This document shows positions 1-64,000 of a DNA stretch of 64,000 nucleotides, one piece after another. A program made the translations under genes and the position numbers. Position 1 is the first letter of the stretch. Every line of letters starts with the position of its first letter. This stretch comes from Streptomyces sp. NBC_00690. GTDB taxonomy: Bacteria > Actinomycetota > Actinomycetes > Streptomycetales > Streptomycetaceae. The notes under the pieces are model-generated. The model ran no database searches and was not told the origin of the DNA. It saw only the letters and a program-made list of their open reading frames with translations. The stretch is from positions 496,001-560,000 of the forward strand of contig NZ_CP109009.1 in assembly GCF_036226685.1 (NCBI RefSeq), in the 5' to 3' direction.

Positions 1-421
1 CCCCGATGGCGATGAATCCCAGCCCGAAGAGGAGCAGGGTCATCGTCAGGCCGAAGGTGGTGGTCTTCCTGGCCCGCCGGAAGTCGCCCCTGCGCAGGCT
101 CTTCGTCCACAGCCAGGTCGCCGCGGCGAGGACCAGGGCTGCCAGCGTCTCCCAGACAATAATCGCAACATAGGCGATATCGCTGATGGTTCGGGATTCG
201 ATGGCGCGCCACATGACGTCTTCGTCCTTGAATGTGGTGTCCATCGCCAGGACATGGCGGACGAATTGTCTGTTGGTGTCGAAATCAGAGATGTTTCCCC
301 ATGCCACCAATGTCATATACACCGCAATCGTAGCGGTGAGGGCGGTAGCCGCTCCCGGCAATGTCCCCAATGAGAGAATCCGCCCGTACTTAACGCCCCC
401 TCGGCGCTCAACCGCTGCCAT
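1..421 (-). CDS. DUF2165-like small integral membrane protein (3' part missing)
   Basis: The minus-strand frame opens with ATG at 421 after a GGAAGAGC-like ribosome site and runs off the left edge without a stop, so only about 140 N-terminal residues are visible. The product begins MAAVERRGGVKYGRI. It has a hydrophobic segment at about residues 15-42, a polar stretch with FDTNRQFVRHVLAMDTTF and WRAIESRTIS, and two more hydrophobic segments. This layout and the FVRHV..MD motif match the DUF2165 family of predicted small membrane proteins. No function is established for that family. It is divergent from the SPFH gene, with about 225 bases between the two starts. Confidence 0.7.
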   Translation of the reverse strand, partial: MAAVERRGGVKYGRILSLGTLPGAATALTATIAVYMTLVAWGNISDFDTNRQFVRHVLAMDTTFKDEDVMWRAIESRTISDIAYVAIIVWETLAALVLAAATWLWTKSLRRGDFRRARKTTTFGLTMTLLLFGLGFIAIG

Positions 422-647
422 GCTCTTCCCCTACCCCACGCATTCGGCGACCTTTTCCCTTTCCATCGTGGCACGTTTCTCGATGAACTCCTCAGCATGG
501 CGAAATGACGCCAACCTAGCGACACTTTCCGGCCGTTGGGCAGGGCGGCGACCACGTGAACCGTGCAACCAGAGCCCCTCATCTCGTCTACTTGACGATA
601 AGCCTCCTCGCGGCTATCGTCAGAGAGACGAAAAAAGGGGGGTAGGC

Positions 648-1691
648 ATGGCTGACATCGTTCGGCGATTCGGTTGGCGTCATCTTCGCTCGACACCAAC
701 CGCGCACATTCGCCACCATCACAGGGGTCAACTCGTCCACGACGGGACGGGGTTGAGCTTCTGGTTTCGCGCTCTGACCGCCGCCCTGTGCGAAGTCCCG
801 GTCGACGATCGGGAAGAATCCATGGTCTTCCACGCACGCACCGCGGACTTCCAGGACGTGACCGTCCAGGCAACGGTCACGTACCGCATCGCCGATCCGG
901 CCGTTGCGGCCGAGCGGATCGACTTCTCGATCGATCCCGACACCGGAGCGTGGCGCGGCGCACCGCTCCCGCAGATCTCCACCCTGTTGACTGAGACCGC
1001 CCAGCAGCACGCACTGGATGTGCTCGCCCGTACGCCCTTGTCCGCCGCGCTGGTTGACGGGGTCTCAGCAGTGCGGGGACGCATCGCCGACGGGCTCGGG
1101 GACGAACCCCGGCTCTCGGCCACCGGTATCGCACTCGTCGCCGTCCGGGTGGTGGCGATCCGACCCGAACCGGAGGTGGAACGGGCCCTGCGCACCCCGG
1201 CGCGCGAACAGATCCAACAGGATGCGGATCGAGCCACCTACGAGCGGCGCGCCAATGCCGTCCAGCGCGAACGCGCGATTGCCGAGAACGAGTTGGCCAG
1301 CAAGATCGAATTGGCCCGGCAGGAGGAACTGTTGGTCGAGCAGCGCGGCACGAACGCCCGCCGCGAGGCCGAGGAGAAGGCAGCTGCCGACGGAGTGCGA
1401 ACCGAGGCGGAGGCCCTGCGCACCGTGCGGCTCGCGACGGCGCAGGCAGAGGCGACGCGCGCAGCAGGAGAAGCACGCGCCGACGCCCAGTCGGCCTGGC
1501 TGCGTGTCCACTCCGAGGTGGACGCGGCAACGCTGCACGCCCTCACCGGATCACGACTCGCCGAGAATCTGCCGCGCATCGACAGTCTCACCATTTCCCC
1601 CGACGTCCTCACCGGACTGCTCGCGAAGCTGGGCGCCGCCGGTAGCACCGGCCACGAAATCCCGGCTCCACCCACAGGAGACCGGAGGTGA
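648..1691 (+). CDS. SPFH (band 7) domain protein
   Basis: A 347-residue protein of the stomatin/prohibitin/flotillin superfamily, which organises membrane or cytoplasmic scaffolds. The ATG at 648 follows a G-rich ribosome site; an upstream in-frame extension has no family similarity and is ignored. Residues about 20-195 form the SPFH domain (GLSFWFRALTAALCEVPVDD, then ARTADFQDVTVQATVTYR). Residues about 200-300 are a charged, Ala/Glu-rich coiled coil. No N-terminal membrane segment is evident, so it may be cytosolic or attached peripherally. Its last codons overlap the next gene in a GTGA junction, so the two are translationally coupled. Confidence 0.85.
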   Translation: MADIVRRFGWRHLRSTPTAHIRHHHRGQLVHDGTGLSFWFRALTAALCEVPVDDREESMVFHARTADFQDVTVQATVTYRIADPAVAAERIDFSIDPDTGAWRGAPLPQISTLLTETAQQHALDVLARTPLSAALVDGVSAVRGRIADGLGDEPRLSATGIALVAVRVVAIRPEPEVERALRTPAREQIQQDADRATYERRANAVQRERAIAENELASKIELARQEELLVEQRGTNARREAEEKAAADGVRTEAEALRTVRLATAQAEATRAAGEARADAQSAWLRVHSEVDAATLHALTGSRLAENLPRIDSLTISPDVLTGLLAKLGAAGSTGHEIPAPPTGDRR

Positions 1692-2581
1692 GCCTGGCTC
1701 CTCGGGCAGTGGTGGTCCACCGGACGAGTGAGTACGAGGAGTTGCTCGCCCGCCACGGCACCCATGGCCAGGCCGAGTTCTTCCTCTCGTCGCGCGGACG
1801 TGGCATCGACGACGTGGTCGCGCGGCACCGGAGAAAACAGCTCTCGCTCAGCGAGGTAGAGGCCGCCATTCCGCCGAGTTGGCGCCAGGCCCGCCTGGAG
1901 CGAACCGACCTTGACCGGTTCCTCTTCGGACCCGAGGACGTGGTCGTGGTGGTGGGGGCGGACGGGCTGGTGGCCAACACGGCGAAGTACCTCTCGGAGC
2001 AGCCGGTGGTGGGCATCGACACCGAGCCCGGCCGAGGTCTCGGGACCTTGGTGCGGCACCGCCCGCGTGACACCGCCCGGCTGTTGTCGGCAGCCGCCGC
2101 GGGCGGCCCCGCGATCGATGAACTCACCATGGTGGAGGCCGCGGCCGACAACGGTGAGCGACTGTGCGCCCTGAACGAGATCTACTTCGGCAGTCCGGGC
2201 CATCAGAGCGCTCGCTACCGCCTCACGCCTTCCGCAGCCACCGATCCGGAGACGCAGGCGTCCTCGGGTGTGCTGGTGGGAACCGGCACGGGGTCGACGG
2301 GTTGGCTGCGCTCGCTCTGGCAGGAGAGGAGCAGCGCACTGCCGCTCCCCGCTCCGGCCGATCCCCGGCTGCTGTGGTTCGTGCGCGAGGCGTGGCCCTC
2401 GCCCGCCACCGGCACCCGGCTGATCGAGGGGACGCTGGCCGGCGCGGAGGAGCTCCGGCTCACCGTGGAGTCCGACCGTCTCGTCGCCTTCGGGGACGGC
2501 ATCGAGAGCGATGCGCTGGAACTGACGTGGGGCCAGACCGTGCGGGTGGGCATCGCGGCCAGACGGTTGCGGCTGGTGTGA
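1688..2581 (+). CDS. NAD-kinase-fold protein
   Basis: A 297-residue protein that starts with GTG overlapping the SPFH stop codon. It carries recognisable but altered landmarks of the NAD kinase/diacylglycerol kinase fold: VVVGADGLVANTAKYL in place of the GGDGT loop, NEIYFGSPGHQSARYRL for the NE/D region, and GVLVGTGTGSTGW for the TPTGSTAY region. The Asp of the phosphate loop is kept. It is therefore probably a nucleotide- or NAD-binding relative rather than the main NAD kinase of the cell. Coupling to the SPFH gene suggests they act together; the substrate is unknown. Confidence 0.75.
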   Translation: MSLAPRAVVVHRTSEYEELLARHGTHGQAEFFLSSRGRGIDDVVARHRRKQLSLSEVEAAIPPSWRQARLERTDLDRFLFGPEDVVVVVGADGLVANTAKYLSEQPVVGIDTEPGRGLGTLVRHRPRDTARLLSAAAAGGPAIDELTMVEAAADNGERLCALNEIYFGSPGHQSARYRLTPSAATDPETQASSGVLVGTGTGSTGWLRSLWQERSSALPLPAPADPRLLWFVREAWPSPATGTRLIEGTLAGAEELRLTVESDRLVAFGDGIESDALELTWGQTVRVGIAARRLRLV

Positions 2582-3298
2582 GGAAGGTGGCTCGGTCAGC
2601 GTGAAGCCGGGTGATGGAGCGCCCGAAAGTGGTGGACGCGCGCAGAACAGGTCAGAGCACCAATCGGGCATAGCGGGGCAAGGGGCCCAGTACGTCACGG
2701 GCTCACCGGCACCGGTGAGTGCCTTTCACGCGCGACCTTCATGGGAGCAGGACGTCATCCCGCCACCGGACACCGCGGAGCACCGCGCCTTGGTGCATAC
2801 AGCGACGCGACACTGACCATATGAAGCCGGGGCACCACCGGACGCGCGTTCTTCGAGGGACACCAAACACCGAGCCGTACCCGCTCGGCGATTGACGATC
2901 CACCGTCGATCAGCTTGTGAGCTGGCTGAACCACGAGGCTTTCCTGCTTTCCGAGCCAAAGAGCACTCCCCCATGAAATGCATGCCATGGGCAGAAGGCA
3001 ACCCAATTGCTCGTACACCAACAAAAGGGTGGAAGCGACTACGTCGCGTCAGGACCGACCCACCATTTCCGCACGCCGCCATTCGTGGGTCATGCATTGA
3101 TCCGGCCACTCCGGCCGAACGTCACTCATCACGTGATAGGTGCCCGAAAAGCGAACTTGCCCTACCGCACTTCGCGACCCGAGGATCACCAACACGTCGA
3201 TTGACAGGCTCATGACCACACCGGTCGGAGAGTCTGTCGATCGCACTGCCCAGGGCCCGTCCTCCCACCGGGCCCCTCGATCTCCATCGGAGGTTGCA
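2582..3298. other. Gene-poor stretch
   Basis: About 717 bases lie between the NAD-kinase-like gene and the secreted protease gene. Several open frames exist on both strands but none has a good ribosome site, typical Streptomyces codon use or recognisable motifs. The AGG-rich ribosome site and promoter of the protease presumably lie at its right end. Nothing else can be supported. Confidence 0.5.
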
Positions 3299-4216
3299 GT
3301 GAAACTGAAGCGACTCTTACCCCTCGGCTCCTTCACCGGACGCGCCCGTATGGTCGCGGTCACCGCCAGCCTGGTCACGGTCACCGCCTTGGCCGCGCCC
3401 CACGCGGTCGCCGAACCGAGCGGCACGGCGCGGGCCACATCGGCGCAGCTCGCCCAGGCCAGTGAAGCGGTCCTCGAAGCCGATGTCGCGGGCACGGCCT
3501 GGTACACGGACCAAAAGAGCGGCAAGATCGTCGTTACCGCCGACCAACGGGTCACGACCGGACAGCTGGCCCAGCTCAAGGAGACCGCAGGCGCACGGGC
3601 CGGCACCCTGGAGATCAAACGGACCGCCGGCACCTTCAACAGACTGATAGCCGGCGGCGAGGCCATCTACTCGACCGGGGCCCGGTGCTCCCTCGGCTTC
3701 AACGCGGTCCGCGCCGGGATCTACTACGCACTCACCGCGGGACACTGCACCAACGGCCGAAGCACCTGGTACACCAACCCGGCCAACACCGTGCTGCTCG
3801 GCACCACCGTGGCCTCCAGCTTCCCCGTCGACGACTACGGCATCATCCGGCATGCGAACCGCGCCGCCGCCGACGGCCGCGTCTACCTGTACAACGGCAC
3901 GTACCGGGACATCGTCAACGCGGGCACCCCCGCCGTCGGTCAGTTCGTCGAGCGCACCGGCTCCACCACGGGCTACCACAGCGGCCGGGTGACCGGTCTC
4001 AACGCCACGGTGAATTACGGCGGCGGACAGCTCGTCTACGGCCTGATCCAGACCAATGTCTGCGCCCAGCCCGGCGACAGCGGCGGCCCGCTGTTCTCCG
4101 GTTCCACGGCACACGGACTGCTCTCCGGCGGCAGCGGCAACTGTTCGGTGGGCGGGACGACCTTCTACCAGCCCGTCACCGAGCCCTTGGGCCTGTACGG
4201 CCTGAGCGTGTTCTGA
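3299..4216 (+). CDS. Secreted S1 serine protease, streptogrisin/alpha-lytic type
   Basis: A 305-residue preproprotease. The GTG start at 3299 lies five bases after GGAGG. A signal peptide covers about residues 1-38 (basic start, long hydrophobic core, ending PHAVAEP). A pro-region follows to about residue 116. The mature chymotrypsin-like domain begins near IAGGEAIYS. The catalytic triad is visible as His149 (LTAGHC), Asp178 or 179 (PVDDYGI) and Ser261 (GDSGGP), with paired cysteines at 130/150. It should be exported and self-processed to degrade extracellular protein. Codon 7 is TTA, so translation should need the bldA leucyl-tRNA, which fits expression late in growth. A strong hairpin follows the stop. 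Confidence 0.93.
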
Positions 4217-4231
4217 CACAGCGAGCACCAT

Positions 4232-4263
4232 CGGTGGCCCCCTTCGACGGATGGGGGCCACCG
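4232..4263 (+). terminator. Hairpin terminator after the S1 protease gene
   Basis: An 11-bp perfect stem (CGGTGGCCCCC pairing with GGGGGCCACCG) with a 10-base loop begins 15 bases after the protease stop. There is no T tract, as is common for Streptomyces terminators. Confidence 0.75.
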
Positions 4264-4377
4264 GCCGTTCGCCCTCATGGAGCGAGGCGCAATGGTGGCA
4301 AGGGCATCGCTGTCGTCCCCACCGGGGCGTCGCCTATGGTGAAGGTCAACAAGGGATCGCGACGGGAGGGGATGGCG

Positions 4378-4800
4378 ATGCACGCACGCACCCGACTCCT
4401 CGTCGCGGCAGCGCTGACATCGGTCCTGCTCGCCGTCTGGGGGACCTTCTCGGTCCTGGTCGGCGTCCCGCACACGACGGGCGTCACCACCACTCACACG
4501 GCGCCCGTCGGCCCCATGATGCCCGTCCGCGCCGAAACCTCCCGGACCGGTTCACCCCATCAGGAGACCGATTCCGAGGTGCGCCGTCTGGTGCGCACCG
4601 GCGTCGAGGAGGCCGTGGCGGTCGACACCGGCGCCCGACTGCTCCTCGCGCCCCCCGCCCCGGCCGGACCGGTCGCATTCGACTTCCCGCGCCCGTCGGT
4701 CGGTGACGCCTCCGTCGGACCGCGCCAGGAGCGCGCACCGCCCGGTTCCCCGTACAGCCCGCGACACACCCGCGCACCGCCCTCCACACCGAGCAGCTGA
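4378..4800 (+). CDS. Small secreted or membrane-anchored protein of unknown function
   Basis: A 140-residue product. The ATG at 4378 is preferred because GGGAGG lies eight bases upstream; another ATG two codons earlier is too close to that site. Residues 1-30 (MHARTRLLVAAALTSVLLAVWG) form a signal peptide or membrane anchor. The rest is Pro/Ala/Arg-rich and low in structure, with no domain I recognise. It lies between the protease gene and secDF in the same direction, with 123 bases before secDF. It could be exported through Sec, but no function can be assigned. Confidence 0.6.
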   Translation: MHARTRLLVAAALTSVLLAVWGTFSVLVGVPHTTGVTTTHTAPVGPMMPVRAETSRTGSPHQETDSEVRRLVRTGVEEAVAVDTGARLLLAPPAPAGPVAFDFPRPSVGDASVGPRQERAPPGSPYSPRHTRAPPSTPSS

Positions 4801-4923
4801 CGTCCTTCAGCACCTGCCCACCCCGCCGCACGACCGTGCCGGGGTGCCCGAGCAGGTGCTCCTTGACCTTTCCGCTGTCCGCAGGCGCCCGTCGGCGCTC
4901 TGCGCGCTGCCCGTGGAGTCCTC

Positions 4924-7218
4924 ATGTCTCGTCGCGCCACGTTCTGGCGCGCCCTTCTGGCGCTCGTCCTCATCGCCCTGTCGGTCGGTGTGGCTCTGAC
5001 CAACCCGCCCCGCCTCGGACTCGATCTACGAGGTGGCACCCGCATCGTCCTGGAGACCCGGGATTCCCCCACCGTGAAGGCCGACGCCGCAGCGACCGAC
5101 CGGGCACTGGAAGTGCTTCGGCAACGCGTCGACGCCCTGGGAGTGTCGGAACCGTCGCTGGCCCGCTCCGGTGAACAGCGCATCGTCGTCGAACTGCCCG
5201 GAGTACGCGACCCCCGTGAAGCAGCCGAGGTCATCGGCCGTACCGCGCAGCTCACCTTCCACCCCGTACAGGAGATGACTGCGGGACCCAAGAGCGGTCC
5301 CGCAGCGGACGGATCACGCGTCCTGCCCGATCCGGACGCATCCGGCAGCTTTCTGCGGCTGGCACCGCCCGGGCTGACCGGCGAGGGGGTCAAGGACGCT
5401 TCCGCCGTCCTGGACGCCCAGTCCGGTCGTGGCTGGACGGTCGACCTCTCCTTCCGTGGTGGCGGCAAGGACTGGGCACGGATCACCGGAGAGGCCGCTT
5501 GCGCAGCACCTGGTGATCCGGCGCGGCGGGTCGCGATCGTCCTGGACGACGCGATCGTGTCGGCTCCCGGCATGGAACAGTCAGTGCAGTGCGGAGCGGG
5601 CATCAGCGGCGGGAACGCCCAGATCACCGGTGGCTTCAGCGCCGAGGAGGCGCGTGATCTGGCGGCCCTGGTCAAGGGAGGCGCCCTGCCCGTTCCGGTG
5701 ACGACGATCGAACAGAGCGTGGTCGGACCGACACTCGGCAAGGAAGCCATCCAGGCGAGCGCACTCGCGGCCGTGATCGGTCTGATCTGTACCGGCGTGT
5801 TCATCATCGCCGTGTACCGGCTGGTCGGACTGCTCGCCACCATCGCACTCACCCTGTACGGGCTGATGTCGTACGCCGCGGTCGTCGCGCTCGGCGCCAC
5901 GCTGACCCTGCCGGGACTCGCCGGATTCGTCCTGGCGATCGGTATCGCCGTCGATGCGAATGTGCTGGTCTTCGAACGCGCACGGGAGGAGTATCTGCGC
6001 TCCCCGGACCGAGCGATGGATCTACGGCGTCCGTTGCGCGTCGGATTCGACAAGGCGTGGAGCGCCGTCGCCGACTCCCATGTGACGACCCTGCTCGCCG
6101 CCGGCCTGCTGTTCGTCTTCGCCATCGGACCGGTCAAGGGATTCGGGGTGACGCTCGCGATCGGTGTCGTGGTGTCCCTGGTGTCGGCGATGCTCATCAC
6201 CCGGCTGCTCGCCGAGTGGGCACTGCGTCGGGGCTGGGTGCGCAAGAGGCCCGCGATCACCGGTCTGACGCTGACGGGACGGGTAAGGGCAGCTCTGGCG
6301 AAGCGCCCGCCGCGACTGATGCGGAACAGGCGCCGTTGGCTCGGCGGTTGCGCAGCGCTGTTGCTGTTCGCTCTGGGCGGCATCGGCGTCCGCGGCCTGG
6401 AGTTCGGCGTCGAGTTCACGGGCGGGCGGCAGATCCAGTACGCGGCGGAGCGCCCGGTGGACGCGGACATCGCCCGGCAGGCCGTGGCGGACGCGGGTTT
6501 CCCGCGGGCCGTGGTGCAGGCGACGGGCGAGCAGTCCATCACCGTACGTACCGGAGAGCTCGACAACGAGGAGCAGGAGAAGGTCCGCGGCGCATTGGAG
6601 AAGGCCGTCGGCGAGGTCGCGGTCGAACGGGACGACACGATCGGGCCGAGCCTCGGCAGCGAGTTGCGCCAACACGCGCTGATCGCGTTGTCGGTGGCCG
6701 TGGCAGCGCAACTGGTCTATCTGACCGTACGGTTCCGCTGGACCTTCGCAACGGCGGCGGTAGCGGCAATGGTCCAGGACGTCCTGCTGGTGGTGGGGTT
6801 GTTCGCCTGGTTGGGCAAGCCGGTGGACAGCGTGTTCCTGGCGGCCCTGCTCACCGTGGTCGGATATTCGGTCAACGATACGGTCGTGGTCCTCGACCGA
6901 CTCCGAGAACTGCGCCGCGCGGCACCGCGCGGCGCATGGCCGGAGCTTGCGGACAAGGCCGTCGCACAGACGCTTCCCCGTACCGTGAACACGGGAATGG
7001 GTGCGCTGTTCGTCCTAATTGCGCTCGCCGTACTGGGTGGGGACTCCTTGACCGACTTCTCCATCGCCCTGCTCGTGGGAGTCGTGGCGGGCATGGCGTC
7101 GACCGTCTTCACCGCGATGCCGATCGCCGTTGGCCTCCAGCATCGCTATCCCGATCGACCGCGTTCCCGGCCGACGGGGACGAAGCGAAAGGACCGCGGA
7201 ACGGGAGCGGTGGTGTGA
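4924..7218 (+). CDS. secDF: SecD-SecF fusion protein translocase subunit
   Basis: A 764-residue fusion of the two RND-type accessory subunits of the Sec translocase, which use the proton gradient to pull exported proteins off the channel. The SecD half (about 1-440) has an N-terminal membrane helix, the LGLDLRGGTRIVLE motif, a large periplasmic-type P1 domain and GIAVDANVLVFERAREE. The SecF half (about 470-745) has GLEFGVEFTGGRQIQ and GYSVNDTVVVLDRLRE. Both conserved Asp residues in the membrane (SecD DAN, SecF ND) are kept. Streptomyces usually also encode separate secD and secF, so this is likely a second copy. It follows two genes for exported proteins. Confidence 0.93.
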   Translation: MSRRATFWRALLALVLIALSVGVALTNPPRLGLDLRGGTRIVLETRDSPTVKADAAATDRALEVLRQRVDALGVSEPSLARSGEQRIVVELPGVRDPREAAEVIGRTAQLTFHPVQEMTAGPKSGPAADGSRVLPDPDASGSFLRLAPPGLTGEGVKDASAVLDAQSGRGWTVDLSFRGGGKDWARITGEAACAAPGDPARRVAIVLDDAIVSAPGMEQSVQCGAGISGGNAQITGGFSAEEARDLAALVKGGALPVPVTTIEQSVVGPTLGKEAIQASALAAVIGLICTGVFIIAVYRLVGLLATIALTLYGLMSYAAVVALGATLTLPGLAGFVLAIGIAVDANVLVFERAREEYLRSPDRAMDLRRPLRVGFDKAWSAVADSHVTTLLAAGLLFVFAIGPVKGFGVTLAIGVVVSLVSAMLITRLLAEWALRRGWVRKRPAITGLTLTGRVRAALAKRPPRLMRNRRRWLGGCAALLLFALGGIGVRGLEFGVEFTGGRQIQYAAERPVDADIARQAVADAGFPRAVVQATGEQSITVRTGELDNEEQEKVRGALEKAVGEVAVERDDTIGPSLGSELRQHALIALSVAVAAQLVYLTVRFRWTFATAAVAAMVQDVLLVVGLFAWLGKPVDSVFLAALLTVVGYSVNDTVVVLDRLRELRRAAPRGAWPELADKAVAQTLPRTVNTGMGALFVLIALAVLGGDSLTDFSIALLVGVVAGMASTVFTAMPIAVGLQHRYPDRPRSRPTGTKRKDRGTGAVV

Positions 7219-7243
7219 ACGACTGACGTGGGCCGGCCGATGT

Positions 7244-7269
7244 GCGGGGCGGGCAGCTGCTCGCCCCGC
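7244..7269. terminator. Hairpin between convergent secDF and GNAT genes
   Basis: An 8-bp GC stem (GCGGGGCG/CGCCCCGC) encloses GGCAGCTGCT. It sits between the two convergent stop codons and could end transcription from both sides. Confidence 0.6.
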
Positions 7270-7281
7270 GCTCCACGGCGG

Positions 7282-7812
7282 CTAGCTGGACGTGGTGGAG
7301 TAGGCCTCGTCGAAGCGGTCGAGATGGAACATCAACTCGGGCCGGTCCCAGTTCACCACGGACGGCTGCGCGGCGACGGTGCCCGTGCGTTGGGCGCCGA
7401 CGCTGCGGTAGAAGCCTTCGGCCGGGGGGTGGGAGACGACACGAACGGCAGCGAGGCCGGCGCTTCGCGCCTCGGTGATCATGTGGGTGATCAGCTGGCG
7501 TCCGACACCGAGCCCCTGGGCCCGGTCCGCCACGAACATCAGATCGAGCTCCGGCGGGTCGAGGAGGAGCGCATAGAACCCGAGCACTGCGTCGTCCTCG
7601 CCGATCGCGATGTGCACCGAGTGCGCTTCGATGTAGTCGGGCCCCACCCGGTACCCGGCGACCATCGACGCATAGCCGCCCTCGTAGGCGCGTGAGCGGC
7701 GCACCATCGCGGTGAGGCGTTTGGCGTCCCGGGCGGTCGCCCGTGCGATCCGCACGGTCGGGCCCCGTTCCCGTCGCCCTCGCCGATCCCGGGTCGTCAT
7801 ACGTGAACTCAT
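7282..7812 (-). CDS. GNAT-family N-acetyltransferase
   Basis: A 176-residue acetyl-CoA-dependent acyltransferase. Residues about 20-165 give the GNAT fold: VRIARATARDAKRLTAMV at the start, LDLMFVADRAQGLGVGRQLITHMI as motif A with the Q/R-x-x-G-x-G/A-like acetyl-CoA loop, and GFYRSVGAQRTG as motif B. The substrate cannot be predicted. A TAATAC hexamer lies about seven bases before the ATG at 7812 and there is no ribosome site, so the message may be leaderless. An alternative start is ATG at 7800. It lies 23 bases after the VOC-protein gene in the same direction. Confidence 0.85.
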   Translation of the reverse strand: MSSRMTTRDRRGRRERGPTVRIARATARDAKRLTAMVRRSRAYEGGYASMVAGYRVGPDYIEAHSVHIAIGEDDAVLGFYALLLDPPELDLMFVADRAQGLGVGRQLITHMITEARSAGLAAVRVVSHPPAEGFYRSVGAQRTGTVAAQPSVVNWDRPELMFHLDRFDEAYSTTSS

Positions 7813-7835
7813 GAAGTGAGTATTACATTCACCGT

Positions 7836-8216
7836 TCAGGTGTGAAGAAAGAGGCAGAAGGGATGGCCAGCGGGGTCGAAGAGGACCCGGACATCGTCCT
7901 GTGGCTGGCCGGCAGCCTCCCTTGCCCCCAGGGCGACCGCACGCCGGGTTGCCACCTCCAGATCATCGACATGGATGTCCAGGTGCAGCATCTTCTGCTG
8001 CTCACCTACTTCCTCGGGCCATCGGGGCGGGACATAGCCCGCCTCGCCCTGGAGGGAGAGCGCAGGGCCCCCGTCCGGGGAGCGCAACTGGACCCAGTCG
8101 GGTTCGCTGGCGGTGACCTCCCACCCCAGCAATCGCCCGTAGAAGGCGGCGAGGGCATGTGCATCGCGGCAGTCGATGACCACGCTGGCCAGGGTGAACC
8201 GAGGAGCATCCGTCAC
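7836..8216 (-). CDS. VOC-superfamily (glyoxalase/bleomycin-resistance-like) protein
   Basis: A 126-residue single-domain vicinal-oxygen-chelate protein, the usual size for this family. It reads TDAPRFTLASVVIDCRDAHALAAFYGRLLGWEV, then LHLDIHVDDLEVATRRAVALGA and VLFDPAGHPFCLF, the paired beta-alpha-beta-beta-beta halves. Such proteins are metal-dependent lyases, dioxygenases or drug-binding proteins; the substrate is unknown. I prefer the GTG at 8216 because the family starts here; an ATG at 8261 would add 15 residues with no similarity. Confidence 0.85.
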   Translation of the reverse strand: MTDAPRFTLASVVIDCRDAHALAAFYGRLLGWEVTASEPDWVQLRSPDGGPALSLQGEAGYVPPRWPEEVGEQQKMLHLDIHVDDLEVATRRAVALGAREAAGQPQDDVRVLFDPAGHPFCLFLHT

Positions 8217-8339
8217 TCCTCCACCCTTCCCCGCCAACGACCCCCGTGCACTCCCGCCCATAACACCTGGCGGATGAGTGCCAGCTCGGGAAGAGATCGG
8301 CCGCTCCGACCAGGACAGACATCCGCAGGTGTTGGGCGG

Positions 8340-9065
8340 TCAGGCAGCGCGCCAGTATCCCAGGGTGTGGATGCGGTCCTTCGGCAGTGCGAGTTCCTTG
8401 CGGAGGTACGACGAGAGCGACCGCGTGGTGGCGGTGTCACAGGCGACCCAGACATACGCGCCAGAGGGGTCGTCGATCAGTTCGGGCAGCGACTCCTTGA
8501 CCTGTGCCACCAGATGGGCACCGCGCTCCTTGCGTGGAACCCGGCGCAGTTCATGCCGGTCGGCGTGCAACCTCAGTGGCAGTTCTTCCTCGACCACGTC
8601 GCCGGTCTCGAACCAGATCGTCGCGGGAGTGTCCGGTAGCGCATCGAGGAGGGAGTTGATCGCGGGGAGGGACGCCGGGTCGCCGATGACGAAGAGGCGC
8701 TTCGGGAGCGGCGCGGGGGCGGTGAATCCGGTGCCTTGGAGGGTGGCGTCGACGCGGTCGCCCACCTTCGCCGAGCGCGCCCAGTCGCTGGCCCGCCCGT
8801 CGTGCAGGGCGAACTCGATGCTGAAGGTGCCTGCTTCGGAATCGGGATCCACGAGGGTGTAGGCCCGCTGATGGGGCTTGTCGCCGTTGTCGAACCAGAC
8901 CCGAACCCACATGGTCGGGTGGACACCGGTCTGCGCCAGCATGCCGCCATCGGTGAAGTGCACGCGCCGAAAGCGTTCGGTGACCTGCTCGACCCCGCTC
9001 ACGGTGAACGCGAAGTCCTTGCCGCGCATCAGCTTGAGGACCACACCCTCCCAGCCGTGCCCCAT
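8340..9065 (-). CDS. Siderophore-interacting protein (FAD/NAD(P)H ferric reductase)
   Basis: A 241-residue member of the SIP family (ViuB/YqjH type), which reduces ferric siderophores in the cytoplasm to release iron. Residues about 10-120 form the FAD-binding barrel (VTERFRRVHF, then QRAYTLVDPDSEAGTFSIEFALH, where R-x-Y-T binds FAD). Residues about 125-240 form the NAD(P)H domain (LFVIGDPASLPAINSLLDALP, VWVACDTATTRSLSSYLRKEL, LGYWRAA at the C terminus). An iron-repressor box lies about 55-73 bases upstream of the start, so expression should rise in iron starvation. Confidence 0.93.
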   Translation of the reverse strand: MGHGWEGVVLKLMRGKDFAFTVSGVEQVTERFRRVHFTDGGMLAQTGVHPTMWVRVWFDNGDKPHQRAYTLVDPDSEAGTFSIEFALHDGRASDWARSAKVGDRVDATLQGTGFTAPAPLPKRLFVIGDPASLPAINSLLDALPDTPATIWFETGDVVEEELPLRLHADRHELRRVPRKERGAHLVAQVKESLPELIDDPSGAYVWVACDTATTRSLSSYLRKELALPKDRIHTLGYWRAA

Positions 9066-9119
9066 GCTCGCCCGCCTCCCCTAACCAGCCCGAATGTGTC
9101 TCGGGACAGTAGCACCAAT

Positions 9120-9138
9120 TTAGGGCAGCCTAACCTCA
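9120..9138 (-). promoter_or_regulatory. Iron box (IdeR/DmdR1-type operator)
   Basis: Read on the minus strand the site is TGAGGTTAGGCTGCCCTAA. It matches the actinobacterial consensus TTAGGTTAGSCTnnCCTAA at nearly every position. It lies upstream of the siderophore-interacting protein gene and should be bound by Fe(II)-loaded DmdR1/IdeR. Confidence 0.88.
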
Positions 9139-9159
9139 CTAGAACGGAAGATCGTGGGC

Positions 9160-9290
9160 CGCCTCCGGAGTGGATCATCGACCTCGGAGGCGTACGTACG
9201 GCCCGGGGGCCCGAGTCCTTCGTGCTGATGATCGGCGATCTGGTACGCGCACTGGGACCGGTGCCCTTCGGCATGGCCATCGCCCGCTGA
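9160..9290 (+). pseudogene. 3' remnant of an NAD(P)-binding (F420-dependent reductase-like) gene
   Basis: About 40 codons ending in TGA at 9290 read PEWIIDLGGVRTARGPESF and finish GALGPVPFGMAIAR-like (actual text RALGPVPFGMAIAR). This resembles the C-terminal tail of dinucleotide-binding F420/NADPH oxidoreductase-like proteins, where an (E)WxDLGD..ARG-E-..L..L..ALG pattern precedes the end. The upstream part of such a gene is absent; the iron box and siderophore gene lie there instead. I infer a deletion remnant. The match is from memory of the family pattern, not an alignment. Confidence 0.4.
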
Positions 9291-9802
9291 GCCGGACGAC
9301 TTCAGGGTCGGTGCAGACCCGTGCGACGCCCGCGCGGGAGTCGAGCCCTGCTTCCGGGGTCATGGAATCCCGGGATCTCGGCGACAGAACGCGGCGCTCG
9401 GGAGGTCTGGCCGTCGTAGGGATCGCCGCGTTCGGCTCCGGAACACCGTCGCGTTCGAACGGGGAGACCCGGGAGAACACGTGAGAGCGACGTCCTGGTG
9501 AACACGGGCGGTCTGCCCGCCATGTCCAAGGGTTGAAACTCGACAGTCAGGAATGCGCCTGAATCAGCTGGAATCCGCCTTGCTCGCGTCTCTGCCAGCG
9601 GATAAAACGGTGGGGGCGGTGGCCAGCCAGGGTCCTCCGCTCCGAGCCGGACCTACCAGTAGCATATGACCGGGGCACCACCACATCGAGTGTTGCCAAA
9701 TCCCTTACGGGCCATCGCTCCCTGTGCAAGAGTCGTAACGGTCCACTGTTCAGACCGTGTCTCAGACCTGGCCCCCCGGCCACGCCTGTATCGGAGTACG
9801 AC
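9291..9802. other. Non-coding stretch before the PAS-SpoIIE gene
   Basis: No open frame here has convincing codon use or motifs. It should hold the promoter of the phosphatase gene. I cannot define the promoter or a terminator. Confidence 0.4.
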
Positions 9803-11236
9803 ATGCCGTCCCATGTGTTCGCGGACCGTCCTGCCGCGCAGCCTCCAGAGCGCGGCGCCGTCGACGCCTTGATCACCCGGACGCACCGGCTCAGGGGCGA
9901 TGTGGACGCCGTACGCCGCGACGCCGTCGTCGACCTGGACGACCCGGCGGGCAGGTGGCAGCGCGCGCTCTGCGATCTCGCCGTCCACCAACTGGACGAC
10001 CTGGGCACTCATCTGGGTCAGCTGAAGGAAGGGTTGCCCCGCCCGGAGGTCGCGGGCCATGTCGACCGATCACTCCCCGGGCGCGACGACCAACGGACCG
10101 GCTCACTCCTGAGCCGCGTGGGCAGCGCCGAATGGAATCTCCTCACGGACGAGGTGAGTTGGTCCGACGAGCTGTTCCACATCATGGGCCGCTCACCGCA
10201 GCGGGGGCCCATGACCCTCGACGAACTGCCCTCGGTCGTGTTCGCCGAGGACCAGTCGTTGCTGACGGCGATGGTCACCGCATGTCTGGTCGACGGACGC
10301 CCCATCGACGGGGAGTTCCGCCTGGTGCGCGCCGACGGCCGGGTTCGTACGGTCCATATGACGGGCGAACCCGTTCTTGACCCCGATGGCTCAACCGCCT
10401 CCATGTGGGCGGTTTTCCGCGATGTCAGCGAACTGCGACGCAGCGAGCGGGCGGTCCGTGAGAGCCGTGACTCGCTCCACCGACAACAGCACTTCGAGCA
10501 GACCGAGCACCGGCTCGCGGTGGAACTCCAAGAGGCCGTACTGCCGCCCTGGCGCAGCTCCGTTCACCTTCCGCTGGGCGACACGGCAGGGCTGGACCTG
10601 GCAGCGCACTACCTGCCCTCCGTGAACAGCGCTCTGATCGGCGGCGACTGGTACGACGCCCTCCAGCTTCCCTCCGGTCAGTCGATGTTCAGCGTGGGAG
10701 ACCTCACCGGACACGGGGTGGCGGCCACCTCCACCATGGCTCTGCTGCTCGGTGCGCTGCGTGGCCTCGGCGTCGCCGGAATCGAGCCGGGCGAGGTGCT
10801 CGGGCACGCCAACCGGCTCCTGGAGACATCGACACAGCCCGCGCTGGGAAGCGCGGTCTGCTGCCGCTTCGATCCCATGAACCGGACAGTGTCCTGGGCG
10901 CAGGCCGGCCACCCCGTCCCCCTGCTGTTCCGCAACGGGACGGGGCGTGCCTTGTCACGGCCCGATGGAGTGCTGCTCGGTGCCACCTCCCACGCCGAGT
11001 ACGAGCAAGCGGAAGTGACCCTCCTGCCCGGAGACCTCCTCGTTCTCCACACGGACGGTCTCACCCGCAAGAATGCGGCCGACGAGAACGACGGAGCAGA
11101 TCGCCTGTTGGCGTTGGCACCACGTCTCGCTCAAGCCCAAGACGCCCAAGAATGCGTCCGGATCGTGGTCGAGGCGTGTGGCACGGACAACCGCATGGAT
11201 GACGCCTGCGTCCTCGTGGCCAAGGTCTGCCCCTGA
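9803..11236 (+). CDS. PAS-domain PP2C-type (SpoIIE/RsbU-like) protein phosphatase
   Basis: A 477-residue cytosolic phosphatase. Residues 1-90 are a helical region of unknown role. Residues about 100-215 are a PAS sensor domain (AEWNLLTDEVSWSDELFHIMG, ending VFRDVSELRRSER). A short coiled coil leads into a SpoIIE phosphatase domain (about 240-475). The metal-binding acidic residues are present: GGDWYDAL, VGDLTGHGVAA, HTDGL and DDACVL. In actinobacteria such proteins dephosphorylate anti-sigma-factor antagonists in stress or development pathways. No anti-sigma kinase or antagonist gene is adjacent, so the partner must be encoded elsewhere. Confidence 0.92.
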   Translation: MPSHVFADRPAAQPPERGAVDALITRTHRLRGDVDAVRRDAVVDLDDPAGRWQRALCDLAVHQLDDLGTHLGQLKEGLPRPEVAGHVDRSLPGRDDQRTGSLLSRVGSAEWNLLTDEVSWSDELFHIMGRSPQRGPMTLDELPSVVFAEDQSLLTAMVTACLVDGRPIDGEFRLVRADGRVRTVHMTGEPVLDPDGSTASMWAVFRDVSELRRSERAVRESRDSLHRQQHFEQTEHRLAVELQEAVLPPWRSSVHLPLGDTAGLDLAAHYLPSVNSALIGGDWYDALQLPSGQSMFSVGDLTGHGVAATSTMALLLGALRGLGVAGIEPGEVLGHANRLLETSTQPALGSAVCCRFDPMNRTVSWAQAGHPVPLLFRNGTGRALSRPDGVLLGATSHAEYEQAEVTLLPGDLLVLHTDGLTRKNAADENDGADRLLALAPRLAQAQDAQECVRIVVEACGTDNRMDDACVLVAKVCP

Positions 11237-11287
11237 CGGCAGCAATCACTCCGCAGGCGGCGACCGCAGCTCGGGGCAGGGATCGGA

Positions 11288-12781
11288 TCAGATGTCGACG
11301 CTTCTCGCCCTTAGAGAGGGACTGTTGGGCAGCGCGAGCCTGATCTCCTGACGCAGGTCCTCGATCTTTCCATGGCCCGAGTACTGCCCGGTGAGTCGAT
11401 ACATCTCCCGCAGCCGGTCCCAGGTGCGATGCGACGAGGTCTCGCCCATCGACACAAGCGCCAACCTGGCATAACGATCGGCCTGTTCGGGGTCGTCCGC
11501 GATGAAGCAGGCGGACGCCAGCGAAATGTAGTCGAAGATCTTCGACCGCTGACGCCCGCCCGCCCGCAGCTCCAACGCCTGCTTGGCATGGTTCTGGGCG
11601 ATTGTGGCAGCGGCGGGCTCGTGTTCGGCCAGGGTCCGGTACGCCAGGGCTTCCATCCCGTGCAGATCGGCCTCGTCGAACATCTGCATCCAACTCGGTG
11701 CTGGTACGTCCCCCTTGTCGGAGACGAAGAGCTCCTCCGCCTCGCCCAGCGTTCGCCGCATCGCCTGCCCTTGACCCTTCGCCGCCTGGGCCCACGCCTC
11801 GATGGTGTGGAGCATGGCTTGGGTGCGGGGCAACGTCTCCTCGCCCGAGCCTGATTTGGCGAGCTTCATCAGGTCGAGCGCATCATCGGGACGCCCCAGG
11901 TGGACCATCTGCCGGGCGGCACGGGAGAGCGCCTCTCCTGCCCTGGGGCGGTCTCCGCCTTCTCTGGCCGCGTGTGCCGCGATGACGAAGTACTTCTGGG
12001 CGGTGGGTTCGAGGCCGACGTCGTGGGACATCCAGCCGGCGAGTACGGCGAGGTTCGCGGCGACCCCCCACAGTCGTCGCTGTAGGTGTTCGGGATGCCG
12101 GTAGGCGAGCATGCCGCCCACTTCGTTGAGCTGACCCACGACGGCCTTGCGTTGGAGTCCGCCACCGCGGGAGGCGTCCCACGCACGGAAGATGTCGACG
12201 GAACGCTCCAGCGCCTCGATCTCCTGCGACCCGATGGGTGCGGCCTCGTAGCGGTCGTAGCCCGCGGGGTCCGCGTGCAGGGGGTTGTCGGTGTAGGGGA
12301 CGTCTCGGGCCAGTGCGGGGTCGGTGTGCAGCCATTCGTGCATGGCGCTGCTGAGGGCAGTTCCTGCGGCGAGCGCGGCGCCCGCGCCCACCAAGCCGCG
12401 TCGGTTGAGCATGAGGTCCATTCCCGTGAATTCGGTGAGGACCGCCGCCGTCCGGTCGGGCGCCCAGGGAAGGCCGTCAGGGTTGTCCGCTCCCTGCGCG
12501 CCCTTCCGTTTACCCGCTCGCCCGTTCCGTGCAAAGCCGAGATCCTCGATGGTCACGACACGGCCGAGCCGCTCGGTGAACAGAGCCGCCAGCACCCGGG
12601 GCACGGGGTCGCGCGGGGTCTCCCCCATGTCGATCCAGCGCCGTACCCGCGAGGTGTCGGTCGCCAGCTGGGGATGGCCCATGGCCGCCGCCTGCCGGTT
12701 CACGAGTCTTGCGAGTTCGCCTTTGGACCAGCCGGCCAGGCCGAACAGGTCACACAGACGGGTGTTGGGTACTCCGGTCAC
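11288..12781 (-). CDS. NsdA-like developmental/antibiotic regulator
   Basis: A 497-residue regulator. The GTG at 12781 follows GGGGG; frames further upstream have no similarity. Residues about 1-75 form a helix-turn-helix-like region (FGLAGWSKGELARLVNRQA, then DTSRVRRWIDMGETPRDPVP and VVTIEDLGF), the signature of the Streptomyces NsdA family. Residues about 115-140 are hydrophobic (GLVGAGAALAAGTALSSA), like a Tat/anchor-like stretch in this family. Residues about 190-480 are helical TPR-type repeats. NsdA of S. coelicolor represses sporulation and antibiotic production. This is that gene or a close paralogue, hence no symbol. It is divergent from the phosphotransferase gene and convergent with the SpoIIE gene. 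Confidence 0.8.
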   Translation of the reverse strand: MTGVPNTRLCDLFGLAGWSKGELARLVNRQAAAMGHPQLATDTSRVRRWIDMGETPRDPVPRVLAALFTERLGRVVTIEDLGFARNGRAGKRKGAQGADNPDGLPWAPDRTAAVLTEFTGMDLMLNRRGLVGAGAALAAGTALSSAMHEWLHTDPALARDVPYTDNPLHADPAGYDRYEAAPIGSQEIEALERSVDIFRAWDASRGGGLQRKAVVGQLNEVGGMLAYRHPEHLQRRLWGVAANLAVLAGWMSHDVGLEPTAQKYFVIAAHAAREGGDRPRAGEALSRAARQMVHLGRPDDALDLMKLAKSGSGEETLPRTQAMLHTIEAWAQAAKGQGQAMRRTLGEAEELFVSDKGDVPAPSWMQMFDEADLHGMEALAYRTLAEHEPAAATIAQNHAKQALELRAGGRQRSKIFDYISLASACFIADDPEQADRYARLALVSMGETSSHRTWDRLREMYRLTGQYSGHGKIEDLRQEIRLALPNSPSLRARSVDI

Positions 12782-13015
12782 GTCAAGCCCCCAGGTTCTC
12801 GGCTGAGTCGACAGTAACCCTCCGTCAGGGGGGTGGCGACTATTCGCCAGGGTTTCGCCAGGGTCCGCCAGATGGTGTGCCACCCGTGCGCTGGTGTGAC
12901 GTAGGAACGCGCCACCCCGGCCCGGCAACCGGTCGCATTCCCCAGGATGCGATCGCGTTGTCGGGACGGGGCAGCGCTTGCAGACTGTCGGCGCGCGAAG
13001 GGATCTGTCACCCCC

Positions 13016-14125
13016 ATGTACACAGCATCGTCCTCCGTGTCCGCGCCACACCGGCCGCAGCGCGCCACCGTCCCGGTGGGCACCGGACCGTACTCCGGAC
13101 CCGTGCACGCGGCGACCCGGATGCGTCGGCCGGCCGTGGTCGGCGGCCAGCTGAGCGGGAGACTTGATCTGTCCGGTCCGCAGGGAGCTCAACTGCGCAT
13201 GGCCGTGGCGTCCGTGCACCGGATCTGCCCGGAGTTCAATCCGGTCCAGGTGCTGCGCCGCAGCGGACGTTCCGTACTCATCGTCGGCACCACCGGTCGC
13301 GCCACCGCCGTCGCCAAGTGCCTGTTGGACCACTCGCCCGTCTGGGTCGAGCGGTTCCGGCACGAAATAGCGGTCTACCGGACCTTCGTGCGGCATCGCC
13401 CGTTGGTCCGGGCCCCGCGGCTGATCGCCGCCGACCCCGACAACTGCACCTTGGTGATCGAGCGGATGCCCGGCCGTCCCGCGGCCCTGGTCCGCCACCC
13501 GTCCGAAGCGCCGCCGCGTGCCGACATCCGGGCGGTCCTCGGCTCGCTCGGTCGGCTGAACAACTGGCGCCCTCCCGCCGAGGTGTTCGACCGTCCGCTC
13601 GACTACACCTCACGCATCGCGCACTATCACGAGCTCGGGCTTCTCACGGACCGTGACCTCGGGGACCTTCACAAGCTGTTGCACGGCCTGGCCCAGGCGG
13701 GCGGGCGCCAGAGCATGAGCCAGTTCTGCCACGGCGACGCCCTGTTGTCCAACATCCTGCTGTCGCCCACCGGTCCGATCCTCGTCGACTGGGAGCACGC
13801 GGGTTGGTACCTACCGGGCTATGACCTGGCGACCCTCTGGTCCGTTCTCGGGGATGCTCCGGCCGCCCGTCGACACATCAGCCAACTGGCGCAGCGGGAG
13901 GGCCCGGCGGCGCGTGATGCGTTCCTCGTGAACCTGATGTTGGTGTTGACGCGGGAGATCCGTACCTACGAAACGGCGGTGCAGCGCACGATCCGTGAGT
14001 CCGGTCCGGGGGGCGGAGCGGGGGGTATGGCAGCCGGCGAGGAACAACGGCTGTTGCTACGACGGTTGCACGATGACGCCGCGATGGCCCGGCGCGCCGT
14101 GCGGGCCGCGGTCGGGACCCGCTGA
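13016..14125 (+). CDS. Aminoglycoside-phosphotransferase-fold protein
   Basis: A 369-residue member of the APH/choline-kinase fold, starting [10 protein letters not shown] at 13016. After a disordered first 65 residues, the N lobe carries LLRR-like nucleotide loop and [12 protein letters not shown] with the ATP-binding Lys. [11 protein letters not shown] is the hinge. The C lobe has [14 protein letters not shown] (catalytic HGD and Asn) and [18 protein letters not shown] (metal-binding D-W-E). It should be an ATP-dependent small-molecule kinase, but the substrate is unknown and drug resistance should not be assumed. It is transcribed away from the NsdA-like gene from a shared 234-base intergenic region. 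Confidence 0.85.
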
Positions 14126-14144
14126 CCGGTTACCGAGGGGGAAC

Positions 14145-14186
14145 TGCGCTGTGCGCCCGGTGTATCGGCACCGGGCGCACAGCGCA
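14145..14186. terminator. Perfect 18-bp hairpin between convergent genes
   Basis: TGCGCTGTGCGCCCGGTG pairs perfectly with its complement across a six-base TATCGG loop. It lies 19 bases after the phosphotransferase stop and 24 bases after the stop of the convergent DUF6081-like gene. It should act as a bidirectional terminator. Confidence 0.85.
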
Positions 14187-14210
14187 TGCCGTTCGGCCGT
14201 ACCGAAGGGG

Positions 14211-14939
14211 TCAGGCCCGCTCGGGCACCCGGAGGTTGCGCCACTGCCCGGCCATGCCCTGGCCGCGCAGTGAGACGCTGCGTCCGTCGTGCAGGGGATG
14301 CAGTGTGAACAGCCCCATGCCGACGCGCAGGGTCGGCGGAACTTCGATGTCGCGTGCTTCGTAGGTGAGTCGGTCGTCGATGTACCAACTGGCCTGGCCG
14401 GCTTCACGGTCGAAGACGATGGCGTACTCGTGGAACTCGGTGGGGTCGATCGTGAGGCCCGACAGGGGTGCCTCCACGAACCAGGTGAAGGCACTGGCCG
14501 GGTCGAACCCGGGCAGCCTGAGCCGTTCGTGGATGGCGTAGGTACGACGGCTGGTGGCGGCATGATCGAAGATCATCGCGGTCTCGTAGTCGATCAGGTT
14601 GAAGCTCGCGAACGCGTCACGGAAGTCGTCGGGGTTACCACCGATGTTCTCGACGGCCATCTCCACCGAGAAGACGGTCTCCCCCTGCGCTGCGACCTGG
14701 AAGGCGGAGGTGCTGGCCACCAGGTGCTTGGGGTTGTCGCAGATCTGGAGGGTGTCGTGGAACCGCTCGTACTTCTCGACCCGGAGTTGCAGCGTGCCAC
14801 CGTCGATCGTGGTCTTCGCGGTGGGCTCCTCCAACGTCCAGAATCCGCCCTCGGCCAAGGGGTTCGTCTGGATCGCCCAGCGCTGCGGGTCGAGTTCCGG
14901 CTGCTGGAAGTCGTCGTAGGCGTCTATTGCGCGTGTCAT
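14211..14939 (-). CDS. DUF6081-like, concanavalin-A-like-fold protein
   Basis: A 242-residue protein starting MTRAIDAYDDFQQPELDPQRW. Alternating beta-strand patterns (GGTLQLRVEKYERFHDTLQI, then AYIF-like and WYIDDRLTYEARDIEVPP) resemble the jelly-roll of DUF1961/DUF6081 and LamG-like proteins. The WYIDDRL motif is typical of that fold (W-Y-V-D). No signal peptide is seen, so it is probably intracellular. It overlaps the cupin gene by ATGA and is last in a three-gene operon. A role in binding or converting the same substrate is only an inference. Confidence 0.65.
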   Translation of the reverse strand: MTRAIDAYDDFQQPELDPQRWAIQTNPLAEGGFWTLEEPTAKTTIDGGTLQLRVEKYERFHDTLQICDNPKHLVASTSAFQVAAQGETVFSVEMAVENIGGNPDDFRDAFASFNLIDYETAMIFDHAATSRRTYAIHERLRLPGFDPASAFTWFVEAPLSGLTIDPTEFHEYAIVFDREAGQASWYIDDRLTYEARDIEVPPTLRVGMGLFTLHPLHDGRSVSLRGQGMAGQWRNLRVPERA

Positions 14940-15964
14940 TTCGCTGACTCCGTGGTCTCTGAGGGGTGCACGTCGAACTGGCTGGTCTCCATCAGCCGGC
15001 TGACCGCGAGCGCGGCCGGGGTGGGACGCATCGGCGAGCGGGTTTCGAGCAACCAGGCCACATAGCCGTCCGGGACGTTCTCGTCCGGCCCTTGGTGGAT
15101 GACCCCCTTGGGGGTGAACATGACCGTCCCGGGCACATTGACTGCGCCGTAAGTGCCGGGCCCTGCGGCATAGACGATGATCTCGTCGTAGTCGGCGTTG
15201 TGATGGACGGGTGAGCGGGTCGCCGGCCGGGCACCGAGGTAGTAGACGAGTGTCCGGGTCGTCTCGTCGTCGATCAGTCGACCGGGCGGGAGGGAGCCTA
15301 CCGGGACGGAGATTCCCTGTACGTGGTTGAGGTTGAACCGCTGGACCATCGGGGGTCCGGCCACGGCGACCACCGGCACCGGGTCGTGGGCGTAGAAGTA
15401 CGACGTGGTTTCGTCGCCGTGCCTGACGAGGACCTCGTACTCCCCTGGCTCCGGTGCGGGCGCCTGGTCGATCGCCGGGATGTCGAGGTGCATCCCGATG
15501 TTGAGCACGCCAGGGTTGTCCGGCTTCACTTCCAGTCGGCTGTCGGAGGCGACGATCAGCAGCTGAAGGTCTTCCACCCGGGTCAGGCGGTAGATGACTG
15601 CGCGCGGGATGAGTACGAAGTCGCCCTGGCTCAGATCCAACACACCGAAGTTGGTCTCCAGCCGGGCCGAACCGGAGAGTACGAAGTGGAGTTCGTCCAT
15701 GAACACGTTCCGCAGCGCGAACGGCGTTGGCTCCTGACGGTGCCAGGCTTCGAGCCGGACGTCATCCGCCACCAGGACGGGCTGCGGCAGGGACCGGGGG
15801 TCGGCGAACAACGCGGGGTCGAGTTCCGCGGTGTCAATCCGGCGGGGCACGTAGTCGCCCTTGACCGCGGTGTAGTCGGGTGCGTAGTGGTGGCGGACGA
15901 GCATGGTGGCGGGTCCGGCGAACCCATTGCGGCTGTACAGGTCCATGAACGGTTCCGTGGACAT
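14936..15964 (-). CDS. Cupin protein, homogentisate 1,2-dioxygenase-like
   Basis: A 342-residue double-cupin protein. The C-terminal cupin carries SPVHHNADYDEIIVY and TPKGVIHQGP, placing His, Glu and His where homogentisate dioxygenase holds its 2-His-1-carboxylate iron site. The N-terminal half has LHFVLSGSARLETNFGVLDLS and a second cupin motif (DFVLIPRAVIYRL). It is shorter than true homogentisate dioxygenases (about 430 residues), so ring cleavage of an aromatic or oxidation of a related enediol is possible but the substrate is not known. It sits two bases after the beta-keto-acid cleavage gene and overlaps the DUF6081-like gene. Confidence 0.72.
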   Translation of the reverse strand: MSTEPFMDLYSRNGFAGPATMLVRHHYAPDYTAVKGDYVPRRIDTAELDPALFADPRSLPQPVLVADDVRLEAWHRQEPTPFALRNVFMDELHFVLSGSARLETNFGVLDLSQGDFVLIPRAVIYRLTRVEDLQLLIVASDSRLEVKPDNPGVLNIGMHLDIPAIDQAPAPEPGEYEVLVRHGDETTSYFYAHDPVPVVAVAGPPMVQRFNLNHVQGISVPVGSLPPGRLIDDETTRTLVYYLGARPATRSPVHHNADYDEIIVYAAGPGTYGAVNVPGTVMFTPKGVIHQGPDENVPDGYVAWLLETRSPMRPTPAALAVSRLMETSQFDVHPSETTESAK

Positions 15965-15966
15965 GG

Positions 15967-16989
15967 CTACCTCCTCGATGCGGTGGTGAGGGTGCTGTCG
16001 TCGGCCTTGCGCGGTGCCATGCCGATCATCTGGCGCATTTCGTCTGCGGTGGCGAGGCGGCGGCCGAGTACCTCCGCGGTCGCCTTGGCACGCTCGACCA
16101 TTTCCACACTGCTGCTCAGCAGTTCGTTGCGGTGCGGGAAGCGGTAGGCCGCGTCCTCGGTGCCGACACGGACGTGCAGTCCAAGCAGCATGGCCTGGGT
16201 CGCCAGGTAGTGGCCGGCCCGCCCGGCGGCGCAGACCTGGATGAACGCGTCCGCGTCGATCTCCCGGATCCGGTCCACGATCTGGATCAGTTCGAAGGCC
16301 ATCGCCTTGGGGTGGGCCAGATAGGTCGCGAGCCGGTCGGTGGCATCGTTGTAGGGATAGCCGATCAGGATGATCCAGCAGCTCGGGCCGGGCAGGATCC
16401 CCTTGGAGAGGACCAGCCGATTGGCGAGGTCGACCTCGGCGGTGGAGTGGATGGCGAAGAAGACCTGTCCGCCCTGGGAGGCGGCGACCTGAGCGGCCGA
16501 CTCCATCCACTGGACCGGGAAGTTCGGCGCCATCGGGGCGGTCTCGGCGAGCCCTGTTGAGATGGGGAAGACGTTCTCCGCAAAGTTCTCGCCGCGCAGG
16601 ATGTTGGCATCGCGCACCCAGTCGCGACGGGTCCTCTCGTCGATGCCCGAGATGATCTTCGAGTAGCTCTCCGGAACGGACAGGCCCGACTCCTGGATGG
16701 CGGGGATGCCACCGAAGTCGATGTGAATGCCGCACGCGCCCGCGTCGATGGAGTCAACGGCTGACTGCACGAAGCTGTCGTAGTCCACCGCGTACTGCAG
16801 CGGCGCATCTTCGTCCAGATCCCGGACGATCCGCCCGGAGACCGCGGCCGTCACCGCCACCACGTCGGGAATGTCCCACGGCGGCTGGACCTCCGGCGCC
16901 GGCGGTGCGTCCATCTCGCGGACGTCGCGTGCGTCCTCAAGTTCCTTACGGCTGGGAAGGCTGTTCCAGTCTTTACTGAGGTCGAACAT
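15967..16989 (-). CDS. BKACE (DUF849) beta-keto acid cleavage enzyme
   Basis: A 340-residue protein of the 3-keto-5-aminohexanoate cleavage enzyme family. These Zn-dependent TIM-barrel enzymes join a beta-keto acid to acetyl-CoA, giving acetoacetate and a new acyl-CoA. It shows VVAVTAAVSGRIVRDLDEDAPLQYAV, ACGIHIDFGG and CAAGRAGHYLATQAMLLGLHVRVGTEDAAYRFPHRNELLSSS-type residues (given as separate motifs: GLHVRVGTEDAAY, then NELLSSSVEMVERAKATAEVLGR). Specificity is broad in this family and cannot be read from sequence. It is first in an operon with the cupin and DUF6081-like genes. A TGTTAC/GTCACA dyad lies 70-90 bases upstream. Confidence 0.85.
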   Translation of the reverse strand: MFDLSKDWNSLPSRKELEDARDVREMDAPPAPEVQPPWDIPDVVAVTAAVSGRIVRDLDEDAPLQYAVDYDSFVQSAVDSIDAGACGIHIDFGGIPAIQESGLSVPESYSKIISGIDERTRRDWVRDANILRGENFAENVFPISTGLAETAPMAPNFPVQWMESAAQVAASQGGQVFFAIHSTAEVDLANRLVLSKGILPGPSCWIILIGYPYNDATDRLATYLAHPKAMAFELIQIVDRIREIDADAFIQVCAAGRAGHYLATQAMLLGLHVRVGTEDAAYRFPHRNELLSSSVEMVERAKATAEVLGRRLATADEMRQMIGMAPRKADDSTLTTASRR

Positions 16990-17058
16990 GAGGCCGCCCT
17001 TCTTGTCTCTGGTGGCTCCCGGCGGGTCCGACCCCGGCCCTTCGCACTCACCAGACCG

Positions 17059-17078
17059 TGTTACATATTCAAGTCACA
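17059..17078 (+). promoter_or_regulatory. Shared catabolic operator, copy 1 (BKACE operon)
   Basis: TGTTAC-ATATTCAA-GTCACA is an inverted repeat (one mismatch between arms) about 70 bases upstream of the BKACE start. Copies 2 and 3 lie upstream of the carbonic anhydrase and enoyl-CoA hydratase genes. Identity with copy 3 continues past the dyad (20 of 24 bases). Confidence 0.6.
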
Positions 17079-17082
17079 TATC

Positions 17083-17093
17083 AACAGTCTGTT
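17083..17093. repeat. AACAGTCTGTT palindrome
   Basis: A perfect 5-1-5 palindrome four bases beyond the shared dyad, in the BKACE promoter region. It may be part of an operator. Confidence 0.4.
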
Positions 17094-17316
17094 AAATCGG
17101 TGTCAACCCCTTGGCCGGCTCCACATCCAACGACCACCCGATTCGGTGCATCGGGACGGGCCCATCGGGCGATCGATCACCGTGGTGAGGACACACTCCG
17201 CCCCATCCGCGGCGACTGCGTGTGTGCGTGGAGGGAGGTTCCCTCATCGGCGAAATGTCGGGCCGCGCTCGGCCACATCCCGCAGATGTGTCCCCGAGCG
17301 GAGCCCGTGCGCGACG

Positions 17317-18747
17317 CTACGGCCCTTTCGGACGGGTGCCGAGGCGACCCAGGGAGCGGTCCAGAAGTGTCACCACAAGAGACAGCGCGGCGACGGCGAG
17401 CATGAACAGGGCGAGTCGATGCAAAGCACCGGTGTCCGCTCCGGCACCGTAGAACGCGGCGGTGGCCGCGGCCGAGGACATCGCGCCGACGTAGGTGGAA
17501 GTCCGCAGCAGCCCTGCGGAAGATCCCAGACGTTCCCGATCGGCCTGGTAGTACATCGCACTCTGCACGGCGAGGCCGGTCAATCCCTGGGAGACGCCCA
17601 TCACGGCGGCGACGGCGAGGAGGAGCCAGAGGGCACTGGCCGAGTCGATCAGAAGCAGCAGGGCACAGGCCGCGAGCTGGGCGATGCCACCCAGGACGAG
17701 CTGTCCGCGCACGGCGCCCTTGCGACGTCCACTGAGGGCGGACGCGGTGACCGCGGCCAGGAACAGCGGCAGCAGCAGGAGCCCGACTGCGGGAGCCGAC
17801 AGCCCTCGCCCCTCCCCCAGCCACTGGGCGTACCCGTACAGGAAGCAGTAGCACACGGCCGTGGCCAGCAGATTCCGAAGGTAGGTGGCGAGCAGGGGGA
17901 TGTTGCCGCGGAGCATGCGCAGATCGATGAAGGGCTTCGTCGCCCGTAGTTCGCGGATTGTGAGGGCGACCGCCGCCGCGCCGGCCAGCACGGGCAGGTA
18001 CCAGTGGGCGGCCCGCGGGCTCATCAGGAACAGGAGCAGGGCGAGCAGGGTCGCGGCGAAGAGCGTCATGCCCGAGAGGTCCGGTCTGGCGGGTCGTCGG
18101 TCGTCGGCCGGATGTTCGAAACGGGAAGCCTTGGGCAGGCGTAGCGCCCCGAGGGCGAGGCAGGCTGCCGCCAGCGGGATGTTGATGGCGAAGGTGGCCC
18201 GCCAGCCGCCCAGCCCGATGAGTAGGCCGCCGAGTGTGGGACCGACGACGGAGACGCTCTGACCTGCGATGGCGAGCAGCGTCAGGACCCTGCCCGGGCT
18301 GTCTCGGCCGGTGCGCTCGGCCTCACTGGCGATGAGGTGCATCGCGGCCGGGTAGCCGGCGCAGGTGCCCAGACCCAGCAGGATGCGGGCGACGATCAGG
18401 ATGCCGAGATTGGGGGCGAGGACGCCGAGGAGTCCGGCGAAGCCGACCAGTCCAGCGCCGAGGAGGAAGAGCCGGCGGGGGCCGTGCACGTCGATCAACC
18501 ACCCGGCGACGGGCTGGCCGACCGCCGCGGCCAGATAGAGGGCGGAGACCAGCCATGCGGTCTGCGAGGGCAGTGCGCCGAGGGCCTCCCCTATCGGCAC
18601 GAGCGAGACCGCGACGATGGACGAGTTGAGCGGGTTCAAGACCGCTCCGAGCACCAGCGGGGCGATCAGGCGGCGGTCGAACGCCTCCTGGGGGCGGGCC
18701 CGGCGGGTGCGTGGGACGCGAGCCGAACGGGTGCGTCGGCATCTCAC
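17317..18747 (-). CDS. MFS transporter, DHA2-like (14-TMS type)
   Basis: A 476-residue membrane carrier. After a basic N terminus the first helix reads LIAPLVLGAVLNPLNSSIVAV, followed by a motif A-like loop (GWLIDVHGPRRLFLLGAGLV) and motif C-like GQSVSVVGPTLGGLLIG, typical of proton-driven drug or metabolite exporters. Up to 14 hydrophobic segments can be counted. Placement in the catabolic island suggests uptake or efflux of its substrate or an intermediate; the direction cannot be told. The start is uncertain because of the long Arg-rich leader. It is 58 bases after the carbonic anhydrase gene and probably co-transcribed with it. Confidence 0.85.
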   Translation of the reverse strand: MRCRRTRSARVPRTRRARPQEAFDRRLIAPLVLGAVLNPLNSSIVAVSLVPIGEALGALPSQTAWLVSALYLAAAVGQPVAGWLIDVHGPRRLFLLGAGLVGFAGLLGVLAPNLGILIVARILLGLGTCAGYPAAMHLIASEAERTGRDSPGRVLTLLAIAGQSVSVVGPTLGGLLIGLGGWRATFAINIPLAAACLALGALRLPKASRFEHPADDRRPARPDLSGMTLFAATLLALLLFLMSPRAAHWYLPVLAGAAAVALTIRELRATKPFIDLRMLRGNIPLLATYLRNLLATAVCYCFLYGYAQWLGEGRGLSAPAVGLLLLPLFLAAVTASALSGRRKGAVRGQLVLGGIAQLAACALLLLIDSASALWLLLAVAAVMGVSQGLTGLAVQSAMYYQADRERLGSSAGLLRTSTYVGAMSSAAATAAFYGAGADTGALHRLALFMLAVAALSLVVTLLDRSLGRLGTRPKGP

Positions 18748-18805
18748 GGCCCGCCTCTTCTCCGCAGGGCGCCTGGTCGAGTCGCTCGTACGACGACCAC
18801 CGCCC

Positions 18806-19330
18806 TCAGCGGTCGATCCGGCGCAGTCCGGAGCGGTAGTGCGCGCCAGCTTCGACGTAGCTGCGGATCGCGGAGTCCAGCCATGCCGGGTCGATGCGGC
18901 GCTTCCGTAGCGTCACGGGCACCCCGAGCGCCATGGTGTCCGGTGGAACTTCGAACCCCTCCGGCACCAGGGCCGCGGCGCCCACCACCGCGCCGGTGCG
19001 CACCACGGCCCGGTTGAGGGTGACCGAGCCGGAGCCGATGAGGCAGCGGCGCTCCACGGTGCAGCCCTCCAGATGGGCGTTGTGCCCAACGACGCATTCG
19101 GGGCCGATCACGGTGGGCCACTGCTCGGTGGTGTGCAGAACCGTTCCGTCCTGGATCGAGGTTCGCGGGCCCACCTCGATGTATCCACCGTGATCGCCGC
19201 GCAGCACGGCGCCCGGCCAGATCGTGGCGTCCTCGCCGATGGAGACCCGTCCGATGACGACGGCGTCCGGGTGGACATAGGCCCTGGGGTGGATCTGGGG
19301 TTCATCGGCTCCGAGAGCGTAGACGGGCAT
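18806..19330 (-). CDS. Gamma-carbonic anhydrase family protein (PaaY-like)
   Basis: A 174-residue left-handed beta-helix protein built of hexapeptide repeats (VVIGRVSIGEDATIWPGAVLRGD, VIGPECVVGHNAHLEGCTVE). Metal-ligand histidines are visible in VLHT and GHNAHLEG. In phenylacetate pathways PaaY-like members act as thioesterases that rescue trapped CoA esters; here the neighbouring CoA-ester genes and PaaX-type regulator make this role plausible but unproven. The shared dyad lies about 104 bases upstream. Confidence 0.85.
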   Translation of the reverse strand: MPVYALGADEPQIHPRAYVHPDAVVIGRVSIGEDATIWPGAVLRGDHGGYIEVGPRTSIQDGTVLHTTEQWPTVIGPECVVGHNAHLEGCTVERRCLIGSGSVTLNRAVVRTGAVVGAAALVPEGFEVPPDTMALGVPVTLRKRRIDPAWLDSAIRSYVEAGAHYRSGLRRIDR

Positions 19331-19433
19331 GAGACGTCCTCCTCGGTGGCTTCCCGACGGAAGCGGGAGCGGCGGAGCGGCCGGGCCGAGGGGCGCAGGC
19401 CGGGATCATCACTGAATTAACGTTCTGAACATA

Positions 19434-19453
19434 CCCGACTTATGAATGTAACA
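19434..19453 (-). promoter_or_regulatory. Shared catabolic operator, copy 2 (carbonic anhydrase/MFS)
   Basis: On the minus strand: TGTTAC-ATTCATAA-GTCGGG. The left arm and the AAGTC are identical to copy 1, while the last three bases of the right arm diverge. It lies about 104 bases before the carbonic anhydrase start. Confidence 0.5.
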
Positions 19454-19556
19454 ACATCGGTTGGGTGGCGTTCGACTGCCCGACGCACTCGGGTGGGATT
19501 CAGGGCGCTAGGCGGCGCGGCGATGAGGGCATGCGGGGCCGCATCCGTACCCCGAC

Positions 19557-19586
19557 AAAAAACCGCCACCCGGACGGGAGTGGCGG
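19557..19586 (-). terminator. Intrinsic terminator with T tract
   Basis: On the minus strand CCGCCAC and GTGGCGG form a stem with a 10-base loop, followed by six T residues. This is a classical rho-independent terminator for transcripts coming from the PaaX-type gene. Confidence 0.88.
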
Positions 19587-19674
19587 CGCTGGTACGGGTG
19601 GGATCGGTTCTCAGTCGTGAGCGGGGCCCGGTCGCTTCGTGGCTGCCGTACCTGCGGCGGGCGGGCACGCGCCT

Positions 19675-19705
19675 GCGACAGCCCTGTGCCGTACAGGGCT
19701 GTCGC
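19675..19705 (-). terminator. Perfect 13-bp hairpin after the PaaX-type gene
   Basis: GCGACAGCCCTGT pairs with ACAGGGCTGTCGC around a GCCGT loop, 31 bases after the stop codon. It has no T tract and precedes the intrinsic terminator above, giving tandem termination. Confidence 0.7.
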
Positions 19706-19736
19706 CGCGGTCGGGTCCGGGACGGCTGCGAGTCGC

Positions 19737-20561
19737 TCAGTCCAGCCATTCCCGCAGCAGCCGCTGCCAGGAGGCATCGAAGCGTTCCCATTCCTCGCGC
19801 AGCACCCGGGCAGGCCAGCGGGCGGGCGCCAGTTCATCGGGGAGCAGCGGATCGTCCGCAAAGTGATGGGTCACCGCGGCGGCCACCATGAATCCGGGGG
19901 CCAGTGCCTCGACGACACAGGCGTCCAGGTCCGTCTGGGTACGGGCCATCGACGAGCGCAGGGACTGGGCGAGACGCTGCCAGGCCCGCAGGTCCCAGAG
20001 TCGGCCGACCAGATCGGCGGGGTCCTGGCTACCGGAAGCGACCATCGTCTCGCACTGGCGCCCGACGATGGCCCGGTCCTCGGCGAGCCGCAACGGATCG
20101 AGGTTCCTCGGCCGCATCCACAGTCCCTCGCGGTACTCGCCCAACCGCAGATTGTGCATCGCCCCGCGCAGGGCCACCCGGTCGCCGGCGTTGCGGCGGT
20201 CCAGCCGCACCATCTCCAGTTCGAAGTTCCCGTCCCAGGGGAGCATCTCGGGAACCCGGCTCATCGACTGCCGGACGCGCCGGTCCGCGAGCCGGCCCGC
20301 GAGGGTGTAGCGGCCGTCGCTCATCTCCAACTCCCCGCCGGCCATCATGCGGGAGAGGGTGACCCGTGCGGTGGTGTCCGGCACACCGAAGAGGCCGCAG
20401 AACCGCACCACTTGGCGGCTGGTCAGACCGGCCGGATCGCTGCCGAGCAGCGCGGACGCGATGATCGAGCGAGCCTTGAGCGGTCGCAGACCGAGGTCCC
20501 GCCACATCAGTTGGTACTGCGAGACCTCGTTCGGGGTGGTTCCTCCCGTCGTCCCGGTCAT
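19737..20561 (-). CDS. PaaX-family transcriptional regulator
   Basis: A 274-residue repressor-type protein. Residues about 25-90 form a winged helix (LKARSIIASALLGSD, FCGLFGVPDTTARVTLSRM, GELEMSDGRYTLAGRLADR), closely patterned on PaaX, which is released from DNA by aryl-CoA ligands such as phenylacetyl-CoA. The middle and C-terminal parts (WDGNFELEMVRLDRRNAGDR; LVGRLWDLRAWQRLAQSL) fit the family, whose usual length is about 280-310. It lies among CoA-ester genes and is the natural candidate to bind the repeated dyad in this island. The start is unsure because no ribosome site is obvious. Confidence 0.85.
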   Translation of the reverse strand: MTGTTGGTTPNEVSQYQLMWRDLGLRPLKARSIIASALLGSDPAGLTSRQVVRFCGLFGVPDTTARVTLSRMMAGGELEMSDGRYTLAGRLADRRVRQSMSRVPEMLPWDGNFELEMVRLDRRNAGDRVALRGAMHNLRLGEYREGLWMRPRNLDPLRLAEDRAIVGRQCETMVASGSQDPADLVGRLWDLRAWQRLAQSLRSSMARTQTDLDACVVEALAPGFMVAAAVTHHFADDPLLPDELAPARWPARVLREEWERFDASWQRLLREWLD

Positions 20562-20754
20562 CGTGGCGGACCACCGGCCGATGCGCCCCGGTGCCGATCA
20601 GTCGGTACCGGTGGGGAGTGGTGTGGGGGGGTCGTCATCATGGGGTCCGTCTCGGTTCTGCTCTTGCGGTACTCGGTCATTGCGGGCAGCGGTCCTGAGT
20701 GTGAGGTGGCACTTTACCGCCGCCCGCGCCGGGCGGTTCTCGGTGTCCCCACGG

Positions 20755-21756
20755 TCAGATCCTGGCCGATGTCATCGAGCTCGGCGCGAAGAGGGACTCG
20801 GGTTCGATCTGCGAGGGGATGAGCCCCTGCTCGTGGGAGTAGCGGATGAACGTCCGTAGCGTCTCTCGGTTGCGCTCGATGCCGTACGGCCAGTAGTCAC
20901 CGGAATCCTCGGACCCGAGGAGTTCCCGCGCCTCTTCGGCGGCGGCGGTCATCCAGGGGAGGCTGTACTTGAGGGCGGTCGTCTCTCTCAGTTCGGCGAG
21001 CGCCCGCTGCTTGGACTCTTCGAACGCCTTGGTGAGCGATTGCGCGGCCCAGGGGTGGGCCTGGAGGACGTCCTGTCTGATGACCACGGTGTGCATGATC
21101 GGGAAAATGCCCGTCGCCTTGAAGTACTCCTTCTCCACCTGGACATAGTCCTCGAACAGCCGCCGTACGTTCGGGGAGCGCCGGGCGAAGGAGGACGGCA
21201 TGTGTGCGGTGTACAGGGCATCGATCTCGCCCGATTCGAGCATGTCGGACAGGGTCCGATCGTCTCCGATGGGCTCGACCACGATGTCGTCCGGCAGGTC
21301 CATGGGCTGCTCGCGCCGGCCGGGCTGCTCCAGGCCCCCGGTGGCGTAGCGGACGCTGTTGACCGGGACCCCGTAGTGGTCGGCCAGCATCCCCTTGATC
21401 CAGACCGCGGCCGTCATCTGGTACTCGGGGCATCCGACGCGCTTGCCCACCAGATCGGCCGGTTTCTCGATACCGCTGTCGGCGTTGACGTAGATACAGG
21501 AGTGCCGGAACATCCGCGAGGGGAAGACGGGGATGGCGGTGAACGGCCGGTCCTCCAGGTCCGCCAGCCGGGTGTACCAGGACAGGGACATCTCGGACAC
21601 TTCAAAATCGCCGAAGTGGAGCATGCGGAACGCGCTCTCCGGCATCATCAGCGGTAGATAGGTGAGCTCGATGCCCTCCGGCCGTACCGACTCATCCTGG
21701 AGTGCTCTGGTGCGGTCGTAGTCCCAGCAGGCGAGCGTCATCGGGATTCTGGCCAT
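20755..21756 (-). CDS. 4,5-dihydroxyphthalate decarboxylase-like protein
   Basis: A 333-residue protein of the Pht5-like/periplasmic-binding-fold family. It starts MARIPMTLACWDYDRTRALQ after AGAGG and contains RPEGIELTYLPLMMPESAFR, FEVSEMSLSWYTRL, FRHSCIYVNADSGIEKPADL and VGCPEYQMTAAVWIKGMLAD. There is no signal peptide, which favours a cytosolic enzyme over an ABC-transporter binding protein. Pht5 removes a carboxyl group from 4,5-dihydroxyphthalate to give protocatechuate. Many relatives are uncharacterised, so the substrate here is open. It is 53 bases after the hydroxyacyl-CoA dehydrogenase gene and probably in its operon. Confidence 0.75.
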   Translation of the reverse strand: MARIPMTLACWDYDRTRALQDESVRPEGIELTYLPLMMPESAFRMLHFGDFEVSEMSLSWYTRLADLEDRPFTAIPVFPSRMFRHSCIYVNADSGIEKPADLVGKRVGCPEYQMTAAVWIKGMLADHYGVPVNSVRYATGGLEQPGRREQPMDLPDDIVVEPIGDDRTLSDMLESGEIDALYTAHMPSSFARRSPNVRRLFEDYVQVEKEYFKATGIFPIMHTVVIRQDVLQAHPWAAQSLTKAFEESKQRALAELRETTALKYSLPWMTAAAEEARELLGSEDSGDYWPYGIERNRETLRTFIRYSHEQGLIPSQIEPESLFAPSSMTSARI

Positions 21757-21808
21757 CGTTCACCTCTTCTGATCGTGACGGTCGGTGTGGTCGGGGCGGG
21801 CTCCGGGG

Positions 21809-22681
21809 TCACCACGGGTAGAACCCCCGGCCGGTCTTACGGCCGAGATCGCCATCGGCGACCATGCGGCGCAGTAGTTCGGGTGGCTCGAATCGGCCGC
21901 CGAGGGTCTCGTACAGATGCTCGGCGATACCGAGCCGGACATCGAGTCCGACGAGATCGGTCAGCCTCAACGGGCCGACCGGATGGCGGTATCCCAGGAC
22001 CATGGCGGTGTCGATGTCCTCGGCGGAGGCGACGCCCTCCTCGACCATGCGGATCGCTTCGAGTCCCAACGCAACGCCGAGCCTGCTGGTGGCGAAGCCC
22101 GGTGAGTCCCGGACCACCACGGGCGTCTTGCCCATCGTCCGGACCCAGCCGACCGCCCTGGCCACGACATCGGACGCCGTGGCACTGCCGGTGACCACCT
22201 CGACCAGACGGCTGGCGGGCACCGGATTGAAGAAGTGCAGTCCGATGAACCGGCTCGCGGGCGGCGCGGCGAGGGACAACTCGTCGATGGAGAGACTGCT
22301 GGTGTTGGTCGCGATGACGGCCGCTGCGTCGACGGCACGGGCGATGGCCCCGATCACCTTGGTCTTCAGGGCCGGTGCCTCCGAGACCGCCTCGATCACG
22401 AGTCCGGCGGACCCGATGCCGTCGATGGACGTGGTGGTCTGGAGCCCGGCCAGGGTCCGGTCCACCGTGCCGTCCAGGGTGCCCCGCTCAGCACTGTGCT
22501 CCAGCGCGCGGGCCACCCTTGCCCGGGCTGCCGCCGCGGCGTCGTCGTCGGCCTCGACCAGTACCACGGTGCTGCCCGCGAGGAGCAGGGCGTGGGCGAT
22601 GCCCGCACCCATCCTGCCCCCGCCGACGACGGCCGTCTCGGAGGGCAGTGTCACCACGGGGATCGGCTCAGACGGTTCCAT
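21809..22681 (-). CDS. 3-hydroxyacyl-CoA dehydrogenase
   Basis: A 290-residue NAD-dependent dehydrogenase of the beta-oxidation type. The N-terminal Rossmann domain has VVGGGRMGAGIAHALLLAGS and a later VLVEA acidic NAD-binding end. NTSSLSIDELS and GLHFFNPVPASRLVEVV carry the catalytic Ser and His. The C-terminal helical domain has VVVRDSPGFATSRLGVALGL and ends GRKTGRGFYPW. The ATG at 22,681 lies inside the end of the hydrolase gene (14-base overlap), so the two are coupled. It should oxidise the hydroxyacyl-CoA made by the enoyl-CoA hydratase of this operon. Confidence 0.92.
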   Translation of the reverse strand: MEPSEPIPVVTLPSETAVVGGGRMGAGIAHALLLAGSTVVLVEADDDAAAAARARVARALEHSAERGTLDGTVDRTLAGLQTTTSIDGIGSAGLVIEAVSEAPALKTKVIGAIARAVDAAAVIATNTSSLSIDELSLAAPPASRFIGLHFFNPVPASRLVEVVTGSATASDVVARAVGWVRTMGKTPVVVRDSPGFATSRLGVALGLEAIRMVEEGVASAEDIDTAMVLGYRHPVGPLRLTDLVGLDVRLGIAEHLYETLGGRFEPPELLRRMVADGDLGRKTGRGFYPW

Positions 22682-23537
22682 GGATCCGCCCCACCGCAGT
22701 GGCCGGCTCCGGGACACCGCGAGCGAAGTCTGCGATCAACCGATTCAGCTGCCCGCTCGCGTCGACCGGTACCAGATGGGCGGCGCCCTCCACGAGCACC
22801 AGGGTGGCGTCCGGCATGGCCTCGGCGAGTTCCGCGCCGACCTCGGGGGGCACCACCCGGTCCTGCGTCCCGTGGACCACCAGGGCGGGTGCCGTGACCG
22901 GAGCGGCCACGGACAGGGGCTCCCAGCGGGACAGTTGCTCGACCGCTTCCAGTGCAACCGGCAGGGGTGTGCCCGCGAACATGCGGCCCAGCCAGTCCAC
23001 CGTGGCATCCGAAACGTCCTCGGCGCAGATGGCACGTGCGGACCGAGCCGCAAAGCCGGGCCAGTCCCGCAGCATGGACCGCGGCATCTTCTCGTACGGG
23101 GCTGTCGCCGCACTGGGCACCCCGATCAGCACCAGTCTTCCGACCGATCCGGGGTGGGTGGTCGCGAGTTCCATCGCCACCGCGGCTCCATAGGCGAATC
23201 CGACCACCGTGACCGCTGTTTCCGGCAGGTCCGGCAGGTCCGGCAGGTCCGGCGGTTCTGCCAGTTCTGCCAGTAGATCCGCGAGGTCGGCGGCATGCCG
23301 GTCCAGGGAGTAGGGGCCGGCCAACTCGGTGGATTCGCCGAAACCGGCGAGGTCCACGGTGACCACGGTGAAGGAGTCCGCGAGCGCAGCTTCCTGATAC
23401 ATCCACATCCGCCGGTCCAGGCACCAGCCGTGCACGAACAGCACCACCGGTCCCTCGCCCCGGCGCTGGTAGTCCAATCCGCGCCGCGAGGTGAACCGCA
23501 CGCGCCGGCGCAGCTCCTCTTCGTACCGTCCGGTCAT
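22668..23537 (-). CDS. Alpha/beta-hydrolase-fold protein lacking the nucleophile Ser
   Basis: A 289-residue protein with a complete alpha/beta-hydrolase frame: VVLFVHGWCLDRRMW (oxyanion region), VTVDLAGFGESTE, a nucleophile elbow, HGTQDRVVPPE (acid) and GAAHLVPVD (His). The elbow reads GFAYG (residues 113-117), with Ala115 where Ser, Cys or Asp is expected; the codon is GCC. It may therefore use another chemistry, like cofactor-free dioxygenases or synthases of this fold that do not need Ser, or act as a binding protein. Residues 96-106 are a PDL repeat. ATGA overlap with the CoA ligase gene indicates coupled translation. Confidence 0.8.
   Translation of the reverse strand: MTGRYEEELRRRVRFTSRRGLDYQRRGEGPVVLFVHGWCLDRRMWMYQEAALADSFTVVTVDLAGFGESTELAGPYSLDRHAADLADLLAELAEPPDLPDLPDLPETAVTVVGFAYGAAVAMELATTHPGSVGRLVLIGVPSAATAPYEKMPRSMLRDWPGFAARSARAICAEDVSDATVDWLGRMFAGTPLPVALEAVEQLSRWEPLSVAAPVTAPALVVHGTQDRVVPPEVGAELAEAMPDATLVLVEGAAHLVPVDASGQLNRLIADFARGVPEPATAVGRIHGTV
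23221..23274 (-). repeat. 9-bp tandem repeat inside the hydrolase gene
   Basis: Three copies of TCCGGCAGG and one variant, then two copies of TCTGCCAGT, encode the PDLPDLPDL-P segment and the preceding LAELAE of the hydrolase. The unit is a multiple of three, so copy changes would keep the frame. Confidence 0.8.
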
Positions 23538-25216
23538 GAGGTGAGTCCCCTTCCTGTTCTTGCCCACTCCTGCACCGCGCGGGTCTGGAGCTTGCCCACC
23601 TGATCGCGTGGCAGTGCCGCCACGAACTCGATGCGCCGGGGGTACTTGTAGGGCGAGATCGCCCCCTTCACATGGGCCTGCAACTGGCTCACCAGAAGCG
23701 AGGAGGGCGGATAGCCGGGTGCCGGGACGACATAGGCGGTGACGACCTCCTGCCGCTCCGGATCGGGCGCCCCCACGACGCACACGTCCCGAACTCCGGG
23801 ATGGCTGCCGAGGGCAGCCTCCACCTCGGCCGGCACCACCTTGTAGCCGGCGGTGCTGATCATGAAGTCGGTACGACCGAGATAGGTGGCGTTGCCCGAG
23901 GGTTCATAGCGGATCAGATCGTCCGCGAGCGTCCAGCCCTCCACCACGTCGCGGCGCTGGAGCTCGGGGCGCCGCCAGTAGGTGAGTCCGCTCGGGCCGC
24001 GCACGGCGAGCCTGCCGACCGTTCCGTCGGCGACTTCCTGGACTCCTGACGCGGTGTCCGACTCCACGGCGAGTGCGGTGTATCCCGGGGACGCCCGACC
24101 CAGTGAGGCGGGCTCGAACCCCTCCCCGGCCCTGGGGGCCAGCGCCCAGCCCGCGAACGCGGTGCTGCCGAAGTTGTTCATCAGTTCGAGGCCACGGCTG
24201 CGCCACTGTTCGCGTACGGGCGAGGGCCCGGAGGTCTGCCACATGGCGAAGGCGCGGTGGAGCGACGACACATCGAGGGAGGGGTCCCGTTCGAGCGCGG
24301 AGGCCAGTCCGGACCAGGCGATGGCCACGGCCGTGAAGGTGCCCACCCGGTGGCGCCCGATGGCTCGGGCGACGCTCTCCGGGTCCGCGTAGCGCTCGAT
24401 GAGCACGGCGGTGGCACCGTGCAGCAGGGTGAAGTTGGTGTGGTAGATGAAGCCGAGCGCGTGGCCGATCGGGGCCGCCGCGGCCCAGACCTCGCCCGAC
24501 CGCACACCGGTGGCCAGCCCGGTCGCATGGCCGGCGAGCAGAAACCGCCGGTGGGTGTGGTAGCAGGCTTTCGGTTGGCCCGTGGTGCCGCCGGTGTGCC
24601 AGACGAGGGCGACGTGGTCGCCGGACCTTGGCGGTACGGCGAGCCGGCCCGACACCGGCTCCACCAGCCTCGCCCAACTGGTGTACGGGGAGGACTCCTC
24701 CCCCGGTCCGAAGACGATGACCTGCTCGACCGTTCCGCCGTCGACGGCCGCCGCGAGGTGTTCGGGCTCGGGGTCGTCGGCGTACGCAATGACGAAGCGC
24801 GCCTCGACATCGTCCAGGAAGTAGCGCAGTTCGGCGCCCTTGGCCTGGACGGGGGTGGGGACGACGACACCGCCCGCCTTCCAGATCGCGATCGCGGCGA
24901 CCACGGCTTCAGGGCGGTTGGGCGACCGGATCGCCACCCGGTCGCCGAGCCGCAGGCCCCGGCCCAGTAGGGCGCCTGCGAACCGGTCGCTCTCGCGGGA
25001 CAGATCGGTGTAGGTCCACCGCCGTCCGCTCTCGTGGTGGATCAGCGCGGTGGCGGCGCCAAGCCCGGCGGCCACCTGACGGTCGGACAGTTCCACCCCG
25101 ACGTTGACCTGCTCCGGGACGGGCGCCCCGAGGACCTCGGTGTACATCGGCTGTAGCTCGGGCGGGACGAGGTAGTGATCCGGGATGCTCGTGCCCACCG
25201 GGTAGACGTCTCCCAT
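23534..25216 (-). CDS. Acyl-CoA synthetase, benzoate/2-aminobenzoate-CoA ligase-like
   Basis: A 560-residue ANL-superfamily ligase that activates a carboxylic acid to its CoA ester through an acyl-AMP. The start MGDVYPVGTSIPDHYLVPPE at 25,216 suits the family. Motifs are VWHTGGTTGQPKACYHTHRR (P-loop), NNFGSTA (A5-like), LADDLIRYEPSGNATYLGRTDFMIS (A7/A8 hinge with Asp and Arg) and a C-terminal DQVGKLQTRAV with the catalytic Lys. Sequence style is nearest to benzoate/anthranilate ligases, so an aromatic or small cyclic acid is the likely substrate. It overlaps the hydrolase gene by four bases and lies 108 bases after the flavin hydroxylase gene. Confidence 0.85.
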   Translation of the reverse strand: MGDVYPVGTSIPDHYLVPPELQPMYTEVLGAPVPEQVNVGVELSDRQVAAGLGAATALIHHESGRRWTYTDLSRESDRFAGALLGRGLRLGDRVAIRSPNRPEAVVAAIAIWKAGGVVVPTPVQAKGAELRYFLDDVEARFVIAYADDPEPEHLAAAVDGGTVEQVIVFGPGEESSPYTSWARLVEPVSGRLAVPPRSGDHVALVWHTGGTTGQPKACYHTHRRFLLAGHATGLATGVRSGEVWAAAAPIGHALGFIYHTNFTLLHGATAVLIERYADPESVARAIGRHRVGTFTAVAIAWSGLASALERDPSLDVSSLHRAFAMWQTSGPSPVREQWRSRGLELMNNFGSTAFAGWALAPRAGEGFEPASLGRASPGYTALAVESDTASGVQEVADGTVGRLAVRGPSGLTYWRRPELQRRDVVEGWTLADDLIRYEPSGNATYLGRTDFMISTAGYKVVPAEVEAALGSHPGVRDVCVVGAPDPERQEVVTAYVVPAPGYPPSSLLVSQLQAHVKGAISPYKYPRRIEFVAALPRDQVGKLQTRAVQEWARTGRGLTS

Positions 25217-25324
25217 GGGGTGCTTCCCTCCAATCCTTCGTGGTTCCTGGCGCGGGCCGTCTCCCATGGCCCCCTGGTGCAGGGCCTGGTCCAACGGCTC
25301 AGGCGGTCCTTCGGTGGGGAGCGG

Positions 25325-26836
25325 TCAGTGGGGCCACGGGGTGAGCGCGCGTGTCGCGAACGCCTTGCTCATCCCGACCGTGGCCGCGGTCAGATCGGCC
25401 CCCGCCGCCAGAACGCACCGGTCGGGGCGTACGACGACGATGTCAGCGCCGCGGCGGTCCATCCACCGAGACACGGGCTCACCGGTGGGGCCCAGCTCAT
25501 CGAGGGTGACCGACACCGAGTCGTCGAAGGAGTTCCACCAGCCCGCCGTTCCCTCAAGCAGCGCCCGGGTCCTGGCGACGACGAGGAAGCGATCGCCGAC
25601 CTCATCGTCCAGTCGGGTGCCGCCGGTCAGGGTCGGCTGGGGAAAGAGGCTGCCGCCACCCTCGTGGACGAGAGGGCCGGGCGTCAGCGCAGGCAGTTGG
25701 AATCCGAGCGGACGGGAGTTCTCACCGGAGAGCAGCCGCCGGTCCCGCTCCGCGGCCTCTTCGATGTCACGGGTACCGACGAAGCGGCCGAACTCGACGG
25801 CGGACTGCACCACGCTGCGCACATGGGGCGCGCGTTCCCCTTCATAGGTGTCCAGCAGTTCGGCCGACATCCTGCCGCGGAGGACCCGGGCGAGTTTCCA
25901 GGCGAGGTTGGCCGCGTCCCGGAGCCCTGAGCACATGCCTTGTCCGAGGAAGGGCGGCATCTGGTGCGCCGCGTCGCCCGCGAGCAGGATGCGTCCCTTC
26001 CGCCAGGAGCGGGCGCTCAGCCCGTGGAAGGTGTAGACGGCGCTGCGTTCGACGTCGAACCGCAGATCGGGGAAGACGGGTGACAGCAGCCGTTCCAGGG
26101 AGGGCCGCGCCATGAGGGCGGCGGGCTCGTCCCCGGGCAGCAACATGAATTCCGCCCGGTAGCGACCGCCGGGTATGGGGTTGGCCACGTACGGGCGGCG
26201 TGGATCACAGACCTGTATCGCCTCGGTGAGGAGGTCTTCGCGGCCCAGTCGATCGACCAGGTCCAGGACGAGCCATTCCTCGTCGAAGCCCAGGCTGTCG
26301 AGGGCGACGCCCATCATCTGGCGAACCGGGCTGGCTGCCCCGTCGCATCCGATGAGCCAGTCCGCCTCGATCCGTTCCGTATCACCGCTCGTGTGGTCGA
26401 GGCACTCGACGGTGACACCGTCGGGTCCGCTGTCCAGTGCGGTCATCTCCAAGCCGCGCCGTACCTCCACGCTCTCCATCGCCGTGACGACACGTTCCAG
26501 GACGCGATCGAAATCGGGCTGGTAGAAGTACATGCTCGCGGGCAGCCCCGAAACGCTTCCCTGGTCCCCCGGCACCTGGATGAGCCTGCGGAGCGAGGCG
26601 TCCATGAGGGCGAGGCCGCGGTTGGGCAGCATCCGTGGCAGCAACTCGTCCAGGCAGCCGAGTTCCTGGAGGGTCCGTAGACCGGTGTGATCGATGTGGG
26701 CGGCCCGGGGCAGGGGATAGACATCGGTGGACTTCTCCACCACGAGGACCCGGACACCACGCCGACCGAGCAGACCCGCCATCGCCATGCCGACCGGCCC
26801 GAAGCCGATGACGGCCACTTCGTAGCGAGCGTTCAC
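25325..26836 (-). CDS. FAD-dependent aromatic monooxygenase (MhpA/PheA-like)
   Basis: A 503-residue group A flavin hydroxylase. It has VIGFGPVGMAMAGLLGRRG (FAD dinucleotide fold), PRAAHIDHTGLRTLQELG, DWLIGCDGAASPVRQMMG (DG motif) and RILLAGDAAHQMPPFLGQGM (GD motif). A thioredoxin-like C-terminal region follows to residue 500. This arrangement matches MhpA, which hydroxylates 3-(3-hydroxyphenyl)propionate using NADH and oxygen. It overlaps the thiolase gene by four bases. Together with the CoA ligase it suggests ring hydroxylation followed by CoA-ester breakdown. Confidence 0.88.
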   Translation of the reverse strand: MNARYEVAVIGFGPVGMAMAGLLGRRGVRVLVVEKSTDVYPLPRAAHIDHTGLRTLQELGCLDELLPRMLPNRGLALMDASLRRLIQVPGDQGSVSGLPASMYFYQPDFDRVLERVVTAMESVEVRRGLEMTALDSGPDGVTVECLDHTSGDTERIEADWLIGCDGAASPVRQMMGVALDSLGFDEEWLVLDLVDRLGREDLLTEAIQVCDPRRPYVANPIPGGRYRAEFMLLPGDEPAALMARPSLERLLSPVFPDLRFDVERSAVYTFHGLSARSWRKGRILLAGDAAHQMPPFLGQGMCSGLRDAANLAWKLARVLRGRMSAELLDTYEGERAPHVRSVVQSAVEFGRFVGTRDIEEAAERDRRLLSGENSRPLGFQLPALTPGPLVHEGGGSLFPQPTLTGGTRLDDEVGDRFLVVARTRALLEGTAGWWNSFDDSVSVTLDELGPTGEPVSRWMDRRGADIVVVRPDRCVLAAGADLTAATVGMSKAFATRALTPWPH

Positions 26837-28065
26837 CTTCCGCCCCCTTCCAGAATCGTCACGGCCAGTGCAGCGGTGTCGTCGAGCGCCAGGCCGCCCG
26901 CGTTCTCGGCGAGCGCCCAGCGCGCGCCCGGCACCTGGCGGGTGGTCGCACGGCCGCGTAGCTGACCTACCAGCTCACTGATCTGGGCCAGTCCGGTGGC
27001 GGCGACCGGATGGCCGCGTGACTCCAGACCGCCACTGGTGTTCACGGGCAGCCGCCCACCGAGGGCGGTTGCCGACTCGGCCACCAGGTCGGAGCCCTCG
27101 CCGGGGCCGCAGAATCCGAGTTCCTCATAGGCGAGCAGTTCATTGAACGAGATCGAATCGTGCACTTCGGCCACGTCGATGGAGTCGGGAGTGACGCCCG
27201 CCCGCCGGTAGGCCCGTTCAGCGACCCGGCTCAGTGCGGACCGTCCGTCCACCACTCCGCCCATACCGATCGCACAGGCGCGTACCCACACCGGTGATTG
27301 GCTGGGGGTGACATTGCGTTCCGCGGTCACGACCACCGCGGTGGCACCGTCGCCGATGGGTGCGCACATGAGTGCGCGGATCGGTTCCGCGACGGGCCGG
27401 GAGGCGAGCACCTGCTCCACGGTCAGCGGGGCGCGGTACTGGGCCAGTGGGTTGTCGGCAGCATGACAGCGGTTCTTGACACTGATGCGGGCCAGCGTCT
27501 CGGCGGTCAGCGGTTGCCGTGCCGCGTACGCCGCGAGTCGCGGCGGGTACACCGTTGTGACGAAGACGCTCTCCCGACCGACGTCGATGCCGGACGCCCG
27601 GACGACATCGATGTCGGCGGCACCGTTCAGCGCTCGGTAGGTGGCCGTACGGTCCTCGCTGAACAGCTTCTCCACACCGAGCACGAGCACGGTGTCCGCA
27701 TCGCCGGAGCGGATCGCCTGACAGGCCAGGGCGAGCGCGGACGAGGACCCGGCGCAGGCGTTGTCGATGTTGAAGACCGGGAGGCCGGTCATCCCCATGT
27801 CACGGAGGATCGTCTGACCGACGACGCTGACCTGACCGGTGATCACGGAGGCCATCGCATTGGCCACGAACGCCATGTCCAGGTCAGCGGGCTCCAGCCC
27901 CGCGTCCCTCAGTGCCGCGGTCACGGCCTGGGCGCCCAGGGACTTCAGGGAGCGGTCCAGGTGCTTTCCGAAGGGGGTCATTCCAGTGCCGATGATCGCC
28001 GGGGCGCTCCCCGGGGCGGTGGTCACCGTGACGTCTCCCGTGCCGTTGGTCGCCGAGACACCCAT
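26833..28065 (-). CDS. Thiolase-family protein (SCP-x/lipid-transfer type)
   Basis: A 410-residue thiolase. The nucleophile Cys is in NIDNACAGSSSALALACQAI. HDSISFNELLAYEELGFC and the GGLESRGHPVAATG loop supply the His, and a second Cys is replaced by the SCP-x pattern ending WALAENAGGLALDD. This non-degradative-looking variant is common in steroid and aromatic side-chain catabolism, where it splits 3-ketoacyl-CoA to acetyl- or propionyl-CoA. It sits seven bases after the enoyl-CoA hydratase gene and overlaps the flavin hydroxylase start, so it belongs to one long operon. Confidence 0.85.
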   Translation of the reverse strand: MGVSATNGTGDVTVTTAPGSAPAIIGTGMTPFGKHLDRSLKSLGAQAVTAALRDAGLEPADLDMAFVANAMASVITGQVSVVGQTILRDMGMTGLPVFNIDNACAGSSSALALACQAIRSGDADTVLVLGVEKLFSEDRTATYRALNGAADIDVVRASGIDVGRESVFVTTVYPPRLAAYAARQPLTAETLARISVKNRCHAADNPLAQYRAPLTVEQVLASRPVAEPIRALMCAPIGDGATAVVVTAERNVTPSQSPVWVRACAIGMGGVVDGRSALSRVAERAYRRAGVTPDSIDVAEVHDSISFNELLAYEELGFCGPGEGSDLVAESATALGGRLPVNTSGGLESRGHPVAATGLAQISELVGQLRGRATTRQVPGARWALAENAGGLALDDTAALAVTILEGGGR

Positions 28066-28071
28066 GGCCTC

Positions 28072-28875
28072 CTATCCGAATCGCTTGGTGAAGGACTCGA
28101 CGCCGGGCAGGAAGTTCCCGCGCCTCATCGCGTCCCAGTGCAGGGAGTGGTCGAGTTCAAGGGCCTCGGCCAGCGGCAGTTCACGACCGGTGAACACGGC
28201 GCGCCGGGCGGCCGAGAGGCCCACGCGCCCCGCGCGTCGCGCGGCGGTGACGGCGAACTCCTCGGTGGTCGTGAGGAGCCCGTCCGGTTCGCACAGCACA
28301 TCGACGAGCCCCAACTCCGCCCCCTTGCGGGGATCGACGGGCTCGGCGTGCAGCATGAAGTGGAGGGCGCGGGAGGGTCCCATCAGCCGGCTCAGATACT
28401 GGGCGCCTCCGCCACCGCTCGGCAGTACCCCGAACAGCTTCATCTCGGGTGCACCGAGCTTGAGTCCGTCACGGTCCGCGACAAAGCGCAGATCGCAGGC
28501 TGCGGCGAGCTCCAGTCCGCCGGCCAGGGCATGGCCCCCGATCGCGGCGACGGTGAGCAGTGGGCCGCGGCGCAGACGTAGACAGAGTTCACGAAAGCGA
28601 TCCATGGTCCGGTTGAACTCCGCGAGGAGGTGTTCCAATCCGTGTTCGGCGACCGTCGTGGCCATCCAGGAAGCGTCGGCCCCGGCAGAGAAGACGGACA
28701 ACCCGCTGGTGAGGACGACTGCGGCGACCGCCGGATCGGTGACGGCAGCGTCGTAGCGCGCATTGAGCGCATCGATGAAGGCGGGGTCGATCGCGTTGAC
28801 CGGTGGCGCGTTCATCGTCCAGATCTGGACGCCTTCCGCCGACCGCACGGACACGATGTGATTCAGGTCCGACAT
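28072..28875 (-). CDS. Enoyl-CoA hydratase/isomerase (crotonase) family protein
   Basis: A 267-residue crotonase-fold protein. NAPPVNAIDPAFIDALN and LSVFSAGADASWMA (oxyanion hole, first half) are present, as are AIGGHALAGGLELAAACDLRF, PEMKLFGVLPSGGGGAQYLSRLM and DPRKGAELGLVD. One catalytic Glu (GGLELA) is kept. The second position lies in a Gly-rich loop (PSGGGG), as in several isomerase or lyase members, so hydration is likely but not certain. ATG at 28,875 follows AAGGAG. It is the first gene of the operon running to the dihydroxyphthalate-decarboxylase-like gene. Confidence 0.88.
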   Translation of the reverse strand: MSDLNHIVSVRSAEGVQIWTMNAPPVNAIDPAFIDALNARYDAAVTDPAVAAVVLTSGLSVFSAGADASWMATTVAEHGLEHLLAEFNRTMDRFRELCLRLRRGPLLTVAAIGGHALAGGLELAAACDLRFVADRDGLKLGAPEMKLFGVLPSGGGGAQYLSRLMGPSRALHFMLHAEPVDPRKGAELGLVDVLCEPDGLLTTTEEFAVTAARRAGRVGLSAARRAVFTGRELPLAEALELDHSLHWDAMRRGNFLPGVESFTKRFG

Positions 28876-28976
28876 GCGTCAGCTCCTTGTTCCGAAACTG
28901 CCCGGATAGGGAACCGTCCAGGCCGTTGCGGTTGATGCCTCGTGGACCGTTGCAGGCCCTCCAGCAGGGCAACCGC

Positions 28977-29002
28977 CCCCCGAAACGCGAATTCGGGGGG
29001 CG
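28977..29002. repeat. Inverted repeat in the hydratase leader
   Basis: CCCCCCGAA and TTCGGGGGG, separated by an A/T-containing ACGCGAA spacer, form a nine-pair stem about 100 bases before the enoyl-CoA hydratase start. It may be part of the untranslated leader or a terminator of unmapped transcription. Confidence 0.45.
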
Positions 29003-29037
29003 GGTTCCACAACAGCGAGCTTAACATTCTCGCGACA

Positions 29038-29057
29038 TGTGACGTCAATACGTAACA
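29038..29057 (-). promoter_or_regulatory. Shared catabolic operator, copy 3 (enoyl-CoA hydratase operon)
   Basis: On the minus strand: TGTTAC-GTATTGAC-GTCACA. The two arms are identical to copy 1 and the similarity extends past the dyad. It lies about 163 bases before the enoyl-CoA hydratase start. A TGACGTCA palindrome overlaps it and a GACGTCACA repeat follows at 29,072-29,080. Confidence 0.6.
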
Positions 29058-29450
29058 ACATTTGTGGTCCGGACGTCACACGGCCATCCGTACGCTTCAC
29101 CCCCGGCGCTGCCGCACCACTCCCGCGGACCCGGTCGCCGTCAGCCCATCGACGACCATTGACGACCATCGACGGCCCTGAGGGAAGCGCCCCTCGCACC
29201 CCCGCGTACGCCCGAGGCGGTCCCGAAGGCGGACCGGGTGTCGATCCCGCCGGCAACAGGAATCCAAAGATCTTCGAGCCGACTACTGTCCGGATGAATT
29301 CGGTCACGGGATGATGTGGTCACGCATCAGACGGGCCGCACGGTCCTGCCCCCTGAACGTGGTCCGCCGGGATCGGCGCGTACGCATGGAATGCCCCAGC
29401 TGCTCCGAGGGCCTGGCGAGAAGAACCCACTCCCGAGGGAGACCTGCGCC

Positions 29451-30818
29451 ATGGCACGCCACCAACCCAACCGCCGACTCGCCACCCTGCTCGACGAGGC
29501 CGACTGGAACCCGGCCGAACTGGCCCGCGCCGTCAACAGCCTGGGCCAGGCACAGGGACTGGCCCTGCGGTACGACCGCACATCGGTGGCCCACTGGCTG
29601 ACCGGGTCCCGACCCCGACCGCCCATACCCGACCTGGTCGCCTCGGCGTTCAGCCGCCGCAGCGACCGTCTCGTCACCACGGAGGAAACGGGCCTTGCAC
29701 ACCCCGGACGCCAGAGCGACGACTCCTTGCCAGAGGGCCCGGAGGGGACCGACGACGTGGTGAACGAACTGACCATCCTCAGCCGCGCCGATGCCGACCC
29801 CGCGCGCCGCGCGCCCCTCATCCGTCCTGCCTACAACATCGCCCCACCTTCGACACCGAACTGGACGTCCGAGCACCCCACCGTCGCGGCACCACGCCGT
29901 TCGGGCAACCGGGTCACACCACAGGAGGTTGAGACCCTCCAGGAGATGTCCCGCGTCTTCGCGAACCTCATGGAACGCCATGGCGGTGCACACGCCCGGT
30001 CGGCGCTCGCGACCTACCTCACCGACGACACCAGCCGTCTTCTCCTCGCACCCGCCACGCCGTCACTTCGTCGGCAACTCTTCACCGGCGCGTCGCAACT
30101 CACCCATCTACTGGCCCGGATGACCATGGACGCCGGGTATCCGAGTCTGGCCCAGCGCTACTTCACGGCAGCCCTGCACCTCGCCCGCCAGGCCGAGGAC
30201 CGACGGGTCTACGCGATCACCCTGCGGGCCATGAGCCTCCAGGCACTCCGGCTGGGGTTCCAGAAGAGGGCTTGGCAACTCGCCGACGCCGCCGTCGACA
30301 CCGCGGGGCCATCGGCCGATCCGGCCACCCTCTCCTTCCTCCTGAGCCAACGCGCCGTCACCCACGCCTACTCCCAGCAGCGCCGCAAGGCCGTCGACGA
30401 CCTCGCGGCTGCCGAGGTCCAGCACGATCGTGCCACCAGTCCCCCGGGGCCGTTCAGTTCCTACCCCAGGGCGGGGTTGGAATATCAGCGCGGTCAGATG
30501 CTCCTGGCGCTGGGGGACGCGACCCGGGCGGCCGAGGCCCTGGCGTCGTCGGCAGCGGCCCGCTCGGACGACCGGCATCGATCCAACGCCCTGACCCATG
30601 CGCGGCTCGCAGCGACGCTGCTGCCGCTGGGCCGTCTCGAAGAGTCCTGCCTGCACTGGCACGTCTTCCTCGACCACTACCCGAATCTCAGACTGGCGCC
30701 CGCGGAGCAGGCCCTCAGGCATCTACGCGAGTCCCTGCGCCCCTTTCGCCGTCAGACCCAGGCGGCCACAGTCCTCCATCGGGCTCGCGCGGTCACCCGA
30801 ACGAGTCCAGACCGCTGA
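29451..30818 (+). CDS. Helix-turn-helix/TPR transcriptional regulator-like protein
   Basis: A 455-residue protein. ATG at 29,451 follows GAGGGAG. Residues about 5-60 (RLATLLDEADWNPAELARAV, then DRTSVAHWLTGSRPRPPIPD) look like a helix-turn-helix of the type found in many Streptomyces XRE-like or Tat-signal-type regulators. Residues about 145-440 are helical TPR-like repeats (ASQLTHLLARMTMDAGYPSLAQRYFTAALHLARQAED is such a repeat). The DNA site and ligand are unknown. It precedes the six-gene vWA operon but 586 bases separate them, so it is not clearly part of that unit. Confidence 0.7.
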   Translation: MARHQPNRRLATLLDEADWNPAELARAVNSLGQAQGLALRYDRTSVAHWLTGSRPRPPIPDLVASAFSRRSDRLVTTEETGLAHPGRQSDDSLPEGPEGTDDVVNELTILSRADADPARRAPLIRPAYNIAPPSTPNWTSEHPTVAAPRRSGNRVTPQEVETLQEMSRVFANLMERHGGAHARSALATYLTDDTSRLLLAPATPSLRRQLFTGASQLTHLLARMTMDAGYPSLAQRYFTAALHLARQAEDRRVYAITLRAMSLQALRLGFQKRAWQLADAAVDTAGPSADPATLSFLLSQRAVTHAYSQQRRKAVDDLAAAEVQHDRATSPPGPFSSYPRAGLEYQRGQMLLALGDATRAAEALASSAAARSDDRHRSNALTHARLAATLLPLGRLEESCLHWHVFLDHYPNLRLAPAEQALRHLRESLRPFRRQTQAATVLHRARAVTRTSPDR

Positions 30819-31404
30819 GCCGACCACCGGACGGGGACTGCTGGTTGACGACTCCCCCGGGGGCATCGGCGTCATCACACTCATGGGAACGGGCGGGCAC
30901 CCGACAGTTGATAAGCCAGGTGCAGGGCACATTCAGACGTCCTGCCAAGCTCCTGGGCTCGGGAATGACCCTGATGGGCTCTCCCGACGCTCCTAGAGGA
31001 CTGAACGCAAAAGGGTCATCCATGCCCGATGTCTAACGCACGCCTGCGGCGGCGTGGTCCGTCCGTCCGACGCCTCACGGAGAACCACCCGCAAAATCGA
31101 TTCCCGTCTACTCCATCTGCCCGACCTCGCGACACTTCGAGTCCGTTGGACGGTCCAACTCGCGGGCTGCGCCTCCTGCTCACACGCGAGATCCGCTGGC
31201 GCCCAGCAGCGCCGCAACGCCGTCGCTGCCCCATCGCGCACCACAACGCTCGATCCGGCCGGGGATCGACGGCGAAGCGCCACGGAACGGGGTGATTCGT
31301 AGTAGCGTGCGTAACCTGGTCCAGGCTTAAACAAGCCTTAAATCAAAGGTACTTGACGGCCCGGAGGGCGGCGCACCGGTCGCCCCGGGCGTTGGAGGGA
31401 AATC
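30819..31404. other. Non-coding stretch before the vWA operon
   Basis: 586 bases with no convincing gene. Its right end (31,300-31,360) is A/T-rich and carries an AGGCTT-AAAC-AAGCCT palindrome, so the promoter of the six-gene operon is probably there. A GGAGGG ribosome site lies at 31,394-31,399. Confidence 0.5.
31323..31338. promoter_or_regulatory. AGGCTT-N4-AAGCCT palindrome, candidate operator
   Basis: A perfect six-base inverted repeat with an AAAC spacer lies 67-82 bases before the GTG of the vWA gene, in the only A/T-rich patch of this region. It could be a repressor site for the operon. Confidence 0.4.
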
Positions 31405-32082
31405 GTGAGCGTCGCGCCGCGCTTCATGGCCGCGAAGGCACGTCCGTTACCGGTCCTCGTGCTGGCGGACATCAGCGGGAGCATGAAGGAGCCCGAGGAG
31501 AAGATCGATGTGCTCAACGAGTGCATCCGCCGCATGCTCGATGACTTCGCCTCCGCCGATGTCGGGCGGGGTGCGATCCATGTCGGCGTGATCGCCTTCG
31601 GCGGAGGGGGCGCGACGGAACACCAGCGGTTGGTACCCGCCACCGAGGCGATCTGGACCGATATGGAAGCCTTCGGAGGCACCCCGCTCGGCGCCGCGCT
31701 CCGCCTCACCCGGGACGTCCTCGCCGACGAGGCGGTGATCCCCGCCCGCGCGTTCTCTCCCACCGTCGTACTGGTCTCCGACGGGATGCCCAACGACGAC
31801 TGGGAGGAAGGGTTGGACCTGCTGCTCGCCTCGCCCCGAGGGGCCAAGGCCAATCGACTCGCGGTCGCCATCGGTGGCTCGGACATGACCGAGCCGGCGA
31901 AGGCGGTGTTGCGCAGGTTCGTGAGCGACGAGTCCACCGGTGTGTTCGAGGCACAGGAGGTCGGGCGGATCCAGCAGTACTTCCGCTGGGTCACCGTCAC
32001 CGTCACCCAGCAGGCCAGGAGCACCCGCCCGGGCGTGTCACCGGTGCTCAGCCCCGAGGACCTGTCGGGCTTCGGCGCCTGA
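31405..32082 (+). CDS. vWA-domain protein (TerY-like), gene 1 of the six-gene operon
   Basis: A 225-residue cytosolic protein made almost wholly of one von Willebrand A domain. The metal site is intact: LVLADISGSMKEP (D22-x-S24-x-S26), GGTPLGAAL (Thr) and VLVSDGMPNDDW (Asp). This form is nearest to TerY and the vWA proteins that accompany protein kinases in bacterial TerY-P-type conflict systems, where they act as metal-dependent protein-binding scaffolds. GTG at 31,405 follows GGAGGG. Codon 15 is TTA, so translation should need the bldA tRNA. The kinase gene begins 35 bases after its stop. Confidence 0.88.
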   Translation: MSVAPRFMAAKARPLPVLVLADISGSMKEPEEKIDVLNECIRRMLDDFASADVGRGAIHVGVIAFGGGGATEHQRLVPATEAIWTDMEAFGGTPLGAALRLTRDVLADEAVIPARAFSPTVVLVSDGMPNDDWEEGLDLLLASPRGAKANRLAVAIGGSDMTEPAKAVLRRFVSDESTGVFEAQEVGRIQQYFRWVTVTVTQQARSTRPGVSPVLSPEDLSGFGA

Positions 32083-32116
32083 GCCGACTGATCCCACTCT
32101 CGAAGGGAACCGATCG

Positions 32117-33538
32117 GTGGCATCACGGTGGGACCTCGGCGGTCTGCTGCGGCCCGTGGAGGACGAATACCATCAGTTATGGCCGTTGTCGCATTCCATC
32201 GGAGTCGGCGGCCAGGGCGAAGTGTGGCTGGCCAGGGGCGGACGCACGGCCATCAAGATCATTAGCGCCCCGACGGAAGAGGCCGCGGAAGCGGTGCACG
32301 CGCGACTGCGGCGCATCCAGCGACTCCCGCTCGACGGACTGCCCCTGGCAATTGTGCAGGCGCTCCTCGCACCGCCGAAGCTCGGATACGTCATGGAACT
32401 CATCGATGAGATGGTCCCGCTGGACGCACTGTGCTTTCCCGATGAGGACGATCTGGCGGCCTGGTACCTGCGCACCGGGGGCCTCGACCGCCGGCTGCGG
32501 CTGCTGGCGAAGCTCGCGGACGCCATCGCCAGGTTGCACGCGCGGGCCATCGTCTATCAGGACCTCTCGCCGTCGAACGTCCTCGTCTCGGCCTCCCGCG
32601 AGCAGGAAGAGATCCGACTGATCGACGTTGACAACCTCGGGCTCGTCTCGGCGATCGGGTCCGGGGCCGTCTACACACCGGGCTACGGCGCCCCGGAGAT
32701 CGTCCGAGGTCGCAGCGGGCCCACCACCCTCACGGATGCCCACGCGCTCGGCGTACTGGTCTTCGAGACCCTGACCGGCAGTCATCCGTTCCGGGGCGAT
32801 GCGGTCCTGGACGCCGACCCCGACTACCAGCAGGAGTACGCCGACCGCTTCCGGCTTCCCTGGATCGACCACCCCACCGACCGCTCCAACGAGTGCACCA
32901 ACGGCATCACACCGCGCGAGGAGTTGATGTCCGCCAAGCTGTGGGACCTGGCCGGCCGGTGCTTCGGTGCCGCGGTGGAGGATCCGAGGGTCCGCCCGTC
33001 CGCCGCCCTGTGGGCCGCGGCGCTGCACTCCGCGGCGGGTCAGACCGTGACCTGTCCGGAGTGCGATTGGGTGTACCGGGCGATCGCACCCTCCTGTCTC
33101 CTCTGCGGGCGGCCGACCGATCCCTCCTGGGTACTGCGTCATGGCATCACCTGTCCGGTGGGCGTGGAACCGGAGCCGGGCAACGATGACGGTCCGCCCT
33201 GCAACAGATCGGCGGAGGTGCCCTTGCCCGACTTCACTGTTCTCCAGCCCGCCGCCGACACCACACTGACCGCGCGCCACGCCGCCCCGGCGCCTGACCG
33301 GCCCGACGTCCCCGTCGCACGGTTGCGGTTCGACGGGCGGGACGCGACCGTGCTGAGCCTCGCCCGCGAAAGCCTCTGGCTCGATCACGACGACGGCCGC
33401 CCCTGGCGGGAGATCAGACAGGGCGGCCAGGCCGTCGTCCCGGTGGGCGATCTCGGCCGAACCTGGACCCTCCACTTCGGAGCGCGCGATTCCATCCACC
33501 GTTGGGTCCGGCTGATGCGGCTGGCGGTGCCCCGTTGA
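32117..33538 (+). CDS. Atypical Ser/Thr-kinase-like protein with zinc ribbon, gene 2 of the operon
   Basis: A 473-residue protein; GTG at 32,117 is the first start after the vWA stop with a fair ribosome site (GAAGGGA). The kinase domain (about 25-310) has SIGVGGQGEVWLARGGRTAIKII (Gly loop and Lys). The catalytic loop is IVYQDLSPSNVLV instead of HRDLKPxN and the metal loop IDVDNL instead of DFG; both Asp and the Asn are kept, so it may be active. C-x2-C pairs follow (CPECDW...CLLCG), a zinc ribbon, then a beta-rich C-terminal domain. These altered loops are typical of kinases paired with TerY-like vWA proteins. Codon 21 is TTA. Confidence 0.85.
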   Translation: MASRWDLGGLLRPVEDEYHQLWPLSHSIGVGGQGEVWLARGGRTAIKIISAPTEEAAEAVHARLRRIQRLPLDGLPLAIVQALLAPPKLGYVMELIDEMVPLDALCFPDEDDLAAWYLRTGGLDRRLRLLAKLADAIARLHARAIVYQDLSPSNVLVSASREQEEIRLIDVDNLGLVSAIGSGAVYTPGYGAPEIVRGRSGPTTLTDAHALGVLVFETLTGSHPFRGDAVLDADPDYQQEYADRFRLPWIDHPTDRSNECTNGITPREELMSAKLWDLAGRCFGAAVEDPRVRPSAALWAAALHSAAGQTVTCPECDWVYRAIAPSCLLCGRPTDPSWVLRHGITCPVGVEPEPGNDDGPPCNRSAEVPLPDFTVLQPAADTTLTARHAAPAPDRPDVPVARLRFDGRDATVLSLARESLWLDHDDGRPWREIRQGGQAVVPVGDLGRTWTLHFGARDSIHRWVRLMRLAVPR

Positions 33539-33561
33539 CTCCACGACAGAAGTCACCCGCA

Positions 33562-36500
33562 ATGCCGGAACGCATGCCCGGCGCTTCGGTCCTACTGTCA
33601 CTGATGTGGCAGCGAATACCCACCGAGTTCATCGGAACGCCCCTCGCCGACGGCACCGAGGTCCGCTTCCACCACCGTCCCACCGGCCAACTCGACCTGA
33701 CCACCGAGGACGCCACCTACGGCGTCCGACCGGCCGGGCCCGAAGACGGACGAAAGCTGGAGCAGCTGCGCGCGGCAGGCTCCAGCTCCGTCGTAGTGAC
33801 CGCGCACAGGGTCACACCGCGCCCACCGGTGGCGCGCCTGCCACGACAGTCCCGGCCGGGGAGAGCCCCGGAGACCGATGAGCCGTTCACCGTCCGGGCC
33901 CATGTCTACGCACCCGCCACAGGACTCGCCCTACCGCTCACCACGGGCCTCCATCTCGATGTCACCGACGCCGTGGTCGAGGACGCCCGCAGGTACACCG
34001 ACCGGGCCGACACCGCCGACGCCGCATCGACCATCGCGTTCCTCGCTCGCGAACTGCTCCTGGCCCCGCGGCACGGGGCACCGGCCGAGGCCCGACGCAT
34101 GGTGGTGTCGGCGGGTCCGGCGGGCAACCTCGCGGCAGGATTCCGACTGCACGGGCCCCAGTTGATGGCCGACGTCGAGAAGCACGGCGACGGCTACCGG
34201 CTCACGCGTCTCATCAGCGCGGTCCACGACAGGTCCGGAGACTCGGCGCCCAAGGCGCTGGCGGTCGGCGCTATCGAGCTGCGCGACATGACGGCGCGGC
34301 AACGCGACCGGGTGCTGATCCAGCGCGGACTCGACCTCGTGGCGGGCCAGGACAGCTATCTGGCCATGTGGGACAGGTACCAGGAGCTGGAAGCCCACCA
34401 CATCCGCCGGCGGATCACCGACTTCGGAGCGATCCGCTACAGCCGCGTCCGGGTCGAGCCCGACGGCCGCTGTGCCTTCACCGTCCATCTGGGCGGGGCG
34501 CTGCCGCGCACCCGTGCCGTGTTGGAGAACGCGACGACGGTCGAACGGATGGAGATAGAGGCCGCGGCGGACGTCCCGGACTCGGTGACCAACACCGCCG
34601 TGACCGACCGCGAGTGGCTGGTGGCCTCGCGCGCCCAGCGCAGCGGTGCCTGGGTCGGGGAACCACTCGGCTACGACGAGGTGACCGAGACCCTGCGGCT
34701 GGCCGGAACCCTCCACGACCAGCGGGACCCCGCTCCCAAGGGATGGCTCTATCTGGCGCACCGCGGCGACCAGCGCCGGCTCGACCGGCGCGAGAAGGCG
34801 ATGCAGAAGCTGCGCACCGACGGGACGCACATCCCCGCGCTGCCGACCCTGTTGGAGGGCGGTGCCTGGCCACAGCCGGCCCAGCGGCGGATCACCCGGC
34901 TCTCCCGTGCCGCGCTCGACTGCTTCTTGCCGCACGGACCGACGCCTGCCCAGCTCAACGCCGTGCTGACCGCGCTCAACACACCCGATCTGGCCGTCAT
35001 CCAAGGGCCTCCGGGCACCGGCAAGACCCAGGTGATCGCCGCGCTGGTCAATCAGTTGGGCGACCTCGCACAGGGGGGCGATGTCTCGGGCAGCACCCTG
35101 CTCACCAGCTTCCAGCACGCGGCGGTGGACCATCTGGTGACCCGGGGCTGGGTCTTCGGGCTTCCGCCGCTGAAGGTGGACTCGCGTGGCCGGGGCAGCA
35201 GCGTCGCCCTGGACACCTGGCGGATCGAGGCGGCCCGCTCGGTCGACCTGCGGTTACGCGAACGCCCTACGGGTCGGCATCTGGCCGCGCGGCGTGCGGC
35301 TGCCGACCTGGCCGCCGCCTATCGCGCAGCCCCCGTCCCTCCTGAGTATCTGACGCAGTTCCTGGACCAGGTCCTGTCGGAACTCTCCGACATCGCGGAA
35401 CCCTCACTGGTCCATGAGCTGCGCGCCCGGCGCGAGGCGGCGCGGGAGCAGCGGCATCGTGCCGTCGCGGTCGCGGACTCCGAGACTCGTGCGGAACTCC
35501 TGCCCTACGTGCGGTCGTTGCGCTGTACCGAGACGGGGTTCCTGGATGACGGGCCTTCGTGTGCGCGTGCGCTGCTCACCCGGCTGGAACTGGCGGACAG
35601 CCCGCTGCTGGAGGGCGTCGCCTTTCGGGAACCCCTGCTGGCCGCCTGCCGTGAAGCGGTTCCGACTCCGGACCTCCTGCACTCTCTGGCCGAGTTGCGC
35701 GACGCGTTACTCGACCGTTTCACGGCACGGATACGGCTGCCCGAGGTCACCGTCGCAGATCCCTTGGTGGTGGACCTCCTCGACCGGGTCGCCGCTCAAC
35801 TCTCCGAGGCCGTGACACGGTCGCCCGACGCCGTGGCCGCGGCACTGCTCGACTACCGGGACGATCTGCGCAACGATCCGGAGGGGGTCGACGCGACCCT
35901 GCGCGCGTACACCGTCTCGCTGGCCTCCACCTGTCAGCAGGCCGTGTCCAAGGCGATGGCCGATGTCGGACGGCCGGACGGGGTCTTCGAATCGGTCATC
36001 GTGGACGAGGCGGCACGGGCCAATCCGCTCGATCTCCTCATCCCGCTGGCCCAGGCACGTCGCCGCATCGTGCTGGTGGGTGACCACATGCAGCTTCCGC
36101 ACATGCTGGAGCCCGATGTGGAGCGCGAACTGGGTTCCCTGGGAGACCAGATGCGCGACCGGCTTCAGGAGAGTTTGTTCCAGCGGCTGGCGCGGCAGTG
36201 GAAGCACGGTTCGTCCGACTCCCACCCCCGGTTCGCCCGTCTCGACACACAGTTTCGAATGCATCCGGTGCTGGGCACCTTCGTCAGCGACAACTTCTAC
36301 GAGGGAACCCTGCGCAACGGTCGCGACGCGTCCGAGTTCGCGCACGGCATCGATCGGTATGGGGAGTTGCCCGCGGTGTGGCTCCGGGTCCCGCTGTCCT
36401 CGGGTGGCGAGACGAAACGGGGCACCAGCCGGGCCCGGCGCGCCGAGGCTGCCGCCATCGCCACCGAGATCGTCCAGTTGATCGACCGGTACCCGGGGCT

Positions 36501-36939
36501 GACCTTCGGGGTCATCGCCTTCTACGCCGCACAGGTCACGGAGGTCTGGACCGAACTGAAGAAGGCCGGTATCGCGGAGTTCACCGAAGCCGAGGGGTGG
36601 CGGCCGATCCCCAGGCTCTGCCGGGACGAGAACGGCACCCCGCTGGACCGACTGCGGGTGGGCACCGTGGACGCCTTCCAGGGAATGGAGTTCTCCGTCA
36701 CCTACCTCTCGACCGTACGCAGCTGCGCGCCGGAGGCCCGTACGGACGCCAGAAGGAACTACGGGCACCTGACCGTGAAGAACCGGCTCTGCGTGGCGAT
36801 GAGTCGTCAGCAGCGGCTGCTGGTCGTGGTCGGCGACGACGCCATGTTCGGGCCGGGAGCTCCGGAGGCGGTCGAACCGCTGACCGAGTTCCTCGCGCTG
36901 TGCAGAAAGGAACGGGACGGCCGTGTCCTTCGACCGTAG
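33562..36939 (+). CDS. UPF1-like superfamily 1 helicase, gene 3 of the operon
   Basis: A protein of about 1,125 residues. Residues 1-440 are an N-terminal extension of unknown fold. The SF1 helicase core has GPPGTGKTQ (482-490), VIVDEAARANP (DE at about 815-816), VLVGDHMQLP (motif III), LDTQFRMHP (about 895), VGTVDAFQGMEFSVTYLSTV (about 1034) and NRLCVAMSRQ (about 1074). This is the UPF1/SMUBP-2/Dna2-type set, so it should translocate along RNA or DNA using ATP. A long insert (about 560-770) lies between motifs Ia and II. Two TTA codons occur (35,254 and 35,707). The start is uncertain: TTG 33,535 or ATG 33,574 are alternatives. Confidence 0.88.
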   Translation: MPERMPGASVLLSLMWQRIPTEFIGTPLADGTEVRFHHRPTGQLDLTTEDATYGVRPAGPEDGRKLEQLRAAGSSSVVVTAHRVTPRPPVARLPRQSRPGRAPETDEPFTVRAHVYAPATGLALPLTTGLHLDVTDAVVEDARRYTDRADTADAASTIAFLARELLLAPRHGAPAEARRMVVSAGPAGNLAAGFRLHGPQLMADVEKHGDGYRLTRLISAVHDRSGDSAPKALAVGAIELRDMTARQRDRVLIQRGLDLVAGQDSYLAMWDRYQELEAHHIRRRITDFGAIRYSRVRVEPDGRCAFTVHLGGALPRTRAVLENATTVERMEIEAAADVPDSVTNTAVTDREWLVASRAQRSGAWVGEPLGYDEVTETLRLAGTLHDQRDPAPKGWLYLAHRGDQRRLDRREKAMQKLRTDGTHIPALPTLLEGGAWPQPAQRRITRLSRAALDCFLPHGPTPAQLNAVLTALNTPDLAVIQGPPGTGKTQVIAALVNQLGDLAQGGDVSGSTLLTSFQHAAVDHLVTRGWVFGLPPLKVDSRGRGSSVALDTWRIEAARSVDLRLRERPTGRHLAARRAAADLAAAYRAAPVPPEYLTQFLDQVLSELSDIAEPSLVHELRARREAAREQRHRAVAVADSETRAELLPYVRSLRCTETGFLDDGPSCARALLTRLELADSPLLEGVAFREPLLAACREAVPTPDLLHSLAELRDALLDRFTARIRLPEVTVADPLVVDLLDRVAAQLSEAVTRSPDAVAAALLDYRDDLRNDPEGVDATLRAYTVSLASTCQQAVSKAMADVGRPDGVFESVIVDEAARANPLDLLIPLAQARRRIVLVGDHMQLPHMLEPDVERELGSLGDQMRDRLQESLFQRLARQWKHGSSDSHPRFARLDTQFRMHPVLGTFVSDNFYEGTLRNGRDASEFAHGIDRYGELPAVWLRVPLSSGGETKRGTSRARRAEAAAIATEIVQLIDRYPGLTFGVIAFYAAQVTEVWTELKKAGIAEFTEAEGWRPIPRLCRDENGTPLDRLRVGTVDAFQGMEFSVTYLSTVRSCAPEARTDARRNYGHLTVKNRLCVAMSRQQRLLVVVGDDAMFGPGAPEAVEPLTEFLALCRKERDGRVLRP

Positions 36940-38371
36940 GGCGTCCGTGTTCCAGCTCAGCGCCCCGCCGCAGGGCCACTACCGGCCGGTGCTGCTGCCC
37001 GTGTGGGTCTACCAGGCGATGGCTCCCACGGGCTTCTCCCGGACCTTGGACACGTTCCAGATGGTGGTGCTCCGGCTGTGCGCCGCGGGGGTGCGTGACA
37101 TCGGAGAGCTCTCGGGGCTGATCGGCCTCGACGGCTCGCTGTGCCGCACGGTCGTCGCCCGGCTCATGGAACGCGGGTTGATGGGATCGGGGCTGAAGCT
37201 CACCGAGGCGGGGCGGGACACGGTCAGGCTCGGTGAGGTCGCGGAGACCGAGCCACGGCTGATCCGTGTCTTCCAGGACCCGGGCACCGGAGCCCTGCTA
37301 CCGCGCATGTTGATGGCCGATCCCGTACGTGCCGATGTGCGCGGGTACCGCGGTCGCCAGGTGACCATCCAGTTCGGTACCGCCGGAGCCTCAAGGGAAC
37401 TCAATACGCTGGCGCTCGACGGCGACGCGGACCCAATGCGGCCTTCCGAACGGGATGTGCTGGAGGCGTGCCGGGGGCACGACATGGCCGCACGCGGCAT
37501 CCGTGGCAGCGCCCGCAACACCCGCCCGACGGCTGGAACCTCCCAGCGGATCGGGTTCCACGGTTCTCGTACCCCGGCCTACCTCGTGTGCTACCTCATT
37601 GCGGACGACGACGGCTCGGGACGGATGTGGACCGTGCTCGACCCGTTCGCCGTGGGTGACGGACGGGTCTTCGCCGACGTTCTCGCCGCCCGGGTCGAAC
37701 GGGAACCCGATCTGGCCCGTCTGATCGAGACCCTCGCCGGCCCCGACCGTCGGGACCGTGTCTTCGCCGCCCGCCGAGCCGATCGGGAGCTGGCGGAGGA
37801 CGCCCGGGCCGACGTGGTGGCGACGCTCGGCGAGCAGATCCGGGAGCACCCGGAGGTCCTGGCGCACCTGGCCGACATCGAGTTGGCCCGGGTCAAGGAC
37901 ACCCCGCGGGAGCGCGAGAACCTCGTGCGCAACGCCATCCGTGTCTTCGAGTGCATTCTCCCCGGGCTCAACGAGAAGTACCCGGCTTCGCTGCCGCCGT
38001 CGAACGTGTCAGAGGTGCGACAACGGGAGTTCGTCCTCACGGCCCAACGGCTCGGTGCCCTCTCGGTGCCGCCCGAGATGCGGCACCACTCGGGGAGCGG
38101 GCCGCGCGGCGGCTTGGCCGGGGACGTCATCAAGGCCGTCTGGGCGGCCCGGGGCAACCCCGACCACCCGTTCGCGATGTTCATCAGGCATCGCCCCGCA
38201 CTGCTCGAAGACCTGGAGCGCTCGCGCATTCTGCGCAACAACGCGACCCACGCGTCCGTCGGGCCGCCTGCGTCCGACGAGTTGGAGAACATCCGGACGC
38301 TCGCCTATGAAGCAGCCGCCCACCTGCTCGGGATCGAGTGCCGTCTGACCGGCCACGAGAAAGCGAATTGA
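36923..38371 (+). CDS. Winged-helix protein with C-terminal HEPN-like motif, gene 4 of the operon
   Basis: A 482-residue protein of no recognised family. GTG at 36,923 follows AAAGGA and overlaps the helicase end by 17 bases. Residues about 40-110 look like a winged helix (LDTFQMVVLRLCAAG, IGELSGLIGLDGSLCRTVVARLMERGLM, KLTEAGRDTV). A beta-rich middle domain (about 115-260) follows. The last 170 residues are helical and contain RNNATH at 438-443, matching the R-polar-x3-H active motif of HEPN ribonucleases, followed by a helix (LENIRTLAYEAAAHLLGI). I infer it could be the effector or sensor of the operon, but the fold assignment is not certain. Confidence 0.6.
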   Translation: MSFDRRASVFQLSAPPQGHYRPVLLPVWVYQAMAPTGFSRTLDTFQMVVLRLCAAGVRDIGELSGLIGLDGSLCRTVVARLMERGLMGSGLKLTEAGRDTVRLGEVAETEPRLIRVFQDPGTGALLPRMLMADPVRADVRGYRGRQVTIQFGTAGASRELNTLALDGDADPMRPSERDVLEACRGHDMAARGIRGSARNTRPTAGTSQRIGFHGSRTPAYLVCYLIADDDGSGRMWTVLDPFAVGDGRVFADVLAARVEREPDLARLIETLAGPDRRDRVFAARRADRELAEDARADVVATLGEQIREHPEVLAHLADIELARVKDTPRERENLVRNAIRVFECILPGLNEKYPASLPPSNVSEVRQREFVLTAQRLGALSVPPEMRHHSGSGPRGGLAGDVIKAVWAARGNPDHPFAMFIRHRPALLEDLERSRILRNNATHASVGPPASDELENIRTLAYEAAAHLLGIECRLTGHEKAN

Positions 38372-38374
38372 ACC

Positions 38375-40756
38375 ATGGGAAAGAACACCGGCCGCGGCCG
38401 ACGGACCAATCGCGCCAGGTCGAGAGGGCCGGTGGGGCAGGGGCAGGCCACACCCCCCGCGTCCGGTCCGACCGCGCCCAGTGCACCGGCTCCTGCACCG
38501 ACCAACGCGGCGCCGCGTCTGCACGAGGACGACGACGCACAGGCGTTGTTCGACGAGATCCGGCAGTTGGCGAGCGAATCGGAATCGCTCCTGACCACAA
38601 GGGACGAGCCGAACAGCGACACGACCGAGTTGGAGCGCGTCTGGGCGGTCTTCCGCGCACTGGCCCGGCGCCAGGCCGAAGCGGTGGACGCCCTCACCGC
38701 GCACGAGGAACGGATACGTGCCGAACGGTCAGCGCTACGGGCGGACGCAACCGAGCGAGCGGATGAAGCAGCCGCCCTCCGGGAGGAACACGATCTCCTC
38801 GATGCACGCGCCACCCTGCTGGACCGTAGAGAGGCCGAGTTGGAGGCCCGGCAGCAGAAAGCCGAGCTGCGCTCCACCGAACGTCGGCTGGAAGTGGCCA
38901 GGGAGCTGGAGGTGTGGGTGGCCGACCACCGCCGCAAGGCGGTCGAGGCCCTGGAGGCGGAGCACGACGCCTGGCGCACGCGCTGGGCCGAGACCCAACA
39001 GCGGCTGTCCGACGCCCAGGGGGCGATGGACCAGCGCGAGAGCGACTTCGCCCAGCGCGAGAGGGATCTGCGGTCGCAGCAGTCGCGACTGAAGATGGAC
39101 GAGGAGGACATGGCCCATCTGCGCAAAGTCCTCAAGGAGCAGCAGACCTCCCGTGAGGAGCGGTTCGAGCGTCAAATCGACGCCAGAACGACCCAGCTGG
39201 CCCAGTCGGCGGAAGAGGACAGGCGCCGTGTGCAGGTCCTCACCGAGGCCAATGAGCGACTGAACGCCCGACTGTCCGAGCAGGAGGGCTCGTTGGCCGT
39301 GCTCGGTGGTCAGACCCCGGACCGCATCGCCGAGCGCATCGCCCGGCTCCAGGCCGAGAACGCGCGGCTGACCGAGGAGATGGCGACTTCGCCGCGGGTC
39401 GATGCCCAGATGCTCGTCCGGCTCCAGGAGCAGGTCCGACAGTTGTCCGTCGACAACGAGGAGTTGGTCAGGGAGCGGGGGGAGCTGGAATCCTCCCTCC
39501 AGCGCGATCGCATCGCCGTCAACGAGCGGCAGAACTATCTGGACCTGAACAACTACCTCCAAGCTGCGAACAGCCAGATCCGGCAGACGCTCGACGAGGA
39601 GGCCGCGAAGCTCAACGCCACCGCCGAGGCCGGAAAGAAGGGACTCGCCTTCCCCGCCTGCTCGCGGATGGACCTGGACTTCGGCACCCCGCAACCGTCC
39701 GTCACGCACCCGCCGCAACTGGGTGACCTCGTCGACCAGATGCAGGCGGTGATCCTTCAGCACGGTCGGCTCGCCTACCGCCGCTCCGATCTGCGTCTGG
39801 TGCTGGCAGGCATGGCCATGAGCCGGCTGCATCTCTTCCAGGGCATCAGCGGCATCGGCAAGACAGGACTCGGCCGGGCTTTGGCCACGGCTTTCGGTAG
39901 CGCCGGCAGTGTCGCTGTCGTCCCCGTACAAGCGGGTTGGCGCGATCCGCAGGACCTCATGGGGTACTACAACAGCTTCGATCGGATGTTCTACGAGTCC
40001 GAGTTCACCAAGGCCCTGTACCGGGCCCAGTGCCCGCAGTTCAGGGACCGTCCGTTCTTCATCGTGCTCGACGAAATGAACCTCTCCCATCCTGAGCAGT
40101 ACTTCAGCGGTGTTCTCTCGGCCCTCGCGATCAAGGAAGGCCCGCGGCTGGCATTGACCACAGCACCGGTGCGCAACCCTCCACACCTGCTCATCGACGG
40201 CACCCATATCTCCGTACCGGACAATGTGTGGTTCATCGGAACGGCCAATCACGACGAGACGACCGTGGGCTTCGCCGACAAGACCTACGACCGGGCCTTC
40301 GTCCTGGAGCTTCCCTGGCAGCACCCCGAGTTGTCCGATGACACGACCGGACTGCCTGATCCCCTGGGCCACCGAGCCCTCATGGGGGCGTTCGACGAAG
40401 CCCGCAGCCGGTACGCGCAGCAGGCCACAGCCGTCATCGACTTCCTGGACATCGGATGGCGCGGCCGGTTCGCCGAAGACCTCGGGATCGGTTGGGGCAA
40501 TCGGCTCGAACAGCAGATCAAGGATTTCGCCCCGGTCGTGATCGCCGCCGGTGGCAGCCTGGGGGAAGCGGTCGACCATGTGCTGGCCACTCGCGTCCTA
40601 CGATCCGTCGGTGGCCGGTACGACATCCACGCGGACACGTTGGACGGACTGCGCGCCGACCTCGTGGAGAGTCTGCGGGAGTTCGACGGAGCCCATGACC
40701 CCGTGGCGACCGACCGACTGTTGAACAGCGCGATCCGGTCGCGTGGCCGCCGATGA
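38375..40756 (+). CDS. Coiled-coil McrB-type AAA+ ATPase, gene 5 of the operon
   Basis: A 793-residue protein. After a low-complexity start, residues about 45-420 are an almost unbroken Glu/Arg/Gln-rich coiled coil. Residues about 455-780 are an AAA+ domain of the McrB group: LFQGISGIGKTGLGRALATA (Walker A, 490-497), VQAGWRDPQDLMGYYNSFD, RPFFIVLDEMNLSHPEQYFS (Walker B DE at 566-567) and VWFIGTANHDETT (sensor 1). McrB is the GTP-driven motor of the McrBC restriction enzyme. Here the usual DNA-recognition domain is replaced by the coiled coil. It starts three bases after gene 4 and overlaps gene 6 by ATGA, so all three are co-translated. Confidence 0.88.
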   Translation: MGKNTGRGRRTNRARSRGPVGQGQATPPASGPTAPSAPAPAPTNAAPRLHEDDDAQALFDEIRQLASESESLLTTRDEPNSDTTELERVWAVFRALARRQAEAVDALTAHEERIRAERSALRADATERADEAAALREEHDLLDARATLLDRREAELEARQQKAELRSTERRLEVARELEVWVADHRRKAVEALEAEHDAWRTRWAETQQRLSDAQGAMDQRESDFAQRERDLRSQQSRLKMDEEDMAHLRKVLKEQQTSREERFERQIDARTTQLAQSAEEDRRRVQVLTEANERLNARLSEQEGSLAVLGGQTPDRIAERIARLQAENARLTEEMATSPRVDAQMLVRLQEQVRQLSVDNEELVRERGELESSLQRDRIAVNERQNYLDLNNYLQAANSQIRQTLDEEAAKLNATAEAGKKGLAFPACSRMDLDFGTPQPSVTHPPQLGDLVDQMQAVILQHGRLAYRRSDLRLVLAGMAMSRLHLFQGISGIGKTGLGRALATAFGSAGSVAVVPVQAGWRDPQDLMGYYNSFDRMFYESEFTKALYRAQCPQFRDRPFFIVLDEMNLSHPEQYFSGVLSALAIKEGPRLALTTAPVRNPPHLLIDGTHISVPDNVWFIGTANHDETTVGFADKTYDRAFVLELPWQHPELSDDTTGLPDPLGHRALMGAFDEARSRYAQQATAVIDFLDIGWRGRFAEDLGIGWGNRLEQQIKDFAPVVIAAGGSLGEAVDHVLATRVLRSVGGRYDIHADTLDGLRADLVESLREFDGAHDPVATDRLLNSAIRSRGRR

Positions 40757-42693
40757 GCGGCAGGGAGGCGAGCGAACCCGACGCTGATTCTCCGCAGGTC
40801 CGTCATCTGATGACCCTGTCGGCGCGGCTCGCCGGGCTGACCACCACTCTCGACGACTGGCTCGCCATGCCACCGATCACCCTCGACACCGGTGAGGAGA
40901 CCATCGCCCTCCCACTGGAGGAGGTCTTCGAACGGGAGTCGGGCGCGCTGCGGGCCGTGTGCAACCGTCCCTACACGCGTCTGCGGACGATCGAGGAACC
41001 CATGCCCGCGTCGCGAGTGCGTTCGATCGCGCCCGGAGCGGCGACACGGCTGGCGGCGCACCCGGAGGACTGGGCCTCGCACACCCTGGCCGGGGTCCGG
41101 CCACACCGTCTGTTGGCCCGGCGCAGCGAGGAGGATCCGGACATCTACGAGAACCGGATCGCCGTCGGGGTCCTGCATCTGATGCGATCGCACCTCCAAC
41201 AGCGCATCGCCAAGGTGAGCGCGCTGAACCAGATGGTCAGTGATGTGCAACAACTGCGGATGCCTTCGGAGAAGAGCGCTTGGAGGGCCCGTCGCGACCT
41301 CGCAGGACTGCTGCGGAACATCGACGATTCGGATCGGCACCGGGCCGCGGCCGAAGCCCGGCTGGGCGAACTGGAAGCCGCTCTCGTCGATGTGGAGACC
41401 ATGCTCGGCTCGCCGCTGGCCCGGGCGATCGGCCACCGCGGGCCGCCACCAGGCGATCTGCACGCCACGAATCTGCTCACCGCCGATCCCGGTTACCGCA
41501 GGGTCGCCAGGCTGTGGGAGGCGTGTACGGCGAACGTGGGGGCGCCCGCGGAACCGGGGGCCGAACGCCGTCAGGAAACGGACCTCGCCTTTCGGCGCTT
41601 CAGCGCCCTCCTCCTACTCCTGGCCTGCCGACTGCTGGGGGCGACACCGGTCGCCGGCCAGCCTGCTCCCACTCCGGGCACGACGTCATGGTTCCGGTTG
41701 CGGGGCGCTGAGCTGGCAGTCGAGTGGACTGCCGCTGGCGACTTCGTCCTCCGTTGGAGGGGCAGTCCCGTGCTGCGGCTTCTGCCCGTCCTGACCGATC
41801 TGTGCACCGCACCGGACATCGCCTCCTTCGCCGCTGCGATCAGTGCGGTCGGGGAAGCCCGACCGTTCGCCGATGGGGTGCGGGACCTGGTCGTCTATCC
41901 CGGCTCGCTGCCGTCGCGCCAGAAGGCCACGCCCGAGGTGGCTGCCGCCGCGTATGCCGTCGGACACGGCACGGTGGGCGGTCCGGAAGGTTCGAGGGCG
42001 GTGGACGTCGCGCCGCTGTCACCGCTGGAGATCTTCAGCGTGAGCCGTCTGGTGCGGGCGATGCACTGGGCCACGTTGGGTGCCGATGCGAGGGGCTATC
42101 CGCATCTGGTGCCCATGTCCGCGGGTGAGCGATCAGCGTTGGCGGACTGCGACTGGGTCGAGCCACGTGCCCATGGGGTCGCGGTCGTACGACCGCCCCT
42201 GCCCCAGGAATTGGACCGGCTGCCCGTGCTGCTCACCCCGCCCCATCCTCGCCAGGGCGGACGCCGAGCCGCCGAGAGCGAGAAACGGCGGATCCATGCC
42301 CTGTGTACGGAGCTGGAGGACGCGGGTCGGGCCACGGCGTTGCTCGCGGTGTGTCCGGTGTGCGCCAAGACCGATCCTCACCGACCGACTTCCTTCAAGC
42401 CGCGCACGGGGGACCTCTTCGCCGCCGTCTGCTCCTCCTGCCAGACGCGATGGGAACTGCGTCGCTGCACCTCCTGCGACGACACGTTCCCCTTGCTCCA
42501 TCCCCATGGACACGCCGCCTCCGGCACCGTCGAATCCGAACTCGATCGCCGCCTGGGAGGGGCACTGTTGGCGGTCCCCTGCTGGTCCGTGCTCCATACG
42601 GAGCAGGCTGTCTGCCCCACCTGCGGCGCGTGCGGCCAGACTCCCCCAGCCTCGGAGTGTCCCCGCGGCTGCCGGGCCGGTGCCGGAGCCTGA
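40753..42693 (+). CDS. McrC/DUF2357-like protein with C-terminal zinc ribbons, gene 6 of the operon
   Basis: A 646-residue protein overlapping the ATPase gene by four bases. Residues about 60-290 resemble the N-terminal part of McrC-like DUF2357 partners: RLRTIEEPMPASRVRSIAPGA, then DIYENRIAVGVLHLM (Y-E-N-R at 132-135; DUF2357 has a similar E-N-R-F-V) and a helical hairpin. The expected C-terminal PD-(D/E)xK nuclease motif is not obvious. The last 113 residues have many C-x2-C pairs (534/537, 560/563, 572/575, 621/624/627, 636/640), consistent with zinc ribbons. I infer it is the ATPase partner and may have swapped nuclease for zinc-binding or target recognition. A hairpin terminator follows. 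Confidence 0.6.
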   Translation: MSGREASEPDADSPQVRHLMTLSARLAGLTTTLDDWLAMPPITLDTGEETIALPLEEVFERESGALRAVCNRPYTRLRTIEEPMPASRVRSIAPGAATRLAAHPEDWASHTLAGVRPHRLLARRSEEDPDIYENRIAVGVLHLMRSHLQQRIAKVSALNQMVSDVQQLRMPSEKSAWRARRDLAGLLRNIDDSDRHRAAAEARLGELEAALVDVETMLGSPLARAIGHRGPPPGDLHATNLLTADPGYRRVARLWEACTANVGAPAEPGAERRQETDLAFRRFSALLLLLACRLLGATPVAGQPAPTPGTTSWFRLRGAELAVEWTAAGDFVLRWRGSPVLRLLPVLTDLCTAPDIASFAAAISAVGEARPFADGVRDLVVYPGSLPSRQKATPEVAAAAYAVGHGTVGGPEGSRAVDVAPLSPLEIFSVSRLVRAMHWATLGADARGYPHLVPMSAGERSALADCDWVEPRAHGVAVVRPPLPQELDRLPVLLTPPHPRQGGRRAAESEKRRIHALCTELEDAGRATALLAVCPVCAKTDPHRPTSFKPRTGDLFAAVCSSCQTRWELRRCTSCDDTFPLLHPHGHAASGTVESELDRRLGGALLAVPCWSVLHTEQAVCPTCGACGQTPPASECPRGCRAGAGA

Positions 42694-42766
42694 GGGCCGC
42701 CGGCACCCGTATCGACAAGAGAGACGCATAGCTGAGCGGTGCAGAGCCGCTCGCCTAGGACCGGTG

Positions 42767-42789
42767 CCCTGCCGGGCCATTCGGCAGGG
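42767..42789 (+). terminator. Hairpin terminator after the six-gene operon
   Basis: CCCTGCCG and CGGCAGGG pair around a GGCCATT loop, 73 bases after the last stop. A weaker AGCGG/CCGCT stem lies just before it. The convergent reductase gene ends at 42,819. Confidence 0.65.
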
Positions 42790-42818
42790 TTCCTCGCTGA
42801 ACCCGCCCCCTGTGTCCG

Positions 42819-43838
42819 TCAGGCCGCCCGACCGGTGGGCGGTACTGCCTCGGCGGCGGGTACGGGCCCCGGGGCTTCGGCGTCGCCGAAGGGGGTGCCG
42901 CCCAACTGCTCGCGGTGGTGCGGTGTCAGCCAGGAGGAGAGGTCCGGGCCGATGGGCACGATGGCGGTGGGGTTGATGTTCGTATGGACCTGGTGGTAGT
43001 GCCGGGCGATGTGGTCGAAGTCGATGGTGTCGCCGAAGCCCGGCGTCTGGAACAGGTCGCGGGCATAGGCCCACAACACCGCGTCCTCGCTGAGTTTGTT
43101 GCGGTTGCACTTGAAGTGACCGTGGTACACGGTGTCGAAGCGCACCAGGGTGGTGAACAGCCGGATGTCGGCCTCGGTGATGGTGTCACCGACCAGATAG
43201 CGGCGTGTGGCGAGCCGCTGCGACACCTGATCGAGTCGTGCGAAGAGCTGTCGCACGGTGGTGTCGTAGGTCTCCTGGTGAGTGGCGAACCCGGCTTTGT
43301 ACACACCGTTGTTGACATCTCGGTAGATCGACTCGGCGACATCGTCGATCTCCTCGCGAAGCGCCTCAGGGTAAAGATCGGGGGCGCCGTCGCGGTGCAG
43401 ATCGGTCCACTCGGTGGCGAAGTCCAGGGTGATCTGCTGGAAGTCGTTGGTGACCAACTTGCCGCTGGGGACATCCACGATGGCCGGGACGCTGACCCCG
43501 CCGGGGTAGTTCCGCTCGCGGGCGTCGTACGCCTCACTGAGGAAGGCGATGCCGAGCACGGGATCCACGCCACCGGGGTCCAGGGTGAACCGCCAGCTGC
43601 GCTCGTCCTGGATGGGGTCGGTGACGGCGAGCGAGATCGCGTCTTCGAGACCGAGGAGTCGACGGGAGATCAAGGTGCGGTTGGCCCAGGGGCAGGCACG
43701 GTTGATCACCAGCCGGTAGCGCCCGGCTTCGACGGGCCAGCCGTCCCGGGCGTCCGCGGTGATCCGGTCCGCGAAGTGGCTGGCGGACCGCTTGAACTCG
43801 CCCTTGCCGCTCTTGTCGTCCTGGTCGGTGGCGACCAT
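42819..43838 (-). CDS. Glutathionyl-hydroquinone reductase (xi-class GST, YqjG/ECM4-like)
   Basis: A 339-residue thiol transferase. Cys49 lies in NRACPWANRT, the CPWA signature of xi-class enzymes, which reduce glutathionyl- (or, in actinobacteria, mycothiol-linked) hydroquinones. FLSEAYDARERNYPGGVSVPAIVD and TNDFQQITLDF form the thiol-binding half. The helical C-terminal domain has RRYLVGDTITEADIRLFTTLVRFD and YHGHFKCNRN. ATG at 43,838 follows AAAGAGGG. Streptomyces make mycothiol rather than glutathione, so the natural thiol is probably mycothiol. A hairpin lies in the upstream region. Confidence 0.9.
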   Translation of the reverse strand: MVATDQDDKSGKGEFKRSASHFADRITADARDGWPVEAGRYRLVINRACPWANRTLISRRLLGLEDAISLAVTDPIQDERSWRFTLDPGGVDPVLGIAFLSEAYDARERNYPGGVSVPAIVDVPSGKLVTNDFQQITLDFATEWTDLHRDGAPDLYPEALREEIDDVAESIYRDVNNGVYKAGFATHQETYDTTVRQLFARLDQVSQRLATRRYLVGDTITEADIRLFTTLVRFDTVYHGHFKCNRNKLSEDAVLWAYARDLFQTPGFGDTIDFDHIARHYHQVHTNINPTAIVPIGPDLSSWLTPHHREQLGGTPFGDAEAPGPVPAAEAVPPTGRAA

Positions 43839-44238
43839 CACGCCCTCTTTTCCGATGTGCGCGTCTTGGCACCGGAGCGAAGCCCCTCGCACGGAACAGC
43901 TGTGCGACGAGGGGTTTTCCCGCCGGAGAACCGATGTAGTCCGTACTTCAACAGTACGGGACGGCGTCGCTCACTGCCGCCCCACACACCGATCGCGAGA
44001 TCCCCTTCCCCGTCTGCCTTTCGTGCCTCCAGGCGGCCCGCGGGGCGCGAGGGTCCAGCCCCGGTCCGGGCACCCCGGGGACCGCGTTCCGGTTCGGTGC
44101 ATAGGGCCGTCCTCGGTCGTACCGGCACGCTCCGAGGGCGCCGCCGCCCGGACTGCCGTCCGCCGCGGGCCATGAACCGTCTGTGAACGGGCAGTCGGGT
44201 TCTGGGCCCGTACGTCTCGGCCGAGAGGACGCAGAAGG
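43839..44238. other. Divergent promoter region with an orphan hairpin
   Basis: 400 bases between the reductase and antiporter genes. It holds a T-tailed hairpin at 43,883-43,918 on the plus strand; a Streptomyces promoter for the antiporter likely lies after 44,160. No further gene is supported. Confidence 0.5.
43883..43918 (+). terminator. Terminator-like hairpin with no plus-strand gene upstream
   Basis: CCCCTCG and CGAGGGG, with an inner GCAC/GTGC pair, form a stem followed by TTTT. On the plus strand this is terminator-like, but the nearest plus-strand gene ends more than 1 kb upstream beyond a terminator. On the minus strand it would be a stable leader hairpin of the reductase mRNA. Confidence 0.5.
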
Positions 44239-45504
44239 TTGACCCCTGCCGACATCGTGTACACCGCCCTGGGCTTGGGGGCGCTCGCCGCAGCGGTCGT
44301 TCCGCGTCTCGTTCGACGACGCCCGCTGTCGACACCCATGGTCTTCCTTGCCGCCGGTGCCGTGGTCGCGCTCCTGCCGTTGCCCCTACCGCAGGTCGAC
44401 CCCGTGCAGGACCGGGTCTGGGTGGAGCACATCGCCGAGGTCTGTGTGATCGTCTCGCTGATGGGCGCGGGTCTCGCGCTCAACCGTCCCTTCGGGCTGC
44501 GCGCCTGGGCCGGACCGTGGCGGCTCATCGGCATCACACTGCCCCTGACCGTCGCAGCGACCGCCGCCCTCGCCTGGGCGCTCCTCGGTTGGCCGATCGC
44601 CGCCGCGCTGCTGGTGGGAGCCCTGCTCGCGCCGACCGATCCGGTGCTCGCAGCCGAAGTGCGCGTAGGTGAGCCCACGGCCGACAAGGACGATGAGGAC
44701 GAGGTCCGCTTCACACTCACCGCAGAGGCCGGGCTCAACGACGGCCTCGCCTTCCCCTTCGTTCTCGCCGCCACCACGCTCGCCGCCGCCCAGGGCGTGT
44801 GGAGCCAGGCCGACTGGGGGCGCTGGTTCGCCGTGGACGTCGTGGCGAAGGTCGCCATCGGCGTCACGGTCGGCTTGGCCCTCGGGCGCCTGCTGGGGTG
44901 GATGTTCTTCAGGGCCGGCGCCTCCGCGCTGCGGCTGTCCGACCATATGGAGGGATTCGTGGCCCTCGCCGCGACCTTCCTCTCCTACGGGATCGCCGAA
45001 CTCGCCCACGGCTACGGTTTCCTCGCCGTCTTCGTCACCGCCTGTGCCATCCGGGCTGCCGAACGCGACCACGGCTACCACCGGGTGCTCCACGAGTTCA
45101 CCGATCAGATCGAACGGCTGCTGACCGCCGCCCTCCTCTTCCTCCTCGGCGGGTACCTCGTGACCAGTGGCTTCGCGGAGCTGACCTGGCAGGCGGTCCT
45201 ACTCGCCCTCCTGCTCATCGTCTTCGTCCGCCCGGCTCTGGGGTGGATCGCGCAGTGGGGGTTCGTCACCGGCCCCCGCGAACGCATCGTGACTGCGGCA
45301 TTCGGGCTGCGCGGGATCGGCTCGCTCTTCTACCTTGCGTACGCCCTGGGTCACAACGGATTCGACGGACTGGCCAGTCAGCTCTGGGCGCTCACCGGCG
45401 TCACCGTCGCTCTGTCCGTCCTCCTGCACGGTGCCAGCGCCACTCCGATCATTCAGCGTCTGGATCGGCTACGGGATGCCAGGCCGACGGACGGGCCACT
45501 GTGA
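44239..45504 (+). CDS. Cation/proton antiporter (CPA1/NhaP-like)
   Basis: A 421-residue membrane protein with about 12 hydrophobic helices. ALLVGALLAPTDPVLAAEVRVG carries the TDP sequence of CPA1 antiporters, and LTAEAGLNDGLAFPFVLAATT the NDG motif with the ion-binding Asp. FVALAATFLSYGIAELAHGYGFLAVFVTACAIR follows the family pattern (given here as FVALAATFLSYG and GYGFLAVFVTACAIR). It should swap H+ for Na+ or K+ and protect against salt or pH stress. The TTG at 44,239 is chosen because GAGAGGA lies upstream and the next ATG is far inside helix 1. It converges with the membrane-protein gene. Confidence 0.85.
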   Translation: MTPADIVYTALGLGALAAAVVPRLVRRRPLSTPMVFLAAGAVVALLPLPLPQVDPVQDRVWVEHIAEVCVIVSLMGAGLALNRPFGLRAWAGPWRLIGITLPLTVAATAALAWALLGWPIAAALLVGALLAPTDPVLAAEVRVGEPTADKDDEDEVRFTLTAEAGLNDGLAFPFVLAATTLAAAQGVWSQADWGRWFAVDVVAKVAIGVTVGLALGRLLGWMFFRAGASALRLSDHMEGFVALAATFLSYGIAELAHGYGFLAVFVTACAIRAAERDHGYHRVLHEFTDQIERLLTAALLFLLGGYLVTSGFAELTWQAVLLALLLIVFVRPALGWIAQWGFVTGPRERIVTAAFGLRGIGSLFYLAYALGHNGFDGLASQLWALTGVTVALSVLLHGASATPIIQRLDRLRDARPTDGPL

Positions 45505-45549
45505 GGAGCAGAAGAGCGAAGGCGGCAGGTGTGCAGCCCTGGGGTGTCG

Positions 45550-46449
45550 TCACACTGTCGATGCATCGGTTCCGGTCATGGGTGGGATCAAAGGTGGCGC
45601 AGATGCACGCGGGCGACGCAGGGCATCGACCAGTGCACGTGGGTCGTCCGCGTGGAAGCGGATGGTCCGCGCTTCCGCTGTCCCGCCGAGCGGTCGGGTG
45701 CAGACGAGTGGACGCGTCAGTTCAAGGGTCACCGTGGTCTGACCGGCCACGATGAGATCGAGCACTCCATCGTCCGACAGGGTCACGAGCCTGCCGGACG
45801 GATAGCGGCGATCGATCCGCACGGAGCCGACCGCGTCCGCGGGGACTGCGAGATCAAACAGTGCACCGTAGCGAATCCTCAGGGAGCCGTCGGATCGCAC
45901 CACGTGGGGTCGGGTGACGCAGGCGGCGTGCATGCCCAGCAGGAGCAGGACCCCGTACACATCGACGACGAGCAGCACCGCATGGACCACCGGCCAGGGG
46001 ATCAGGAAGGCCAGCGCGACCGTCTCGACCACCGAGACGAAGATCAGTCCGTACATGAGTGCCGTCTGCGGTCCGGTGTACCCGGCGATCTGGTCCCCGG
46101 GGCGAACGCCGTGCTTTCTACGGGCGACCCACAACCCGAGCGAGACCATGGCACGCACTTCGTGCAACAGGAGGCGGCGTAGGCGTACGGGCACGACAGC
46201 GCGCCCAGCGGCCACCAGGGCGTGTGACGGCCCAAGACCCCGGTCGCGCCCGTGTGCGTACAACGAGCGGAGCACCCATGCCTCTGCGGCGAGCACCGCC
46301 AGCACCATGACCCCGGCGGACGCGGTCACCCACATCGGTATGCCTACCCCGGCCAGTTGGCACACCACCAGGGTCAGCTCCCCCGGTATGACAACAAGGG
46401 CCGCGATCCGTGCCACTCGCACCCCGACGACAACTCCAGCTCCACTCAT
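45550..46449 (-). CDS. Membrane protein of unknown function
   Basis: A 299-residue protein. Residues about 10-65 make two membrane helices (LVVIPGELTLVVCQLAGVG; VMVLAVLAAEAWVLRSLY) and residues about 130-175 two more (LIFVSVVETVALAFLIPWPV; VLLVVDVYGVLLLLGMHAA). The remaining C-terminal 110 residues are a soluble beta-rich domain (SLRIRYGALFDLAVPADAVGSVRID, LIVAGQTTVTLELT) that looks somewhat like a bacterial PH-like domain. It overlaps the MerR gene by four bases and is probably regulated by it. Confidence 0.75.
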   Translation of the reverse strand: MSGAGVVVGVRVARIAALVVIPGELTLVVCQLAGVGIPMWVTASAGVMVLAVLAAEAWVLRSLYAHGRDRGLGPSHALVAAGRAVVPVRLRRLLLHEVRAMVSLGLWVARRKHGVRPGDQIAGYTGPQTALMYGLIFVSVVETVALAFLIPWPVVHAVLLVVDVYGVLLLLGMHAACVTRPHVVRSDGSLRIRYGALFDLAVPADAVGSVRIDRRYPSGRLVTLSDDGVLDLIVAGQTTVTLELTRPLVCTRPLGGTAEARTIRFHADDPRALVDALRRPRASAPPLIPPMTGTDASTV

Positions 46450-47180
46450 CCCCGACTCCTCCGCATGAAAGCTTCCATCACCCGGCGTACGACTTCGGCC
46501 TGCGCGGGCGCGTACTCCGCGAGCAGGGCCTCCCGGAATCCGGGCACAACCCGCCCCTCGGTGGGGATCGCTGCGAACACCTCATCGGGGACGGCAGCCA
46601 CCAGATCGGCTGCCAACACCGGGATCCGGGGATCGTCGGTCGGGGCGTCGGCGAGTGCGTCGAGGCGTTCGTACAGCGCGAGCAGTGTCGGATCGGCTGC
46701 CAACGGGCCCAATGCGGCATACACCTGCTGGCCGCCGACACCCAAGGCGTCGAGGAGTGTCAGATGTTCGCGGTCCTTCGCCGCGGCGGGCGACGCAGTG
46801 CGCGGCGCCTGGGCGAAGAGCGCGGTGAGCTCGGGCGACGAGGCTTCGGTCTCGCCCGGCTCGGCGGCCAGCAGGATCGCGAGCCTCCGCCGACGCTCCT
46901 CGATCTCGGCGGCCTGTCGGGCGAGGTCGGCGTCCAGTTCCTCCAGTACGTCGGCCAGATCGCGGCCCGCATCGTCCATGAGGACGTCCCGCACTTCGTC
47001 GAGGCTGAGCCCGAGTTCGGTCAGCCGGCGTACACGTGCCAGGAGGACGGCGTCCCGGACGCTGTAGACCCGGTATCCGTTGGGGCGCCGCTCCGGTTCG
47101 GGAAGCAGCCCGACATGGTGGTAGTGCCGGATCGCCCGGGTCGTGAGCCCGACGAGCGCGGCGATCTCTCCGATCCGCAT
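46446..47180 (-). CDS. MerR-family transcriptional regulator
   Basis: A 244-residue regulator. Residues 1-70 are a MerR winged helix (MRIGEIAALVGLTTRAIRHY, then HVGLLPEPERRPNGYRVYSV and LARVRRLTELGLSLDEVRDVL). A coiled-coil linker (DLADVLEELDADLARQAAEIEERRRRL) leads to a C-terminal helical domain of about 130 residues (ALGPLAADPTLLALYERLDAL) with no conserved Cys, so it senses an organic ligand rather than a metal. It is translated from a likely leaderless mRNA and overlaps the membrane-protein gene. A MerR-type promoter with the expected dyad lies directly upstream. Confidence 0.9.
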   Translation of the reverse strand: MRIGEIAALVGLTTRAIRHYHHVGLLPEPERRPNGYRVYSVRDAVLLARVRRLTELGLSLDEVRDVLMDDAGRDLADVLEELDADLARQAAEIEERRRRLAILLAAEPGETEASSPELTALFAQAPRTASPAAAKDREHLTLLDALGVGGQQVYAALGPLAADPTLLALYERLDALADAPTDDPRIPVLAADLVAAVPDEVFAAIPTEGRVVPGFREALLAEYAPAQAEVVRRVMEAFMRRSRG

Positions 47181-47186
47181 GGCCTC

Positions 47187-47217
47187 AGTAGAAACCCTGC
47201 CGTCGCGTCAAGGTCAA
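47187..47217 (-). promoter_or_regulatory. MerR-type autoregulated promoter
   Basis: On the minus strand, TTGACC (47,217-47,212) and TCTACT (47,192-47,187) are separated by 19 bases, the long spacer typical of MerR-controlled promoters. The spacer region holds an imperfect CCTTG-N9-CAGGG dyad (47,213-47,195). Predicted transcription start is at or next to the A of the MerR ATG. Confidence 0.65.
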
Positions 47218-47282
47218 GCACCTAGGCGGTGGGCCGAAGCACAGGTAGGGACGGGGGACGCGGGCATCCGAGGCGGAACCAT

Positions 47283-48815
47283 TCAGGTGCGGTGCCCGGT
47301 CGCTCGGCCATCCGACTGACGAGGCACCGGGGCATCTTGGGTCGTTCGATCCTGGGCGTCGGACGATTGTGCGGAGAGGGGGGTGGCGATGTCCTCCAGT
47401 GAGCGGCCCTCGGCTGCGACGGCGAAGAAGAAGGCGACCACACCCGCAAGGACCATGAGCGTGGCCCCGATGCAGAACGCGAGAACCGCGTCGGAGACGG
47501 CTCCGCTCTCGGTCAGGCCGGCGAAGACGAGTGGGCCGGAGATGCCGCCTGCTGCGGTGCCGATGGCGTAGAAGAAGGCGATGGACATCGCCCGGGTCTC
47601 CATGGGGAAGATCTCGCTGACGGTCAGATAGGCGGAGCTTGCTCCGGCCGATGCGAAGAAGAGGACGACGCACCAGCAGAGGGTCATCGTCGTTGCGGTG
47701 AGCACTCCGGCGCCGAAGAGTGCGGCGGTGGCGAACAGGAGCAGTCCGGACAGGATGTAGGTACCGGCGATCATGGGCCGCCGCCCCCAGGTGTCGAACA
47801 GACGCCCGAGCAGGAGCGGGCCGAGGAAGTTGCCGAAAGCGATGGCCGCGAAGAAGTAGCCGGTCGAGCCGGTGGGGACGTCGAAGAACGTGACCAGGAT
47901 CGAGCCGAAGCCGAAGGTGATGGCGTTGTACAGGAACGCCTGCCCCACGAAGAGTGCGAAGCCGAGCGTGGCGCGTCGCGGGTAGACGCGGAAGACCGTC
48001 CGGGCGATCTCCCCGAAACCGATCGTGCCACGCTGACGCACCGTCATTTCATTGCCGGCGTCGGGCAGGGGTCGCCCGCTGTCCTGTTCAACCTCGTGTT
48101 CCACTTCGTCGACGAGCCGCTCAGCGTCCTTGGCCCGGCCGTGAATCAGCATCCAGCGCGGGCTTTCCGGCACATGCCGTCGAACCAGCAGGATCACCAG
48201 ACCCAACACAACACTGAGGGCGAAGGTGAGCCGCCAGCCGATGTCCTTGGGGAACAGATCGGTGTTGAGCGCGACGACCGACAGCAGCGCGCCGCCCATG
48301 GCTCCGAGCCAGTAGCTGCCGTTGATGATCAGATCGACCCGGCCCCGGTACTTGCTGGGGATCAACTCATCAATGGCGGAGTTGATCGCCGCGTACTCCC
48401 CACCGATGCCGAAGCCGGTCAGGAACCGGAAGAGGAAGAACCACCAGACGGAGAAGGAAACCGCGGTCAGTGCCGTGGCAGCCAGATACAGGGCCAGGGT
48501 GACCAGGAAGAGCCGCTTGCGGCCGTAACGGTCGGTGAGTCGGCCGAAGAACAGGGCCCCGGAGCAAGCACCCGCCACATACAGCGCCGCGGCGACCCCG
48601 GTGACCTGGGCACTGCTGATGTCGAGCCCGCTGCCGTCCTCCGAGATCCGCCCGGCGATGGCACCCACCACGGTGACTTCCAGACCGTCGAGGATCCACA
48701 CCGTCCCGAGGCCGATGACAATCATCCAGTGCCAACGCGACCAGGGCAGACGATCGAGCCGAGCAGGCACCTTCGTCGTCATGGTGTCGGCTGGTAACCG
48801 CCTGCCGTCGTTCAT
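47283..48815 (-). CDS. MFS transporter, sugar-porter/MHS-like
   Basis: A 510-residue carrier with 12 predicted helices. WHWMIVIGLGTVWILDGLEVTVVGAIAGR begins the first helices (given as WHWMIVIGLGTVWILDGLEV). Motif A is FFGRLTDRYGRKRLFLV, the central ESPRWMLIHGRAKDA is the PESPRW-type signature of sugar porters, and GRLFDTWGRRPMIAGTYI is the second copy of motif A. The substrate is unknown. ATG at 48,815 is used (MNDGRRL); ATG at 48,782 (MTTKVPARLD) is also possible. It stands alone between the MerR and PRC-barrel genes. Confidence 0.88.
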   Translation of the reverse strand: MNDGRRLPADTMTTKVPARLDRLPWSRWHWMIVIGLGTVWILDGLEVTVVGAIAGRISEDGSGLDISSAQVTGVAAALYVAGACSGALFFGRLTDRYGRKRLFLVTLALYLAATALTAVSFSVWWFFLFRFLTGFGIGGEYAAINSAIDELIPSKYRGRVDLIINGSYWLGAMGGALLSVVALNTDLFPKDIGWRLTFALSVVLGLVILLVRRHVPESPRWMLIHGRAKDAERLVDEVEHEVEQDSGRPLPDAGNEMTVRQRGTIGFGEIARTVFRVYPRRATLGFALFVGQAFLYNAITFGFGSILVTFFDVPTGSTGYFFAAIAFGNFLGPLLLGRLFDTWGRRPMIAGTYILSGLLLFATAALFGAGVLTATTMTLCWCVVLFFASAGASSAYLTVSEIFPMETRAMSIAFFYAIGTAAGGISGPLVFAGLTESGAVSDAVLAFCIGATLMVLAGVVAFFFAVAAEGRSLEDIATPLSAQSSDAQDRTTQDAPVPRQSDGRATGHRT

Positions 48816-48935
48816 GCCTTGCACCCCGTTCCATCCCGAAGTCATGGGTCGATCAGCCGAGTGACGAGCGCCCGACACCGCGCCGGACCATGTGTTCCGC
48901 GCTGCCGCCCGGGACTCAACCCACGGGACGACGGT

Positions 48936-48969
48936 CCGGTGCCCCCGCCATTCGTGGCGGGGGCACCGG
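48936..48969. terminator. Perfect 15-bp hairpin with TTCG loop
   Basis: CCGGTGCCCCCGCCA pairs with its exact complement around a TTCG tetraloop. It lies seven bases after the PRC-barrel stop (minus strand) and could also protect that mRNA. Confidence 0.82.
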
Positions 48970-48976
48970 TAGAGGG

Positions 48977-49324
48977 CTAGATCCGCGGTGGCCAGTAGAA
49001 GGCCGTCAACTGCCGGCGGTAGTCGGCACTGTCGTGGTGGGTCTCCCGGTGGAACTCGGGGGCGCCCTTGACCTGGTCCTTGGTCAGGCCCAGGAACACC
49101 TTCTTGTGGTCCGTGTCGACCTGAGTGACGGACCCGGCGGGGATGAGTACTTCCCTGCCGAAGATCCACGGACCGGTGTCCACCACGAGACAGGCGGAGC
49201 CGACCTCGTCGGTGTGTTTGTCGACCTTGCCGATGTCGCCATCCAGGGCCTCCACCTGGAATCCGGTCAGATCGGACCCGGTGTATCCGGCTGCGGACGG
49301 GTAGTCCCAAGCGTTTTCCTGCAC
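48977..49324 (-). CDS. PRC-barrel domain protein
   Basis: A 115-residue small protein; GTG at 49,324 follows AAAGGA with good spacing. The PRC barrel (about 10-85) is seen as GYTGSDLTGFQVEALDGDIGKVDKH (given as GFQVEALDGDIGKVDKH), CLVVDTGPWIFGREVLIPAG and VTQVDTDHKKVFLGLTKDQV. Streptomyces have several such proteins linked to osmotic or general stress; the C terminus is short and unremarkable. A strong hairpin follows the stop. Confidence 0.85.
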   Translation of the reverse strand: MQENAWDYPSAAGYTGSDLTGFQVEALDGDIGKVDKHTDEVGSACLVVDTGPWIFGREVLIPAGSVTQVDTDHKKVFLGLTKDQVKGAPEFHRETHHDSADYRRQLTAFYWPPRI

Positions 49325-49693
49325 GGTACGGAATCCTTTCCCTCGGAATGCGAAGAGGCCGCGGCGGGGGCGCCGCTCCTCCGGACGGAACCGCTCCCGT
49401 CCTCACCGCGCGCCTTCCCCACTCACCGCCCGCCATACGTACCGGCTCTCCGCGAAGCTCAATTGGGCCCCCCGCGTCGGCAAACCAATGCTTCGTCAGA
49501 TGGAGGTGTCAGCCGACCGGGCACGAGCCCGTCCGAGGAGCGAACCGGCACACCGCGCCCTGGGCGCCACGTCATGATCCGGGCGGGGTGAGCCGTGCAA
49601 CGTCACCCCGCCCGAGCAGCAGCGAGCAGCCACGGTGCACAACAGGGGTCCGCTCCCCCACCGGTGGGCCATCTCGCGATCAGCCAGGAAGGA
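49325..49693. other. Promoter region of the PRC-barrel gene
   Basis: 369 bases between the transketolase stop and the PRC-barrel start. I cannot see a further gene or a clear hairpin; it presumably holds the PRC-barrel promoter and the transketolase terminator. Confidence 0.4.
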
Positions 49694-51541
49694 TCAGGAG
49701 ACGATGACCTCTTCCACCAGCAGTTTGACGCTGGCGGCGATCGACTCGGCATCGATGCCGGAGTGGTGGAGTTGTTCTTCGGGGGTGGCGGAGCCGGGCA
49801 TGTTCGAGACCGCGAGGCGAACCAGTCGAGGCCCCGGACGACCGTCGGCGAAGGCCGCCGCGACCGCGTCCCCGATACCGCCCGCGGGCCGGTGGTCCTC
49901 GACCGTCATCAGACACCCCGTTTCCTCCGCCGCGCGCTGGAGGGTCTCCGCATCGACGGGCTTGATCGAATACAGGTCGACCACCCGCACGGCAATGCCG
50001 TCGGCTGCCAACAGATCGGCGGCGCGCAGTGCCTCATGCACGGTGACACCGGCGCCGACAACGGTGAGCCGGTCGTCCGGGCTGGACCGCAGCACCCGGG
50101 AACCCCCGACCGGAAAGTCCTCGTCCGGGCCATAGAGCACAGGCGTCGCTCCACGGCTGGTGCGCAGATATCCGATGCCCGGTAGCCGGGACATATGGGG
50201 AACGAGACGGGCCGTCTGGTTGGCGTCACAGGGGTAGAGGACGGTTGAGCCATGGATGGCACGCATCATGGCGAGGTCTTCGAGCCCCATCTGGGAGGGC
50301 CCGTCCTGGCCGATGGCGACCCCCGCATGGGAGCCGCAGAGCTGGATGCCGGTACCACTGACGGCGGCCATCCGAATGAAGTCGTGGGCCCGGGTGAGGA
50401 AGGCCGCGAAGGTCGTCGCGTACGGGAGGTAGCCGCGCGCCCGCATCCCGACCGCGGTCGCGACCAGTTGTTGTTCGGCGATGTACAACTCGAAGTACCG
50501 GTCCGGATGGGCCTTGGCAAACGCGTCCGCCCGGGTGGAGTCGCCGACCTCACCGTCCAACGCGACGACATCGCCGCGCTCGGACCCCAACGCGGCGAGC
50601 GCGGCGCCGAAGGCGTCCCGGGTGGCGACCTTGTCGCCGACCTGGTAGCGCGGCGTCGCAGCTTCTTCGGACGACGGCGAAGCCGTGGCAACCGAGCCGT
50701 CGGGCGGCGACGCGACCTCGACCCGAGCGGAGCGGATGCCACCCAGTTCCTCGATCGCCTGCGCCGCGTGGGGCAGCGGTTTGCCATGGAAGCCCTCCTG
50801 GTCCTCCACCTCGGCAACACCGCGGCCCTTGTGGGTACGGGCGATCACCGCCGTCGGCCGGCCCTGGGTGGCCGCGGCCTCCTGATAGGCGGCGTCGATC
50901 GCGGTGACGTCATGGCCGTCGATCTCGACCGTGTGCCAGCCGAAGGCCCTGAACCGCCGTCCGTAGGCATCGAGGTCCCATCCCTCGCGGGTGGGGCCGC
51001 GCTGACCGAGCCGATTGACGTCGACGATCAGCGTCAGGTTGTCGAGCCGTTCGTACGCGGCATGTTCGGCGGCCTCCCAGATGGAACCCTCGGCCATCTC
51101 GCTGTCCCCGCACAACACCCAGATCCGGTACGGAAGCCGGTCGAGCCGCTTCCCGGCGAGCGCCATCCCGGCACCGACGGGCAGCCCCTGACCGAGGGAG
51201 CCGGTGGCCACGTCCACCCAGGGCAGACGTGGGGTCGGGTGGCCCTCCAGGAGGCTGCCGTCCTGCCGGAAGGTGAGCAGTTCGGCTTCGTCGACCACCC
51301 CGGCGGCCCGGTAGAGCGCGTAGAGCAGTGGGGACGCATGCCCCTTGGACAGGACCAGTCGGTCGTTGCCCGGGTGATGGGGTCGGTCGAAGTCGTACCG
51401 CAGATGGTGCGCCAGCAGTACGGCACCGAGATCGGCAGCCGACATCGACGACGTGGGATGACCCGACCCCGCCGCGTCCGCCGCACGCACCGCGTCGACC
51501 CTCAACTGCTGCCCGAGTTCGGCCAGTTGATCCATCTCCAT
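49694..51541 (-). CDS. Transketolase-like ThDP enzyme
   Basis: A 615-residue single-chain transketolase; ATG at 51,541 follows AAGGAG by seven bases. AADAAGSGHPTSSMSAADLG, LSKGHASPLLYAL and CGDSEMAEGSIWEAAEHAAY (GDG-type ThDP/Mg site, here GDS-E) form the N-terminal part. EQQLVATAVGMRARGYLP supplies the conserved Glu of the pyrimidine domain, and a typical C-terminal domain follows (VVDLYSIKPVD, then MTVEDHRPAGGIG). It is shorter than TktA (about 665), like actinobacterial paralogues that may act outside the main pentose phosphate pathway. It is not next to tal/zwf genes. Divergent from the DJ-1/PfpI gene. Confidence 0.88.
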   Translation of the reverse strand: MEMDQLAELGQQLRVDAVRAADAAGSGHPTSSMSAADLGAVLLAHHLRYDFDRPHHPGNDRLVLSKGHASPLLYALYRAAGVVDEAELLTFRQDGSLLEGHPTPRLPWVDVATGSLGQGLPVGAGMALAGKRLDRLPYRIWVLCGDSEMAEGSIWEAAEHAAYERLDNLTLIVDVNRLGQRGPTREGWDLDAYGRRFRAFGWHTVEIDGHDVTAIDAAYQEAAATQGRPTAVIARTHKGRGVAEVEDQEGFHGKPLPHAAQAIEELGGIRSARVEVASPPDGSVATASPSSEEAATPRYQVGDKVATRDAFGAALAALGSERGDVVALDGEVGDSTRADAFAKAHPDRYFELYIAEQQLVATAVGMRARGYLPYATTFAAFLTRAHDFIRMAAVSGTGIQLCGSHAGVAIGQDGPSQMGLEDLAMMRAIHGSTVLYPCDANQTARLVPHMSRLPGIGYLRTSRGATPVLYGPDEDFPVGGSRVLRSSPDDRLTVVGAGVTVHEALRAADLLAADGIAVRVVDLYSIKPVDAETLQRAAEETGCLMTVEDHRPAGGIGDAVAAAFADGRPGPRLVRLAVSNMPGSATPEEQLHHSGIDAESIAASVKLLVEEVIVS

Positions 51542-52014
51542 GTCAGCGCTCCTTGCTCGGTCCACTTCGCGGCTCATCGAGGCGCGTCCTCCTACCAGGG
51601 TCGCGCCCTCCTCCAGGGTTCCGCCTACTTCCCCAGACCGCTCCCCGAGTGCCCCGACACTCTCCGCGCAAAACCGATCCCGGAGGCGGACCGCGCCCTC
51701 GTGGGAGCTCGGCACCAGGACAAGTCCTCCAACCGGGCCGGTCGGCTCGAAGTGCGGCCTGCATCGGTGTGTCGCACCATCGGAGGGATGCCCGCTGTGA
51801 CTGGGCGGGCCGTGGCAAGAGATCCGGGACCGGAAGAAAAGTGCATTTTGTCGCCGTGCGGTGTGATTCTTCCAGCGGCAGACGGGTAGCCGGGCATCGA
51901 AAGCCGGTACGCGGGGCCGCTTCGGAAAGCTGCTCCGCGTCCCCAGCCGATCACACACCCGGCCACTGCCCAACCCGGCAGTGGTTTCCGGGTGAGGAGA
52001 GGGAGTGAGCACGG
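51542..52014. other. Divergent promoter region
   Basis: 473 bases between divergent transketolase and DJ-1/PfpI genes. No frame here resembles a gene. The promoter-like A/T-containing patch is at about 51,835-51,875. Confidence 0.45.
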
Positions 52015-52557
52015 ATGAGGATCGCCTTCCTGGTGGCTCCTGAAGGAATCGAACAGATCGAACTGACCGAGCCCTGGCAGGCCGTCGTCGACGCGGGTGA
52101 CACCCCCTCGCTGATCTCCACCGAAGCGGGCCGCGTGCAGGCGTTCAACCACCTCGACCGCGGGGACACCTTCCCGGTCGACCAGGTCGTGGCAGAAGCC
52201 GACGTGACGGCGTACGACGCTCTCGTACTGCCCGGTGGCGTAGCGAACCCGGACGCTCTGCGGATGGACGAACGTGCTGTGGCCTTCGCACGGTCGTTCT
52301 TCGACGCGGGCAAGCCCGTGGCGGCCATCTGTCACGCACCCTGGCTGCTCGTGGAGGCGGACGTCGTCGGCCGACGGACCCTGACCTCCTGGCCGAGTCT
52401 GCGCACCGACGTCCGCAACGCCGGCGGTACCTGGGTCGACGAACCGGTGCGGATCTGTCGCAACGGCCCGAACACCCTGATCACCAGCCGTAGGCCGGAT
52501 GACCTCAAGGACTTCACCGGCGCGTTCACCGAGGAGTTCGCCGCGGCGACGTCCTGA
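52015..52557 (+). CDS. DJ-1/PfpI (general stress protein 18-like) protein
   Basis: A 180-residue class I glutamine-amidotransferase-fold protein. IAFLVAPEGIEQIELTEPWQ starts the fold, YDALVLPGGVANPDALRMD carries the Glu-like acidic loop of PfpI (GG..NPD) and AAICHAPWLLVEADVV is the nucleophile elbow with Cys-His. Such proteins act in thiol or carbonyl stress as glyoxalases, chaperones or deglycases, and the exact activity is uncertain. ATG at 52,015 follows GGAGAGGGAG. Confidence 0.9.
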   Translation: MRIAFLVAPEGIEQIELTEPWQAVVDAGDTPSLISTEAGRVQAFNHLDRGDTFPVDQVVAEADVTAYDALVLPGGVANPDALRMDERAVAFARSFFDAGKPVAAICHAPWLLVEADVVGRRTLTSWPSLRTDVRNAGGTWVDEPVRICRNGPNTLITSRRPDDLKDFTGAFTEEFAAATS

Positions 52558-52817
52558 AGGAGCGCAGCCACATCGCACGAGGGCGTTGCCCCCAGTTGTA
52601 CGGGACGCCGCAGCAGTCTCCGGAATTGGCTTGATCCGTAGGCAGCGGCTTCAGCCCTGCCCATACGGATTTGGACATCCTTGTCGCCCTCCGCATAGAC
52701 CGATCATGACCTGGATAGCCTCTGGCTTTGTTCGACCTCGTTCGGGTCGAATTCATGCCAGGTTGAGCCGCACTCCACGAGGAATTCGTATGTGCGGCAC
52801 GGGGAGGGAACGGCAGC

Positions 52818-53618
52818 GTGAGCCAACAGGCCGCACCAATACTCGACACCGAGCAGATAGCCCAATTCGATAAACTCGGCTATCTCGTACTCCCCGCCTT
52901 CCTACCGCCCGCGCTGGTGGCGCGACTGGAGCCCGAGGTCGACCACTGGGTGGACAGTGGGCTGCGGGCGGACTCGATCGCAGCCTGCCGTGACTCCGAG
53001 TCGTTACAACCGCCGCCGGTCATGGAGATCGAACTCCCGGCCCACGGCGAGCTTGTCGCACACCCTCCCCTGATGTGGCTGCTGGACCAGCTCATGGGAG
53101 GAGACTTCGTCTTCCATCACCTCCACAGCGTCCGACTGGCCCCGGACGCCCCTGGAAAAAGCTGGCACCACGACTATGAGCAGCCCGCGGGGCTGGGCCG
53201 CAGTCATCTGATGGTGCATGCCCTGCACTACCTCGGCGGCCTCGACGCTTCACAAGGCGGCCTCGCGCTCCTCCCGGGCTCGCACCGAGAACATGCGGAG
53301 AAAGCCGCCCGGGCCCGGTTAGGCTGTGCCGAGCTGCTGGGCGAGGTCCTGGTCAACGACCTGCCGCGCGGCTCGACCGTGCTGATCCACTCGGCACTGT
53401 TCCACACCCGGCGCCCGCCCCGCGTCACGGGGGGCGAGGCGAACCGGCCTCGCTATCTGGTCGATGGTTCGTACTGTCGGACGGGGGTGCGCTGGCAGCC
53501 GGTGAAGCCGTACTGGCGTCAGATGCTCAGCCGGGCAAGGGACCTGGGCCTGGACCACGGTCAGTGGCCGGAGCTCTTCTCCGACCAGCACTTCACCGAG
53601 TACGCCGACCCAAGCTGA
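52818..53618 (+). CDS. Phytanoyl-CoA dioxygenase (PhyH)-like Fe(II)/2-oxoglutarate enzyme
   Basis: A 266-residue non-haem iron oxygenase. FDKLGYLVLPAFLPPALVARL opens the fold. KSWHHDYEQPAGLGRSHLMV has the H-x-D iron ligands, DASQGGLALLPGSHREHAEK the substrate loop and ALFHTRRPPR the distal His, with Arg after it for 2-oxoglutarate. Such enzymes hydroxylate or halogenate small acids, often in natural-product pathways. GTG at 52,818 follows GGGAGGG. TTA codons occur at residues 63 and 168, so translation should be bldA-dependent. It is followed by an unknown gene 22 bases later. Confidence 0.85.
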   Translation: MSQQAAPILDTEQIAQFDKLGYLVLPAFLPPALVARLEPEVDHWVDSGLRADSIAACRDSESLQPPPVMEIELPAHGELVAHPPLMWLLDQLMGGDFVFHHLHSVRLAPDAPGKSWHHDYEQPAGLGRSHLMVHALHYLGGLDASQGGLALLPGSHREHAEKAARARLGCAELLGEVLVNDLPRGSTVLIHSALFHTRRPPRVTGGEANRPRYLVDGSYCRTGVRWQPVKPYWRQMLSRARDLGLDHGQWPELFSDQHFTEYADPS

Positions 53619-53640
53619 CGCTCCTGAGAGGCACACCAGC

Positions 53641-54258
53641 ATGCTGACCGTCGCGCCCGTCTCGTTCGACGAGGTCCTTCACCGCTTCCACCAGGAGCAC
53701 CCGCTGGACCGGGAGCACGAGGAGAACACCAACGACGAGGCAGAGGGGCACCTCCATGCCGCGGACCGCACCATCGGGGGATGGAGCAAGGTCCTGCTCG
53801 ACAGGAGTGACCTGGGCGGCATCGTCCTGCCGTGGCATCTCGGTGAGGGCGGGGAGCGGGAGCTCATTCCCAAGACCGGGCTGACGGTCGCCCGTACGGT
53901 GGCGCTGCTGCGCGCGTCGGGCACGGCGTACGCACGCTCGAACCCGGTCTGCGGCCGCAAGATCGCGCACCAGTCGACCAGCGCCTTCGCCACGATCTTC
54001 CTCAGCGTCGGACCGGCGCCGGGCATCGACTACGACGGTCTGGAAGTCAGGGACAGGCTCACCCACCTGGACGGCCTGCACCGCATGGTCTCCTGGGAGC
54101 TCCACGGCCGGCTCACTCCCGGCACCCGGATCCAGGCGTACGTGGCTGGCGGGCCCGCCGCCGGATCCGGGCTGGCAGCCGGACCGCTAGCCGCGGCCGA
54201 CGTACGGCATGGCGGTGGGCATCACCGTGACGGACTGGATGTTCACGCCGACGGGTAG
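53641..54258 (+). CDS. Protein of unknown function downstream of PhyH-like gene
   Basis: A 205-residue product; ATG at 53,641 follows GAGAGG. The N-terminal part reads LTVAPVSFDEVLHRFHQEHP, then HEENTNDEAEGHLHAADR. The middle has LPWHLGEGGERELIPKTG, VARTVALLRASGTAYARSNP and THLDGLHRMVSWELHGRL. The L-D-G-L-H-R run recalls the DG-x-HR motif of ParB/Srx-like folds, but this is only a loose resemblance. I do not recognise the family with certainty (DUF6309 is possible). Its last 72 bases overlap the end of the SDR gene on the other strand; the final 25 residues may be read-through of a shorter ancestor. Confidence 0.55.
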   Translation: MLTVAPVSFDEVLHRFHQEHPLDREHEENTNDEAEGHLHAADRTIGGWSKVLLDRSDLGGIVLPWHLGEGGERELIPKTGLTVARTVALLRASGTAYARSNPVCGRKIAHQSTSAFATIFLSVGPAPGIDYDGLEVRDRLTHLDGLHRMVSWELHGRLTPGTRIQAYVAGGPAAGSGLAAGPLAAADVRHGGGHHRDGLDVHADG

Positions 54259-54960
54259 GTTCGCCATCGTCACGACCATGTTCACGACATGGGAGACGTC
54301 CATGGTCGGCTCGACCCGGAGCGATCCGTCGGCCTGCCGGACCGCCGGTTGTTCACGGCCCACCGGTGTGACGTTGCCGATGTCTATCTGGCCGCAGGAG
54401 ATGTCGTACCGGCGTCCGTCGAGCGACAGGGACCGGGTGATCCCGGCGACCGCGTGCTTGGCCGCGGTGAAGGCGATCGAGTCCGGGCGCGGCACATGGG
54501 CCGAGGGAGCGCCGTTGTTGATGATGCGACCGCCACGCGGTAGCTGGTCCTTCATCATCCGGTAGGCGGCCCGTGAGCACAGGAAGGTGCCGGTGGCGAT
54601 CGAGTCGAGCACCCGCCGCCAGTCGTCGACATCCACGTCCTCGGTCGGCGTGTACGGCATCGTGTCGGCCGCGTTGTTGAACAGTACGTCCACGCGCCCG
54701 AACCGCTCACCCACCTCGACGAACAAGCGCGTGACGGCGTCGGCGTCGGTGATGTCCGCGACGACCGGCACGGCCTGGCCCCGGCCGCGCCCTTGTCCGG
54801 CACCTGCGCGGGCGAGTTCCGCCGTCTCCTCCAAAGTGTCCTTTCTCCGCCCGACCAACACGACCGACCACCCGTCCGCGACGAGCGCCAGGGCGCAGGC
54901 GCGGCCAATGCCGCTGCCGGCGCCGGTAATGACAGAGACCTTATGGACCTTTTCGGCCAC
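54187..54960 (-). CDS. SDR-family protein lacking catalytic Ser and Tyr
   Basis: A 257-residue Rossmann-fold protein; GTG at 54,960 follows AGGGGAA. SVITGAGSGIGRACALAL is the cofactor loop and LFNNAADT the NNAG-like motif. The active site reads INNGAPSAHVPRPDSIAFTAAKHAV (given as INNGAPSAHVPRPD, then SIAFTAAKHAV): Ala151 occupies the Ser position and Phe164 the Tyr position, while Lys168 is kept. It cannot do standard SDR chemistry; it may bind nucleotide as a regulator or use an unusual mechanism. Start codons of this and the aminotransferase gene are only 26 bases apart and divergent. Confidence 0.85.
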   Translation of the reverse strand: MAEKVHKVSVITGAGSGIGRACALALVADGWSVVLVGRRKDTLEETAELARAGAGQGRGRGQAVPVVADITDADAVTRLFVEVGERFGRVDVLFNNAADTMPYTPTEDVDVDDWRRVLDSIATGTFLCSRAAYRMMKDQLPRGGRIINNGAPSAHVPRPDSIAFTAAKHAVAGITRSLSLDGRRYDISCGQIDIGNVTPVGREQPAVRQADGSLRVEPTMDVSHVVNMVVTMANLPVGVNIQSVTVMPTAMPYVGRG

Positions 54961-54986
54961 GAGCAGTTCCCCTTACAGGAGCAAGA

Positions 54987-56357
54987 ATGAGTCTCGAAAA
55001 TTTCACCACCCCTACCGTTCGCGGTGTTCCTGAAATCGGGAATACCAAAACGAGCCAAGCCCTGTTCGAACGAGCGAAACTCTCACTGGCCGGCGGGATC
55101 GCCTCCTCGTCACGTCTCACCTCTACGGGTACCCGCCCGTACCCGCTCTACATCAGCAGCGGCTCGGGGGCACGAATCGTCGATGTCGATGGAAACGAGT
55201 ACCTCGACTACCTCATCTCCTACGGCAGTGTGATCCTCGGACACGCCGCTCCGGCCATCACCTCCGCGTTGTCCTCGGTGCTGGCGAGCGGCACGATGTT
55301 CGGCACCTGCAACGTGCCGGAGGTCGAACTCGCCGAGTTGATCTGTTCGTTGGTCCCCTGCGCTGATCTGGTGCGCTTCTCGAACTCTGGCTCCGAGGCA
55401 GTACTCGGCGCGGTACGTACGGCGCGCGGATTCACCGGCCGTTCCACGATCCTCAAATTCGAAGGTCACTACCACGGGTGGACCGACACCCTGGCGATCT
55501 CGAACCGCCCCACCGCCGCTCAGGCCGGTCCCTATGAATCCCCCGCAGCCCATCCCCACTCCCCGGGAATCCCGCAAGGTGTCGTGGACGACGTGGTGGT
55601 CTGCCCGTGGAACGACGTGGACCTCCTGCGCACGGCGCTCGACGCACACCGGGGCGAGATCGCAGCCGTGATCTGCGAACCGATCGTCGCCAACAACGCC
55701 TGCACGATGCCGCTCCCCGGCTACCTCCAGACGCTGCGCGAGGAATGCACAGCGCGCGGCATCCTGCTGATCTTCGACGAGGTCTGCACCGGCTTCCGCA
55801 CCGGCCCCGGAGGGGCCCAGTCGCTCTTCGGAGTGGTCCCGGACCTCGCGGTCTACTCCAAGGCCCTGGGTGGGGGGCTGCCCATCGCCGCCTTCGCCGG
55901 CCGTCACGACGTCATGGACAGCCTCGCCACCGGCCAGGTCAAGCATGGCGGCACCTACAACGGCTCTCCGTTGTGCGCCGCCGCCGCTCTGGTCACTCTC
56001 ACCGAACTGGCCGACCCGGCCGTCACGGCGCGGATCGACGAGAGCGGCCGACGTGTCATGGAGGCCATTCGCAAAGCCTCCGTGGATCACCGCGTTCCCT
56101 GCGCGGTACAGGGCGTCGGATCCATGTTCCAGGTCGTGTTCTCCGCCGACGGTGCACCGACGCGGCAGTACCGCGACACTTTCCGCCTCGACCAGCACCG
56201 CTATGACGCATTCCGCCACGCCCTCCTCCAGCGTGGCATCCACGCCAACGGCTTCGGACTGGCCTGCTGGTTCGTCTCCGCCGCCCTCACTGAATCCGAC
56301 GTTGACGAGACCTGCACGGCGATCGACGAGGCGTTCGCCGCCATCCGCACTGTCTGA
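54987..56357 (+). CDS. Class III PLP aminotransferase, HemL-like
   Basis: A 456-residue PLP enzyme of the glutamate-1-semialdehyde aminomutase/class III aminotransferase group. RIVDVDGNEYLDYLISYGSVILGHA, FSNSGSEAVLGAVRTARGFTGR, FEGHYHGWTD and FDEVCTGFRTG (PLP-ring Asp) are present, and YSKALGGGLPIAAFAG holds the PLP Lys. Extra sequence and lack of haem genes nearby argue against the housekeeping HemL. It more likely transaminates a keto-acid or forms an amino acid in this island. ATG at 54,987 follows AGGAG. Confidence 0.88.
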   Translation: MSLENFTTPTVRGVPEIGNTKTSQALFERAKLSLAGGIASSSRLTSTGTRPYPLYISSGSGARIVDVDGNEYLDYLISYGSVILGHAAPAITSALSSVLASGTMFGTCNVPEVELAELICSLVPCADLVRFSNSGSEAVLGAVRTARGFTGRSTILKFEGHYHGWTDTLAISNRPTAAQAGPYESPAAHPHSPGIPQGVVDDVVVCPWNDVDLLRTALDAHRGEIAAVICEPIVANNACTMPLPGYLQTLREECTARGILLIFDEVCTGFRTGPGGAQSLFGVVPDLAVYSKALGGGLPIAAFAGRHDVMDSLATGQVKHGGTYNGSPLCAAAALVTLTELADPAVTARIDESGRRVMEAIRKASVDHRVPCAVQGVGSMFQVVFSADGAPTRQYRDTFRLDQHRYDAFRHALLQRGIHANGFGLACWFVSAALTESDVDETCTAIDEAFAAIRTV

Positions 56358-56393
56358 CGGACCGCTACGCGGCGTTTGAGCGTACGCGGCGGT

Positions 56394-56429
56394 GATCGGC
56401 GTGCGAACGCACCGGGCCCACCGCCGATC
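56394..56429. terminator. Possible hairpin after the aminotransferase gene
   Basis: GATCGGCG and CGCCGATC form an eight-pair stem with a 20-base loop, beginning 36 bases after the stop. The large loop makes it weak. Confidence 0.35.
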
Positions 56430-56499
56430 CCGGTTCAGATGGCCCGGGCGAGCGTGGGCCGACCTAGGTCACACAGGCGGGGATGGACGGGCTGACTAC

Positions 56500-56710
56500 C
56501 GGGGTTGAGAGCCCCTTCCACGCCATGCTGGCGGGCCTCCTCCAGAACGAGGAGCCCGACGGCCAGCGCTCTTCGACGAAGTGCTGGCGGAGTTGGGGCT
56601 GCTCTTCGGCCCGCCGCTGTCCACGAGCAGGCCAACCGCCTCGCTGATCTGCTGCGCCTGCGGCTCCCAGTGGGCGGTAGGCCAGTGGCCGTCAGCGCGC
56701 GGGTGCACCG
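56500..56710 (+). pseudogene. Possible frameshifted gene remnant
   Basis: Three plus-strand segments look protein-like: MLAGLLQNEEPDGQ (from 56,525), ALFDEVLAELGLLFGPPLS (from about 56,569) and VHEQANRLADLLRLRLPVGG (from about 56,619). They lie in two or three frames and would join into about 60 residues after small indels. There is no ribosome site at the first ATG. I cannot name a family. Confidence 0.3.
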
Positions 56711-56773
56711 GTCTCCCTCGCAGCCGTGCTCGCTTTATCCTCGGCGGCGCACCCCGACGCACCGGGCGCCCGA

Positions 56774-57403
56774 TCAGAGGGCGAGCGCGGCTCCTGTTCT
56801 GCTGCGGACCTCTTCGGGTGAGATGCCGGGGGCCGTCTCAACGAGCCGGAGGGTGCTGTCGGCCACATCGATGACGCCGAGGTCGGTGATGATCCGATGG
56901 ACACAGGCCCTGCCGGTCAGCGGCAGAGTGCACTCGGAGAGGATCTTGGGTGTGCCGTCCTTCGCGGTGTGCTCCATCAGTACGATCACCAAGCCGGCCC
57001 CGTGGACGAGGTCCATCGCGCCACCCATGCCCTTGATCATCTTTCCGGGTACGGACCAGTTCGCCAGATCGCCGTTCTGCGACACCTGCATGCCGCCGAG
57101 GATCGCGGTGTCGATGTGCCCGCCGCGGATCATGCCGAAGGAGAGTGACGAGTCGAAAAAGGACGCACCCGGCCGAGTGGCAATGGTCTCCTTGCCCGCA
57201 TTGATCAGGTCGGGGTCCACCGAGTCCTCGGACGGATAGCCGCCGACGCCGAGGATGCCGTTCTCCGACTGGAGCACCACGTGTACGCCGGGTGGTACGT
57301 GGCTGGGAACCAGGGTCGGCAGGCCGATGCCCAGGTTCACATAGGAGTCGGGGACCAGTTCCTGCGCGGCGCGGGCCGCCATCTGTTCTCTGGACCAGGG
57401 CAT
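56774..57403 (-). CDS. 3-oxoacid CoA-transferase subunit B
   Basis: A 209-residue beta subunit of a family I CoA-transferase. [20 protein letters not shown] holds the catalytic Glu in the SENG-x2-G-x-G motif. It begins at the last bases of the A-subunit gene and the ending GAALAL is short. Such pairs (succinyl-CoA:3-oxoacid, acetoacetate or 3-oxoadipate transferases) activate an acid by taking CoA from a donor. Neighbours point to the last stage of an aromatic or keto-acid pathway. Confidence 0.92.
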
Positions 57404-58185
57404 CAGACCTGCACCGTCCTCGGTACTCGGGGTGCGGACACGATTCTGCGTTCGATGCGTTTGTCCGCCGCCTCGTACGCGGTCAAGGGGATGACGCCCT
57501 GGACGAAGACACCGGGCAGGTGGATTGCGTCGGGGTCCAGTTCACCGGGCTCGACCAGTTCCTCGACTTCGGCGAGCGTCACCCGGCCGGCCATCGCGGC
57601 CAGCGGGTTGAAGTTGCGCGCGGACCTGTTGAACACCAGGTTGCCGTACCGATCGCCCTTCGCCGCGCGGACGAAGGCGTAGTCGGTGGTGATCGACTCC
57701 TCCAACAGATACTCCTTGCCGTCGAAGGTGCGTACGTCCTTGGGCGGCGACACGACGGCAGGGTCTCCGTCGGCGCCGTACCGCCAGGGCAGTCCACCCG
57801 CCGCGATCTGGGTGCCGACGCCCGCTGGGGTGTAGAAGGCCGGGATTCCGCACCCGCCCGCCCGCAGACGCTCGGCAAGGGTGCCCTGGGGGACGAGTTC
57901 CACCTCGATCTCCCCGTTGAGGTACTGGCGGGCGAACTCCTTGTTCTCCCCCACGTAGGAGCCGGTGACGCGGGCGATACGGCCCGCGGCCAGCAGGACT
58001 CCCAACGCCCAGTCGTCCACTCCGCAGTTGTTGGACACCACCTTCAAGCCGTCTGCGCCCTGCTGGTGCAGTGCGTGGATCAACACCGAGGGCACCCCGC
58101 AGAGGCCGAACCCTCCCGCTGCGAGGGATGCGCCATCGGGAACACCGACGACTGCTTGGGCGGCGGATGCAATCACTTTGTCCAT
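57403..58185 (-). CDS. 3-oxoacid CoA-transferase subunit A
   Basis: A 260-residue alpha subunit starting [20 protein letters not shown] at 58,185 (an ATG ten codons earlier is possible). [19 protein letters not shown] is the Gly-rich CoA-binding motif, followed by [15 protein letters not shown] and [21 protein letters not shown] with the expected G-x-D-x-x-GN pattern. It shares a base with the start of subunit B, so they are coupled into one heteromeric enzyme. Confidence 0.92.
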
Positions 58186-58257
58186 CGCGGATTCCTGTCT
58201 GTCACATGTCCTCATGAAGGTCGTCCCGGCCCGACGGTCGGGCTCCGAATGGTGATG

Positions 58258-59025
58258 TCAGCGGGCGGCTCTGGATGCGGCACGGAACCCGTCGACCGCG
58301 CCGTGTGCGGCCACCGCCAGCATCGACGTGTCGTTGCCGAGGACGACGAACCCGGCACCGGCCCGGGCGGCCTGCTCGGGCGTGGCGCCGAAGGCGAGTC
58401 CGCAGGGCTTTCCGGCATCCGCCGCCGCGCTCAATACCCTGTTGACCAGTGCCTGCACGGCAGAGGCAGCGGCGGGGAGTCCCATGGAGAGAGCGAGGTC
58501 GACGGCGCCCACGAACACCGCGTCGACCTCGGGGAGGGCGAGGATCTCCGGGGCCGCCGAGATCGCCTCTTCGCTTTCCAGTTGCGGTATGCAGAGCACG
58601 GAGTCGTTGCCCTCGGCCAGGTACTCGGCTCCGGGGCGCAGGCCCCAGCGACCTGCGCGGCTGGTGCCGCCCGCACCACGGCTGCCCTGCGGTGGGAAAC
58701 GGGTCGCCCGGCTCACGGCCAGGGCCTGCTCGACAGTGTCCACCCGGGGCACCAGGACGCCCCCCGCCCCTGCGTCGAGAACCCGCTGAATGGTCGACGG
58801 GGTGTGGTCCGGGACCCGTACGAGAGGTGTCATGCCAAGTGCCGCCGCACTGTTGACGAGCCGGTAGGCGGTCTCCAGGGTCAGTGGCGCGTGTTCCAGG
58901 TCGATGACGACGAAGTCGAACCCGGCGTGGGCCATGATCTCCACCGGCTCTGGAGCGGCCATCTTCAACCAGGTGCCCACAGGCGTACGGGAGCGGTGGA
59001 GCAGTGGGGTCGGTGTGGGGGTCAC
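58258..59025 (-). CDS. HpcH/HpaI (class II pyruvate) aldolase family
   Basis: A 255-residue TIM-barrel aldolase; GTG at 59,025 overlaps the cupin stop in a GTGA junction. GTWLKMAAPEPVEIMAHAGF, DFVVIDLEHAPLTLETA (metal and base region), VRVPDHTPSTIQRVLDAGAG with the catalytic Arg, PQLESEEAISAAPEILALP (metal Glu) and VFVGAVDLALSMG (metal Asp) are all present. It should cleave a 4-hydroxy-2-keto acid to pyruvate and an aldehyde, or 2,4-dihydroxyheptenedioate as in homoprotocatechuate breakdown. Confidence 0.92.
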   Translation of the reverse strand: MTPTPTPLLHRSRTPVGTWLKMAAPEPVEIMAHAGFDFVVIDLEHAPLTLETAYRLVNSAAALGMTPLVRVPDHTPSTIQRVLDAGAGGVLVPRVDTVEQALAVSRATRFPPQGSRGAGGTSRAGRWGLRPGAEYLAEGNDSVLCIPQLESEEAISAAPEILALPEVDAVFVGAVDLALSMGLPAAASAVQALVNRVLSAAADAGKPCGLAFGATPEQAARAGAGFVVLGNDTSMLAVAAHGAVDGFRAASRAAR

Positions 59026-59906
59026 GGGCGTGGGTACTGCTCGGCGTTGAGGACCCATCCGGGCTGGTCGGAGAAGTCCTCGCGGGGTGGCGAGAAGATG
59101 TCGATGAGCTGGTTGAGACCGCGGCCGGTGGCGGCGGATGTGTGCACGGTCGGTGGGGGGATCACGGTCGTGGAAGGACTGGCGACCGACTGGTGGTCAT
59201 CGTCCCGCCAAGTGTGCGAGTCCGCCGTCCACGGGGTGCGGATGTGGTGGACGAATTCACCGGCGACGGCCAGCGACACCTGTTCGAAGTCATCGTGATG
59301 GTGGGGGGACAACTGCGACGGATCACGCGGGCCGATGGTCGGCGGAAGGAAGTTGACCATGAAGGCACGTGTGCGGAAGATGCGCCCGAACCGCTTCGGG
59401 TCTTCGGGGATGTCCGCCAGCGGATGGACCCGTAGCCGGTCACCATCGACGGGTTCGGGCCATGGAATGAGTGGGGCGACCCGCGGGTGGGGTGTGTCGT
59501 AGGAAGCGGCGTTGCGCGCCCGCTCGGCCCAGCCCGGCTCATCAGCCTGCACCAGCCGTACGACGTCGCCCTCGCCGAGGGCGGTGATCGCACCAGGACC
59601 GGGTGGGATCACGATCAGCCCCTGTCCGTGCAAGGTGACCGTGTCGTCCCCGCTGGTGACCTGGACTGCGGACGAGTCCTGCACCAGGAGCAGGACATGT
59701 TCATGGGTGAGGTCGAAGGCTCCGAGACGGCAACCGAGTGTCGGACGGGTGTAGGCGATGACCATGTTCTGCGCCCGACTGACCCAGGTGCCGGGTTCGT
59801 CCGGCGCAAATCGTGTGTAGTCGTGGTACTCGGGCGCGGCAATGCCGGTGTCCGTCGCCGAGGCAAACCCACTGAGGGCGGCCCGAGGGTCGTCTTTGGT
59901 GTACAT
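59022..59906 (-). CDS. Cupin protein, homogentisate dioxygenase-like (second copy type)
   Basis: A 294-residue double-cupin protein. LTHEHVLLLVQDSSAVQVTSG is the first cupin motif and GQGLIVIPPGPGAITAL its end. LSPHHHDDFEQVSLAVAGEF and VIPPPTVHTS form the second site with three His and Glu for a metal. It is smaller than classic homogentisate dioxygenase and only distantly like the cupin at 14,936. It may cleave an aromatic diol or isomerise a ring product. It lies 16 bases after the DUF6282-like gene and overlaps the aldolase, which fits a ring-cleavage-then-aldolase order. Confidence 0.75.
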   Translation of the reverse strand: MYTKDDPRAALSGFASATDTGIAAPEYHDYTRFAPDEPGTWVSRAQNMVIAYTRPTLGCRLGAFDLTHEHVLLLVQDSSAVQVTSGDDTVTLHGQGLIVIPPGPGAITALGEGDVVRLVQADEPGWAERARNAASYDTPHPRVAPLIPWPEPVDGDRLRVHPLADIPEDPKRFGRIFRTRAFMVNFLPPTIGPRDPSQLSPHHHDDFEQVSLAVAGEFVHHIRTPWTADSHTWRDDDHQSVASPSTTVIPPPTVHTSAATGRGLNQLIDIFSPPREDFSDQPGWVLNAEQYPRP

Positions 59907-59922
59907 GTCCTGTCCCCTTGTC

Positions 59923-60819
59923 TCAGTCGAGTCCCAGCAGGGCAGCCGGGTTGTCCCTGGTCATCCGCTGGAGTTCCCGCTCGGGGAGGCCGAGGTCGAG
60001 CAGTGCGCCGCAGACCCGCAGATAGGCGTCGACCGGTTTCGGGTTGCCGGCCTGGCCGAGGTCGGAAGAGATGACGGTGTGTTCGGGGCCGATGCGCTCG
60101 ATCCAGTCGAGGAGCAGCTTCGGGTCCCACTTCATGTGCCCTTCCGGGTCGTACATCCCCACTTCGTGTTCGATGTGCGCACCGAGACGTACGTACTCCA
60201 GGCACTGCTCGGGTTCGGCGCCGATGACGAAGTTCGGGTGGTTGACGATCAGTCGGCGGATGCCTTTGGCGCGGGCCGCCTCGAAGAGCCGACGGATCAG
60301 ATCCGGGTACATATGCCCGCCGGAGAGCAGTGCGCCGCTCTCAGCGACGACATCGAGGATCTCGTCCACCTCGGGCCGCAGCTCACCCGCGGCGTCGAGG
60401 ATGTCGATGCGGTCGCAGGTCAGCGGCACGGTCTCGGTGGGGAATCCGTCGCCCTCGCGATGGCATTCGATGTGCCGGCCCGAGGACATGGTCGGGAACC
60501 ACACCACCTTGCCGCCCATCCGCAGCGACATCCGGACCGCGTGGGGATTCAATCCGCCGGTGAAGCTGTTGAGGGCGATCCCACCGAAGACCTGGGTTCG
60601 CAGCTGGCGCAGACGCGGGGCCATGGCAAGTACGTCCATCACCGTGTTGTGGTGGTGGGACTTGACCACGATGGCCCGCATGTCGAGCCGCTCCTGTGCG
60701 TCCTGGGCGGCCTCCACATGGTCCATCCGCCGGGGGAACGGGCTGGGCCCGGAGTGGCAGTGGAGGTCGACGCTGCCCCGCAGCACCTTGGCAACAGGGT
60801 CGGATATCGCTGTCATCAT
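59923..60819 (-). CDS. DUF6282-like metal-dependent hydrolase
   Basis: A 298-residue amidohydrolase/PHP-like protein. SVDLHCHSGPSPFPRRMDHV has the H-x-H metal motif; VVKSHHHNT, GHMYPDLI, LIVNHPNF and TVISSDLGQ hold further His and Asp ligands. It resembles DUF6282 proteins, predicted TIM-barrel hydrolases of unknown substrate that often sit beside aromatic catabolic genes. The start may instead be 60,816 (AAGGGG spacing is better). It is the first gene of the operon ending with the CoA-transferase and is divergent from the MFS gene. Confidence 0.75.
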   Translation of the reverse strand: MMTAISDPVAKVLRGSVDLHCHSGPSPFPRRMDHVEAAQDAQERLDMRAIVVKSHHHNTVMDVLAMAPRLRQLRTQVFGGIALNSFTGGLNPHAVRMSLRMGGKVVWFPTMSSGRHIECHREGDGFPTETVPLTCDRIDILDAAGELRPEVDEILDVVAESGALLSGGHMYPDLIRRLFEAARAKGIRRLIVNHPNFVIGAEPEQCLEYVRLGAHIEHEVGMYDPEGHMKWDPKLLLDWIERIGPEHTVISSDLGQAGNPKPVDAYLRVCGALLDLGLPERELQRMTRDNPAALLGLD

Positions 60820-60854
60820 GCATCCCCTTCGATGTTCGTAAAATCAGAATGCTT

Positions 60855-60869
60855 GTTCACATCGCGAAC
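60855..60869. promoter_or_regulatory. GTTC-N7-GAAC dyad, candidate IclR operator
   Basis: GTTCACATCGCGAAC lies in the divergent promoter between the DUF6282-like and MFS genes. Together with the TTCAC-CAT-GTGAA site it forms a pair of inverted repeats with similar half sites. Confidence 0.5.
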
Positions 60870-60947
60870 GTCAAGTATCGATCTTTACCAACATGCGATC
60901 AATCAAGGCTGATGAACCATTTACGTGTCCACATAGAGCGATGTAAC

Positions 60948-60960
60948 TTCACCATGTGAA
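60948..60960. promoter_or_regulatory. TTCAC-CAT-GTGAA palindrome, candidate IclR operator
   Basis: A perfect five-base inverted repeat about 40 bases before the MFS start. Its TTCAC half also occurs in the upstream GTTCAC dyad. IclR-family regulators commonly bind such A/T-containing palindromes in divergent promoters. Confidence 0.5.
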
Positions 60961-60999
60961 CAGAGCGACCGCATCTGACTCTCGTGGCAAGGAGCACCG

Positions 61000-62343
61000 A
61001 TGAACCAAACCCACACCGCCCGCAGACCTGCGGTGCCGGATTCCGAGTACCACCCCAAGGCCAAGGCGGCGGTCCGCGCGGGGGTGCTGGCCTACTTCGT
61101 CGACCAGTTCGACATCTACCTACCGATCATCGCCCTGGCCCCCGCGAGCGCCTACTTCCAGTCCACAGACATCAGCACCAGCGCGGCGGCTCTGCTCAAC
61201 GCATTCGTCTTCGCGTCGACCCTGATCGCCCGTCCGATCGGCGCGATGATCTTCGGGCACTTCGCCGACACCCGCAGTCGCCACAAGAGCACCCTGGTCG
61301 CGGTCGCAGGGTTCGGTGTCACCACCGCCCTCATCGCGGTGCTCCCCGGCTACGAGACGATCGGCATCGCCTCGGTCGTCCTACTCATCGCCCTGCGGTT
61401 CGTGGACGGCATCTTCCTCGGCGGCGAATACACCACCGCCGTGCCCCTCGCGATGGAATGGAGTCCCCGCAACCGCCGCGGGCTGGTTTCGGGAAGCATC
61501 ACCTGCACCTCGCCGGCCGCCTACGCGGTGGTGGCCGCCATCACACTCGTCCTGCTCTCCGTGATGCCGTCGGCCGATGTGGACTCCGCGTACGTACAGT
61601 GGGGTTGGCGCATTCCCTTCGCGATCGGAGCCCTGCTGGCCGTTGTGCTCTTCCTCGCCTACCGCCGTGAGGTCGAGGAGCCCAACACCGAGCGCACCAC
61701 TCAGGGCGGTTCACCCCTGGCCCAACTGGTCAAGGGCGAGCATCGGCGCAGCATGATCCAGATCTTCGTGCTGATGACGGGCACCTGGCTGGCCTGCAAC
61801 GCCGGACTGGCGGTCCTGCCCGGACTGCTCTCCTCACACGTCGGACTCACGAACACCGAGGTGACGGTCACCATGATGGTGGCGACCGCCGTAACCGCCG
61901 TGACCTATCCCCTGTTCGGGATCCTGTCCCAGCGCATCGGCCGCCGCCCCTTCTACATCGGCTACGGCATCGCGGTGGTGGTCGGCGCGCCCGCCTACGC
62001 ACTCGCCATGAACAGGGACAACGGCCTCGGCATGACGATGGTGATCTGCAGCGTGGTCACCGTGTTCACCATCGGGACCTTCGCACCGATCGCCGCCTAT
62101 CTGACCGAGCGCTTCCCCGCGAGCATCCGGGCCAGCGGATACGGCGTCGGCCACAGCCTCGCGCTGATCATCCCCGCTTTCTACGCGTTCTATCTCGACG
62201 GGCTCGCCGGCTTCATGCCCGACTACTACGCCCCCGTGGTTCTGGTGGTCCTCGCCGGAGCCCTCATCAGTGTCGGTGCACTGGCCGGTCCGGAGACCAA
62301 GGATGTGGACATGGGACCTCAGACGACGGATACGGTGACCTGA
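61000..62343 (+). CDS. MFS metabolite:H+ symporter (MHS/aromatic acid-type)
   Basis: A 447-residue carrier with 12 helices. YFVDQFDIYLPIIALAPASAYF is the first-helix motif (given as YFVDQFDIYLPIIAL), GAMIFGHFADTRSRHKST is motif A, and RFVDGIFLGGEYTTAVPLAMEW has the MHS GGE motif. The last loop has the expected second motif A (FGILSQRIGRRPFYIG). MHS carriers import carboxylates such as shikimate, 4-hydroxyphenylacetate or alpha-ketoglutarate. Divergent from the catabolic operon and followed by its IclR regulator, it is likely the uptake system for the same substrate. Confidence 0.9.
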   Translation: MNQTHTARRPAVPDSEYHPKAKAAVRAGVLAYFVDQFDIYLPIIALAPASAYFQSTDISTSAAALLNAFVFASTLIARPIGAMIFGHFADTRSRHKSTLVAVAGFGVTTALIAVLPGYETIGIASVVLLIALRFVDGIFLGGEYTTAVPLAMEWSPRNRRGLVSGSITCTSPAAYAVVAAITLVLLSVMPSADVDSAYVQWGWRIPFAIGALLAVVLFLAYRREVEEPNTERTTQGGSPLAQLVKGEHRRSMIQIFVLMTGTWLACNAGLAVLPGLLSSHVGLTNTEVTVTMMVATAVTAVTYPLFGILSQRIGRRPFYIGYGIAVVVGAPAYALAMNRDNGLGMTMVICSVVTVFTIGTFAPIAAYLTERFPASIRASGYGVGHSLALIIPAFYAFYLDGLAGFMPDYYAPVVLVVLAGALISVGALAGPETKDVDMGPQTTDTVT

Positions 62344-62373
62344 ACAGGCATCGCAGCGACAAGGGAGTTCTCA

Positions 62374-63144
62374 ATGGCGCATGGCGTCGACGGAGCGGCG
62401 TCCTCGGGCGACATCCAGGCGGTGAGCCGGGTCGGACAGATCCTGGGCCTGTTCTCCGGGGCCAATCCCACCACCACGGTGGCAGAGGCAGCCGAGCAGT
62501 TGGGGTTGAACCGGAGCACCACCCATCGGTACTTCACCTCCCTCGTCGCCGCGGATCTGTTGGAACGGACCGCCGAGCCGTCGCGCTTCTCACCGGGGAG
62601 CCTGCTGCTCCAACTGGGTGCGGCAGCCCTGGGCAGACGACGGGTGCTGGACGTGGCGCCGCCGTACATGCGACGGGTCTCGCATGCCACACATCTGACC
62701 ACTGTCCTCAGCCTGTGGGGCTCATCGGGCCCGGTGGTCTCACGCTCCGAGGAGGACGGCACCCGCTCGGTGTTGGTCACCGTGCGGGTGGGCACCCAGC
62801 TCGGGCTGCGCTCCGCTCAGGCGAAGGTGTTCCTCGCCTTCCTCCCCGACCAGCTACGCGTCGACAGGCTGCTCCTCACCCTGCCGGAGAGCGAACAGGA
62901 CGAGTTGCGATCCGAACTCGACGAGGTGCGACGCACCGGCATCGCCACCGACCACCTCGTCGATTCCGGCATCACCGCGTTGGCAACCGGGGTGTTCGAC
63001 GAGTACGGCATCTGCGCGACGATCGCGATCGTGGGCACCACCCGTACGCTGCCGTTCGAGGGTGCCCACCCGTTCCGCGACGAACTGCTCGCCGCCGCCG
63101 AGCAGATCTCCGGAGCCATGGGTGGCTCGACCGCACCTCGCTGA
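62374..63144 (+). CDS. IclR-family transcriptional regulator
   Basis: A 256-residue regulator. Residues about 10-70 form the winged helix (VSRVGQILGLFSGANPTTTV, then AEQLGLNRSTTHRYFTSLVA). Residues about 80-250 are the IclR effector-binding domain (LLLQLGAAALGRRRVLDVAP, VLVTVRVGTQLGLRSAQAKVF, EYGICATIAIVGTTRTLPF). The Cys is in the usual ligand pocket. It should respond to the imported acid or an intermediate and control the divergent promoter upstream of the MFS gene. It is 30 bases after the MFS stop. Confidence 0.9.
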   Translation: MAHGVDGAASSGDIQAVSRVGQILGLFSGANPTTTVAEAAEQLGLNRSTTHRYFTSLVAADLLERTAEPSRFSPGSLLLQLGAAALGRRRVLDVAPPYMRRVSHATHLTTVLSLWGSSGPVVSRSEEDGTRSVLVTVRVGTQLGLRSAQAKVFLAFLPDQLRVDRLLLTLPESEQDELRSELDEVRRTGIATDHLVDSGITALATGVFDEYGICATIAIVGTTRTLPFEGAHPFRDELLAAAEQISGAMGGSTAPR

Positions 63145-63226
63145 TTCCGGGGCCTCCCCGTGGCGGGTGGGGTCAGCCACACCGGCCAGCCGTGATCAGT
63201 TCGCGTACCGGAGTGTTACGGGAGAA

Positions 63227-63268
63227 CCGTGCCTCCCGTCTTCCCCTGTTGTGGGATGGAAGGCACGG
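63227..63268. terminator. Possible hairpin between convergent genes
   Basis: CCGTGCCT and AGGCACGG pair over a 26-base region that could add a few inner pairs. It lies between the IclR stop and the solute-binding gene stop. Loop size makes it moderate evidence. Confidence 0.45.
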
Positions 63269-63287
63269 CGGCAGGTCCTTGCGCCGA

Positions 63288-64000
63288 TCAGTGCCAGGCG
63301 CGGTCGACTCCGGTGGGGTTGTCGCCCTGGACGGGGCCGATGAAGTCCTCCATGATCCCCCGCAACCGCTCCACTCGCGCCCGGTCGAGCATGAACTCGC
63401 GGAACCCGCCCGGGTCAGTGTTGGGGTACTGGTCGATGGACTTCCAACCGGGAATCTCCACATCACGGCGCGCGGGCCACTGCGCCGACGCCTGCTGGGC
63501 CTGCCGCGAGAGCCGGTAAGCCATATAGAGCTTCGCGGCAGCGGGATGCGGAGCGTCCTTGAGAATCGCTCCGGTCTGGTACCACGACTGGAAGAAGTCC
63601 TCCTTCGGCAGGATGAACCGCATCGAGTCACCCTCGGGCGGGTTCAGGTAGTAGAACGAGGTGAACGTCGCCGCCCGCTCACCCGAACCGATCACCGCCA
63701 GCGGGGTCGCGGTACCCCGTACCCACAGCGGGTTCTGCTTCAGCAGCTTCTCCAGCCAGCCGTATCCGTGCTTCGCGATGATCCGCTCGAACTGGTACAG
63801 AACGGCGTCATCGTCATGGGGATACGTCAGTACGATCCGGTCCTTGAGATCAGGACGCAGATAGTCGAGTGCCTCCCTCGGCGCCTGGTCCTCGGGAATG
63901 ACGTTGGTGTCGACGACATTGGAGAAGGCGAACACGAAGAGCGCGTAGTAGGCGCCGTCGGGGTCCACGAAGTCCGGGTCGACCTGGTCCAGGCCCTCCG
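63288..64000 (-). CDS. ABC-transporter extracellular solute-binding protein (5' part missing)
   Basis: The frame is open to the right edge, so the N-terminal half with the expected lipoprotein signal is outside the window. The visible 237 residues are the second half of a family 1 (Fe3+/spermidine/putrescine-like) solute-binding protein: YYALFVFAFSNVVDTNVIP, RIVLTYPHDDDAVLYQFERI, GERAATFTSFYYLNPPEGD, then PHPAAAKLYMAYRLSRQAQQ and a C-terminal PGGFREFMLDRARVERL. It should deliver a small substrate (iron or an organic compound) to an ABC permease encoded beyond the right edge. Confidence 0.8.
   Translation of the reverse strand, partial: EGLDQVDPDFVDPDGAYYALFVFAFSNVVDTNVIPEDQAPREALDYLRPDLKDRIVLTYPHDDDAVLYQFERIIAKHGYGWLEKLLKQNPLWVRGTATPLAVIGSGERAATFTSFYYLNPPEGDSMRFILPKEDFFQSWYQTGAILKDAPHPAAAKLYMAYRLSRQAQQASAQWPARRDVEIPGWKSIDQYPNTDPGGFREFMLDRARVERLRGIMEDFIGPVQGDNPTGVDRAWH

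Follow-up and report, generated by a model that had tools for sequence, protein, structure and literature searches.

The six-gene operon at 31405..42693 on the plus strand of the analysed stretch of Streptomyces sp. NBC_00690 (the window, 64,000 nucleotides) is probably a CoCoNuT (coiled-coil nuclease tandem) of Type II-like make-up, in an actinobacterial form without a PP2C phosphatase gene. CoCoNuTs are related to Type IV restriction systems, and this one would act by cutting RNA. The class has been known since 2024 from sequence analysis (Bell, Sahakyan, Makarova, Wolf and Koonin, eLife, PMC11090510); new here are the phosphatase-free actinobacterial form and a candidate effector swap in related loci. 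The absence of PP2C and a shorter CnuC N-terminus are departures not described in the available part of Bell et al. 2024.

Gene content and class assignment

Six open reading frames (ORFs) in a tight same-strand array fill the whole interval. Pfam searches of the six proteins returned vWA, protein kinase, AAA_11/AAA_12 helicase (UPF1-type) and DUF2357 domains, with wHTH and AAA_5 matches below the cut-off, and the sequences retain intact motifs in the vWA, kinase, helicase, HEPN-type and GTPase parts. Together with PADLOC and the alignments, these results bear out the six tight plus-strand genes and the domain calls of an earlier sequence-only reading, whose idea of a conflict system with several parts fits the CoCoNuT literature as far as the available text of PMC11090510 goes. 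The same reading had put the combination forward as a candidate undescribed system, an idea that was rejected because the gene set and order are already published there as Type II CoCoNuT.

Gene 1 (31405..32082, +) encodes a TerY-like vWA protein of 225 aa (PF13519/PF00092; PADLOC TerY, 6.2e-6) with an intact MIDAS and 39-42% identity to its homologues in five plasmid loci. Gene 2 (32117..33538, +) encodes a Ser/Thr kinase with a C-terminal zinc ribbon, as in TerY-P kinases (PF00069, 2.4e-17). As listed, its ORF is open from 31940 and overlaps gene 1; the likelier start is the GTG at 32117, which has GAAGGGA upstream and lies 34 nt past the vWA stop. The four cysteines of the zinc ribbon are invariant in 6/6 sequences, and an inactive kinase was rejected because the catalytic residues are likewise invariant in all six. 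A vWA protein with MIDAS and a kinase with zinc ribbon are shared with the TerY-P triad (vWA, PP2C phosphatase, kinase-zinc ribbon), but the phosphatase is missing from the operon, so the two proteins constitute a pair and not a triad. The vWA-MoxR ternary systems were rejected as a model, since in the available text of PMC7159879 and PMC12839542 the partner of the vWA protein is MoxR and not a kinase with McrBC.

Gene 3 (33502..36939, +) encodes a CnuH-type, UPF1-like SF1 helicase (PF13086/PF13087), whose nearest PDB proteins are UPF1, NAM7, SEN1 and SMUBP-2. Its start is uncertain, being TTG 33502 or a later codon such as ATG 33562; its N-terminal region is alignable with that of other CnuH proteins, which in Type II carries SmpB-like and RelE-like domains (PMC11090510, available part). 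Gene 4 (36923..38371, +) encodes a CnuE-type effector with a winged helix and a C-terminal helical bundle read as HEPN, which carries a single RxxxxH at the C-terminus (RNNATH, residues 438-443; 38234..38251, +). The histidine of this motif is present in 54/54 aligned rows and the arginine in 41 (near relatives, best 80 of at least 537). HEPN_RiboL-PSP matched the CnuE C-terminus weakly in four of the 54 rows and did not match the window protein; fold searches with gene 4 gave no HEPN among the rows listed, with alignments that never reached the C-terminal bundle, and a PDB profile search gave only weak coiled-coil and wHTH-type rows. The remaining 13 of the 54 CnuE rows (L025, L026, L030, L033, L034, L035, L037, L043, L051, L061, L076, L080 and L085) keep the histidine and lack the aligned arginine, often beside a glycine, and perhaps have a shifted motif or a weakened nuclease.

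Gene 5 (38375..40756, +) encodes CnuB, a McrB-type NTPase with a long helical N-terminal half (PADLOC PDC-M26A, 1.1e-29) and conserved Walker A and B motifs. It carries the NxD GTPase signature N625-H-D627 followed by E (40247..40255, +), a mark of the CoCoNuT branch, and N-x-D-E is found in 86/86 McrB homologue rows (near relatives, best 80 of at least 537). In CoCoNuT McrB GTPases, NxD replaces NxxD and a long coiled coil is fused (PMC11090510, available part). The front half of gene 5 is charged and almost devoid of proline and glycine over about residues 43-294, shows no clear periodicity in a heptad test and gives weak cross-matches to ATG16, phage scaffold and ZorA (Pfam, PADLOC); no PDB match was found for gene 5 at E 0.1. 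Gene 6 (40753..42693, +), joined to gene 5 by an ATGA overlap, encodes CnuC, a DUF2357/McrC homologue of 646 aa (PF09823, 2.6e-7) with a zinc ribbon of four CxxC.

CoCoNuTs combine a gene for a HEPN domain or another nuclease with a neighbouring McrC whose nuclease is missing or inactive, and Types I-III are predicted to attack RNA (PMC11090510, available part); here, the HEPN-type RxxxxH of gene 4 coexists with a motif-less nuclease fold in gene 6. As described there, Type II resembles the operon in having CnuH, a CnuE with one RxxxxH, a CnuB with NxD and a helical N-terminus, a CnuC with DUF2357, a dead nuclease and a zinc ribbon, and a TerY-P vWA protein and kinase-zinc ribbon in the same operon as CnuH, CnuE, CnuB and CnuC. 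It differs in that the window operon has no PP2C gene and its CnuC no N-terminal beta-sandwich. Type III-A also shares TerY-P, CnuH, a wHTH-HEPN CnuE and an NxD CnuB, but its CnuC has Hsp70-like and HEAT parts and its CnuE two HEPN domains, whereas gene 6, at 646 aa, has a zinc ribbon and a nuclease fold like that of McrC, and gene 4 carries a single motif. Neither an Hsp70-like nor a HEAT part of gene 6 was matched in Pfam, and 646 aa leave no room for them. CoCoNuT types were defined by GTPase phylogeny and gene context (PMC11090510, available part); the Type II assignment made here rests on gene set, order and motifs, our own gene 5 tree containing only the loci found with this family.

Conservation of gene order and genomic setting

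A gene 5 profile was searched against species genomes, and the best 80 of at least 537 relatives were kept, so the counts hold for near relatives and are not a census. Every ORF in these loci was searched with profiles of the six genes and of PP2C, and the 67 loci with at least about 7.8 kb of sequence ahead of gene 5 could be judged. Gene order, which the sequence-only reading had named as a check, is conserved: all six genes stand in order on one strand in 65 of the 67 judgeable loci (best 80 of at least 537 relatives). Because the loci were selected by gene 5, this figure means that gene 5 rarely travels without the other five, and not the reverse. Gene 4 matched at only 31-36 bits in four of the 65 complete loci; the two exceptions are L031 (Archangium), with a fragmented gene 3 and neither vWA nor kinase gene, and L046 (Actinomadura macra), with gene 5 alone. 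A tblastn search of gene 5 against plasmids gave 264 records, none with 80% query coverage; six of these were inspected. Plasmids of Deinococcus, Pseudanabaena, Polaromonas and Rhodoferax carry vWA, PP2C, kinase, helicase and genes 4, 5 and 6 in a row (the Deinococcus kinase is annotated as hypothetical), and Nostoc linckia has the row of six genes without PP2C. Skermanella was dropped as a relative, since the match lies in a different locus with RNA-repair genes. That locus, on Skermanella rosea pSR-1 (L007, 3350-14428), contains an AAA and nuclease-domain pair that includes the gene 5 match and adjoins Hen1, polynucleotide kinase-phosphatase, RtcB and PrfH.

Of 31 genomes of the genus, the window's own was the sole one in which gene 5 was found, and the same held among 21 relatives; a single carrier among the 31 is as expected for an accessory cassette. 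Pfam was run on 20 neighbouring ORFs of the approximately 41 ORFs outside the operon picked by coding bias. They belong to metabolic, transport or regulatory families, with one DUF6309; those at 21864, 29316 and 45550 had no match at E 0.001, and no defence gene was seen in the Pfam results for the 20. None of nine tested window neighbours adjoins the operon in the nine Streptomyces loci closest to it (best 80 of at least 537 relatives), in a comparison that reached 1-3 kb upstream and at most about 8 kb downstream; the sole flanking-gene match in any relative locus was a weak one in Archangium. In a search for the empty site in GST-gene neighbourhoods of five genomes of the same genus, the other tested flanking genes gave only weak matches of 27-29%. 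Upstream of the operon, on the same strand, 29316-30818 encodes a regulator-like protein with only distant homologues in 20 relatives; the best of them, in 20 other genomes, reach 39-40% over most of the length or 48% over half of it. This regulator may have arrived together with the operon. Since the flanking genes and the regulator have only weak or distant relatives, the ends of an insertion cannot be set.

The setting bears on an unlikely alternative, namely that the operon is a stress or metal-response switch, with the vWA-kinase pair as the detector of metal or envelope stress and the helicase-HEPN part as a trimmer of cellular RNA. The mostly metabolic, transport or regulatory neighbours would suit such a role, as would a hypothesis cited by Bell et al. 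that TerY-P is a metal-sensing phosphorylation switch (PMC11090510, available part). Against it stand the patchy presence of the operon in the genus, the plasmid-borne operons in five records and the lack of shared neighbours in the nearest Streptomyces loci.

Likeness to Mokosh and to McrBC

Genes 2-4 (32117-38371) are co-linear with the PADLOC models of Mokosh type I: MkoA positions 18-226 match gene 2 (1.1e-11), MkoA 293-1089 match gene 3 (2.9e-79), and MkoB 6-296 match gene 4 (1.3e-16). Read from these matches, MkoA would join kinase and helicase in one protein. The pattern is repeated in the Pseudanabaena proteins, with MkoB only at 2.2e-4. The kinase part is the weak link, because other PADLOC kinases outscore MkoA on gene 2 (mad6, 3.9e-17; PD-T4-6, 1.4e-16). 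Mokosh is said to be protective against phage (Millman et al. 2022). Its co-linearity with genes 2-4 suggests that the kinase may act directly on the helicase-effector machine. It is, on balance, improbable that the operon is itself a Mokosh-type system in which kinase and helicase are separate proteins, HEPN has taken the place of the PLD effector and a McrBC pair is attached. The co-linear kinase, helicase and winged-helix parts speak for this, but the operon has a HEPN-type end, a separate kinase and additional vWA, McrB and McrC genes, and genes 5 and 6 belong to it in 65 of the 67 judgeable loci, a count biased by the use of gene 5 to find them. The domains given for Mokosh type I include PLD-like and NERD (PMC10952713, available part), and neither was matched in the six proteins (Pfam, E 0.1); Mokosh is unmentioned in the main text of PMC11090510. 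A common origin of genes 2-4 and Mokosh would not conflict with the Type II-like CoCoNuT assignment.

The operon resembles E. coli McrBC in its McrB-type AAA+ motor and McrC-like fold, but differs in the NxD (versus NxxD) and long helical N-terminus of gene 5 and in the missing nuclease motif of gene 6. An AlphaFold2 model of gene 6 (pLDDT 90.8) has as its best Foldseek rows the McrC of the solved McrBC complexes 6hz4 and 6ut6, from which gene 6 is predicted to keep a McrC-like fold with a dead PD-(D/E)xK-like nuclease; nothing was matched among viral structures at E 0.001. In the strands judged by eye to hold [D/E]xK (residues 325-352), the motif is absent from 57/57 rows (near relatives, best 80 of at least 537), and the window protein has none anywhere in residues 300-485; 13 of the 57 have scattered [D/E]xK strings elsewhere in 300-485. 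The same loss is reported for all Type II and III CnuC proteins (PMC11090510, available part). Attack on DNA by gene 6, which the sequence-only reading had considered, was rejected because of these missing motifs. It is accordingly very improbable, despite the McrC-like fold and its Foldseek matches, that the operon is a Type IV system acting on DNA, with McrB-McrC as the cutter of modified phage DNA and the remaining genes as helpers.

The expected N-terminal beta-sandwich is not seen in the gene 6 model, which opens with helices at 14-29 and 33-38. Before the DUF2357 anchor there are 63-65 residues in the window protein (65), five Streptomyces relatives and L049, and 99-138 in the other 50 of the 57 rows (near relatives, best 80 of at least 537). 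The CnuC N-terminus is therefore 34-75 residues shorter in the Streptomyces clade, in a count that limits the CnuC start by the end of cnuB and for which five of the nine Streptomyces loci were aligned.

The missing phosphatase and a possible effector swap

A 45-sequence profile detected no PP2C ORF in the 64-kb window at E 10 and gave no match in the PP2C-less loci at E 1. PP2C is present in 44 of the 70 near-relative loci whose contig carries both a vWA and a kinase gene (65 from genomes, drawn from the best 80 of at least 537 relatives, and five from plasmids). It is missing in 22/22 Actinomycetota-named loci besides the window (best 80 of at least 537 relatives), nine of which form one Streptomyces clade, and in four of the remaining 48: L006 (Nostoc), L032 (an unplaced MAG), L054 (Myxococcota) and L080 (Planctomycetota). 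On a quick CnuB tree the PP2C state requires a minimum of four changes; one branch cuts off the actinomycete rows (unclassed rows not counted), with an SH-aLRT support of only 8 that falls short of demonstrating a single loss, and L057, an Armatimonadetes MAG, sits inside the actinomycete part. In PMC11090510, the authors place PP2C outside the core of Type II CoCoNuT and mention Terrabacterial Type II systems without TerY-P (available part). The main text has "phosphatase" once and "PP2C", "Streptomyces", "Actinomycetota" and "Actinobacteria" never, and its supplement may list PP2C-less loci. A phosphatase is likely encoded elsewhere in the genome.

A related clade departs further. In L040 (Nocardia), L041 (Lentzea), L042 (Micromonospora) and L079 (Agromyces), CnuE has about 405-425 aa and no aligned RxxxxH; single RxxxxH strings in the individual proteins do not align, and profile comparison shows that the front part aligns with other CnuE and ends ahead of the motif. 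In all four loci, an additional gene coding for 347-382 aa sits on the 5' side of the vWA gene, abutting or overlapping it (L040:2338-3447, L041:2391-3539, L042:2044-3087, L079:1510-2580). It has an NYN-type RNase-like front, four invariant cysteines in the middle and an FHA end, and several aspartates are invariant besides the cysteines. Pfam FHA matched at E 3.5e-6 to 8e-4 (L041 falling slightly short of the cut-off), and all four gave a match below the cut-off to the Zc3h12a NYN RNase family (E 5e-4 to 0.04). The gene was found neither in the window nor in any other of the 87 loci scanned (near relatives, best 80 of at least 537), of which L039, a Mycobacterium MAG of the same clade, has a contig that ends before the position and L057 one that begins at gene 5. 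Among 50 genomes of the phylum, eight matched the FHA-NYN profile, all only at positions 210-338, the FHA end. FHA domains bind phosphothreonine (PMC10470591, available part), so the gene could link the kinase to an RNase, and loci without HEPN that carry it are as expected if the kinase steers an RNase. Judged from sequence, the gene is possibly an effector swap steered by the kinase; "FHA", "NYN" and "PIN domain" are absent from the main text of PMC11090510. We tentatively propose an actinobacterial CoCoNuT lineage whose TerY-P switch has lost its phosphatase and whose kinase might steer interchangeable RNases, usually the HEPN of CnuE and, in the Nocardia, Lentzea, Micromonospora and Agromyces clade, an FHA-NYN protein reading the phospho-mark. 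If so, RNA cutting would be triggered by phosphorylation, and there might be no way back once the system is active.

From the gene identities of the Type II-like CoCoNuT we infer a mechanism of phage defence through RNA cutting. CnuH and CnuE would form one machine acting on RNA, which the vWA-kinase pair, on sensing infection, would switch on by phosphorylation. The gene 6 protein, keeping the McrC fold but not cutting, would stimulate a GTP-driven ring formed by gene 5. The HEPN end of gene 4 would then cut phage RNA, host RNA or both, and the outcome would be either restriction of the phage or an abortive infection. As the operon encodes no PP2C, the response could be turned off only by a phosphatase from another locus, if at all. 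TerY-P-like modules are reported to act alone against phage (Gao et al. 2020, as cited in PMC11090510, available part); no phage assay of any Type I-III CoCoNuT was found in the literature, as far as the available texts go. With six genes and no phosphatase, this version is a reduced setting for asking if an RNase is controlled by a vWA-kinase pair by way of a UPF1-like helicase, in a genus with standard laboratory hosts, and the possible effector swap offers a handle on the phosphosite bound by the FHA domain. Upstream of two of the seven-gene operons lies a gene for a sigma-54-interacting regulator (L004:1319-2857, Polaromonas; L005:2078-3595, Rhodoferax), which perhaps represents the RtcR-like CARF link described by Bell et al. 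(PMC11090510, available part).
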